Of a DNA stretch of 64,000 bases, positions 1 through 64,000 are shown in pieces (the first letter of the stretch is position 1; each line of letters opens with the position of its first letter). The stretch lies in assembly GCA_907163375.1 (NCBI GenBank), contig CAJQUW010000909.1, forward strand, positions 372,001 to 436,000. The letters run 5' to 3'. Made by a program: the position numbers and the translations under genes. Origin of the DNA: Prostheceraeus crozeri. Lineage: Eukaryota; Platyhelminthes; Polycladida; Euryleptidae. Under the pieces are notes generated by a model. It had not been told where the DNA came from. It saw nothing but the letters and a program-made list of their open reading frames with translations, and made no database searches.

Positions 1-3000
1 TATAGCAGCATCACGTGGAGCACTTCCGCAATTAAAACAACAGGATAATGGATGGAGACTGAGACTATCAATTTTTTAAGTATAGATGCGACCAATTCAA
101 AAATTGAATAAACAGAAGCTTGGTAAGCAGTACGAGCGATATCGCTAAATAGGAGGATACCCAGACCATCCATTTTAACAGGCAAAAATGCTTGGACTAA
201 ACTGGACCCAGAAATATCATTATTTATTCTCTTGTTGGATATAAAATCATGCTTAAAAATATTAGTCCTTTATTATTGAAGAGCGTTGGATTTCTATGAC
301 TACAAGATTTAGGATATACAGCAGTATTTCAAATATTTTATTATTATCTATTAATGGAAAACAAATAAGAATGATAGCTGACCCAAGGATATTACTATGC
401 GACCAAGAATTAATAAGTTGAAGAACACATGAATCATCGTCGACCAATTTCATGTCGTTCATTGATGCACTATCAGGACATCAAGTTACAAATCAGCAAA
501 AGTGAGGTTTATATATAATTAAAATTGATAAAGTAGACACAACTAAGAACAGCTATAATGAGATCTACAATAAAATGGAATGAAGCGGTAAATGCACATT
601 TGCAATTATCTCTAGAGGTAATTGTAGGCCTCTAGAGATTAATTTAGACCTATCATCTAACGCAGTAAAATATAGCAGCAATGACACTATGTTCCATACT
701 GATAGTGAAAAATTCTATTCTCGGTAGATTGTGATGTAGGACAATCAGTTGTTCCACTTTGCGCCATTCCAATGCTCACAACAGTGAAAATGTTGTTGTT
801 CTCTTTGAACAACTGTAGGTTCTATAATCCCTACTTAAACTTGCTATCCAGCTAGGACTATATTCCATCCTCATAATGTGAAATATAAAATCAAATATCC
901 TACAATATATGAATAGTGTTGCACTATATTTTCATAAATTTAAAAGTTTCTCTGGATTATTGCTCTTGATAAAATTGGATGGATATCAACTACCAAACAA
1001 GCGTTCAGTCATAATGGTAATCACATTCATTTTGGATTTTGCAATTATTCTAATTATTCCAATTCTATCTAATTATTCTATTTCCATAGTGTTTGCAAAA
1101 AGCAGCATTTATTAATTGTTGTAGGCGCACTAACTTAAGTGATTTGCCAGCAGTGTGTTTAAAGTGATGTTTAATGAATGAATGCCCGTCGAAATTTCAC
1201 CAACTTCCTAATTGTAAAACTCAAATTGACCCGAGCATGGCTGCAACTTTAAATAGGGGGTTGTGTCGATGTTGGGAGATGTGAACTAGGCCTGCTGATG
1301 ATTCCTGATGAAGTGATCATCTATTCAGTTGTGTCCAATTTTTCAACTGAACATGCTACTCAATATCTATTTATTCTACTTAATTTGTTATAAAGGCTGC
1401 CGATTATCGACAGTGCGGATAATCGGCCAATATATCGGCTTATGAACATGTTGAGTGCGGCCCTAGGTCTTGCAAATTCAAATAGCAATAAAATATGTTT
1501 CAGTGTTGGTTGAAAACCCATCGGTTTTTTGAATAGGTGGTTTTCCCTGTTTTTTTTGAAGGTGGGTTATTAAAATACATTCACTTATTGATAGACGTAT
1601 GATCGAATGTGAGACAGATATTGATAGTAGGCTATGTCCGATGCCAAATCGTAAGCTCAATGGTGTATTCTAATTTAAGTATCAAACTTCTGAGAACATA
1701 ACATTTCTTCATTATCTGAAATACACGTCTTATTCTTTTTATACTATTGAGACAATTCTTTCGGTATGAGATAAGAAGACATGATTCAGGCTTAGCGTCT
1801 AAATGGGTTAATAATTATGTAACCACATGAAATTGTAAGTAACTTTGATGCAGTTGTACTAGTTTAGTATTTATTCCAATGAAAACAAATTTAGTGATAC
1901 AACTGAGCGTTTAATATCACGTGTATGATTTCGTCATACTAAAATCAATGATACATAAATGTTCATAACAAAAAGTGGCTATTACAAAAATTACTAAAAA
2001 GGTATAGAAACTCTTACGATCGTGAAAATTAAATGATATAACAGACTGATTAACGCACCCAGAAGCAGCAGTATTTATAATAAATAGATATAAATAGATA
2101 AAAAAATAAATTAAAAAAATATAAAAAAAACAGCAGCAACTGTAATATTTTACTAATCAGTGTGAAGATATCTCAACAATTACTAACAAAAGTCTGAGAC
2201 CACGCTCATTCACCAGATGGAGTTAGGTAGCCTGTTGAAGTTCCGACCTAATGATATACAAATTGCATTTAAAAATCCTGGCCTTATATAGAAGAAACAC
2301 AATCTACTATCTTAAATAACACAGCCTCCTATTTTAAAAAACTATTAAGAAGCTCACCAAATTCCTGTTTAAGGACCCATGGGTTTATTTAAATATGTTT
2401 TTAAATATGCCAGCTCTGCTATGTATCCGCACTAATGTTATTCATCAAATTAAATGCAATTCATGATCAAAAATCTATCTGCCACTTACATATAGGTCTA
2501 CGTGTCGAAGAACATGTTACTCTAAAATAGTCCAGTATACGTAAACATAAACAACTTTACACTGCCCACGATATCTTCTGTTTTGAAATTTTGTTGTAGC
2601 CCCGGACAAGGATTGCATATCAACTTTCGTCTTCGACAAGCTATGTACATAGAAATTCTAAAACCTGACATAAATGCTATTAATAGGAGAGACTGCATTG
2701 AATACCGATCCATGTTTTTCTGATTTCTTGGTGTATATTTGGAATTTTGATATCAACATTTATCTATTCTCTGCTATCTTGATTTTCACGTGAACAGGTC
2801 GTGTTCATGGCCAAAATTAACGCAATATAGAAACTCAGATGCTGAGCTTCATTAAACTTTTGCACCAAAGTCAAATTAATGTAAGATAGGCATTGAAGCT
2901 CTTAGTAAGACAGAAAATAATATCAAAGATTTCCTTTATGGATAACTCTATTGTTGTGACGGAGTCCTAATCAACTTTCTAGTCAATTGGTTGCATGCCG

Positions 3001-3347
3001 GTAGAAGTGTTGCCGAATTAACCAATCACCTTGAACAATTAGGTTTCGCATATGTTAACTTGTAATATACTGTGTCATATATTCGATGTACTTTGCCATT
3101 GCAGTTGTTCTGCGAAGTGTAAGTCAGCTACCCTACTGGTTTCAGACAATATCATTGCATTTTCAGCATTCAGATTATAGTGTCTTACTCAGGCCATATA
3201 CTTTTAAGGGTGGATGGCGAAGACGCACTGTTGCTCACATCCGAATACTTTTATTCATGGTATATGACATTCACTTTCGCATGGTTACATCTACAGATGT
3301 TCATTATTATATTGCGATTTCTACTTTTTCTATCTTTCTACTTTCAG
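1..3347. other. Upstream flank of HYDIN
   Basis: AT-rich sequence with no convincing coding region. HYDIN exon 1 appears to begin at a splice acceptor, so a non-coding 5' exon and promoter probably lie here or further upstream, but I cannot place them. Repeat-like blocks at about 1075-1390 recur elsewhere in the window. Confidence 0.6.
1075..1390 (+). repeat. Dispersed repeat, copy a
   Basis: About 1075-1210 (AAAAGCAGCATTT ... ATGCCCGTCGAAATTTCAC) recurs at 21060-21180. The block CAACTGAACATGCTACTCAA near 1348 resembles one at 21020. The block around 1270-1310 (GTGAACTAGGCCTGCTGATG) recurs in reverse at about 16420-16470. Block order differs between copies, so this is a rearranged or composite family. 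It encodes nothing I recognise. Confidence 0.65.
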
Positions 3348-3498
3348 CTACTAGAATATGCCTAAGGGACCCTTTGGGGAAATCTTAGGTACCACAGGGA
3401 CCTTGGAAGGTCTCAGTCCTGCACTTCGAAATTACGAAACCAAGGTGGTTCAACCTCGAAATCCAAAATTAATCCGAGAGGAAGAGGACCCCGTGAAG
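3348..3498 (+). CDS. HYDIN: HYDIN exon 1 (start codon exon)
   Basis: Encodes residues 1-47 from ATG 3358, phase 0 at the donor (GTAATT, 3499). An in-frame TAG at 3352-3354, inside the exon, supports this ATG as the start. A long pyrimidine tract ends in AG at 3346-3347, so 3348 is probably a splice acceptor and a non-coding 5' UTR exon should lie upstream. The peptide carries QPRNPKLIREEEDP; an RNPK-type motif followed by acidic residues is typical of the HYDIN N terminus. Confidence 0.85.
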
Positions 3499-6400
3499 GT
3501 AATTCTTGAACAGTATATTATCAGTAACAGGACATCATAAGACCTTGCTTCGAAATGCTTCTCACGAGCATCTGGAATTATAAATATATATATATTTGAT
3601 TTGCTGTTATTTATCTCATCCAATATCAGTTTACTTCTGAATTGCTCTGTTATCTCTTTATCTTGTAGTTCTTTTTGTGTAGCTTTAATTTCGTATAACT
3701 TGGCAGTATGTCGTTCTTTTTACATGTTTCATTGAATTTTATATCATGTTGAATCTTAATTGATTTGTGGTATACCTTTTCTGTTCTTCTGAATTGATCT
3801 TTTTCTTCTTTTGATAACTTTGTAATGACGATAAATGAATACCATTTTATCGCAAAGAATTTTAATTTATTAGGCGACGTTTCAGACCTTACTTGGTCAA
3901 TTTTCAAGCAATTATAAATTACAAAAAGTTGTTTAAGTCTAAAGACTAGGTACAAAATATTTGAAAACAACAACCTTAGAAATGGGAGTAAAAAATATGT
4001 ACATATGCATCAAAAAATCTAAAGTCAATGTAGGTTCAATGATATGAAAGATAGAGATCATAGCATCAGATGACATTCAGATTACGCGTTAATCCTTTTT
4101 TATTTACTCTGATTAAGTTTGGGATCTTTTCTTTAATTATTATCGCTTCTGCTATTTGCAATGTGTTGGTTTCGTTGAAGTTGAGCAATAATTTTTTTTC
4201 GTTGAGCCATAATTCTCATGCTGTTTGCTTCTCACGGATAATAAGTTCGTTGTATAGCCGATATATTGGGCATTATTACAAGTGCCCCCAATGCAAGTGC
4301 ATCTGTATGCAACATTATGTGAGGATTGAAATTTGTCCATTTTTGTTTTTATTGCATTCACTAATTTGAAGCTTTTATAATATACTCTCACATTTATTTC
4401 AGATTTTTCATCCGTTGGTTGCGTACTGTCATTGACAATCTTCAACAGTCTCTTTTCTTCAATTATGTAGTTGGAAGTCATTTGACTTTTAAAATAAAAC
4501 AATATCTTGTTCTTCTTATCTTCACTTTCTGCATTATTCATGAATCTTTGTAATAATACTTTCACTTGCTCGTCAATGACTTTTATAGGATAATGACTGT
4601 TGATCAATGTCTGTCTCATTCTTTCGATTTCATTGTGAAATGACATCCAATCCGAACAAATGTGAAGCGCTCGATGAATGCAACTCTTTATTACGGATAA
4701 TTTTTATCTTTCTGCCGTGAAAGAGTTAAAGTCTAAGCATGTGTTGGTAGCTGTTGATTTATGATGAATAGAAAATTTCAAGTCATGCTCTCTTTTTACC
4801 AACACATCCAAAAAAACGGTTGGAATTATCCTTTTCATGCTCAAAAGTGAAGTCCAGTACTGACTTTTTCTTGAATTCATCGATGATATATATATATATA
4901 TATATATATTGTCACCAATTGGTTGCATCATGTATCAACTTATAGGAAGTAATGTTGTGTATTATCAACAGCCATAGTGACATTTTGCGAGATGAATTCG
5001 CCATAGTTTGCAATGAATGATAAGAACTTCAAACTCTCTAAGCCATTTTGGAGCCTCCCTTTATTTTTTAAAGGCCCTTACAAATTTCGTTTCATAACAG
5101 GAGCGAAACCTTGCTCTACAAAACAATCATCCATATTGCTCAATAAAGAGCTCTCTGTAATCAGAGATCAGAGATATTTTTCAACAGTGTCGTAATTCAA
5201 TTTATGCTAATCACGGCATAAACTGTCTCTGGAGCGTCTTATGCGTATCAAAAATTCTTAATAAAGTCTGGACATGAAAAGCGCAGCAAGTTTCCGACTT
5301 CTCTACTCTTTTTGCTAACTTGGATCAGCGTGAAGTTGCTTGACCTGATTTTTGATAATTGTGACCGAAAATATGTATTCGTTGGTTTTGACAAAAGCTT
5401 CCGGTCGCGGTCAAAATAAAACGGGTATACAATCTTCATGAACGACAAATTCAAATGTGCAGTTACATTTATTTTAGAAAGTGTTTTCAAGTTGGAAGTC
5501 AAGTTTTCCGACAGACCAGTGATATTCGCATGAAAGGGAATTGTAGTCCTCTCTTGGTTGATTTGCTTTTATTACAGTGTGAGCATGCTTATATGCAACA
5601 CTTTACTGAAAATGAGAAAATGGGACTGACTAAACTGCTATCTAATACTTCTAGATACATCGACGACATTTGTAATTAAATATAGGGAGTTTCTTATAAC
5701 TATGACAGGATTATAACTCTGTCAGAAAGCCTCAATGAGTAAGTCCAAGTTTTCGTCCATCCTCAGCAATTCATTTTGCAATCTGGAAGAGTGCAACATT
5801 GATAAAATGTTGCCGTAAAATGGGCATTATAAGTTTTTAGTCTCCTGGGACAAAATGCTTCAACAACCGTATATGATTAATTATAAAAATTTTAACCAGA
5901 TTATTAAACCTGTTTACCTTGACAGTTTGGAAGTGAACAGAAGCGGTGGAGTTGGGTGATCTTGAATTTGGGCCGAAACACGAATCCTACCTGCATTACT
6001 GTTGATAACTTCCTAGTTCGTGTAAAGAACGCAAAGCCAATCTTTAAAAGGACTAACACCTTTTATTTAAGTATGTACAGTATTACTATATATAAACACT
6101 TTTTCAAACACATGTAGTCTGTAAGTCGTTGGTCAAGCTTGACATGAAATTTACTAGCCTCAAATTGCGTGTGTACATTCAACCTCAATTGGTAGCCGAC
6201 TGATTTTTGAGTCGCTAAAAACTACTCCTTAACGCAAAACTTATTTGTCACAGCTGGCTTTCATGAAGAAAATGGCTAAAACAGATTAAAGTAGATTAAA
6301 ATGATTGAAATTAATTCTTTTAGAAGAAAGTGATATTCAAAGGTCCCTCATATGAAGAAATATTTCTACTTACGTGAATGGAATTTAAGCACTCATATCG

Positions 6401-9400
6401 TGGCGAATATTTGAAAGTTAAGTTATGTATCCTACCCATAAAACTTTCTTTGGTGGTGTAAATTCATTGATATGAATGTGAGGTAGAGGAGGAGGTTTAC
6501 GTGTAAGTTGAATTAACAAGCACAATTTCCGAGTCTCAGCTGTCTGCGACCATAGACTTCTATAACCGCGTGATATTGAGAAATCTGTATCTTAGATGAT
6601 GTTATGGATGATACAAGAAAACAAAAAAATGAATATAAAAGGGATTAAAATATGAAAAATATTAATGCGTGAAGATAAAGGGAACGTCTACTTGGCATTG
6701 CTTATTTTCATAATTGATTTTCACGTCAATTACTTCTTTTGTCACAAAACGTGTCAACTAGGGATGCAAAAAAAAATGTTTTTTTTATCGACCATATTTT
6801 AAATATATTTTAGATATATTTTAAATATTTTTTATGATGGTCGACAATTAAGCAATATTTTCATAAACACTTTTACGGAATACGCAAATAGGCATCTGTA
6901 ATGTATGCCTATGCTTTATTAAAGATGCCTTATCATTTCATTTTCAATTCATTTATCGCAATGTTTGATTTTTGAAAAGGATTGCACCATGTCAATTATA
7001 TAAGAAAGAAAACTATGACTTTGGTTAGATACATATATACGGTGAACTATGATAGAAAAAAGTCATCGTTAATTTAAAAATTGTATTGTTACAAAAGAAA
7101 AACAAAACAAAACAACCGTATCGGATGGAAAACAAATCGCAATTACAATAAAACAGTTGATTATGTCAATTCAGTAGGCAAAAAGCAGTTGATAATGAAG
7201 TACATGTACGATCTACTCACTCGGCATCATTCAATCTCAACACATTCAAGCTCACTCATCATCAAAATCGACACAATCAGAGTCAAAATCAATGTGAAAG
7301 CATAATCTGTTGAAACTCGTTCTTGATTCTGATTGGATGATTGAGATCACCAATAGTCTGATATATCAATAGTGGGATTGGTTCATAGACGTCAGCTATC
7401 GCCTGGGAATATATGATTCGAGAATCGAGATAGACCAACACTTTCTATAAAAGCCGTCATCAGGAGTCAACGATGATGGTGGACTCCAATTTTCGTTTTG
7501 ACATAATGATCAACATATCAGTGTTTACCAAAGCTTAGTTATCGTTATTTCATGTCAATTGCACTATCTCTAAACTCACTTACAAGGATGACTTTAATAA
7601 ATTGCATACTGGTTTCTTTCCCAGCCGGATTTGTATAAGAAACTTTTTTAGGCTAATAAAATTGATGGAATGTAAACTAATAAGCCTATATTAAAAAAAC
7701 ATGTTTGTAAGCGCAAAATTACACAATATCATAAGCAAAACCATCATGAAAAACATATTAAAAGCATTGTTTTTTATCCATATTTAAAATACATATTTAA
7801 AATATCATATTTAAAATATCGCAACCCTAGTGTCAACACGTATGAACTTCTGCGATAAACTTAGTGAAATTTTCCTGTCACAGTTTTCTCGTTTACACGC
7901 AAATTAAACATAGGTCTACTTGTTTTTCAGATGACGCCGTCGCAGTTCATGTTTCAAATGTCTATGGACACGGAGAAAAAACTCGCTAATACTCATGCGA
8001 TGTATTTACCAAAAAAGAGTGACTTATTGGATATGGGTGATACGACACATCAGAGAGTAAGTTACAGTTCAGACAATTCCAAGATGTGATGAGATATTTT
8101 GCTATATTTGGCATTCAATTAGGATCATTTCAAACAAGCCGTAAGTTTTTTCGTTGTACATTATCATTCTATCATTTCGGAAATGAATTGGAAAGAGGAG
8201 CGAATTGCATAGTGGCTGTATTTCATGTTGTTTTAGATATCCAATATTGCCATATTTGCAATATCCTTTCGGTGTTTAAATGCATAATGTAGACGTCAAC
8301 TCGTCATATGAATGCAGATAAACAAGTATATTTGACTAAAAATATATAAATGACAAACTTTTTGATATACTTTGATATCTCCCAGCATTTCAGCATCCGC
8401 CTAGCCGATTATCGAAATATGTAAATATTACTTTCAAAATGCAATTGAAGTCATTTTTTCAACTACAGCTAGAGCATCTAATTATATGAATGTATAAATT
8501 TCTAAAAACTTAGTGCCTGTCGGGTCTTGGGCGTCATGTAAACCTAGCTCTCGCATTACCAGGCGGCTTTACAAATGAAAAATTGACTGTATATTTGATT
8601 TCAGTCACTTGACAAAGAATCTGTGTAAAAGTTCGGTTAATCTTATAGAGTTCATTTTTTTCTTCTGTCGAACTAATTTTGTTGTTTGATTTTTCGCTCA
8701 GGAATCACCAAAATTTCATCAGTTTATTGGATAAATGAGAAATAAATATCAGAAAAAACGCTCCTGATATCTCAAGACAACGATAGAAGTGAGATTTCTG
8801 GTAGAACTCTATGGATTTGGATTATTTCATTTGTACTTCAAAAACTTTGGTTGGTGAAACTAAACGAAAGCCAACCAAAACACTTAAAGTAGTAAAAGGG
8901 ATAAATCTTACCTTCCTAATAATATGATTTCCGTTTAGAAGGTTGTCGTACAAAGGGTTGACATATTTTTGATTCATTTCTTTTGTATTTACATTCACTT
9001 CATCAGAAATATAAGAAAGACTCACTTGAAAGAATTTCCGTATTGACTTATATCCGTGTGTCGGTGGGGATGTATGGTTAAGCGAAATATTGATCTTTAA
9101 AAAATGATGATGCTGAAATGTATTTTGTTTTGTCAATCTTTTACTTTATTGGTATCGTGATGCGGCATTGTGGTCTTCGTTTGGCCTAACAGCATGAAGG
9201 CTGCAATTAATGGTTATGTTATTTATTGAAATCACAGTAATGGGAATTTCTTTATTTGCAGCACAATGTAAGTTTTACTTCAATATGTATTCATAATAGA
9301 AGAAAACACTTTGCAACGTGGATAGATGATCTAAACAAGTTAGCATCTCTCGATTCGATTCATTTAAGAAATTTTCATGAATTTCATCGATGGTATTACG

Positions 9401-12400
9401 AGTTTTCTATCGTAAACGTGAACTAAATATATCATAGCTGAACCTTTAAATCGGAGTATCAGGGATTCTTTTTTAATCCCGATGAACGATATTGGCGCAT
9501 TCACTTAAAATTGATTGATCGTAAGTTGCACACAGTCCATCGCTTTCCCCCTTAAAGTCGACTTTGACGTCGAGTTTTTAAGTGCCAGCTCTTTGCAGAA
9601 GCTTTCATATAGCATAAAACTCTTTGTGAAAGCAGAGTCGGGGGTGTTGCCTTTCATTTCTGACAGGGTTATTCAGAACTTGTTTAAATGCACCTGAAGG
9701 TATCCGAGTTGAAATGAGAGTTATATACTTAACGCCAGTTATATTCTCATTTGCTATGTCATATCCAATGACTTTGAAGAAGAAACTTCAAATATAGTGC
9801 ATGCGCATAGTACGTAAAAAGATATACAGTGCACGTTACATTGATATTTCCATGGTAATCTATGATGTCATTCATTTAGAACTGATGTCCACTTTTTAAA
9901 AAAGTAGGTAGATGTATTCGTGCCAAAGTTCATGGTAATGAAGGGTCACAAGTAACATTGACATTGACACAAATGGACGCTAAGATTGGACGTTACCTCA
10001 CTGTTTTTCAATTGAATTTACACAGGATTTACTAATTACCGTAACTTAATGCTAGGATAACATCATCAAGATGTTGGATTTAATGTTTCATAGTACCACA
10101 TAATGGTAGGCCAATAGTGTCACCGGACGGTTTCAGCAGAACCATTTCAAAGCTCGATTTGGTGACCAGACTTCGATATTCAAATTTTGAAATCTGATAT
10201 GAATATATTCCTGCTCCATTGTGTGCATGAAATCAGCTGCATGTACATGTTTATGAAACCTTTATAATTCATATATGATTCAAAAGAATTTAAAATAGAA
10301 GCCATTCTATGAATACAAATATGGGAGATGCTTAATATATTTTGATCATTTATCCTTGTATCATATTCTTTTGTTCTTTTGTCTTCATTTCCTCCATAAC
10401 AACTACTGTCTGTATCTTCAGTGTAAACGTGATTAATTATAAATGAGGTGCAGCATTCATGAACCCAATTATATTATTATTCTATCTGCTTGATTATAAT
10501 ATTCCTCAAATTTAGTGTTCAATACTTAATAAATCATGTATCCGCTCATTTACTTATTGAGACATTAATAAGTTTCGAAATGAAATGATGCGCTTTATAA
10601 TGTTTTATGATGCTGATTTACTAATAGAGATCGATCGCTTACGTTCAGTTACGTGCTATATGTTTGCGTTTCTCCACTATTAAAATGCACTCACTTACAC
10701 ATTATGTACATGTAACTTGTATTCATAGTGTAAAATATACATTCATGCAAACACGAAATTACCTGTATATACAGACGTCAGTGTTCTTATGAACACCTCC
10801 AGTATAGCGCTAAAATGGGGGAATTAATGCTAGACCATTTCTAGACTGAAATATGGTTTCGTGATGGCCCTGTTGACACTCAATGAATATTCGTATATCC
10901 TAGTTAGGTTACTAAATGTTGAACTTGTAAGATATAGCGGGTAGTGCTTTTCGCTGTGGAAGCACTCTATGAATTTTCAAGCTGAAGCTGTGACATTATG
11001 CAATTTGGATAAAAGATCAAAGACTTGTCCTGTATTCGAGTTCATTTTGAAAACTGCAGTTTAAAAGTTTTGAGTACAAGTATTTTAATGGGAAGAAACG
11101 AGGAAAGAAAATGTTCCTTTTATAAGGAATGAAATTTTACTTATTCACTTGAATGCGATGCATTTTGGTGGCTGTCCACTCCGCATTTTCGAGCAACAAG
11201 AAATCAAGTAGAATTATATAAGTTGTAAAGTGATCAAGAACAGGGTCCTATTTTTCTTGCACATAATTGTGCATGCTGAAAATACCTTTATTTTGATCTG
11301 CATCTGAAACCTATAAAGTTGAATCTTATGTTCTATTGCTTCAGTTTCTCTCTTGTCATAGCTTACACATGACCGTATTGATTAACTTTGATATAGAAGG
11401 AAAAATCAGATTGCTACATTGAATAAGAATCTCTATTCCACCACTCGTTGATTATAAAGAGAGAATTAAGATACTTAACTAAATTTATGCAAATCATTAG
11501 CTTCTAGTATAAGATTTTCTCAATGAGAGAAATAAACTCTATTATTCAAAATACTGCTATCAACAGTCTTCATTTTCAGATGAATGTGTCTGAACACGCT
11601 TAAAATATCTTTGCATCTAAAATATTGATTTCTTTAAAGAGTGTGATGTTAGAATCTTTCAATACCGATATCTTACTAATGTGACAACAGATCATTAACC
11701 ATTGGCTAAATTTATGTTTTTCATCGAGCTTCGCTGCAATCGGATGTTTAGAATCACAAATAAGTTCATCTCATAATTTTACAGAAAACACAAATGAAGG
11801 AGAATATTAAAGCACAATTTATGTCATTGTATGTTTTTGCTGCAAATCGATGTATGACAGCATGGAACACCAGCACATTTTTTATTTCAATATTTGTCTG
11901 ATACATTATACTCTTTTCATTGGGGTTTTAACCATCTTTTTCTCTGTTAGTTTCACAAAATCTCTAAAGTCTATTTACTTGGGTGAGTGGTATGGTGTTT
12001 ATAAATTCTGAATTGTTGAAGCTGCCTTTTGTTACTGTTCTACTTAATAGTTTCTGTTTTCCATTAATTATATGCTGTATTCAAACACTTCGGCATGGAA
12101 AAATAAATTTGATTTAGCGACTTAGTAAGTCGTGGCAGAATATTAATCGCGTCTAGTAAACCAGCCATTGTTTGAATTTTCCACACAAATCAAATTAGTG
12201 GCAAATAATAATAATACATTTCACATGTCTGCAAGAAAAATTGTAGACTGTCTTAGCCTAGCAGGTTGCATCTATAAGCATTACGCAATATAGTCGAAAT
12301 TTGTAGATTGACAAATTGGATTTTATGTACGATTTCTGTTAGTACATAGAATTTCTTATTGTTGTTACTTTTATTGATGATGCACAATGTAATTGTGTTA

Positions 12401-13023
12401 TTAAACTTTCATATTCACATTGATATTGATTTTATGATGTTCTTATGGTGCACAAAGACAGTAGACCTGGTTTTTTTCAATAATTGAATATTTGTTGTAT
12501 TAAGAAACATGATTGTACTTGATAACATCTCAACATCGTAACAATAGGATAATGCTTTCGTGTTTATCGAACGCTTACGATGATTATTTAAATAAAATTC
12601 TTGTAATCTATTCATTTTAGTTCTCTCAAGTTGACATGGAAGAATCCATTTTTCAACCGTTTCCTTCTGCACTTGCTTTTATGAACTGTGAACCTCATGT
12701 CGTCCATGAATTGCCCCTAACGCTCAGAAATAATGATAAGGTGAGTATAGAATTGAATACTTTTCAATGTAGGTGTGTACGTGAAAGTTGACCAGAAAGA
12801 GAAAGATTTAGGATATTAGGAAGATATCCAGGAAGAGAAGGACTTCAGACTTTTGTTTGAAAATTTGAAACCGAAGTATAAAAGCATCGATTCTCACACA
12901 TTACTAAACATGCTCGCTTTATCAGTAGCTAGCAATTGTTGTCGTTTTGAAATAGAAATACTTAACAGGTTTTTATTAGTGCACTTTTTTAGTGCATTTT
13001 TTTGCAGTTCAAACCAATGTTGA

Positions 13024-13071
<48 letters not shown>

Positions 13072-16000
13072 ATTGCAGAGTGCCAGTTCGCCTGGGCATT
13101 GAGTAGAAAGATGTCCTTAGACTTAGCAATTTAAGCACAACAATTCCTTGGCAGCCGCAGACGCTGCGTTTCGCCCTACAAGGGCTCGTCAGCACGGCTC
13201 GGAATAGCTCAAACTAGCTTAAAATATCTAGAATGGCTGAGCAAGCTGAAGGATTGCACAACAGGCTGCTCTGCATTTATTTATCCTGGCTTTGCCGTGG
13301 GTCTGATAATCATAAAGATTGAAGAGTGCCATATATATTTTATTCATATATTCATATTTTTGAGAACTACAGTTTTGTATTATTACAGATAAAATATTGT
13401 AGAAAAGTCGGTATAGAGCTATATAGAAAATATAATGACATTTCATCTTTAGAATCTACAACTATTCTGTGTATCACTGACTGGATTCTTCTTTTAATCT
13501 AGCTACATCGACCTAGATCGGTGCCAAAACGAGCAGCTGATATGACCATCAACCAGCAGTTGATTTCCATTATGTAATTGTTTTGTGGATGTGTTTGATT
13601 CCATGGTTTAATTCAGTGGATAGCAAATGAGATGGTAGCTTTAAAAAGCATTGTTTTTTAACCTTAGTCACGGCTGCAATTATTTGGAGTGTCAGTTTAT
13701 AATGCTGAATCTGCTCAATCTTATTCGTAAATGAAGTGAGCAGCGATGAGCTTCGAACTCGACATTCAGTGCAGTCTTCTTTTGCTGTTTCGATTCGATT
13801 TGTGTCATAATGTCATTGGTATTATTTTTCATGACTCTTGATGGTGTTTATGCTTTAAAATATCCGCAAGCTCAATCGATCTGCACCAGTTGGAGCGTGT
13901 CTGCTTGCATTTAAGCACAAGATGCTTTGAATCCTTCTTCGTTGCAGAAATCCGGTATGAAACTCTGCCACAAAAATGTCATTTACCGCAATGTAGTCGC
14001 ATGCGTGAATTCAAGTGATTATGCTTGTGTTCATGATGCTTGTGCAATCAAAAATAGTCTCTAATTTTGCCAGAAAATTGCCCAAATGTTGACATACGCG
14101 TGCAATCGCCCATATTTGGAAAGGTCATTACTTAACATACGTGTAGTTTAATTTAGCAGAAATTGCTTTTCGTTTTATCTGGAGGCTACTGTAGCCGATG
14201 TGTAGACAAGAAAAAGCCGTTTTAGGATTGATAGTGGGATGATGATTTTCAGAATGTGAAAAAGTCGCATGTACCTTCCTCTGTTTGACTAGAAAGGAAG
14301 CATTGGAGCATGTAACGCTAATGAAGTGGCATGTCTGGAGACATAGTACCATGGCAATCGCACAATAGCAGCCAGTTCAACATTAAACATGCCAGATTGT
14401 GGTTTGAACGAAGTTTCAGTGACCTATCAACTGGATCACATAACAAAGAGACGCAGATGATGTCAATTTCTGCAGAGAAGTTTGTGAAAGTTTTTCCGTG
14501 CGTCTGCTAACTTGTTTAATAATGATCGGAAGGGTCCAACATTATCGAGAAAACTTTTGCGCAATGATCCGAATTCCTTGAATCTGAAGGAATCGTGACG
14601 ATTGAAGCATTATGAAGGAATTCACAGTAATCCGCAATCGACGCATGACTACTTTTCCTATCTCTGCCAGGTAGCCTTATTAAAAATTTCGTTTTGTCCA
14701 TCTAGTAAATTCCTGCATGTGCCATCGTTTTGAATCAGTTTGCACTTCTAGCTGAGTGATACGCTTGAACAATCTAATTCTGTGTTATTAACTTAATTCG
14801 CAGGTTGTACACGTATTTTGTACTAAAGTCTTTGCTCTATGGTAAATTAACTTAAGTAATAAACCTTTCAGGTTCCAAGACTGGTGAAAGTAACTCAAGC
14901 AGATTCGCCATATTTCCGCATCATCAGTCCAAACAACGTGGGACATAAAGTTGCTCCAGGACTATCAACCGTGTTTACAATACAGTTCATTCCTGATGAA
15001 CGCCGAGATTACACACATGAGCTGAAATGTGTGACTGAGAGGGAAAAGTTTATTGTACCTGTACAATGCATTGGAGCCAGAGCTGTGCTTGATTTTCCGG
15101 ACGAAGTGAATTTTCCGGTCACACCGGTGAAATATCCGACCATGAAGACTTTGCTGGTCCGTAATGTTGGAAATAGAACAGCAAAATTTTCATTAACTAC
15201 TGAGAAGTAAGATGTATTTATAATTTGTCTTCTAACCTCCTTTTAATAATGTAAAAGTATATGAAAATAGTTAAATGAAGGCAAATTTGATCCACACCAG
15301 CAGGTGCTCTTTCTGTGTGGTGCGCAACTCAGTGTTCACTGTTGTGATGCATTGATCAGACTTTCATTAAAAAGGCATCAGAGGTGTCCTATGCGATACT
15401 AGTGTTCGAGCATCCAGACTAGACCAAGTTTGACAGTAAAGGTCAGTCGTAGAAAATAAAATATCTAAAGAGAATGACAACTATTATTCAATCAATAAAA
15501 GACACCAACACTCTTGATTCCCTGACCGCACTCACCTGACCTAAATTGAACCGAAGTCTGCGGTGGAGACGAGCTCACATTTTCTTCACTAGGCCACGCT
15601 GACGGTGCAAAAGGAATGCAAGTGAAGGCATCCGTTATCTCCAAGTGATACAGTTTATTGTCCTATTATTATTGACAGAACGCTATCAGCATTCATATTG
15701 TAGCGAGACAGCATATCAGCTTGTCATTCAACTGCGTCACACTGTAGATTGACAACAGTCTGTCGCAGTCACAGAATTAGACAGGTCGTCTCTACTCTTC
15801 TTCCGTTTGACTAGAAGGGAAGCATTGGGACATGTGATGCCTATGAAATGGCACAATATCCTGACTAAATACCATAGCAATCGAACAATGAGCAACCAGT
15901 TCAACATTAGACACGCCAAATTGTGCAAAGTTTCAGTGACTGTTATCAACCGGATCACACATCCAAGAGACACAGACGATGTCAAGTTCTACAGAGAAGT

Positions 16001-19000
16001 TTGTGAACGTTTTTTCATGCGCCTGCTAACTTGTTTAATAATGATCGGAAGGGTCCAACATTATCGAGAAAACTTTTGCGCAATGATCTGAATTCCTTGA
16101 ATCTGAAGGAATCGTGACGATTGAAGCATTATGAAGGAATTCACAGTAATCCGCAATCGACGCATGACTATTTTTCCTATCTCTGCCAGGTAGCCCTATT
16201 AAAAATTTCGTTTTGTCCATCTAGTAAGTTCCTGCATGTGCCATCGTTTTGAATCAGTTTGCACTTCTAGCAAAGTGATGCGATTAAACAATCTAATTCT
16301 GTGATCGCAGTGCATTGAATATCTAAAGAGAATTGCGACTATTAAGTCAATAAGAGACAGAAATTCTGTTATTCAGATTATGGGAACAGTCCTGAATAGC
16401 TACCACTTCATCCAATATCGGGAATCATCAGCAGGCCTAGTTCACATATCTCAGCATAGACACAATTCCCTAATTGCATTTCTCCATGTTGATGTTGACT
16501 TTTCATGTGGCATTTCGAGTCTTTGGAATTCCATTGTTTGTGTAGGATTTTAATGCTTTATCCCAGTTCCCTAGTGCAAGTCTTAGACGACAGTGAGGTA
16601 CCCGAGGTTCCTGCTTTTTCCGATTATACTCCAGTAGTAGTAGTAGTAGTAGCAGTAAACGTTTATTGATTGAATGAAAATCATCAGAACAAGGCTATAC
16701 ATCAGCAGAAAGAAAATGACGCGGCAATGGACGAAGAGACACAAAGTAATGTAAACTGACGCAATATAAAAAAAGGTATTAAAGTCAAAGTCAAAGACGA
16801 TTAAATAGACGTGTACAGTAAGGAACAAAAGAGTTGAATCGACGGACAGTTTTAGCTCGGGGCATAAGGAGTCTTCCGGAGTTGACCATACGTGGTGGAA
16901 CCAAGAAATTCAGAATGTGGGCGGGTCCTGCATGGAACTGAAAAACTTCATTGCCTGATGATCCCATCGCATAGATACAAGAGTAAAATTATCGCAGCCA
17001 CTGTCACTTCCGCAAACAATGCGATGGCAACGAAGACGTAGTCTTTCAATTTTATTTGACTCCTTTTGACACATACCCATGAAAAGAGGGCTGCAAAACT
17101 CCAAGGCACATGAAATAAATGCGTTATATTTGCTTCATAGGAGCTTCTTTATTGATTGATCATGAAAGGCAAAAATATAATGAACCTGATATTACTGCAA
17201 TCGTTGTCAAGTAATTTCAAAAGTTAGTAATCAACTAACCAATCATTGGTCAGTGCTACCGAGGATGTAACATTGGGAGGTCAGGTGGCTGTTGCTTCCT
17301 GATGGCACGCTAGCACTCCTGCCAGTTGTGGACCTTCAATAACATAAGGCCCGGCGTTCCCAGATGACCTCAGAAAACTTCTACCCGTCCTCTTTGGTTA
17401 GCGTAGGAATCGTGTGCCTTTCAGATCGATATGTGCAGATCTCTTCCTTCAATTACAATCTTCCCTTCGTAGGAGGTGGCAAATCGAAACCTATCCTCAA
17501 AGCATCAAAAATGCACTCTTACTCTGAACCTAAAGTCTGCGTTAAAGCCCTTAAGAAACCTCTCGCCACGCCTTTTTCTTAACATCGCTTTTTCCGATCA
17601 TGACGTATTCTCGTATGAAAAAATGAAAGTGACATTCGTATTTTCATGCTGGTTGTCTATTTCGTTCATAGTTGTTTTTCCACTAATAATTTTCATATTT
17701 TCTTTCAAGACCATTCCGAGTAACTCCTGAGAACGGGATATTAGAAATGCAAGAATCCATGCAAATCGATGTCGAGTATTGCCCAGAAACATCAGATGAG
17801 CACATACGGGATTTGGTAATTTGCTACGATACAGGTAAGTGTTTCTTAATTGCTTCAATGCTTGCTTGTACGAAGTTTTGACTATCTTCTAATAACTAAT
17901 GGCATTCCGATCATGCCACTTTGCTTCAGGAAGAGATTACACTGCATTTATTTACTGCATATATATACAAGTATAAACCAGTGTTTTAAGGCTTGCTAAC
18001 CGCCATTCAAAAAGTTTGAACGACGGCTTGAATCATGTTATAGCGCTTGCATCCTCAAAGGAATTGATTTTTTCATTTTTTCGTTGGGTTGTGAATAAAA
18101 GGCTTAATGTAGACAGCGTAGTGCAAGGTACATTTTAGCTAAAGATGGTTTATGGATGTCGACCGACAAATTTTATAAAGTGATTCTAATTCTGCTGAAC
18201 AACAAACATTCCTAATTCTTTCCATCATCAAATTCACTAAATAGATATTAATAATTATTTTAATAACCGAGAAGAACCAAAGAAATTGATCTTGCTCTTA
18301 TTTTCTTCTTTTATTTCGTGATGCATTTCAACATATAGGTATAGATGTAGGTCATCATCATGGAAGTGCATGTTTCAATTGCAGACCTATATTTCAATGT
18401 GCAGGTCTCACAGAGGAAGGTAGCCAAATGTGTACTGCTCATTGAGTTGCCGCATCACTTTACAATAGTTATTATAAAGATTGCAGAGTGCCAGTTCTCC
18501 TGGGCATAGAATAGACAGATGCCCTCAGCCTTGAGCAATTTAAGCACAAAGCTTCCTGGACATCTATGTGTAAGAAAGACCGTAGGCTAGCCATTGAATA
18601 GGCTAAACTTAATGCTATAGGTCGATATTGATATCATGCATCGTCCTATTGACTCAGATGACACATTTATCATGGCAAGAAAAGAAGTTGAAGGAAAAGA
18701 TGACGCCCCATTTCGAAATGCTTCATCCAAGATTGACGCCTGTTCATTGACAACTGGATGAACGGTTAGTGTTTCTAAAAATGGAAATGCCCCTTCAATA
18801 CCTGGTTCATAATAGAAAGATATGTCACCGTCCAGACAATCTTGGTGCTGTTTTACTGCAGTGGAATGTGTATGCGGAGACTTTAAAATACTAACAATTA
18901 TAATTGATATAAAAATGGATGTACAATATACATGTATAAAGTGAATTCACCAAATATCCATATGTTGTGTCTGTGAGATTGTTTCTATCACATTCGTGAC

Positions 19001-22000
19001 TAAATTATGGGTGGCTCGTGACTCAAGGCTCAGGTAGGACACAAAAGGCCTATTCTTTTTGCTGTTATATATTACACACACTTCCACTAATCCATCACAA
19101 CGTATTTTTGACTAGACCAAATTTACTTGTAACTTCTTGATATCGATTTGACACAAATTTCCATGATATCTTTAGCGTGTAATGTTTCATTCTGATCAAG
19201 TTAATTTCTGATTAACCTATTGACAAGCTCTCTGTGTTGCGTTCCATTCCGCTTCAACAGCAGATTAGTATTGATTGCGAACATTATTATCGGTTAATTT
19301 TGAGATTTAGTGGAAGAACTCCTGGGGACTCCTGGGGGGGGACTCCTGATGTAAGCGGTGTAACTAAATTTTTCAATAACGAAACTCAACAGAATTCATT
19401 GCAGTTCTCCTTTAACAGCAGATCAGAGTAATGTCTGCTGTCGGATATTTCAATCAATGTAGAAATTATAGGCTAAGCCGTCTGCGCTGTCGCGTGAAAT
19501 TTGATGTCACAATTATTTTCCTTTTTTCTTGTGACAAGAACACTTGAAGTTCATGGCGTTGCAGTATTTGAAGTCACAATGGGCACTGCATTACATGCGA
19601 CGTCGCAAGAGTGATACGCACGGTAAAGAAGCAGAAATTGATTGGTAGCCGTCTCAAAGTCCATTCAAACCGGACGCGGTACGTCCAACCAAAATGCCTG
19701 TTCTCACCGAGCCGCGCGGCGAAGGACGGGAAAAGGGAATGCAGAGGGGGAACTACAGATACCATGTCACTATGGACGGGGTAGAGCAAGCCGCGAGGCG
19801 TCTTGGCGCGGATTGGATTTTCCTATCTCGTAAGCAAACCGCGCGTCATTTCAGAACTTTTTTCTGAAATCCCTTGGACGCGTGGTCTCGCGCGTCTCTT
19901 GCGAACAGCTCCATGGGTTTGTTAAGGCTCTGAACGAAAATTCTGGACGCGTGAGATGCGCCGCGCCGCGTCCGGTGTGAATGGACCTTGAAGAGTTGAA
20001 GCGCAGCTGCTTGCAACATTGACCACCTCCGCATCTACTTGTACTAGTGAAAACGGAATCAAAATGAAACAATGAGAGACACTGAGGACTCCTTCCGCGC
20101 AAACCACTTGCCTCTGTATTCATGTAGCTTTGAATCTGACAATTGACCTGCTACGTGTGACGACTTCGAATATTTATACAATGACAATGCCAACGTTACG
20201 GCATTCCCCAAAGCACTTTTTACATGACAAACATCTTATTCTAATGATGTTACGTCTGTAACTGAAATTTCGGTAAGTTATTTGACTAGATAATTGTTAG
20301 ATTATTCGTTCATTAGGGTTCAGGATTGTCAGGTTTATAGGTTACGGAAATACTCAGCATTAGCCAAGCGGGGCAGTGATCTAATGGACGAGCAGCCGGT
20401 GCGTGTACTCGTACGAATGAAAAATTTAAGTCTGTTTAGTAATTGACGAACCACTAGATATGCTCAAATCATATGCTATTTTTTTTTCAGGGGAGAACAT
20501 CTATGTTCAGCTTTACGGCGTAGCTCAAGACGTGAATGTTCGATTGGATAAAAACTCCATTCGGATTGAGAATACCTACATTGGATTGGCTAATGTTCGA
20601 ACTGTCACTTTGCATAATCGAAGTGACGTCATAACACGTTATCGTTGGACGAAATTTGGAAGTCGAATGGAGGAAAACCTCCAACGTCAAATGATGCAAG
20701 GTAAATGAAATTTTATGATTATTCTTGATTAGAACTGCAATCTGAAGATACTTCAATGAATTAACAATGTTCTACGAATTAGAATTTCATTGATCAGTAG
20801 AAGAATAAAGAAATTTTCTACGTTAGAGATACGTGTTGAAGAATATGACATTATTTTTATGTCATCCTTAAAATGCATGCTTTGAGACATTTTAACCTGC
20901 ACTATGCACCATCATGCAGCAAAAAAATAATGTTGAAAATTTTATAATAATATTTGAAGCTGCAGCCTTGCCCGGGTAAATTTGAGATTTGAATTTCAGA
21001 TCTGTTCCCCTTTTTTCAACTGAGGATGCAACTCAATATTTAATTCTTCTGTTTACATTGTTTTCAAAAGCAGCATTTTTTAATTTTTTCAGACGCGCTA
21101 ACTTAAGCGATTAGCCATCAGTGTGTTTAAGGTGATGTTTAATGAATGCCCGTCGAAATTTCACTAACTTCCAAATCTAAAAATATGGATGACGAAGAAC
21201 ACCTTCATCGGCACAGTTTTCCCTCCTCAGGTTATGCATCTTGCTAACTAATTTCGCTTATATAATTTTTAGTGTACTAACTGAAATCCCGCCTATGACG
21301 AGCTCGGCGATGGCATGTCTATTGTCAGCACATAAAATAAATAAATGAACAATTTATACATAATAAAATACTTAAATTTTAACATTATGAAGTTAGCACT
21401 CCCATGCCATCTACGTTGATAGTGTAATGCCGCCCAACGTGTACTGTTGCCTATAATGTTCTGGTAATTCTGTGGGTTCGACTCCTCCCATTTCCTTTTT
21501 TGATGTTATCTGCTTGGTAGTTTTCAGCTTCAATGCGATTATGATTCATTTTAGTTTGGTTGATGCGAAGTCGAAATTCTGTATATTTTTTGTAATAATC
21601 TGTAGCCACCAATCGCAGTTAGTCCTAATGAATACAAAAAATGTACTACATTTTTCTTAGACTTCTTACTTATTTCCCACAGCTGATGGCTGAGTCTACT
21701 TGCATTTGATATGTTGGTAATATTATCAGTAGGGAGTTGAGTAGCTGCCATTTGTTTAGCCTAACGTCATTCTATTTTTAGGAGGAGTAGGCTTTTTGAG
21801 TCGGGTTAAATAGCATTTTGTCATAAAGTGTCATAAAAACCACTCTTTTGACCCCTGCACGTAGGTTTTGATCTACTGTATGTCACATAGAGTAAGTATA
21901 TACATGTGTTAAGTAGAGTAGCAACTCAGCATTAATTAAATCCCCAATGTGTATACAGTTTCGATTGTATTAAATGAACTCGAGTTGAATGCAATTGGGT

Positions 22001-25000
22001 ATTTATGCCAAATACGATTTATAGCAATACAGAAGCAATAATCGTATTTTACAGATCCTCCGTGTCATGACAGCCTTGGGAGGGAATGTTTGTTAAATTA
22101 GTTATTATAGTATTTTCTTGAGCGTGATCATATCACAAACTACCTGCAACTGGAAGAGCAAAATAACATAATCAAAGACAATTATCGCAATTATCCTTAA
22201 GATATGTAAATGCGTCTACATTACTATTCAGATTCAAGAAATGAAATATAAATTTAGTGAATCATAAAATCATACCGATGAAAATTGAATTAAAAATCAG
22301 AAAATTGAATTGAAATTTCAGCCAATAGGCACATTGAGATCTCCAGTTTTTCATGAAGACTTGCATTGTAATAAGACTTGCATTGTTCATAAATTTCCTT
22401 TGATAATCAGCTTAATTTCCGCTTAATTGAGATGTTTAATAGGCAAATATTCATTCCTTTTGAAATCCAACATGCTTCATAGTCATGCTACTTATATATT
22501 GGGTTCATGTCGATAGTATATAAACACAGAAATAATTTGAAAAATAACTTTTTAAAATCGCCACAAATATTTTTTTGAACCGCTGGAACGTAATCTCCGC
22601 AAATAGCTGAATCTTAGAAAACAAATTTTCACTGTATACATATACTTTTTTGAGTCGACAGTCTACCTAATATACTTACTCTATGATATGTCACAGTGGC
22701 AGTCAATTAGAGACGGTGTTTAATTAGATGCGGAGTTCTATTAGAGGTGTTGTCCAGCTCGAGGTGAGAATCTATTAAAGGTTTTACGGTTAACTGGAAT
22801 CAACGATTCCTGCCTTCCACTAATTCTTTGAAAAGAGCGATGGAAATCATATTATCAGCATCTTTATTGTTTAGCGAAGAATATCTAGAACATAAAATTC
22901 TATTTTCTATATTTATTGAATGGAGTTGGATGGTATCATGTACCATATTCCAAAACATTACTTTATATTTTCCTTATTTAGTTAATTGAATTAGGAAAAT
23001 TATCTAGTAAAATATATAAGATTGACAGGATTTCTACGGTCAGGAGCAAGGAACTCAGAAGGTAGCTCCAACTAAACAGGCTGCAGGACAAACAAATGGA
23101 AAGCCTTCTGTGATGGTTCGGGTTTGTGCGACGAAAAGAAGATGGATACGTGGGAAGAAGTCGAGTGGAAGGTTTGGAAATAGGAAAACGGAAGAGGGGA
23201 CGACACAGAGGAATTATAAAATGTTCATTGTCTCATGATGGTGTTGTCATAAAGAACTTCTCATGAGAGAGACATCATTTGTCAGAGATGTCTTCGTCAT
23301 TTTTTTGTCAACAGAATTTTTGGCATTTTTGAGAATACAAAACAGGCTTTTATAAATGTTTAGAAAATGTTCAAGTCAATATAATATTCTACTTGTATTC
23401 AATAACTTCCTTAAAATGTGCTTGTATTTGTATTTCTATATCTACTGTGTATATTTGATGACCGAAAGAAACATACTATTTGAACTTGGATTCTGTATTT
23501 GTTCCAAGCTGACTTTGTCGGCTTCACTAAAATGTACTGAGGTTTAAAGAATGTGATTTTTAGATACGGTAGTATACTCTGGAAGTGGACTCAGGAAATT
23601 TAAATGTATACATGTATATGCATGTTGCTCCGTTGGTTTATGTACAAAACATTTATGGCTTCTATATTCTTATAATGTTGTAGATATGCTCTTCATGGAT
23701 AAAGACCAAGAGATGGAGAAGTTCTTTGAAGAGTGCGGTGCTGATCCTACTCTGAAAGATAAATTTGCAGTGATTTCCAGAACTTTTCTCAATAAGAAAC
23801 GTGTTCTTGAGCAGGATGGACTTTTATTTGAAGATGAAGCTTTTAAGATTGATCCACTAGAAGGTGAAATTTGGCCTAATTCGTATCAGGAAATAAGCAT
23901 CACATTTCGTCCCTCTATTGCTAAATTATATCAGGCAACTGCTTTTTGTGATGTTACCGGACGGGAAGCACCAGTGGCTCTGAAGTTAGCTGGACAAGGA
24001 ATAGGACCACGGATTGAATTCTCATTTGATAGCGTCAGCATGGGTTACATGTTTGTTGGTTCAAGTCATACCTACGAGCTTGTTATGGCAAACAAAGGTG
24101 ACATTGATGCAATTTACAAGATAGTGGACAGTGGATCAAACTTTAGTACATGTTTTCAATTTACACCCGATGATGGTATTGTTACACCGGGAGGACATCA
24201 AGCCATCCATGTAAAATTCAAGAGCTCCATCCTCGGAGAATTTAGTGAAGAGTTCAGGTTTCTTTTAGATGGAGCAAAGGACGAAGACAGTCTAAGTGTT
24301 CGATTTTCGTAAGTTTTCATTGATTTACATATTAACTTCAATCATAATTTCTTAAGAACTGAATGATGAATGATGAGAATGAAAATTCATTTGGGATGCT
24401 CATCATTTTAATTTTGAGAGAGCACAACCGAGGTGGGCTGTAACGGACAATCTGATGCAATAGTCAATCATGTAGTAACATTGACATTTAAGGACAAAAA
24501 AATAAATTACAAGTTATATTGATGCTGCGCTCCATAGTCTAATATTTCGTAGCCTCTTCATAGGCTGGAGGACTTGCTGCCGTAGCCTGAGCAAATGAGT
24601 GATTCGGTTGATGCCCATTTATTTGAACTTGATGCAGAGATTGAGCGCTTGAGAATTGGTCATTTTGAATCATCATAACCTGTGGCTCAGACTGCGTGTG
24701 GCAGCAACGACAATGTGTTGCACATGTAAATCCAGCATGCACAATTGTAATAATGAACTGAAGCGCGCACAAACAAGCAATGATAATGTGAATTGTCAAC
24801 TGTCCAGCAGCGATTTTCGATCCTCTGGGCTTGATTTGATTGTGAACTACTAATGTGTATGTAACTGTTATGTTCGTAGACGCGAAGCTGAGAATTGATC
24901 CAATGATATTCAGAATCATGCAAGCGACGATGAGACATTGGCTATTATTTCGAAATGCTTTTAAGGCTAGGATGCCAGTAATTACATAAATTGTTCCAGT

Positions 25001-28000
25001 AGGAAGGATGATTATCAATCCGGATAAATTGACATATTGTGGTAGATCCAATACTCGAACATATCCAGTAATGACCAAAACAATGCAGATAATTCCATTA
25101 ATTATCTGAATGATACCAAGACGCTTGTGCGATAGTCGATATGGAAAGTGAACAATTGAATTTTGAAATACTGCTTCACTTGACATGATAGCTCAGTGCC
25201 CTAATGAATGCTTCCTGAAACTTGGCTTGAACCTGTCGTAGTTTTCAAAACTGTAAAATCGGATATGTATTCTATTTTTAACTCACTCGAGATAGGAACA
25301 ATTTACGTCCTCCAGTAAAAAATGTAATAAATGAGAGCGATTGACATAATGCAATCATTATGTGTATTGACTGATGCAGCCACTCGAAGGCTGAAAGCAT
25401 AAGCATCGATCTGAATAAGTTGCCAATACACATTGTGTACTATGTTGCAGCACTACTTGCTGGCTGATGCAACCACTCGAAGGCTGAAAGCATAACCATC
25501 GATTTTCCTTTAAAACACATGCAGATTGTTTCATAAAGAATTGAAATGGGTAAACGTAAATTGCGTATAGAAAGTCGTTTCCGAATTCAACAAACTTTAT
25601 ATGTTTAGAAAGCTCATGTTGTGAAATCGCTCTCGTGAAAATTTCATGACTATACTCCAAATCTAGCAGTCAATAGACTAAATAGTGTTTCACTCTTTTG
25701 CAATTTGTTTGGAATTCAATTATCTTTTTTATCGCTAACCAGAAAGCGTGACTCATGTAGGGATTCCAATCCCGGGATTTGGGTCTAATCCCGGGATTAG
25801 AGGGTCAAAATCCCCGGATTGAGAAATTTACAATTTGGCTATATACCGTCTAAAGCAAGACAAATTGGCGAAGAGAAAATCACCAGAAATCTGTACACAC
25901 GATAGAGTTAGGCTCTTCATACTTCAATATAATCGTCAACGCTACGTTTTCAATAATTCATTGGCGAGGCTTTTTTTTGAATAAAGGTCGAGACTTTAAT
26001 TTGAGCCTGTAATTTGCCATAGCTAGCAATATTTGAAAGCATGACACAATACCGAGATTAGGAATAGAGCTAATCCTCGGGAATGGGGTCTTTAGGAGGC
26101 AAATTTCTCAACCCACAGTTTTTGTTTACATATTAGGTATTAGTTAACTCAATACCGGGATTAATCTGTTCAGGAAGAATTATTTTCATTTGACCATACA
26201 TGTCATTCAGCCTAGCTTACGGTAAAAAGCCTTTAAAATATTCTTCAATCGCACAATCCTGGGCTAGGGATTTGGGAATCTCAATGTGATCGTGCAATGC
26301 ATTGAGGAAATAGTTGTGATTTTGATTATCTTGCCATTTTACTTCTATATAAGCTAGATGCAGCTGGTGTGCTTATATTTTGTGAATCTCGATCCCGGGT
26401 CAGAGCTTGTAATCCTGAATCCCGGGATCAAGAAAGGTCGGAATTTTGAAGGCAGACTCTAATCCCGGGTCTTCACTCTGCTAATCCCGAATCTCAAGAA
26501 ATCGCAGATTGAAAGTGCAAAAATCAGGAATTCGCAACTATTCCCTGTTGCTCTCAACGTTGCCGCTATCAATTTGTGCATGAAGTGCAATAAACTTTAG
26601 GTTGACTTGTCAATTATGATACAGGCCTACCTACTACAAGTAAACCGACTTTTGGAAATTCCCTCTCTTCTATTCCCACATCCCGGCATAATTATTGGTC
26701 TACACAAGTGCTTTGTCATAGCATAGTTATAACTCTACTCAATCCCGGAATCCCCTGACAGAGTTTTTCCGGGATTATGAAATCTCTACTCTGTATATAC
26801 ACGTACGTGCATGATTAGAAAACTTAAAGGGCGTGAGTATATAATCACACATAAAAATATGCTGACACAACTGTAATATGTAGGCTGCAATTCTTGATAA
26901 GTAATTCAAAGAAAGATATTGAAAAGTTTTCGAAAATCGATTCGGCTTCCCCTACCGAAGCAGTAAAACATCTATAAAATACTACCAAAATAACAACTAA
27001 ATTGATAACTTAATCCTGGGATTTCCGGATTTCCACAAACTCAAGGAATCCCGGCATTTCAATCCCTGCCGGTATCACATGCTAGCAACATGTAGGCTAT
27101 CTATGCTTTGTAATGGGATATTTACGATTCTACTCAATCCCGGGTTCCCAGGATTGAGATTTTCCGGGATTTTGGAATCCCTAGACTCATCACTCTCACG
27201 CATGCATTATCGGTGTCTGTGCGTTGTCTAGACTGCTTATCTGGCAGACGAGAACAATGCTGTGTAATCGAAAGACATCGAATGTTCCATGCGAGTTACA
27301 TGCTGTGTTGCATGCGAACTGTTGCTCTGAAAGCTTACCAGGAAGGTTATCTTGTCAAACTGAGGCTTTGATCCGAAGTGGCCGCACAGTTGCCACTGTG
27401 TCGCAACAATTAAAGGTCCCCAAAAGCACTATTTACTTTTGGTTGCAAAGAGGCAGTCAGCGGCCTGATGGAATGTCTTCTGGCCGACCAAGGCCGACTT
27501 CTCGCAGGTCAAATCGCTACATCACCAGTGTGGTCGATAATGATCCTTCAACCTCTTTATCTGAGCTTTCAGGAGGTTCAAATCTTTTCAGGACAACTGC
27601 TTGGAGACGACTTAAGGAGTTGAACTTCTCCAGTCGTAAGATACCATCGAAGCTGAATCTGTGCGAGTGATACAAGAAACTGAAACTACAGTGGTCAATG
27701 AAACGTTGCCACTGGCGGAATCAGTGGTGACGTGCTGTTCGGTCGGATGATGAAGCTGTCCGATTAAAATTCAAAGATGGACGTTTACGCCTTTGGCTGA
27801 AGTCTAGGCAAGACATTCCTGATCGTTTTTTACATCGAGGAGTCAGGACGATTGCTGGTGATTGCTCATCTGGGGAGCCTTTTCGAGTGATGGTCCCAGT
27901 TCACTGCATGTTATAAGGGAAAACATGAACTCCGAACGCTGCGATCGAGTGTTCGAAATACATGTTTATCCTGTAGCATTTAGTTTAGGTGATCCATCAT

Positions 28001-31000
28001 CTGATCGGATTCTCATGGATGACAATGCTCCATGCCATCGTGTCACGGCAACTCAATTGTATAAAAGACAGGCAGGAATACGAACCTTAGACTGACCGGC
28101 AAGGTCTCCTGACTCGAATCCAATCGAGCTTGTCTGGTCTATCTTGGAACGGCGAGTTCGTCGACGAATTTGTCCTGGCAATGATTTGAATCGGTTGGAA
28201 TATTTAATAAGGCAGGAGTGGAATTCGATTGATAACCAGATGATCAGAAATTTGATCAGCAGTATGCCTTATCGCAACCGAAAAGTAATAGAACTTAGAG
28301 GAGACGAATCTGGCTACTAGGGAACGCACCCCTCAGTCCTTTTGAGGACTAGGTCTTTTCTGGTCAACATATAACAAAGAAAAATATCTGCTATGATATA
28401 GGGAACAAATTCATTCAATTAAAGTTAAATACTTAATGTTCACTATAAAATGTTGCTACCTTAACTAATTTCTAACTATTAATGAAACGGATGGCAAATG
28501 CTTTATCTGATAGCAATGATTTATTCATAATATATCAATTCAATTTCAAATTTCTCTGTAGAGGCACTGTCATCGGTCCAACATTCCACTTTGACACATC
28601 CAAACTGAAGTTTGGAACGGTCTCTTACGGATTTACTGCTATTCAGTCAATGGTGTTGCACAATTCTAGTTTGGTGGATATGCAATTTAAGCTGCGAGTT
28701 CCAGGTGACGGAACTGGTGATCCACTTCGTGCTGACGACGAAGAAAATACGGAATCTCCTCGAACTCGTTATGAGATCCAGCGACCTCGAGAATTTTTTA
28801 TTGAGCCTGACCATGGCGTGCTTTCCGCTATGAGCTCAATAAAGGTGAAAGTCAGTCTCACCTCCAACTGCAATCGAAAGTACAATTCTGCTTTAGTTGT
28901 CGATGTCGAAGGAGTTGGTGATGAAGTTTTGAGTCTCCCTATCTCAGCACGATCTACTGTGCCATCTATTACTGTGGCTTCTCCACTCGTCGAATATAAT
29001 CGATGCTTTCTTGACTACCCGTACGAGAGAATGGTCAGCCTCGCAAATGAAACCGATCTTCCCGCTAAGTACGAGCTACTGTCTCAAGAAACAGACGAAT
29101 CGACAGTCATATATTATCATAGTCCTCGTGCAAAAGGTATTGTCCCTCCGAAGTCACTTTGTCAGGTCCCGCTGGTGATAAGCGTTCAGGCAAGGGAAGA
29201 ACAGGAGACCATGGCTTTCTTCAAAATTTTTGGTAGTGTGGAACCGCCATTGGTGAGTTTTTACCGAAATTCTAGACCATAGAACCATCACTGTGGACTC
29301 AGGATTTTCTTTATGTAGGCTTTTTGCATTTAACTCCCATAACCTTTAAACCAGACGTGATTGGCTTGATCCTTGAGGTCCATATGCTTCAGGGTAAAGA
29401 GGTCATTTCATCTCGACCATAGACCAAATCTCAACAGGAAAAGCCCTGGTCAGCGTGCCAAATTCCGATGATCACCTGAAACAATGGAATTTGTCAATTT
29501 TTATGGATAGACTAATTTTGTCACATTGACAAGATTTTTCAGTGTTATATTTGGTAAATAGTGTGTAGAGAAGCAATGTTTCTCTTTTGCTCTGAATCAT
29601 ATGCATCTCAAAGATTAAATTAAGCGGACATCTAGTACAAAAGCTAGATGACATTAAGTAAAAAATAAGGCATATTGTGGACTTATAGTCCTAAAATTTG
29701 TTTTCTTCCATGCAGTTACTGGATTTCCCGACTGGGAAGCACAATCCCACTCCAATATTCCCCAACATCTGACATAACGGCGTGCGGACAAAAGAGCAGA
29801 ACACATAAGAGCAAAAGAGAAAAGAGGTGGAAGATAAGAGAGCAAAGGACAACCCTACAAAATCCACAAAAAAAGTAATTATTGTCTTACGTCCCTAAGC
29901 TCTTTCGTCCTTTGCTCTTATGTCTCTGTGCACCTATGTCAGTTACCCGCCATAACTATGTTAGTTTGGACCCCGCTGCATCGTGTATTGTATTGATATA
30001 TTGGGTATCTTCAACGGCGTATCACCATTGTATTGTTGTTAATGATGAAATATTGAGATCAACTTTACCGGTCTCGGACTCGATCGGATTTAGCCACCGA
30101 ATCCGAGTTCACAGCACTCCATATAACACACGGCATATTTTCTGAATTTTGAGTTCTTTCATATTCAAAACTCGGTCAAACACAGCTGATGATCAGTATT
30201 ATGATAAGCATGATTGGTTTATCTGACCATTGTTGCTTTTATCCAGTTAATATCCAAATGATATTAAGCTTCTTCTTTCAGGGGGTTCAACTGACGTGCT
30301 TTGGCGAAGGTCCAGTTGTTCATGTCAGTCCTCCATCAGTTGACTGGGGACAAATTCAAGTGCTTGTAGACAACCCATTCCCTCTCACACTGTCGAATGA
30401 ATCACTAATTCCGGCTAAATTTTCAACAAGGATGGCGAGGCATGACTCTGTTTTTCGTGTGGAGCCAGATACTGGTGAAATTCCCCCCCAGCAGTCCATG
30501 GAAGTTACACTTACTGCAAATATCACCGATTGTGTCCGATTTAAGGTAAGTCTTGAACAAAAATGCTTGCTGAAAAAGTTGGTTGTTGTCGATTGTAGTC
30601 GTGGAAGGAGGTGGACTGCAGATAACTTGTCCTTAGCTTGAACGCGTTAAGCTATCAAATTATTTCGACCTAGAAATTTGCTTCTTCATTTAATTTTTGT
30701 ATTTTGAGAAAGTCCATGCACATTAATTATGATTCACCTACCTTAGAAAGTGTGTGTATTAAATGCTTGAATCACTGTCTCTGTTTACAATAGAAAGGTT
30801 TATTTGATCTAATGTAAGCACAGAATTAGACAGGTCGTATCTTCTTCTGCTTGACTAGAAAGGAAGCATTGGGACATGTGATGCCTATGAAATGGCACAA
30901 TCTACTGACACAACACCATAGATATTGAACAATGAGCAGTCAGTTCAACATTAAACACGCCAAATTGTGAGAAGTTTCAGTTGCTGTTAACAGCTAGATA

Positions 31001-34000
31001 ATATAGCAAAGAGACACAGACGATGTCAATTTCTGCAGAGAAGTTTGTGAAAGTTTTTTCGTGCGTCTGCTAAGTTGTTTAATAGTGATCGGAAGGGCCA
31101 ACATTATCGAGAAAACTTTTGCGCAATGATCTGAATTCCTTGAATCTGAAGGAATCGTGACGATCGAAGCATTATGAAGGAATTCACAGTAATCCGCAAT
31201 CGACGCACAACTATTTTTCCCATCTCTGCAAGTTATTAAAAATTTCTTTTTGTCCACTTAGTAAGTTCCTGCATGTGCCACTACACAGTGGCAGGGTTGC
31301 GATTTCAGCCGATGCTATCACCGCCGCTTGAATCGATGTTAAGACATGATAGACAGAATTGTGATGTTTATATCTGTGTGATATGTCAGAGTTCAGTTAC
31401 AAAATTAATGTTTTTCTTTTATTTCAGGATAAGTTGGAAATTCATGTACGCGACAACCAGTCCCGTATTATCGAGCTACATGCCTACGGTTTTGGCACCA
31501 CAATAGTATCCGACCCTCCGATGACTCCGCAAATGGTTCTTGGTCCTCACTTCAGTCAAACACCATTCAATAAGGAATTTAAGCTTACGAATAGCGGACG
31601 GCGACATCAGCAATTAGTTTGGAGCACAGAAGGCTACTCATACAGTAAAGCACTGAAGCAAGCCATGTCAGCAAAATCGGCAAGTGCAACATGCTTGACA
31701 TTTTGAGCACAAAATATTTCATATTGATGGTTTGGGAGGAGAAAAAATTGGCAAAGATGTTTTATTTAGCAATTAATTTCGGTCGTCATTAGGGGAACAT
31801 TGGCAGGCAAAAAGGCTTAAGCATGCATTTCACAATGTCAATATTGACATTGTATAGAAGAGATATCAGAAGTAAGAAATGTGCGCATTCAACACATAGT
31901 ATTGAGCTACATACGTTTGCGAGAGGCGTCATCAACTAAAATACTGAACCCAAAAATCAACAGCAAATAAGAAATTGAGAGTTAGAGAGATTGATATACT
32001 CGTAGATTACTTTTTCTCCTTTAGCGTTATTCAATTTCCATCTATTTCTCCTATTATTCCCGATCCGAGTCGACGTCCACCAGGGCTCAGCACTGTCACC
32101 GCTTCTCTTCATCCTTTGCATGGACACGGTGACAAGGAACGTCCAAGTTCCACATGCGTGGTCGATGCTGTACGAGGGTGACGTGTGTCTGGCTGCCACA
32201 AAGAGAGAAGAACCCAATGCGCAGATGCAGCTGTGGAAGAACAACTTCGGCAGGACAGAATACATGCATTGTGAAGAACAAACCAATGGAACAGTGCAAG
32301 TTGACGGAACGGGCTTTTCAAAGACACCAGCATCAAGTACTTGGGGTCAGTCCTCACTGCGGATGGTGACAGCCTCCCGGACGCGCGTGCTTGGCTGCAG
32401 TGGAGAAGGGTCAGCAGCGTGCTCTGCGACAGTCGAATGCCCACGAGGCTTGAATCTAAAGTGTACAGAACGGTGGTGTGACCAACAGCGATGCATGCAA
32501 GCAAATATTGGGCGATCACAACAGCTCATGACTGATTAGATGTAGATGTAGCCCGATGCAATTATTTCTTTTCTATGTAATGTGAATGTTGAAATTGTGA
32601 GATGCTTGTTCAAACCTTCTATGCCTGACAGTGGTCTCTTAATGACGACCGAAACTAGTTGCCAAAATTGTTTACAACCTACAATTTTGACTCCTCCATG
32701 ACCATCGATTCAAACCATGTATAGTCAAGACATCATTGCAAGACACTCATAAACAACATATGCGCAACAGCTTGCGGCGCAACGGATTTAAAAGAATCAT
32801 AAAATATTTAGCCATAATCGTTCTATCGGCAGCATTTTTAATTACACACATGTCTCCTGTATGCAGGTAGTCGGATTCCGATCTTATCAGTGGTCGCATT
32901 TCACTGTATCTTCAAATGCAAACAGCCTCGTTTTCGGTGGTTACATTGCAAACAATTTTTTTCTATACTGTACATAATAATGCATTGATTGGTGCCTTGG
33001 GTGATAAGATAGAAACTGTAGAATTTTTTCTTTATAAAGAGGCGGTTTTGGTGTAAAACAAACTGCAGTCTTCTCAGCAAAAAGTTTGACGAAAAAATGT
33101 GGTCTCTTAGTCCAACTGAAGTATTAGTTTTTCGAAGTTATTGACTACATTGCAATAAAATAGCACAGTGACATGGCAACCATCCTAAGAACTGTAAGGT
33201 AAACCTGCCTACCTGCGATTAAAAAAAATTGTGCTGTCATCTCGTGGAAGAACGTTTCATACTTAGTTTCGTTACAGATGTAGATAGTACAAAATATGCA
33301 GTTGCTCATGCGGCGATCTCCGACTATCGGTCGAGTGTTACCAGAAAACTTCGATTATATATCACATTCACTGATGCTTGCGATTTATTGAATAATCAAC
33401 TACTCAAATATGAAATTCGTAATTTCATGAATTTTTGGTTTATGACTATTTCCATTGCGCAATCTCTCGTGCACTTATGCAATTAGGCCTAAGGTTAAAA
33501 AAGGGCGTTGAAATTCATGAATCTTACGCTATTGAAATATCTTAGATCCGAAAAGAATGTCTTCCTTGCCATCGAAGATTGAATTTTTAAATCAGAAATT
33601 GAAGGAGCATTAATTGATAATGCATCTTATTCTTTTTTGATTATATTGTCATCACCCATTATCAAATATTGTGATTTCTAGGATGTGATACCAGCGCCTG
33701 TGTTCTCTATCCTTCCTCATCGCTTCGATTTGGCTCCGGGAGCTTCAACAACAGTCAATCTTGTTGGTCAAGTGGACTCGTAAGCTTGTCACTTTGAATA
33801 GCAGCCGATTATGTAACATGTAGCATAAATGCACTTTTTTCAGGCCGCAGATTGTGAAGGAACGTTTACTTTGCCATGCAATTATTGGACGACAGGGCGG
33901 AAAGGAGCTGATAAAAAAAGTTGATGTATGTGTGGATTTCATAAGTCCTGTGCTATCTTTCTCCTCCAACAGCCTCTACTTTCGAGTGGATAAGGTGAGA

Positions 34001-37000
34001 ATTTAAGCAGTGGAATGGCTCAGTCGGTTAGGGGTTCCGCTTCGATATAGAGGTGCAGCAGATTCCGTGTTCGAGTCTGTCTCCATGGAGGTAGTGACAT
34101 CGCTGTAGTCACTGTAGTTTGTGGACCCTAACCTATAGTGATGGTGTTTAATAGCTACTGCCTAAAAATTCCCCACCCTCGCTAAATAGCATAGGTCGTG
34201 CTCATAAAATGATAGGAATAACTGGAACCATCGAGTAAAAGCAAACTGCAGTTTAGAATTTGAACCACATCTTTGTTATGTCAAAGGTGTGGACTATTAC
34301 TAGGCTTGCCGGTGGGACAGAATTCTTCGTCTTATTCCCATGTATTTCCACAGAAAAAATATTTCGATTCCCATCCCTCGAGAAAGCTATCAATCGTCGA
34401 TGATAGATCCTATGATAAGATGGACATGCATGAAGAGGTATGAATATTACAATAAGATGAAATGCGATACGCCTTTGTAGGCCTACTATATACCGGGGTA
34501 TAATAGCATAGAGATACTACTAAAACTATTGGTTCCTAGGCCTTATCCTTGGACCATAGGCCCTATACACATATTTCTTGAAGTTTGTCCTTAAGGTTTG
34601 AAAGAGGAAGTGTCCGCGAGGTTTCGTTTCAGATCAATGCGCTAGGTAGGCCCTAGACCGACTTTCAAGCATGGCGGTAATAAAATTTTACGGCATGAAG
34701 TTGGTAGGTTGCAGAAGAGCTGTCGAGCTCTTCTCACAGACTTTAATCTCTACATGTATCTATTAAACTTTAAATCTAAAATCATTGACTCAACACAAGT
34801 ATCAACTTTCTTAGCATATGGTAGCCCCTAGTTTAAAGATTGATGATCGAGCCTATACCGCACCTGAATAGGCCTACACTTGATTTCCCCACTCTATCTA
34901 GAACTAGTTCTAAGCTTACTTATAGGCTAGAAGTTATAGGCCCTAAACAACTTTCGTAAATAACTTCTGCTCAAAATAAGCACCAAAATTTTTCAATTAG
35001 TGATATACAAATTTCCCACGGCTTTTCCATGAGACAGTGGGTTTCAGTACATCGTCCCATTCCAATCACATTCCCATGAGAATCCCATGGGTTTCCAATT
35101 ATCACCGGCAACCTTGACTATTACGATAGATAAAATTCATACAGGGTGATACAAACGTTTTATTTTGAAACGGGTTTAACAGGGCAGAGGACTCAATCTT
35201 GAATTCATATTTCATACTTCTAATGTATCTACAGTAACCAGCTTAGATGCATGAGACTTGTCAATGACTGTATTATAATTTTAGTGCCATCATTCTGTAA
35301 CACAAAAAATTGATTACCCATATGATAGAAAAACCAAGAAAAATTGTATAAAATACCGATATTTTTTTTCATCTTCCAATGAATTTCATGAGAATAATAA
35401 CTTCAACAAAATCAAGCAAATTACACTACCAAACTCTCAGAAAAGTCACAATTCTCAAGCTAGCCTTCAACTTGCCGCAAATCTTCGAGAATGTGTTGTA
35501 AACAGATTCAAGCATGTTTGTTGAAAAAGTTGTTATTTTACCAATGAGCAATTGAAAATCACGAGCAGGACGGTGATCTCCACACACATGCAATGGCAAC
35601 GCAGCTCTACATGTAAATAGTATCACAAATCTGCTCATCATGTTCACTTTTGGGCAGCAGATAATCTCCTAATGCAAACCAAGAAACTTAAAGATCAGAT
35701 CATCCTGCTGCTACAGTGTATTGATGGCTTAGGGTGACAGTTGACTCCACAGTCGGAAGTGACTGATATCAACACAGATACAATGAACACCTCCCATTCT
35801 TGTGATGTGCTCAGAGGCATAGTGCTGTCAAAAACGGTCAAATCAAGAAAACTTTGTCAGCAAGATAGAGCTCCTCCCTATTACAGTTGTGCAACTCAGA
35901 CTTTATCGAATGAAGATATCATAACAAAGGGTCGATTGAATTGCCTCCTAGATCAGATGACAAAATGATGGCATGAAAATGATAATAGAGTCATTGACAA
36001 GTCTCATGCATCTAACCTTGTTACTCCAGTTACATTAGAAGCATAAATGAAACATGAATTCAAGATTGAGTCTACATCGGCTGGAAGATAAAGCGTTTTT
36101 CATGCATCACCCTGAATTTTGACGTAAGAGACAAGTATGAAGCCGTCATATTTGTCAAAAAATTGCACGGAATATCACTGGGTCATGAACACGTGGAAAA
36201 TGGATGATCCAGCTGTTATTCAGATCACAAGGCGTGACGCGTTAATCAGTTGTTGACTGAAATGTTAGATACCTTAATCATAGACCTTAATGAACAAGGA
36301 CATAGGATAATTGAGTGACTTGCTATGTGATTGGTCTGCAATCACAGCGTGGTTGCAACATGTTATGTTATACATAATGCTTAAACTTAAAATATTACGA
36401 AAATAATTAACACAATTCAAAGTAAAATCATCTCGTTGATAATTGCAGAAACCACAGGATACTCTGGATCTTCAAACTCGCGAATTGGAACTAAAGAATG
36501 TTTCAACTTTGACTCTGAATATATCGCTCATGCTGAAATATCCATTTCAACTATTGTTAGAGGATGGTTCTGAATCGTCTGATATGGTGAGTTGCCATGC
36601 CTTTCAGCTGTGTATTCAGTATTATTTCAAGTTCTATAACTGGGCATCAGGGGCTTTTATATAAGCTTCAGATTCAATACCACACGTTGATGTAACTTTA
36701 CCGGCGCAGTGGCCTTGTGGTAGGGTGTTCGTTCTGCGTGCTGGAGACCTCTGTTTAGACAAGGGACCTGCGAATCGGCAAATTTTCAGTCGAATCGAAT
36801 CGAGTTGTGATTCGCGATTCGAATCAAATCATAGAGAACGTAAAAAGGCATTGAGCTTGTTTTCTTGTACGATTTACTTATCCATTGACAAAATAGGCCT
36901 ATCAAATAAGACAGAGAAATCATACAATTTGTATGGCATAATCGAAACTCGAAGCTTCGCAGATCCCTATTTTTAACCTTAGTCGGGTCAAGATTTTTGC

Positions 37001-40000
37001 ATTTGGTACACTCTTCATTCTTGCCTAACAATCAGTGCAAAAGAATGAGAGTGAGATAAACACAACTCGGCCACATGAATGAAAGGCGTTTCACCTAGCA
37101 TGCTTCCGATTATGAAAAAGGTTCATAAAAAGGCAGAACAGAGCAATTTGAAAGTCAACGCAACAAAGTCGAAAGAAACTATTTTCAAGAGACCAAGGGC
37201 CCAACAAGAACCTCAACCCTTATCAGAGATAAAGCGCCACCAGGAAATGACAATCTTGAGTGTCACCTTCACTGATCGACTTAAGATGGATATCCATGTT
37301 GCTAAACAAAGAAGAAAACGTGATGGAAGTTTGTATGCCATAAAGATCCTGAAGAACCACGGTGCTAAAGCACATTCTGTCCACCAAGTCTATAACGCTC
37401 TTATTCTCAGTCGTCTCCTGTACGCGATACCAAGCTGGTGGGGCTTCGCAAGCGAGAACGATAAGAGACGTCTAAATAGTTACATCAAGAGAAGCATTCG
37501 TTTCAAGTACTGCAAGGAAACTGACTTACTAAGTACAGTTAGAAAGACCGAGAACCGTCTGTTCAGGAAGATCATCACCAATGCTGCTCATCCACTTCAC
37601 AAGTGTCTGCCTCCCAAGACTAACAATGTACGAAATCTGCGAAGAAGGCCATACAATTTACAAAGAACTGTGCATAACAATAACACTGGGCGGAATTTTA
37701 TCAACCGACTGCTCCATGCTGACTTTGCTTTTTGATATTCCAAGCCTTCCTTTACCAGCCGTATATTTCAAACCTTCGACTTCTTATAGTAGACCTATTC
37801 ACTTGTCACCTTTTGAATTGTAATCCTTCATGCGTCTGTCATTACTGGAATAAAGCTTTTTATTATTATTATTATTTATTTTAATTCAATATGAATTCCA
37901 ACATGAGTCAGCATTGCTTATGTGCGTGCAATATCAACGTTTTCCCTGAACCATTATCTCTATATTCTTTAATTTTCAGTTTTTATCACTGGAAGTTGGT
38001 GAGTCGGCAACGATACAGGTGCAGTTTGATCCCGCTTACAAATCCGATTTGCACATTCGAACGGTGGACGAGGCATTGACGGTGAAATATGACGAACATC
38101 CTCACGTGGTATGTCGATCATAGGTTTCTCAAATATCGCATTTTCCACTTAAATGTCAATCCATCGCACATCTTAACTAGGATTGAAAACATGTTTTTGA
38201 AATGTTTTAAAATAAAAAATTTATGTACACAAATACCTAGAACCGACACCCATAGGTGTGATAGTTATCCCAATACATTCCAGTTCACGTGTAGACTGCA
38301 TGTGTAGTCAAATTGAAAGCAAAGACAAATCCGTCATCAGATGTTTTAGCTGATAAATGATAGCAAAAAGTAGAGTAAATTGCCCGTTCAACGCGCAATA
38401 TTCGAGTTATGTGCGCCGAATTAATTAATTCTATTTTCATTACTAAACTGAAATGATCCTCTTTTCTGTCTTCTTCAAATTCAGCTAGCATTGCAAAAAA
38501 TCATGAATTTAGATTGATTAAAAGTTTAATCATGATACTGATAAATTGCAATCGATAGTTATTTCTTCCGAATCCTAGCGTCTATCATCTTCATCCGCAC
38601 GACAACATAATATGATTCATTGCATGCGTTTTATAAGCGAAGTGTGCTTTTATCACTGAATCTGTTTAGAAGCTGCGCTTCATATTTTGAGTTTTTAACT
38701 CTGTAATACGAGTAGATAAAGAAACCATTGTATTACGTATAGCTGTGGAATTTAGAATCAATGTTGCTAACAAAACGACTGCTGTTGATGATGATCATGC
38801 AATAATGTCATTCTTATGGCTACTGATGCCACAACACAAAGTCAAAGATATATACAAGCCTACATCCATCATTTCTTTAACTACAATGAAGCTTTTACGT
38901 CGCTACTCCCCTTACTTGGGGCTTGGACGGTGCTGACCATAGAAATTGACAACAATAAAACCTCTAGAATGGAAACTAAGCTTCATGCAATGCACAATAA
39001 CGGCACATAAATCGCACGCATTTTCACTTAGCTTCACCTGCCAACGTCTGTATCATTGGGTTAGAATCAGTCACATGAGTAAATCAAAGCTTTTAATTGG
39101 TTCTTCATGCCCCAACTTAGTTCCCCCGGATGTTCCGCGACCTTGAGTCAATTTCCATTCTAGCGAACTTCAGATAAACAGTTTATTTCTATGGTGCTGA
39201 CATAGTCAGACTTATGGAGCGTTGTAGTACTTTTAGTCCGGATGCCCTTCCTGCCGACTTCCAATGACACCTTCGGGGTTCGACCTCTGGACCAAAAGAT
39301 CGCTAGGCCAAGCACTTAACCATCACTGTGTACCACGGAGACCACTCCTACAAACCTATTATTTTAAACCACAAAACATGCCTAATTGTTTTGGAGAAGT
39401 TGCCTGATATATTCCAACATCTGGTCAAATCTCATAAATTCCTGATATTGCTTAATCATCATTTGCTTGATTTGCAGGATCACATAGCTCTACGCGGTGA
39501 AGTATATTTTCCTAATCTGTCTTTTGAACATCGAGAAGTCAATTTTGGTTGTATTTTGAATCACACTGAAGTGACTCGCTATCTCAACGTCACTAACACG
39601 TCTCCCATGCCGGTTCGATACCGATTCAGTTTTCTCGAACAGCAAGACAGACCAAGTGTCATCTTTCATCGACAACCACGTCAAACTACTCCGGATATAG
39701 AAGTGATAGAGTTTGAAGAAGAAGTGGACAGTCCAATGGGACAGAAACATGTAGAAGAAGTAGAAGAAGAAGATGAAGGAGTTGAAATTGTTGATGTTGA
39801 TGAAAAGGATCAAGGAACAGAGAAGGAAATTAGCAATGGCACTGGAAGTGGACAACTTCATCCAGTAAGTCTTGTATCCACATGAAAGTAGTGATTTACA
39901 GCTTAAATCTGCTTAGTTTAATGGCATGAATAACATCAATGCAACTTCAAAATAGATGCGAAAATAAAAATAATTCAATTTCAACGAACATGAGCCCTGT

Positions 40001-43000
40001 TATGTGAAAACATTTTCAAGTCGCAGATTTACGTTCATTGGTTACGGGCATTCCAGTTTAGGGTTGTAGCGGACGTTGAATACTTGAAAATTCGACCGAA
40101 ATTTCAGCAAGTGCCTAAGTTTCAGCCAAAAATCTTGATTTATGACACTAAACAAGGTTTGTTTTATATATGCCTTGATTGATTGAATTACTCATGGTTG
40201 GAAAAATCAAGTATTCGATTGTTTTATATATTTGAGATAACAATAATTAATTTTGGCTATTTTCCACAACCATTCTCAAGTAAAAAGAAATATATAATAT
40301 AAAATGTACTACAGCTTTCAATTGGTTGCATGGTTGGGGTGGTGTATCACGGATTTTTGCCCACTGTGCTGTATAGTGATTGCTATTTCTTGCCATGATG
40401 AATGCTACGAACTCACAAAGACATCTTAAAAATGATTGTCACAAAGACATTTTTTGGAAAGTTGTACATTTTATACATATATTTCTTTTTATTTGGCAAT
40501 GACTGCGGAATATAGCCCAAATCAATAGTTGCTATCTCATTTATATGTAAGACCATCAAATTCTTGATTTTCCTACCATAATTAGAAAGTTTTTCTTTGA
40601 TTTTAGCACATTCTCTAACGGTATATTATTCTCCTAATAGGGGGACGTCACATCAGAATTAGAGATCCGAGGGATCCAATTACCGATCCGATTCGATCAC
40701 TTCCTAAGATCGAGCTACATCTGGGTTGATTATGCATTGATTTAAATATCCAGTCAATATGTATATTTAAATATATACATTTATATTATATATACAAAAT
40801 ATAAAGAGTTGCAGAGTGAAAAACTCAAAGCCGCACATTTTCTACAGAACAATCAAGTTCAAACAGGATCAACAGCGATGTAATATGGTGAAAAGTATCT
40901 ATATATCAATATAGGGCATCTATATTTCAAAAGAAATTATTCGCATCCAAATATCGGAATTTTCCGACGATAAAATATTGGTACTTATAGGTTATCTCCC
41001 CCCCCTAGGTTTTCAAATTTGTCTAAAATCTGCAAAAATGAATCAATCGTCACCAAACTTCATGTAGACGTTTTTGAGTATATTTTCTATCCACATACAA
41101 AAATCTATGCAAATCGGACAAGTACTTTTTGCATTAGAGATGATAACGTGAAGCGTAGCGATGTCAACAGCCTGATCTGACCCTCTGTTCGACGCATTAT
41201 TATTACTTATTTGTGGGTTGTTCTCAATCCCTCTTCGTCTCATCCACTGCTATTTGAAATCTTCCCACGACCACTACCTTGCCACACCTTTTTAAAGTTG
41301 AAAATGTTAGTGTAAGGTCATCATCACTTCATGAGTTGTCGGGAAATTACTTTTTGGCCTCATGTTCTTTCTGCTCAGGCGATGAGGTCAGAAGAAGTCA
41401 AATCAAGTTGCAGCAACGCTTCACTTCAAGTTATCGCCCCTATTTCAAAAACTATTTGTCCAATTTGCACAAGTTTTGGTGTGTGGGTAAAAAATATCAT
41501 CACTCGCGTGCACGAAAAGTTTTGTAACGATTGATTCTTTTCTACGGATTTTACACAAATTTGAAAACGTGGGGGAGATAACCCATACGTACCAAAATAT
41601 TTTGAATATTCCAATTTTTTGGGATGAAAATCTTATCAAGCGCCGGCTTCAATGTCAATGGTGTCTTGCATCTTCAAGAGGAGCGTCAAAAGTCAAATAT
41701 TTCAACTGTCTGAATTATTCAATCTTCATGTAGGTATAAAGAATAGTGATGATTACTATGATGTTAGAAATGAAATTTTCATCAGTTACAATGAATGTTC
41801 ATGTTGATTTTTAGACTATTATTTATGCACTGATATCGAATTTTCATTTCCATAAAGAAACGCATGCACCGTAAAAGGATTGCCTTTAAGGTATGATGAG
41901 CATCATGCTCATGTGATTGGTAAAAAGTAATTCAGATGATTTACCTTTATACTTCGTGGCCCATAATGTATCGTCGTATGTAAATTTTGATTTCTTAATC
42001 ATCACTGCTATTCGATGTTTTATGCAATTAAAGATTGATGTTTTATGACAGTTTGATTTTGTATGGAAAAAAATATTATTTAATAAATAAACTCATTGAT
42101 TATTGAAGTGAGAAGTACTTTCATTTAATTGATGATTGAGTGCTTGGATTTTTTTATATGCTTTATTAAAAAGCTTGCGTATTTAGCTAAATAGTTACTC
42201 TTGTACCTCAAAACTGTGCTGTGACACTACTTGCGTGCTGTGTTGCAGAAGACATAAATACCTCCTGATAATTCCACTTTACTTATGGATTAATTGAACA
42301 TGCAAAAATCTTTAATTTGTGATGTGTAACATTACTCGTATATTATTCAAACATCGTAGTGTTCGTCGTCTTTCAGCAATTATGAGAAGAGGAGTTTTTC
42401 GACGATGACTTTATTGTAAAAATTCATAAATAAATTTGACCGATGTTTCAGACAGCACCGCTGTCCATCGTCAGGGCCTTCATGCATAAAGTGACATACC
42501 GACAATCGCGACCACAGTGAACAAAATTCTAGTCATGAAAAATGACGCACAACACAGCAAAGCGGATGATGAAGATCACAGGCCTATTTCACACTACATA
42601 GAAATCGCGAACTACCAGTACTAATACTGTCAGTGAGATAACTCGCGCCAGACACCAACCTGGTATTTCACCTCTCCGCAGCAGAGTATTCAGTGAATAG
42701 GAAAAATCTAATTGGTACAGTAACAATAATTAATAATTATGCTGTAGGCAATACATGGTATATACACGTAAAAGAAAAAAGAAAAAAGAGAAGGAATGAC
42801 AATTACAATTCATCATATAAAGGCGAAATAGGGAGGTCACATCGGTTGAGACACAAATTTCTTTTGGCATGCCATGCCTCCAAAAATAGACGTTCATGAT
42901 AGTTCTTTTCATGGCATACTATCTCTGCCGAGCTCCAGTCGACAGAATGGCCTTCTTCGATGGCATGTTCAGCTAAAGCAGACTTGTTTGGCTGAATAAG

Positions 43001-46000
43001 GCGCACTGCTGCTTGATCCTGTTTAAGGCGAGTTTGAAAACTATTCCCTGTTTGCCCAATGTATGAACGATTACAATCATTGCATGGGATCTTATACACA
43101 AATCCACAATTCAAGGTAGGGTCAACTTTGTCTTTTGGTAGTGTGTCCCAACCGATGTGACCTCCCTATTTCGCCTTTATATGATGAATTGTAATTGTCA
43201 TTCCTTCTCTTTTTTCTTTTTTCTTTTACGTGTATATACCATGTATTGCCTACAGCATAATTATTAATTATTGTTACTGTACCAATTAGATTTTTCCTAT
43301 TCACTGAATACTCTGCCGCGGAGAGGTGAAATACCAGGTTGGTGTCTGGCGCGAGTTATCTCACTGACAGTATTAGTACTGGTAGTTCGCGATTTCTATG
43401 TAGTGTGAAATAGGCCTGTGATCTTCATCATCCGCTTTGCTGTGTTGTGCGTCATTTTTCATGACTAGAATTTTGTTCACTGTGGTCGCGATTGTCGGTA
43501 TGTCACTTTATGCATGAAGGCCCTGACGATGGACAGCGGTGGGGTCTGAAATATCGGTCAAATTTATTTATGAATTTTTACAATAAAGTCATCGTCGAAA
43601 AACTCCTCTTCTCATTACATTATTCATCAAATTATTTTTGGCAGTGATAATTAATTACTGTTATAATGATCCATTTTTATAATTTTTAAATTTATTGATG
43701 GGTATATCTTGACAAAAATATTGTGTGAAAGGAAATTAATAAAATCTTCTATCTGGAGGTGAACTTCATATTTTCTTCAATTGCTTGAAAGTGATTGCTT
43801 CACAATGCACTCGTTTTGCATCCCTTAATGACACTCCTCAGCTTGACGAATCATATTTGCATCATAATTGCCATAACAACCGAATCAGCCAAAACTTGAG
43901 GTGTTGAAAATGACCGAATGTAATCATAAACATTTATGAAAATTCATCAAATCAAACTTCAATTTGCTCAAATGTTTGATAAAAACTATTTGAAATGGAT
44001 ATAATCGGTAAAAAATCTTATGTATTTTTGCTGATATTTCAATATCCGAAATGTTTCGTAATTGCATCCCGACCTTATTAATTGTGCTCAAATAATGTCA
44101 TACCACATATTGCGCCGATGTATATTGTAGCTTCCTTATTTGAGCTGACGTCATACAGTACACAAATAATACGAATTAGTTTCTTTTGATCCCATACTTG
44201 ATTTGAACAGAGAAAATGAACGAAACTAAATTCGAAGGTAACTAAGAATTAGGTGGTAGGATATCTGGTTTTGCTAAACACTAGCCACATTTCGGTTGGG
44301 AAGTGCAGAAGTGCCATGGTTCGAATGTCTTCCCCGAGAGGTGCCACCACTCATATTAAAATATAGTAAACTGTGATCACTCATCCTAACCCATCAAATT
44401 TGTTTCCACGAATTCAAAATAGATTTCTATATTAAGACAAGTAACCTGGCAATTGCCAGGTTACTTGTCTTAACATGTAATGAGTAGCGCCTGCGTGACG
44501 CGCCTCAATCTCGGATGCGGTATTAAGTGGTTGCAGAAAGCAGTCCGCCCTCCACGTGCCTGCGTTAAAGCAGTGCCTTCCTGGCTAATTCACGCTCTCA
44601 ACAGATGGTCCGGTGGCCTTGTGGTTAGAGGGTATGCTTGCACGTCCTCTAGCTCCAACGTTGCTGGTTCAAACCTACTCACGACTGATGAGGCCCAGCC
44701 GGCCGAAACATGTCTCGTGGTGGTTACATCTGTTGAGATTTGATAGATTTCTATATGATTAATATATCTTGAACATAGGCAGATGCATCGGTACAATGTC
44801 CTGATTCTTCCGCAAAAATATGAGTAGAGTGATATGATTCTAGTTTAGAAATGCTAGCCGGTACTTCTATATCATAACGCCAGTGGCGTATTTAGGGACA
44901 AGCCATCGGGCCATCCCCCCCCGTCAGGAATTAGTCGTAGTTTTTTTGCAAGAATCCCAGTTGATAACGCTACAGGAAAGCGATCATTCACTGATCTAAA
45001 GCATCTCAAAAATTATTCGCGATCGAGCATAGGAGAAGATCGATTGAATGTATTAAATCAGCATTATATAAACAGAGACATTCAGATCAATCGCAACCAA
45101 TTGTTAGATAACTTTGCCATGCAGAGTAGACGACGATCTGATTTTTTGCAAGTACAAATTCTTCAATATAGACCGGGCACTCCTGAATACCAAGCCGATT
45201 TCTGTTTCATTTGTAACCTGCAGTGACTTGCATAGAACCACGCTCCAATCGGCCAACATGTAGTACCATCACTCGTCATCTTCAGTTATGTTTTGTAATG
45301 TTGATGACGCACTGGATCGCTTTAAAATTGTTTTCCATCCTCGGAGTTTCCAGCTATTGTCCATCTACGAGGCATTGTGCATTAAACGGTTCGCACCCGA
45401 CTTTTGTGTACAGAAAGATATCTTGTTCACTCTACGTCTGCCTTGACTAACTGACTATTGACTTTTGTACTAACATCGTCATGCCGCTAAATTTGTTATT
45501 CACATCCGTGATCAACATGAAATAGACCGGACGAAAGCGCTCGTTGATGAATTTGCTGCTTTTGTCTATTCATAAATTGCTTAGAACTACCAAAATTTTG
45601 AAAAATTTGGCATTCCTGTTTTTTTTTTACTTTTTTGCACAATATTGGACTGCGGAAGATACTATCAGTATAGGATAAATCAAATTATTTCAATTCAATT
45701 CAGCAAAGTAAGTTAGCAATAATTTACTATTGCATAATAGGTCATAGTTACGAATGAATGCAATTTGTGGCACCCCCTGGAGGAATTTCTGGATACGCCA
45801 CTGGATTATGGCGATATGAAATCCTTTGTAGTGAGCTAATTTTCCTTGGCAAACGGCCATGGAAATGCCGGTTAGCATAGTACTAGCCTTAACTTGTTTA
45901 GAATTGCGAGTGAGTGGGGCTTCCCATTCCGTACTTAGTACGGCTTCGTGCATTATGTGCGGGAGGGGTGAGTTTGAAACAAATGGCAAGACTTCCCGCA

Positions 46001-49000
46001 CTGCATGTTACAAGAAGAGTAGTTTACGACTCTCCATTCACCTAGTACTCGCGCATCATTTCCTTCCACGACTCTCATGATTATGTTTGACTATCTTATG
46101 CCTACTTCGGTAGTCCATATCAACCACAGAGTCACAGATAGCACATTAATTCAACAGGGAAAATAACTGCGCGTCTTGGTGGATTTGAACCACCGACCCC
46201 TGGCATTATGGGCCAACACTCTACCGACTGAGCTATCGACGAGCGACAGAATGACATAAGTCCGCAATTGAAGAACCCGCGTAAGAGAATCCGATAGCTT
46301 CGTCCCCCAAGACAACATAGCATTAAGCGTCAAGCTAAACTACTGAAGCAAGCTATCAGTTATTCAAAGACAGCATTATATACTTTGAAACGGGGACTTA
46401 GTCCACACAAGTATTCAAAGAAAGCTGCAATGATAATTCAACAGACGGAAAATAACTGCGCGTCTTGGTGGATTTGAACCACCATATTTAAGTAAGGGAT
46501 GCATTTCTGAGACATTTCAAAAATGCTGTTGTTTGAGCCTTGCTCATGTGAAAATCAGCTAGTCTAATTTCTATCATCACCCTTCATAACCATGTTCACA
46601 GCAGTTAAGGAGTGTCCGCTTTACCTCATTCCTGAATATCCTCATAACCGTAGTTTGAGTTTCTGAATTCTTTTCAGCCCACAGAGAATGATCAAGGAGT
46701 CACACCAGCTTCAGGAATGGCCTCGGGTGAGAATGCTTCTCCCGGAGCTGCATCAGCTGATGTTCCGGTACTCTCATTGGAGTCCAATCGTGGTGAAAAT
46801 GCAGATGCGGATGTAGCAGAGGAGCAAATGGAGGGGGAACAAGCGTCTGAAGAACATGAGGAGTCACAGAGCTTCAAGCGGCCACATTCAGCCTTCGTGG
46901 CCTCCCCTGATGCGCGTCCTGGTACTTCGGAAAGCAAGAAACCAAAATATATCAATCCTGTTCTGGAGTCATTACTGGAGCAGGACAATGAAATAATTCC
47001 CTTGGGGATCGAAGAAGTATTCGACGTTTTACCTTTGTATGGTGAGATCGCTCCTGGACAAACTGAGCAGCTGAGTCTTACCTTCTTTGGACATCCTGAC
47101 ATCGAGGCTCGGGTACAGGCCATGTGTGAGGTGGAAGGAGGCCCAACATACGATATTGACATCAGTGGTGAAGCGTCGTTAGTTGATTATCGATTTGACT
47201 CAGTGGATATTGACTATCAACAAGTGGTGAGTACATAGTAAAATAGCTTATTCGTTCATTTCAGTTGGAAGCTATCTTAGCTCAGTTATATGGGTTCATC
47301 GAATATGAACATTTAAGGTTCGGCCAAATGAACTCCTAAGCTATCATGTACAATACTCTTTTCGCCTAATGAATATTGCGATATAGATAATGGATAATAT
47401 CGACAAATCTCCCTAACCTTCTCTGAATCCAGAAGACTCTGGTTCAAACCTAGGTCGGGTTAGACCTAAAACTTTGAAATTAAGTGCACACTTGCTTCTT
47501 ACTAGGTGCTCATCAAAAGGGGCAGCAACTAAATTTTCAAAAATTATATGTTAGTTCAAAAGATGCAGACCTACGTAGCAATTTTGCGCTTCAATCAATT
47601 TTTTTAAAAAATGATAGTGGCTTCTATGTTTGTCCTTATTCAAAGCCAATATCGGAGTATTTGTTGTTTCATCAAGGATCATGTGTTGATTAACAAAAAA
47701 ATATTATATATTTGCGTATTGTGATTTATTTGCTTCCCTCAGGCACATTCGTTACTGAGCCTCTCAACTTGCCGTTTTAATTCAATTTGGAAGTTTATTA
47801 TGTCAAAAGCATGGCATCCAAAAGAAAGAACATATTTCACCAGAGCGCCTTCATCAACCGTTGGCCACCATAATCACATCCGTCAAAATCTTTCCCAGAT
47901 TCGGGAACGGACTCATTTATATTTATCCAAGAGTAACTAAGTCATTTAAAGAATTGAAAATGAAGAATATCGAGGTGAGCTTGGAAAGAGCCAATATATA
48001 ATAGAAATATAATAATAAGTAATAATAGTAAGTAATGATACAATACAATAAATGTAATATAGTAAACATAATTTAACTATAAAAAATAGTTATAAATTTA
48101 TTTAGTATATCAATATTATTTTTGTCTCTTCCCAAGCTTGCCAAAATACTATAACACACAGCCGACAATACACAATGTATCAAAGAAAACAAGGAAATAG
48201 TCTGATAAAATGAAAATCACAGTAACGTGCAAATAAGTAAAAAAATGGAAAGTCACAAAATCGTGCCACTTTATACTTTGGTCTTATTGCATGCAAAACT
48301 TCAGCCACCCATTCACCTAAAGATATTCAAGCGCTTTCGTTAAGAAATTCGCTTTTTAAATTGATATCAAACATCTGACACAAGGAACTTGCAAATCGAA
48401 AAGAAAAGAATACCCAATATTCGTTTCTATTTCCTTTTAGCCTTACGACCAGGTCTCTTGTGCAGAGATCACTCTCTTTAACTCTGGCAAAGTTGGGTTT
48501 TGCTTTGCTGCTCGTGGTATGTCTTTGGAGATCCAGGTAGAAGATGGTGACCTACCGGTGGAACCTGGGCAGCCCATAATGGTTCCATCATCAGGCTATA
48601 TTCCTGCAAATACTCAACAGCGTATCAAAGTTAAATATCTTCCTGGCATTCCTGAGCGATTCCAACGTTCTTTTGAAGTTCAAGTTGCCCACTTTGAAGC
48701 AGACACTATCACTGTGTGCGGCGAGGGTACGTTCCCCAGGATATCACTCGATCTGCCACGACCGACTGGCAATATCAATGGACAGTATACCACACTGCTC
48801 CGTGAAGTGCGTGCAGAAATGACTGCTGCCAATAATGAAGAGCCTCCAATCGGGCACATAGCAGCACGCGGATATGGAGGTGATGTTGGAATGTCTCCAG
48901 TCTACAGTGGTCGGCCTGCAGATCAAGAAGGACTTTTAAGTGAACTTGAAATGCAGCTAGAAGTGGAGAGAAGAGTTGTTGCTCAATTTGCTGAAATGAT

Positions 49001-52000
49001 GAACAGCGGCATTGAACCTCCTGTGTCATATCGACGAAACAAGAGCGGTAAAGTCAAGTGAGTGTCTATTATTGATTTACAATTAGGAAAGAACAACATA
49101 TAATTCAAATATGCTTTTCGAAGCTTAAAGCTAGTTTGCCTGCATGAATGTCTTAAGATCTGCAACTCAACTGATTTTTTAGTTGTTTGTTCAAACCTCC
49201 GTCAGTTGGTACAAAATTCCTATTGATTGCAACAGAATTGTAAATTTCCCCTGAGTTTCACTTAGGAATTTATTACAAAAATGACCTTGTCGAAACAGAC
49301 TTTTAATGTAAATCTGACAAAACCGTCACTAAAAATGTGAAAAATCTGACGATGTTTTTTTTGATGAAATATCGACAGGAATTTATTCGAATTAAGAACC
49401 TAGGCTATTTTTTGACTAAATATTGTACTGATAAGCAATATTGTAACTGATTGACTGATTGTCTACGAGGTTCATCATATAGCTCCACAAATTAATTACC
49501 AACTAAAATTTATCATTTTTGTCGGATTGATGTATAATTTTCTTGTTCGAGCTTATGTAGGAATATATTAGAAACGATCATTCTGACCCGTATCGACAAT
49601 TTCGTGTACAACGACACAAAGAATTATGTTCCCAAAAAGTTCAGATCTGGTAATCTTTCTTGTCTATGTCCAGGTGAATAAGCAATCTTTTTAAGCTTGC
49701 ACATTAAGTCTGCTTTATGTAAATGCTCCACTATTTGCTTGGCAACACTTCATCAGCGTAAAACTTTAAACATGAAGTCATCTCGGTTTAAAATGAAAGA
49801 ATTTAGCCGTGTATACCACATAGAAGGATACAATTTGCTATTTATAAAATGTGTGTCTCTTGAGATGATATGAATAGAATCCGGGTAGCCAAAAATATAG
49901 CTATTATTGATTAGTAGTAAAATAAAACCGTTGCTACCAAAGAGTTGATAACTAAAAAAACATGTAAATTCAATGGGAAGAAGTTGGAAGTTTCTTGTAA
50001 AACAACCACTTTTTCTCCGATTGAGTGATCGCTACTTAGTCAAAAGTAATACCTTTGTCATAGTGTCTCTTCAGGTTGTCTTGCATCACGAGAAATGCTG
50101 TTCTAATATTTACAGTAACTTTGTTGGATTATTTACAACAATCCATGTTCAGAATTGTTGTGAACAGTGCATTTAATGTGGATGAATTGCAGTGTTGATT
50201 ACTAAAAAACCGCCGTATTGTGTTTTCGGGTCTTATTACTCGCTGTTTTTGACGATTTAAGTGATTTTTACCTAAGATAAACCTCCGCTGATTAAAATGT
50301 CGCGTTATTTGCTTGCGCTGTTATTTCATGACGAAAGCAGGGAATTAAATCAATAGCTTTTGCTGGTAATCTCATATTGCATTATGAGCATGTGCATTGA
50401 AGAAGGACTGACTGATAGTATGGTACAGGACTTCGACATCGAATGACACTGTCACGTTCTTTACTTTATTGAAACATGACGGGAGGATTTCTTTACCGAT
50501 TCTCTGGCTAGGGACAACGAGGGCTAAGTAGGTTGGGATGGTTGCAAAAAATGAGTCAGGCGCACACTCTTTGTTAGCATATGGAAAGACGACGTTCATC
50601 GCAGACAGCTATCTAGACGTTCTTCGAACTAAGGACTCCTTATTGTTTTTCGATCAGCGGAACATGTCATCTGGCTATATACATTTTCTATTTTTCTTTC
50701 TACCTTTATTTGATGCACAAAATTTAATCAAAATTTCTCTCGCTTCACCCAAACTGGCGAGTGAAATGTGCTTTCGCCAACTCGGATCAATTGCGCATAA
50801 ATGACATAATTAATTTTACTGACAAGATGTCCAAAAGCTGCATGCGAAAATTCAAATCCTTACTCACCTTCACAAACTATTCTCTGTACGATTGCCGTGA
50901 TTAAGCAATGTATTGTTTCAACCAAACTTGCCTTTCAGACCTCGTCTACCAGACTATGTTCTTGACTTTGGATATGTGGTATTAGGCCACGTAAGAAGTC
51001 ATGTTGTGCGAGCAACGAATACAGGTTGGTTTCCGGCTTCATTTTGGGTTGATCGCGATGGTGTTGACCCGCGAGGCTTCAGTGTCGTGTTGGAGAAGGT
51101 TCGCAAACTACCGGGAGCTCCTGATCATGAAACTCTTGATTTTGTGGTGAATTTTGATCCTCGTGGCGCTAATTTGGGACTTGGACCAGTAGAAACATCG
51201 GTAACCTTGAATGTAAGTTTTTGCACATTAAACCCTATTTTACCCAGGGGCCAGTCCTGGAAGCCCTTTCCCTATAAGTTTTCTGATAATGCAAAAAAAT
51301 CCATGTAAAGACACTAATTTTTTATAACTGCTAGTTTCTACGTACATTTGATAACCGTACATATAGTGTAAAATTTGGCCTTCATTCAAGAGCACCCTTA
51401 AATCGAGAATTTTTCTCAATTTCTTGCAAAACTTGGCATCTTAACCAATTTAGATTTCTGATAAACCATTGACAATAAACAAATGAATTTGTAATCTACA
51501 TGTCCACTCATCCATGAACGCATCTATATAGTTGTTATTTGAATAATAGCAATGTCATGTAAACACTACTCACACTAGATTTACAAGTAATACTGTCAAT
51601 ATTATGCTACAAATTGTGGATCCTACGTATGAAATGGCCAGATTATCATTGACTCTCATTAACTCCAAAGTATCGGGCCTGGGCCTGCTTCCAGGTCTGC
51701 TGATGATTGACGCTAATGTGCTTCATCCAAATTGAGTTGTTTTATCATAATTATTTTTCAAAATGAGAAATTTCAGCATTTTTATCTGTTTCAGCTTTTG
51801 AATGGTCCTCAAATTGGCATTATCTTGCAAGCCCATGTAACCATGCCTGATCTGACTATCTCAACTGACATTCTGGACTTCAGTGAAGTAAAATGTGGTG
51901 ATGCCAAAGTTGTAACCGTGCAGTTATATAACCCAAGTCCTGTACGATCAGAATGGACCAGTCAGCCGCCTCCTGAAGCCTTACAAGCAAAGAAGGATCG

Positions 52001-55000
52001 GCAAGATAAATTTACACCGATGCACCTGCGCAGGCGTGCCAAAGCCATGGCTGCTGAAAAGGCAGTTGCACCTTCATTTGAGATGATACCATCAAGTGGT
52101 GAACTAAAACCTGGCCAGCGAGTGAATGTACAGGTAAGATTGAGTGTCAAATTCCATTATCATTTAGATTATTACTTGAATATAAGTAAGCTAGAGAATC
52201 TTGAAAATATTGGAATTGAATTGAATCTTGAAATTGACAATCGGGTTTACTTTTGACGACCAATTAGTGTAATACGAAATGCTCAGTTATTTACCTTCTT
52301 TCGATTCGCATTGAATACGATACAAACGAAATGCCATATGAAACCTTATGTTCCATAGATTATTTTGGCATATATTTCGTTTTCATGTGCGGTCAGCTGT
52401 GTCCTTATGAAACAAATTGAGTGTTTTCTTTGATGCAGGATTTTAACATGAAGACGACAGAATTTCTTTATGAAAGTTGGCAGACAGCATGAACTGTCAG
52501 TCAGCTTCATCATGACACACGGCTTTTAGGATTGGCTGAATGTACAAAAAGATAAAATACTAATAAATTTTACCGAAAAATTATTGCTCAAAAAAATCTC
52601 ACAAGATTTTCTCATCGATGAAGATGCTCAATTTCAACAATCTTTGTACCATGTGAAAGGTTATGTCAAGCACTTTATTTTGGCAAAGCGTTTAAGTGAT
52701 GTCTGGTCAGCAGACTAAAAGGTATGAATGTTTGGTCAATTCGTTCACCGACACCTACAGACGAAACTACGCAATACAGAAAATTAGGATCATCACCATT
52801 GAATCAGGCTCGTGTTAAGCTTTCAGATGATATACTGTTTTTCGAATTCGGAAATCAATTTGTGAAATTTCATTCAATTTGCACTTTTACCTAATTTTAC
52901 GCTACTTTCGCGTTAACAATGTTCAACAATGGTCAACCTGTACACAACTTAACAACTTCTGTTGCATTAACGCTGGTGCTTTCAAGTTTGGGTCTAAAAG
53001 AATGCTGGTGTTATCAGCTCCAAGAATATGTAAGTTTATCAAAATCGATCCATCCGCTCACTGACAAACTTCAAATTTGTATTATTCCCATAGTCAGCCA
53101 TTGCGTGAGTCATCATTTCCCTCACTTGAGATCAGAAGAAATTCGAATCTGGGATCAGACAAGGGCTTGTCTCGTCTGTTCACCTGTTCACAACAAACAA
53201 TAGCATTTCCTTCACGCCGTAGGAATGCTGGCGCTTGCGCTGCGTCCGATAAATGGAGCAATTCATCAATGATGAAAAAGAGAAAGAGTGACACGTGGGC
53301 CAACATGATATTGACATCTGAAATAACATCGTGAAAGTAACAAAGCAGACAATCACTAATTACTTCTTTTAATTAGGCAAGCCTCACCATAATGCTTCCT
53401 GAACCAAGTGTCTCAGCTGACCAAGTAAATAAGTTTATTGATCGATTGTCAGCATGTGATTAAATTTGATGAGGATATACAAAAGATACAATAATTTTTT
53501 GTGCTATGCAAAGATTTAGGAAACGGACTGTATATATCATTCTCATATATCATCTAAATCAATAAATCAATAAATTGTCATAGCGGATGTATTTGCGCAC
53601 GGGCAATCCCTTCGATAACATGATTAACTGATCATTTACATCAGAAGCCAATGCTATTTCCAGCAAAAGGTTGTTCAAGAAACACACACTCTATTTCACT
53701 GACTTCGAAATAAGCAACATGCATAACGTAAACTTTACTGCATTGTAGGTGAAATTTACTCCAACAGAAGAAAGACGTTACGAGCAGAGAATGGCATTAC
53801 GACTTCATCAAAGCTCTCAGAGAACACTATTGCTCTGTAAAGGTCAAGGTCTTGAGCCTAAATTGGAATTTGAGCACAATCTAGTCACTTTCGGACCAGT
53901 TTTGCCGTTTGCTGTTGGCGACGAGCAAACTGTTTGCGTCAAGAACCCATGCTCTTTTCCGATAGAATTTTATAACTTGGAATTCGATAAGATCTACCTC
54001 GAAGAGGAAAAAATTCTGAGACAGATGTCTGGCTACGATGAGAATAATACGCTACTGCTACCTCCCCGGATGCCAGGCGAAAAATTGCCTCAGGAACTGC
54101 TTGACTATTACGAAGAACAAGTCAAACGTCTCGAGGAGATGGAGCGCCAACGTCGTGAAGAAGAAAACGCACGTCGACTAAAACGTGAAGCGGAAGAAGC
54201 TGCGGCTTTGGCAGCTGCACAAGAAGGATTAGGAGAGGCCCGAGAAAGTCCGGAGGATGGTCAGGGCTCTCCCGAAGCTTCTGCTCGAAGTCATTTCGGG
54301 CCCAACGTTTCTGTGGAGATAATGGAAGACAATGTGAATGAGCGACCGGCGCCGATTCCTCTCACAGAAATTGAGTCCCCTCGCCCAGGTGTTCTTTCCA
54401 GCTCTGCCGTACCTGCAGGCAAGCGCAGTGAGGCTGCAGTCCCTGACAGCTCAAGACCTGGCTCTGAAGATGGTGTTGGAGAACTGGAGATTACGCCCGT
54501 ATCTACAGCAATTGCACGCTATCTTGGCATCGATCTCTCACCGGAGGGTAAAGCTGCTCGCAACAGACGCGGCGTAGCTCTTATAGTTCACGGCCCGCCA
54601 TTGTCGGGGAAAACCTCAAATGCCGTTCGATTGGCCAAGCGTTACGAAGCTGCTTTGCTAACAATTGATCGCGTTATTATTGAAGCAATAGCCAATGGAA
54701 ATACTCCTGCTGGACTAAGAGCTCGTGAGAAATGCGCTGAGGCGGCAAAAAGAGCAGAGGAAGCAGCTGAAGCTGAAGAAGCTGCCGCTGGTGGAGCCGG
54801 AGATCCAAAGAAGCCTGGTCTTAGCATGGAGCAAGTCGCTGCACACACTCAAGGTAAGTAAGAATTTAAACAAATTTTCGCTTTAAATAGGGCCTAATAT
54901 TTAATCTCTCCGAATCTTCTCTCTCCATAGGTGCAGGTGCTGCAGTTCCACACAGTGTTGCTCAAAGCGTAGTGTCCAATAGAAAGACAAGTACGGTTGC

Positions 55001-58000
55001 AGGCAAGCATGGAGCTGGTAAAGATCACAGCACCACTTCTGGTCCTGCTGGAAAGGGTGCTCAGGCAGCATCAACCGCTGAAGCTGCTGGATCTAGCCAG
55101 GTAGGAGTTAATTAGTGCCCAAAATTCTTATATCTCTGAGTTTAGTTACATTTTACGAGTATGCATTATGTTTTTATCATTCGATAGTAACGTTTTTCAT
55201 CTTTTGCTCGTAGGTGCACAAACTTAGATAAATTGATGCTACGTTCAGATTAAAAGCATGCTTCATGAATTTGCAACTTAACTGAAATGTTAATTTAACT
55301 GAAAAGTTTTCAGAAAAATGCTATAAAAGAGATTGGACAATCAAACAATAAACATAACCATCTTTGTTTCTAGCAAAAAAGAACAGATTTTTAAATGCGG
55401 ATAGAAACAGTTTTTGGGTAGAACTAGTACAACGCAGTGCGTCATTCCTAGGAAATCTTCACCTTATGTGCGAAATATTCACGAGTAGCCTTTTGATAGT
55501 TGATGCAGAATTGATTCAATCGGTTTGGTTCGTAGCTTAGATTTTCGTAAGCTTCTAGCGTTGTTGTGTAGATCTCTATACCTTGGATTATTATTTCACT
55601 TCATTTGGCTTACCTTACAGTCTAGTCAATATGATTCCTGGTGTGCAGGTCTCTGAGAAAAGCGTTGTAGGTGGAAGTAAAATTTTGTTTATAGATACTT
55701 AATTCCTAGGGAATGAAATTTCCTCAAACAAAATTGCGAAAATGATTTTGTGTAGATCATTTTTTTGAATCATTTTCTATTTTTTGTGTAAATAAAATCT
55801 GCTGTAGCCAACAAACCAACCTGCCTATGTGAAATGACATTACATGAATTGCATGGTTGATCATGTATATTGATCATACCTCGACAGAAATCCGTAATTT
55901 TTCCTCTAGGCGATACATAATTGTGAATCAAGAAGCTACGTTCTCATCTGCGAGCCAATGTTGATTTTTTGGATATTTGGCTTAAGGGCATTTCTTCTTC
56001 ACAAAACTAATTGATGAATGTAGAAGGCAATCGACTAAACGTGTTCAATTACCTCCCAAATTTGCGCGCTGAATATTTCTTCATTTGCATTGCCCGTGAT
56101 CAACCCTCATCGCGAAAATTTGGGAAACAATTGAATACATTCTTTTTTGCATTCATTAATTAGTTCCGGTCGGAAGAAGGCCATGGTCGTAGAAAATGAA
56201 ACTACTAAGCTAATGTTATTTTTGATGTGAAGTTGAATTTGCGAAGTCATGCATCGGAACATTGAATGGTGCGAAATATCAGGCATCGACATATGGACTT
56301 TTTGACAACGGTTTGCTGTAGATTTTTAGCTGATTTTTCGGTATCATCAAATTTACTGTGTTTATAAATGGCTTATCCCTTATTTTCACTTACGAGACAA
56401 GGCTTTGAAGCAATTTGTGGTCTTAATGATGTTGAGAATAAAGGCAAGACAAAACAATTGCTTCATCAGTAAATTGCGGGCCTTTCGACCGACTCTATTC
56501 ATGCGATTACGTCGGAGAAGAAGAACAAACAAGATAAGGACATTATATATAAAGTCAAGGGAAGTGAAATGAAATCAATGCCATGGAAGGTCAAGCGTCA
56601 TCACTGTCTATTTTTGAACACATAGCACTGGACGGATCTGATGAATAAACATTGCTTCCAGGTATGGTAGTAGTATTATATGCCGTGACGTCACAATCCT
56701 TGTGAAATATGACAGCTTTGGTCTGTTAGTAGCAAAATGATCGGCAGTCAATCACGTGCCTTGTCACAGCACTGCTTGGTTTAGCAGACTTGTGCTGCAG
56801 ACTTGTTTGTTCTTGTTCTCCAACGTAATCGCATGAATAGAGTCGGTCGAAAGGCCTCGCGTTTTAATGATGAAACGGCTGCTTTGCCTTGTCTTTATTC
56901 TTAACAAGGATTTGATTTGGAATGTGTTTAAAATGCTCCTTAGAATAAAAAATAATATCAATTAGTAATCACAACAGGTTCCATCTACGCCTCCTCGGCG
57001 AGGTACACGTCAAGGCTCGTCCTTGCATTGCTCGCATCTTCACAAGGCTTTGGTTGCGGAGGTATGCGGTCGACACAGCGTCGCAAATCATCACCAACAC
57101 CATCATCTGCACCATCAACATCTCCACAACGGGAATCCTGTTGTGAGTCGACGGGACTGCATCCGTATGAGGTTACAATAGTAACGAACAAAGCATTTCG
57201 TCGGTCCTTCTCTTCTGTCATACTCCTGATAGATCATTCATTAAAAGTCGATTTAAAGACGATTTCATGTTACAAGTGATGTCACTCACTCATACGTGTG
57301 TTTTCACTTTTGGTTAGAGTATTTCTGTCTTTCTTTTGAGAGAGGTACTCTATCTTTTCATTTGACCATCTGTTAATTGATCCACCTCACCCATGACCGT
57401 CGCAGTGGCCTTGTGGCAGAGTACTTGCTCTGCGTCCGGGAGACCTTAGTTCAAGCCTTGGTCGGGTCAAACCTAGGACTATTAAAAGGGTACACTCTGC
57501 ATTCCTGCTAAACACTCAATTTAAAAGAATGAGAGTGGATAAATAAGCTTCACCACATGGAAGACAGGCTCCTCGCCCAATGTGCTTCCGAGGATTAATA
57601 AAATCTACATGAATTTATTTAATTTTCTTATGACCTGGCTTTAATCATATGAATTGCGACTGCGATTTGCACAAATCGCTTATATCCTGACTTGAGAAAT
57701 TTGAATATTAAATGCGTTTGACAGCCACTTGTTGACCAATTATTATAGCGTTTTTTATATGCTTGATCGGTCTCGTACTCCGCACTCTATTTAGTCAATG
57801 ATCGGAGAAGAATTTATTACTTACCATATTGTTTGGTTTATTGATTATAAGACTGTTAAAGTTTTTATTAACCCAGCCTCTGCAAATCTTTTTCATATAT
57901 TATATTCAGGCACCTGAAATCCTATAAATGATTGGTCAAACATGAGTTGTAGCCATTTAGTTGAAGGTTTTAGCTATAATGAGGCACGTCCCACTTAACC

Positions 58001-61000
58001 CACCTTTTGAGTAGCCCTTAATTCATTTGACCATTCTACATTTACACACTCAACCTATTCATGATCCACTTCCAACTCTGTTGATCAGTACAGTGGTTCC
58101 TGACAACGCAATTTTGCAATTAAATTCGCATCACTACAAACAATAAGCTAGTATAGAAAAGAAGTATGAAAATCTTTAATCTTGCAAGGAAAATGCATTT
58201 TTAAAGCGCACACGCGAATAACATTGTGCGGTATGTGCTTCCAAAACACAGAATAGATGCATGAATACACACTTACATTATGCTTGCAGTATTTTGAGAT
58301 AATTTGAAGGGCCATTTTGGGTTTTCAAGACCCAAGACTGGCACTTCAGGTCAGTGCTCAGTTTCACAAGTTTCACCGAAACGATTACTGATAACTTGAA
58401 AGAGCAGCGCACTTTTGAACATACATGTAAGTGACGTTGAATATCTAGAGAGGATGACAGGGATTAAGTCAAGGAAAGACGCCAACACCCCGACCGCACT
58501 CGCCCGTTCCAGGAATCCAACCGAAGTCTCTCTTAGATATTCAATATACCACGACAGACCTATGTTGTCAATGAGTACCGTTGATCGTATTGTGACAGTC
58601 GAAATATATCCTTTTTATTTGGTAAAGAAAGAGATCAAAATACTTGTATTGAGTGATTTTCGTCACCATGGTGGTAGCTATATCTGCTTATTTGTGGTCA
58701 TGAATAGTTATAACACGTATGAGCTGTTCTAACGATATTTGACGAAATAAAGGAGTATAACAGAAGACTCTATGAATGATTAAGCGCTTTATTCTTACAC
58801 AAATTTGACATAGCACTGCGAGTTTGTGGAATGAGCTGTGAAGCGTCAAGTTATGAGTTCTCTCAAAATATCTTGCACATTTGTCTATTAGAGGATTCAA
58901 TATCCATCCTCTAATCCTGATTTGTTGATTGCATTTTCATTTCAGACACCTACTGTACTGTTGTACTCTTGATCATATATCAAAAATACTCTTGTTTGAT
59001 TACTGTCCATTACTACTTTCGATTTTGTATTTCCATTTGGTGTGAAACCTACCTTTTCTCTTGCGATTGTCCGTTTGATGAATCTGTTTACAAACCAATC
59101 AGACTGCGCGTGCATGTAATTGATATGAAACCTTTTGAATCATTAAGCATACTCGTATGTGCATTTGAAGAACAGCCTCATCAACGATTTCTGAAATGTG
59201 AGAATTAAACTAACAGCATTTATTAGTGTTGAAGTACTATAGGAAATATGCAGGCTTTCTAGTGGTGATAAACTTTTTCCATGGGATCTTTTTGCTATCG
59301 GAATTGGACGGGTGAAATGGGAATGAGAAGTCTTTTGTCGGAGTATGGCGACGAGGTCATTCAGTTTGCAGACGAATTCAGTGATGTACACGCAGCCGCT
59401 CATTCTCAAACCAGTTAGTCAATATTCTCACTGACAATATGTTATTACATATATTATATTATTATATATTATTATTATATATTATTATTATATGTTATTA
59501 TACGTCATAGCTTTTCTCAGTCGTGCTTGTCAAAAGATGATTCTGCACATGTCATTCTTGACTTTGTCCGCTTTTATGTGTTACTGGCTGCCACTTGAAT
59601 GAGAGAGTAAGTACCAAATTCTAGCTAGTATATCTGTCTTACCACCTGCAACATTTTTACTGTTATGTTTTGCTATCTGTTTAGGCAGTTTTTGAAGAGG
59701 AGCTGCTACGCAATTTGTTTCCCAATTTGATCTACCTTCTCTAATTTTCATTCCGATGGTGATAGGATTTTCAGGATTTGCTCAAAATATCGCTTGATAT
59801 GCCAATAATAAATGTTCTTCATTGTCATCGATTATGTATGGAACTTTTCTGCCAAAAGGCAGCATCGTCAGTTGAGATCTTTAGGTGACAACCAAGAGAA
59901 ATAATGAAAATGCAGTACATATGAACATTCTTATCATATTTGCTATGAAATATAAGTAGAGGTTAGCAATCTGTAAATTTGGACCTCTAAAGGCTTGTTG
60001 AGATGATAAAAATAGTTAATGAATTGTAATGGTATGCATATACTGTACAAGCATACAGCAAGAAGTCAGATTAGTGTTAATGTTAGCAGTAGCGGAATTG
60101 CACTACCTGAATGCGGAAATTAAAAAAACAGCATATCAAAGAAATCAGTCACATCATAATAGGAAGTCTAGAAAAAATGAAAATTATTAGAATCAAAAGA
60201 CTATTTGGGGCTGTGTATGAAACTAAGTTAAGAGAAAAAAGTTGAATATTTGACTGAAATGAGATGCTTTATGGGCTGAGATTATATTTCACAACATTGG
60301 TTATTTTTCTGTGGGAAAGGGACGAGAAATTACGTCTCATCAAAAATATAAATGATTAATAGAATGTTTTGAACATACATAAAGGATTTCAACTGGTCAA
60401 GAGCTCATATCATTAAGTTGTGACACGGTCAAATGATTTTGTAAAATGCTACATAAATGATGTTCTATTCAACACAATAATCTGTTCAGATTACTGTGTT
60501 GAGTAGAACAACATTCATGTGGCATTTTGCAAAATTTATTTATTTTGCTTTTTCAGATATGTTAATATTTCAACATTATATGTTAATGTTCAACATAATT
60601 TGAATGAAAAGTGAGATTCTTTCAATATTTAACTATTGGCGGGACTCCATTAGCTTGATTGTAGGCCTATAATCAAAAACCACTTTTATTCAGACAAGCG
60701 CTTTCGGATGGTCACCGACCACCATAATGATGCCTCGTGGAATGAATTACTTTTCTTCGAAAAAATGAAGTGCTCACGTCAGTCCGAAGGTCATTCTGCA
60801 CAAAATGTGGATAAATCAAATCACTACTGAAAGTCAAGTAAATGAGTAGTATTCAGTAAAAGAAAAATGAGACGACAAAGTAGAACACACAGTGCAAGCA
60901 AATCAGGTAAAGAACAGTCATAGAAGTCGCCTAAGTCAATCGGTGTCCGGTTAGACGAGTGCAGCGTATTTTGTCCAATTGACATCAGCGACCTATGCAG

Positions 61001-63037: not shown

Positions 63038-64000
63038 GTGAGTATGAAAGACTGTCGACATATTATTTTCTGTTATACTAGTCAATAGTCAGTTTTCTAT
63101 ATTCTAGTGATTCATATGGTAGCCTCCGTTCTATTGTAATAAACAATGAATCATACAACAATCATCGATCACTTCAATAAGTGCATTTTCAATTTTTACA
63201 ATGAGTATTAGTGTCATGTAACTATTTTCGGCTCTTCAATGTCGAATTCAATTTTTTATTTTACAAATGGTCTTTGAAACAGTCTATTTTCATGAAGCGT
63301 TATATATCACATATTCATCTCCGCATGATTTTTTATCTTAAATTCCAGGCGTGCACTTCAGATTGTGTATCAATCTATCTGTATATGCTCGTATCACAAT
63401 TTCTTCACAATGTTATATCATTCTATATACTAAAATGAAATGCGTAGTTTCAATCATTTTGATTTTATTTTTCTCTTGATCCATGAATTGCTGAAATGAG
63501 GAGATGGTCTGGAACCTCCATCGAAACGACTCAATTAGATTAAGGATTCGAATAGCAGTTGATATTTAAATACAAAATTGAGTAGGCTTTGATTTGGTGA
63601 ATTCTTGTCTCAAAAATGTAAGGAAGCTTCAAAAGAAATTACATGAAAACAGCAGTTTAATACTCTGACTTCCAAATCAAGCATCAAATCGACCTCATGT
63701 TTGTGCCACGAAAGGCTCAGGGTATTACGGCCGTGAAAAGGCAAAACGACGTATTTTAAAATACGTCATTTTGCCTTAACATGGTCATATGGGTAATTCA
63801 GTATGTGCATTTTCGTCTGAGATTAGTCAGTTATTTTAAACAAGAAAATATTGCTTTTTTAGGATATAACAATTTGGAATTATAAGCTACACATCAATGG
63901 AGCTAACTATCTCATCGCGGTCCGATGAAATATCTTTTTCTAATGAAACTATAAAACATATTTCATGTAACGATTAAATGCGTTTCATCTGATTGGCATT
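63038..64000. other. Start of HYDIN intron 23
   Basis: Follows donor GTGAGT at 63038. A candidate acceptor at about 63349 (AAATTCCAG) would open a frame that stops quickly with no HYDIN similarity, so no exon is called. Near 63745-63780 a small inverted repeat (AAAACGACGTATTTT / AAAATACGTCATTTT) is visible. Confidence 0.6.

What the first reader, a model, noticed from the sequence alone, without database searches (positions are those of the whole stretch)
44600..44765. tRNA-derived SINE fused to a minimal hammerhead ribozyme
A pol III B box sits about 4 bp upstream of a textbook hammerhead (stem I 5 bp, stem II 4 bp, stem III 2 bp). Transcription would give an RNA that could cut just after its tRNA-like head. 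The same tRNA head also occurs without a ribozyme at 36703 and 57398, so the ribozyme looks like an acquired module. Such a modular ribozyme SINE may be undescribed in this lineage.
Basis: partly seen in the sequence, partly recalled or inferred. Interest (0 to 1): 0.85.

Follow-up and report, generated by a model that had tools for sequence, protein, structure and literature searches.

The report
Self-cutting RNA element riding Penelope retrotransposons
The spot holds one copy of a mobile DNA element, present in a couple of thousand copies or more, that couples a tRNA-like promoter to a self-cutting RNA, and the way its copies are inserted matches the unusual handiwork of Penelope-type retrotransposons, a lead on what machinery moves such ribozyme elements in animals.

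Summary
A tRNA-type head (A box 44613-44624, B box 44666-44675) and a minimal type I hammerhead (44679-44720, predicted cut 44714/44715) form part of a ~303-bp repeat unit (44450-44750). The exact B-box-plus-core pattern occurs 2,378 times in the 2.05-Gb genome, backwards control 1. It does not look like a ribozyme added to an otherwise ribozyme-less SINE: 81 of 96 comparable head sites carry the exact core; the 15 others are mutated, decayed, deleted or truncated copies. Units occur in tandem and head-to-head. In 15 of 15 non-redundant head-to-head arrays with both ends resolved, both outer ends are 3' ends and exactly one carries a ~25-30-nt 'tail'. 9-14-bp direct repeats flank 7 of 15 arrays outside (TA)n. 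This is the published signature of Penelope-like elements (PLEs), and PLEs here are also tandem and head-to-head. Best reading: a retrozyme-like, Pol III-type, non-autonomous element mobilised by PLE enzymes. The kind is known (metazoan retrozymes; Sm-alpha); the PLE signature on it is the new part. Cleavage and transcription are untested, no PLE partner was found, and stem covariation gave no support.

The parts
44450..44750 (+). One repeat unit (301 of 303 bp; 96.7% identical to a tandem unit in L009) of the tRNA-hammerhead element
   Evidence: BLAST against loci of the same genome; tandem period about 303 bp
44429..44455 (-). Inverted 'tail' (unit positions 1-27) that makes the window insertion head-to-head
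   Evidence: minus-strand match to unit 1-27; 24-nt inverted repeat I1
44419..44432 (+). Left copy of 14-bp direct repeat ATAGATTTCTATAT (target-site duplication, partly microhomology with the element 3' end)
   Evidence: (D3)
44743..44756 (+). Right copy of the 14-bp direct repeat
   Evidence: (D3)
44613..44624 (+). A-box-like motif of the tRNA-type head (GTGGCCTTGTGG)
   Evidence: sequence; position in unit; box name recalled from Pol III type 2 promoters
44666..44675 (+). B box GGTTCAAACC (GGTTCGAACC in many older copies)
44679..44720 (+). Minimal type I hammerhead ribozyme; predicted cleavage between 44714 and 44715; palindromic ACATGT at stem III
   Evidence: aligned copies
44596..44607 (+). 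Left arm of a 12-bp inverted repeat (TCTCAACAGATG) that closes the head + hammerhead domain
   Evidence: (I5)
44727..44738 (+). Right arm of the same inverted repeat (CATCTGTTGAGA)
   Evidence: (I5)
44739..44750 (+). 3' end zone of the unit: array ends without tail stop here (unit 296-303, about 31-38 nt after the predicted cut)

Best explanation
This is a short, non-coding, non-autonomous retroelement of the metazoan retrozyme kind. Its ~303-nt unit has an internal tRNA-type (Pol III) promoter followed 3 nt later by a minimal, PLE-like type I hammerhead. Proposed cycle (inferred): Pol III or read-through transcription gives multimeric RNA across tandem units; the hammerhead, alone or as a dimer through its palindromic stem III, cuts it to unit length, and host ligase circularises some of it. 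A Penelope-like protein takes the multimeric or circular RNA, nicks both strands of an AT-rich target, and starts cDNA synthesis on both strands at two internal sites about 31-38 nt and about 63-68 nt after the cut. This yields head-to-head tandem insertions with two outward 3' ends, one of them with a ~25-30-nt tail, and short target duplications. Shown here: the fusion, copy number, unit, arrangement, tails, direct repeats at part of the sites, and PLEs with tandem and head-to-head copies in the same genome. Inferred: Pol III transcription, self-cleavage, circularisation, and which PLE protein does it.
For: Repeat and fusion: 2,378 exact matches, control 1; period about 303 bp. Arrangement: arrays come from 20 regions I chose near the top's 43 matches and from 14 of the 30 loci cut for (the other 16 show the same arrays), plus the window. 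36 scripted rows merge to 32 non-redundant arrays (C46 x3, C309 x2, C171 x2): 19 are left-minus/right-plus, 0 tail-to-tail, 13 scripted as one orientation. 15 of the 19 have both outer 3' ends resolved, and 15 of 15 have exactly one tail; independent ends at 50% would give 3e-5. Left out: C106, C109 (truncated), C171 (interrupted), C186 (locus ended). Direct repeats of 9-14 bp are seen at 7 of the 15 arrays not next to (TA)n (C735, C309, C12903, C11976, C6304, C26, C56), some overlapping element ends, two with other sequence between one repeat copy and the element; (TA)n adjoins 17 of 32 by my count of printed flanks. Published PLE signature: inverted pLTR, 31-bp tail optionally on one of them, 8-10-bp TSDs (PMC3846280, passages); a purified PLE protein cuts and extends both strands at AT-rich sites and starts at two adjacent internal sites delimiting the tail (PMC11167929, parts 1-2 of 4 read). 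PLEs here: among 137 listed matches (26,424 candidates of the first look, 136 scored), 817-aa open frames, ~2.77-kb tandem copies, and 19 same-contig pairs, all minus-then-plus; in 2 of 3 pairs whose outer ends I fetched one arm runs about 27 nt (C7278) or about 40-45 nt (C4600) further than the other. A second hammerhead family (window 13293-13071, L032, L035) has arm ends 33 and 37 nt apart, and its hammerhead-to-tail block is 77% identical over 104 nt to one about 850 nt downstream of a PLE-like frame in L036. Persistence: 20 divergent copies, 69-91% identical; 13 of 20 alignments reach unit position 296 or beyond.
Against: No PLE carrying this hammerhead or 3' block was found: the L114 pLTR of the 817-aa PLE shares nothing significant with the unit, and the 817-aa PLE's outer ends lie before its own hammerhead-like motif (L114 about 122-167 versus 205), whereas here they lie after the hammerhead. 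In the third PLE pair (C2397) neither arm reaches the tail and one stops about 50 nt short. Eight of the 15 arrays outside (TA)n show no clear adjacent duplication (C8250's true left edge was not printed). Stem covariation on 23 rows is not above shuffles (74.8% of cells paired, shuffle mean 75.2%); 20 of those rows were picked from copies with a changed stem II base and are decayed. No TTTT in the unit, but 37% of shuffles lack it too. The window head is not called as tRNA. GC is about 50-52%, above the <45-50% given for metazoan retrozymes (PMC7229834). No RNA data.
Confidence: 0.72

Rival explanations
1. Ordinary tRNA-derived SINE, moved by a LINE, that picked up a hammerhead.
For: A and B boxes in place; a different SINE in the window shares the A-box half of the head: alignment score 21.5, 0 of 1000 shuffles reach it.
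Against: Tandem ~303-bp arrays, head-to-head arrays with one tail, no A-rich 3' end. The SINE at 57398 gives 40 places, no two close together on one contig. No ribozyme-less family with this head seen.
Confidence: 0.1
2. Satellite DNA spread by recombination, DNA transposition or rolling-circle (Helitron-like) transposition, with the hammerhead now an idle relic.
For: Tandem arrays; the three C46 arrays look like segmental duplicates; satellite-like arrays carried by Helentrons in oyster (PMC7492417, seen only in the listing).
Against: 9-14-bp direct repeats at part of the sites, variable 5' truncation, fixed 3' ends, head-to-head arms and tails point to target-primed reverse transcription.
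Confidence: 0.09
3. Sm-alpha-like element whose hammerhead acts mainly to trim the head off, with mobilisation by linear cleaved RNA.
For: Head and hammerhead are adjacent; cleavage would release a head of roughly 110 nt plus unit-length RNAs (inference).
Against: Reverse transcription starting about 31-68 nt after the cut would stop at the cut on a cleaved linear RNA, yet arrays hold several full units, and printed 5' breakpoints are spread over the unit, with one (C26) at 266, next to the cut. In the one PLE tested in vitro hammerhead mutants did not affect insertion (PMC11167929).
Confidence: 0.09

Closest known systems
Metazoan non-LTR retrozymes (Cervera and de la Pena 2020, PMC7229834; parts 1-4 of 6 read)
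   Same: ~170-400-bp tandem units with a type I hammerhead, TSDs longer than 4 bp where present, many copies, coexisting with PLEs
   Different: Here a tRNA-type head sits directly before a minimal, PLE-like hammerhead; GC is higher; the insertions carry a PLE head-to-head/one-tail signature. A 2020 review (PMC7761336, passages) says the repeats show no conserved motif that helps deduce the autonomous partner
Sm-alpha / Sj-alpha SINE-like elements of Schistosoma (PMC2770079, PMC4918200, PMC8490949; passages read)
   Same: tRNA-derived sequence plus an active type I hammerhead in a short repeat (335 bp for one W-element member) with over 10,000 estimated copies
   Different: tRNA-Gln there (one figure legend says tRNA-Glu); head here not called as a tRNA gene; other lineage (COX1 here looks bivalve-like by eye, untested); sequences not compared
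Penelope-like elements with hammerheads in the pseudo-LTR (PMC11167929 parts 1-2 of 4, PMC3846280 passages; Cervera 2014 not held)
   Same: Minimal hammerhead, tandem and head-to-head copies, optional ~30-nt tail on one arm, AT-rich targets, short TSDs; in the anole PLE the cut is 26 bp after the start codon, here about 26 nt after the ATG inside CTGATGAG
   Different: No reverse transcriptase or endonuclease; ~303 bp only; no sequence shared with the one 817-aa PLE pLTR examined

Membership tests
Metazoan non-LTR retrozyme | Type I hammerhead within tandem units of ~170-400 bp | tested here: met
   about 303-bp period, hammerhead in the 22 near-full units aligned
Metazoan non-LTR retrozyme | Canonical loop 1-loop 2 interactions | not tested
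   Helix III is minimal (2 bp), like the PLE-type variants described in PMC7761336; no test of tertiary contacts
Metazoan non-LTR retrozyme | Low GC (<45-50%; descriptive rather than defining) | tested here: inconclusive
   0.498 for the L009 unit, 0.518 for the window unit: at or above the stated limit
Metazoan non-LTR retrozyme | Expressed as linear and circular RNA | not testable with these tools
   no RNA data
tRNA-derived SINE | Internal A and B boxes | tested here: met
tRNA-derived SINE | Recognisable tRNA structure in the head | tested here: inconclusive
   not called in the window at standard thresholds; ARAGORN at a lowered threshold draws a poor cloverleaf for the L009 head
tRNA-derived SINE | Dispersed monomers with a simple or A-rich 3' end | tested here: not met
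   tandem and head-to-head arrays ending in GATAAATTTAT or a tail
PLE-mobilised (non-autonomous PLE) | Head-to-head arms with one optional ~30-nt tail | tested here: met
   15 of 15 resolved non-redundant head-to-head arrays, out of 19 head-to-head and 32 arrays in all
PLE-mobilised (non-autonomous PLE) | Short TSDs and AT-rich targets | tested here: met
   9-14-bp repeats at 7 of 15 arrays outside (TA)n; (TA)n next to 17 of 32
PLE-mobilised (non-autonomous PLE) | Sequence shared with an autonomous PLE partner | tested here: not met
   none in the one pLTR examined (L114) nor evident in the headless-hammerhead list; other PLE families not examined, so membership as a deleted PLE is not claimed
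Sm-alpha family | Sequence homology to Sm-alpha | not tested
   no Sm-alpha sequence was fetched

The most novel reading that the evidence does not exclude
A class of Pol III-driven ribozyme SINEs mobilised by Penelope-like elements instead of LINEs: the tRNA head supplies transcription, the hammerhead processes or circularises the RNA, and the PLE enzyme inserts it by two-strand internal priming. This would name the machinery that moves animal retrozymes in general.
Probability: 0.58. Interest if true: 0.78.

Novelty: new variant of a known kind. Interest (0 to 1): 0.62.

Why it matters
Which autonomous element moves animal retrozymes is left open in the literature I could read: PLEs are named as strong or likely candidates (PMC7229834, PMC7761336), but a 2020 review says the repeats show no motif that helps deduce the partner. 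Here an insertion-structure test gives the same answer in all 15 head-to-head arrays that could be scored, with similar arm-end spacing in two loci of a second hammerhead family and in two of three PLE pairs inspected. It makes the question testable in any animal genome by scoring tails and arm orientation, and it adds a tRNA-type promoter as a way such elements could be transcribed.

Tried and rejected
Covariation in hammerhead stems: 23 rows, no excess over shuffles. TTTT absence: not informative, 37% of shuffles lack it too. PLE partner by shared hammerhead: 137 headless matches, 100 listed; no abundant second upstream context, though a few upstream strings recur twice or more. PLE partner by pLTR comparison: one pLTR (L114), none. 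An open frame from the ATG in CTGATGAG of about 36 codons in the young unit was read by eye; the older copy L069 has an early stop, so I do not claim it. Pfam on the PLE-like frames of L036/L113: no family at the thresholds used, so their PLE identity rests on BLASTP to window frames 4152-4703 and 42803-43165, motifs recognised by eye, and relatives with 817-aa frames. Frame 42803-43165 matches GIY-YIG models only below their curated cut-offs. The motif pair at 42445(-)/43523(+) resembles a hammerhead but stem I does not pair (by eye); rejected. Organism: COX1 in code 5 looks bivalve-like by eye only. Literature: 9 searches; in their listings and the passages read I saw no report of a PLE tail signature on retrozymes. 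The library lacks most subscription papers and preprints, so this is no proof of absence. Confidence was lowered slightly for the last two.

Full report
WHAT WAS CHECKED. The B box GGTTCAAACC (44666-44675) ends 3 nt before stem I of a minimal type I hammerhead (44679-44720; 6/4/2 bp including one G-U in stem I), with cleavage predicted at 44714/44715. A strict hammerhead descriptor finds 2 sites in the window and a mean of 0 in 100 dinucleotide shuffles. Rfam does not call this copy at its thresholds. Of 20 older copies, 9 give a hammerhead-family match at E <=5, the best 31.2 bits with Hammerhead_1, below its gathering score of 34.

WHAT IT IS PART OF. The window lies in a 2.05-Gb animal genome. 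The window itself holds a HYDIN gene (Pfam Hydin_ADK, E 6e-27), and the mitochondrial COX1 reads in code 5. The element recurs: 2,378 exact matches to B box + 1-14 nt + hammerhead core, against 1 for the pattern read backwards. Copies in 20 fetched regions share a unit of about 303 bp, tandem in many; the window copy is 44450-44750, 96.7% identical to a tandem unit. The unit contains, in order, a 5' body, an inverted-repeat arm, the tRNA-type head, the hammerhead, the other arm, and a 3' end GATTTGATAAATTTAT. Twenty older copies, which I chose for divergence out of the 90 listed, are 69-91% identical to the unit; B box and core were required by the search, and 13 of 20 alignments reach unit position 296 or beyond. 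Many carry the canonical GGTTCGAACC B box, so the family is not a single recent burst.

HEAD AND RIBOZYME TRAVEL TOGETHER. A 23-nt head anchor occurs 2,416 times, 100 listed. One search also listed only its first 100 places, so I compared the range both lists cover: 96 head sites, of which 81 have the exact core. (The script counted 97 with 16 misses; one miss, C536:181560, lay beyond the end's list, and its fetched copy L110 has an intact core.) Of the 15 others, 13 were fetched: 11 carry a mutated hammerhead, 1 (L104) is too decayed to judge, 1 (L107) has lost it by deletion. The remaining two (C106, C109) are truncated array ends. Conversely, a pattern for the hammerhead with no T at the second T of the B box gives 137 places; the 100 listed are a mix of copies with a changed B-box base and scattered upstream sequences, as at truncation and inversion points. 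The 'same head without ribozyme' at 36703 and 57398 is not the same head. 57398 is a separate SINE (39 other scored copies at 87-90%), which shares the A-box half with our head (score 21.5; shuffle maximum 18 in 1000) and has a different body; 36703 is weaker (7 of 1000 shuffles reach its score).

HOW COPIES SIT IN THE GENOME. I mapped units in 20 regions chosen near the top's 43 matches and in 14 of the 30 loci cut for (the other 16 show the same arrays), plus the window. The 36 scripted rows merge to 32 arrays (three rows of C46, two of C309, two of C171 are single or duplicated insertions). Nineteen are head-to-head (left arm minus, right arm plus), none is tail-to-tail, and 13 are scripted as one orientation (one of these, C8250, is head-to-head by eye). 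In head-to-head arrays both outer ends are 3' ends. Fifteen have both ends resolved, and in all fifteen one end stops at unit 296-303 while the other runs on 25-30 nt into the next unit; in (TA)n targets the exact end is uncertain by a few nt. Four were left out because an arm was truncated (C106, C109), interrupted (C171) or cut by my locus (C186). The window is one of the fifteen: left tail 44429-44455, right end at 44750. Seventeen of 32 lie next to (TA)n by my count of printed flanks. Of the other 15, seven show direct repeats of 9-14 bp, including ATAGATTTCTATAT at the window; some overlap the element end by microhomology, and in two (C6304, C26) other sequence intervenes on one side. The remaining eight show no clear adjacent duplication in the printed flanks. 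Inversion and truncation points are scattered over the unit; one (C26) is at 266, next to the cut.

READING. [quoted passage not shown] It also fits the one PLE protein studied in vitro, which cuts and extends both strands at AT-rich sites and starts reverse transcription at two adjacent internal sites that delimit the tail (PMC11167929, parts 1-2 of 4). In that PLE the hammerhead cut is 26 bp after the start codon; here the ATG inside CTGATGAG is likewise about 26 nt before the cut, and the two 3' ends lie about 31-38 and 63-68 nt after it. Within this genome PLEs are present: 137 listed matches, with 817-aa open frames, ~2.77-kb tandem copies, and 19 same-contig pairs that are all minus-then-plus (only the best candidates are scored). 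Of three such pairs whose outer ends I fetched, two have one arm longer than the other, by about 27 nt (C7278) and about 40-45 nt (C4600); in C2397 neither arm reaches the tail and one stops about 50 nt short. In this 817-aa PLE the ends lie before its own hammerhead-like motif (L114), not after it as in the small element, so it is not obviously the partner. A second hammerhead family, present in the window at 13293-13071 on the minus strand, has arm ends 33 and 37 nt apart in L032 and L035. Its hammerhead-to-tail block is 77% identical over 104 nt to one about 850 nt downstream of a PLE-like frame in L036.

WHY MULTIMERS OR CIRCLES. If priming starts 31-68 nt after the cut, a cleaved linear monomer would give only that short stretch of cDNA before its 5' end. 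The C186 array holds 14 hammerhead units, so the template must be an uncleaved multimer or a re-closed circle (inference). Published mussel, coral and axolotl retrozymes are found as circles (PMC7229834). The predicted circular fold of the L009 unit is more stable than its shuffles (z -3.4 against 100 shuffles; window copy z -2.5).

AGAINST. Covariation in the stems is not above shuffles. No PLE sharing this element's own hammerhead or 3' block was found, and only one PLE pLTR was compared. The 817-aa PLE differs in where its ends lie, and one of three PLE pairs does not fit. The absence of TTTT is uninformative. GC is about 50-52%, at or above the limit described for metazoan retrozymes. There are no RNA data.

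KNOWN OR NEW. tRNA-derived sequence plus hammerhead in a short repeat is known from Sm-alpha of Schistosoma (PMC2770079 and PMC4918200, passages), and hammerhead tandem repeats of this size are known as metazoan retrozymes (PMC7229834). The 2020 authors call PLEs a strong candidate for their mobilisation, while a review of the same year says no motif helps to deduce the partner (PMC7761336). The tail and arm evidence is therefore the new part; in nine literature searches of the held library I saw no earlier report. I rate it a new variant of a known kind.

Noticed in passing
window 13293-13071 (minus strand; hammerhead about 13201-13150): A second hammerhead element of different sequence with pairing type I stems, near (TA)n. 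Relatives L030-L036 are the 7 Rfam Hammerhead_1 matches over cut-off in the genome search (five of them near-identical copies); arm ends lie 33 and 37 nt apart in L032 and L035.
   Followed up: partly
window 42380-43640: Head-to-head copies of a PLE-like 3' region around a GIY-YIG-like frame (42803-43165, minus), below Pfam's curated cut-off.
   Followed up: partly
window 4152-4703 (minus): Another PLE-like C-terminal frame; BLASTP to the PLE-like frame of L036, E 4e-7.
   Followed up: no
window about 14863-62628 (plus): Scattered frames that look like exons of the HYDIN gene; only 53749-54861 was tested with a match (Hydin_ADK, E 6e-27).
   Followed up: no
window 57398-57520 and 36703: A separate abundant tRNA-type SINE at 57398 (39 other scored genome copies at 87-90%) sharing mainly the A-box half with the hammerhead element's head; 36703 is only a weak partial match.
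   Followed up: partly
window 46242-46170 (minus): Rfam tRNA match of 38.3 bits, not called by ARAGORN; could be a tRNA gene or a SINE head.
   Followed up: no
G000 C7567:42025-59461: Tandem PLE copies with 817-aa open frames about every 2.77 kb; the pLTR in L114 has a hammerhead-like motif with a 5-bp stem I by eye, stem II not cleanly in register.
   Followed up: partly
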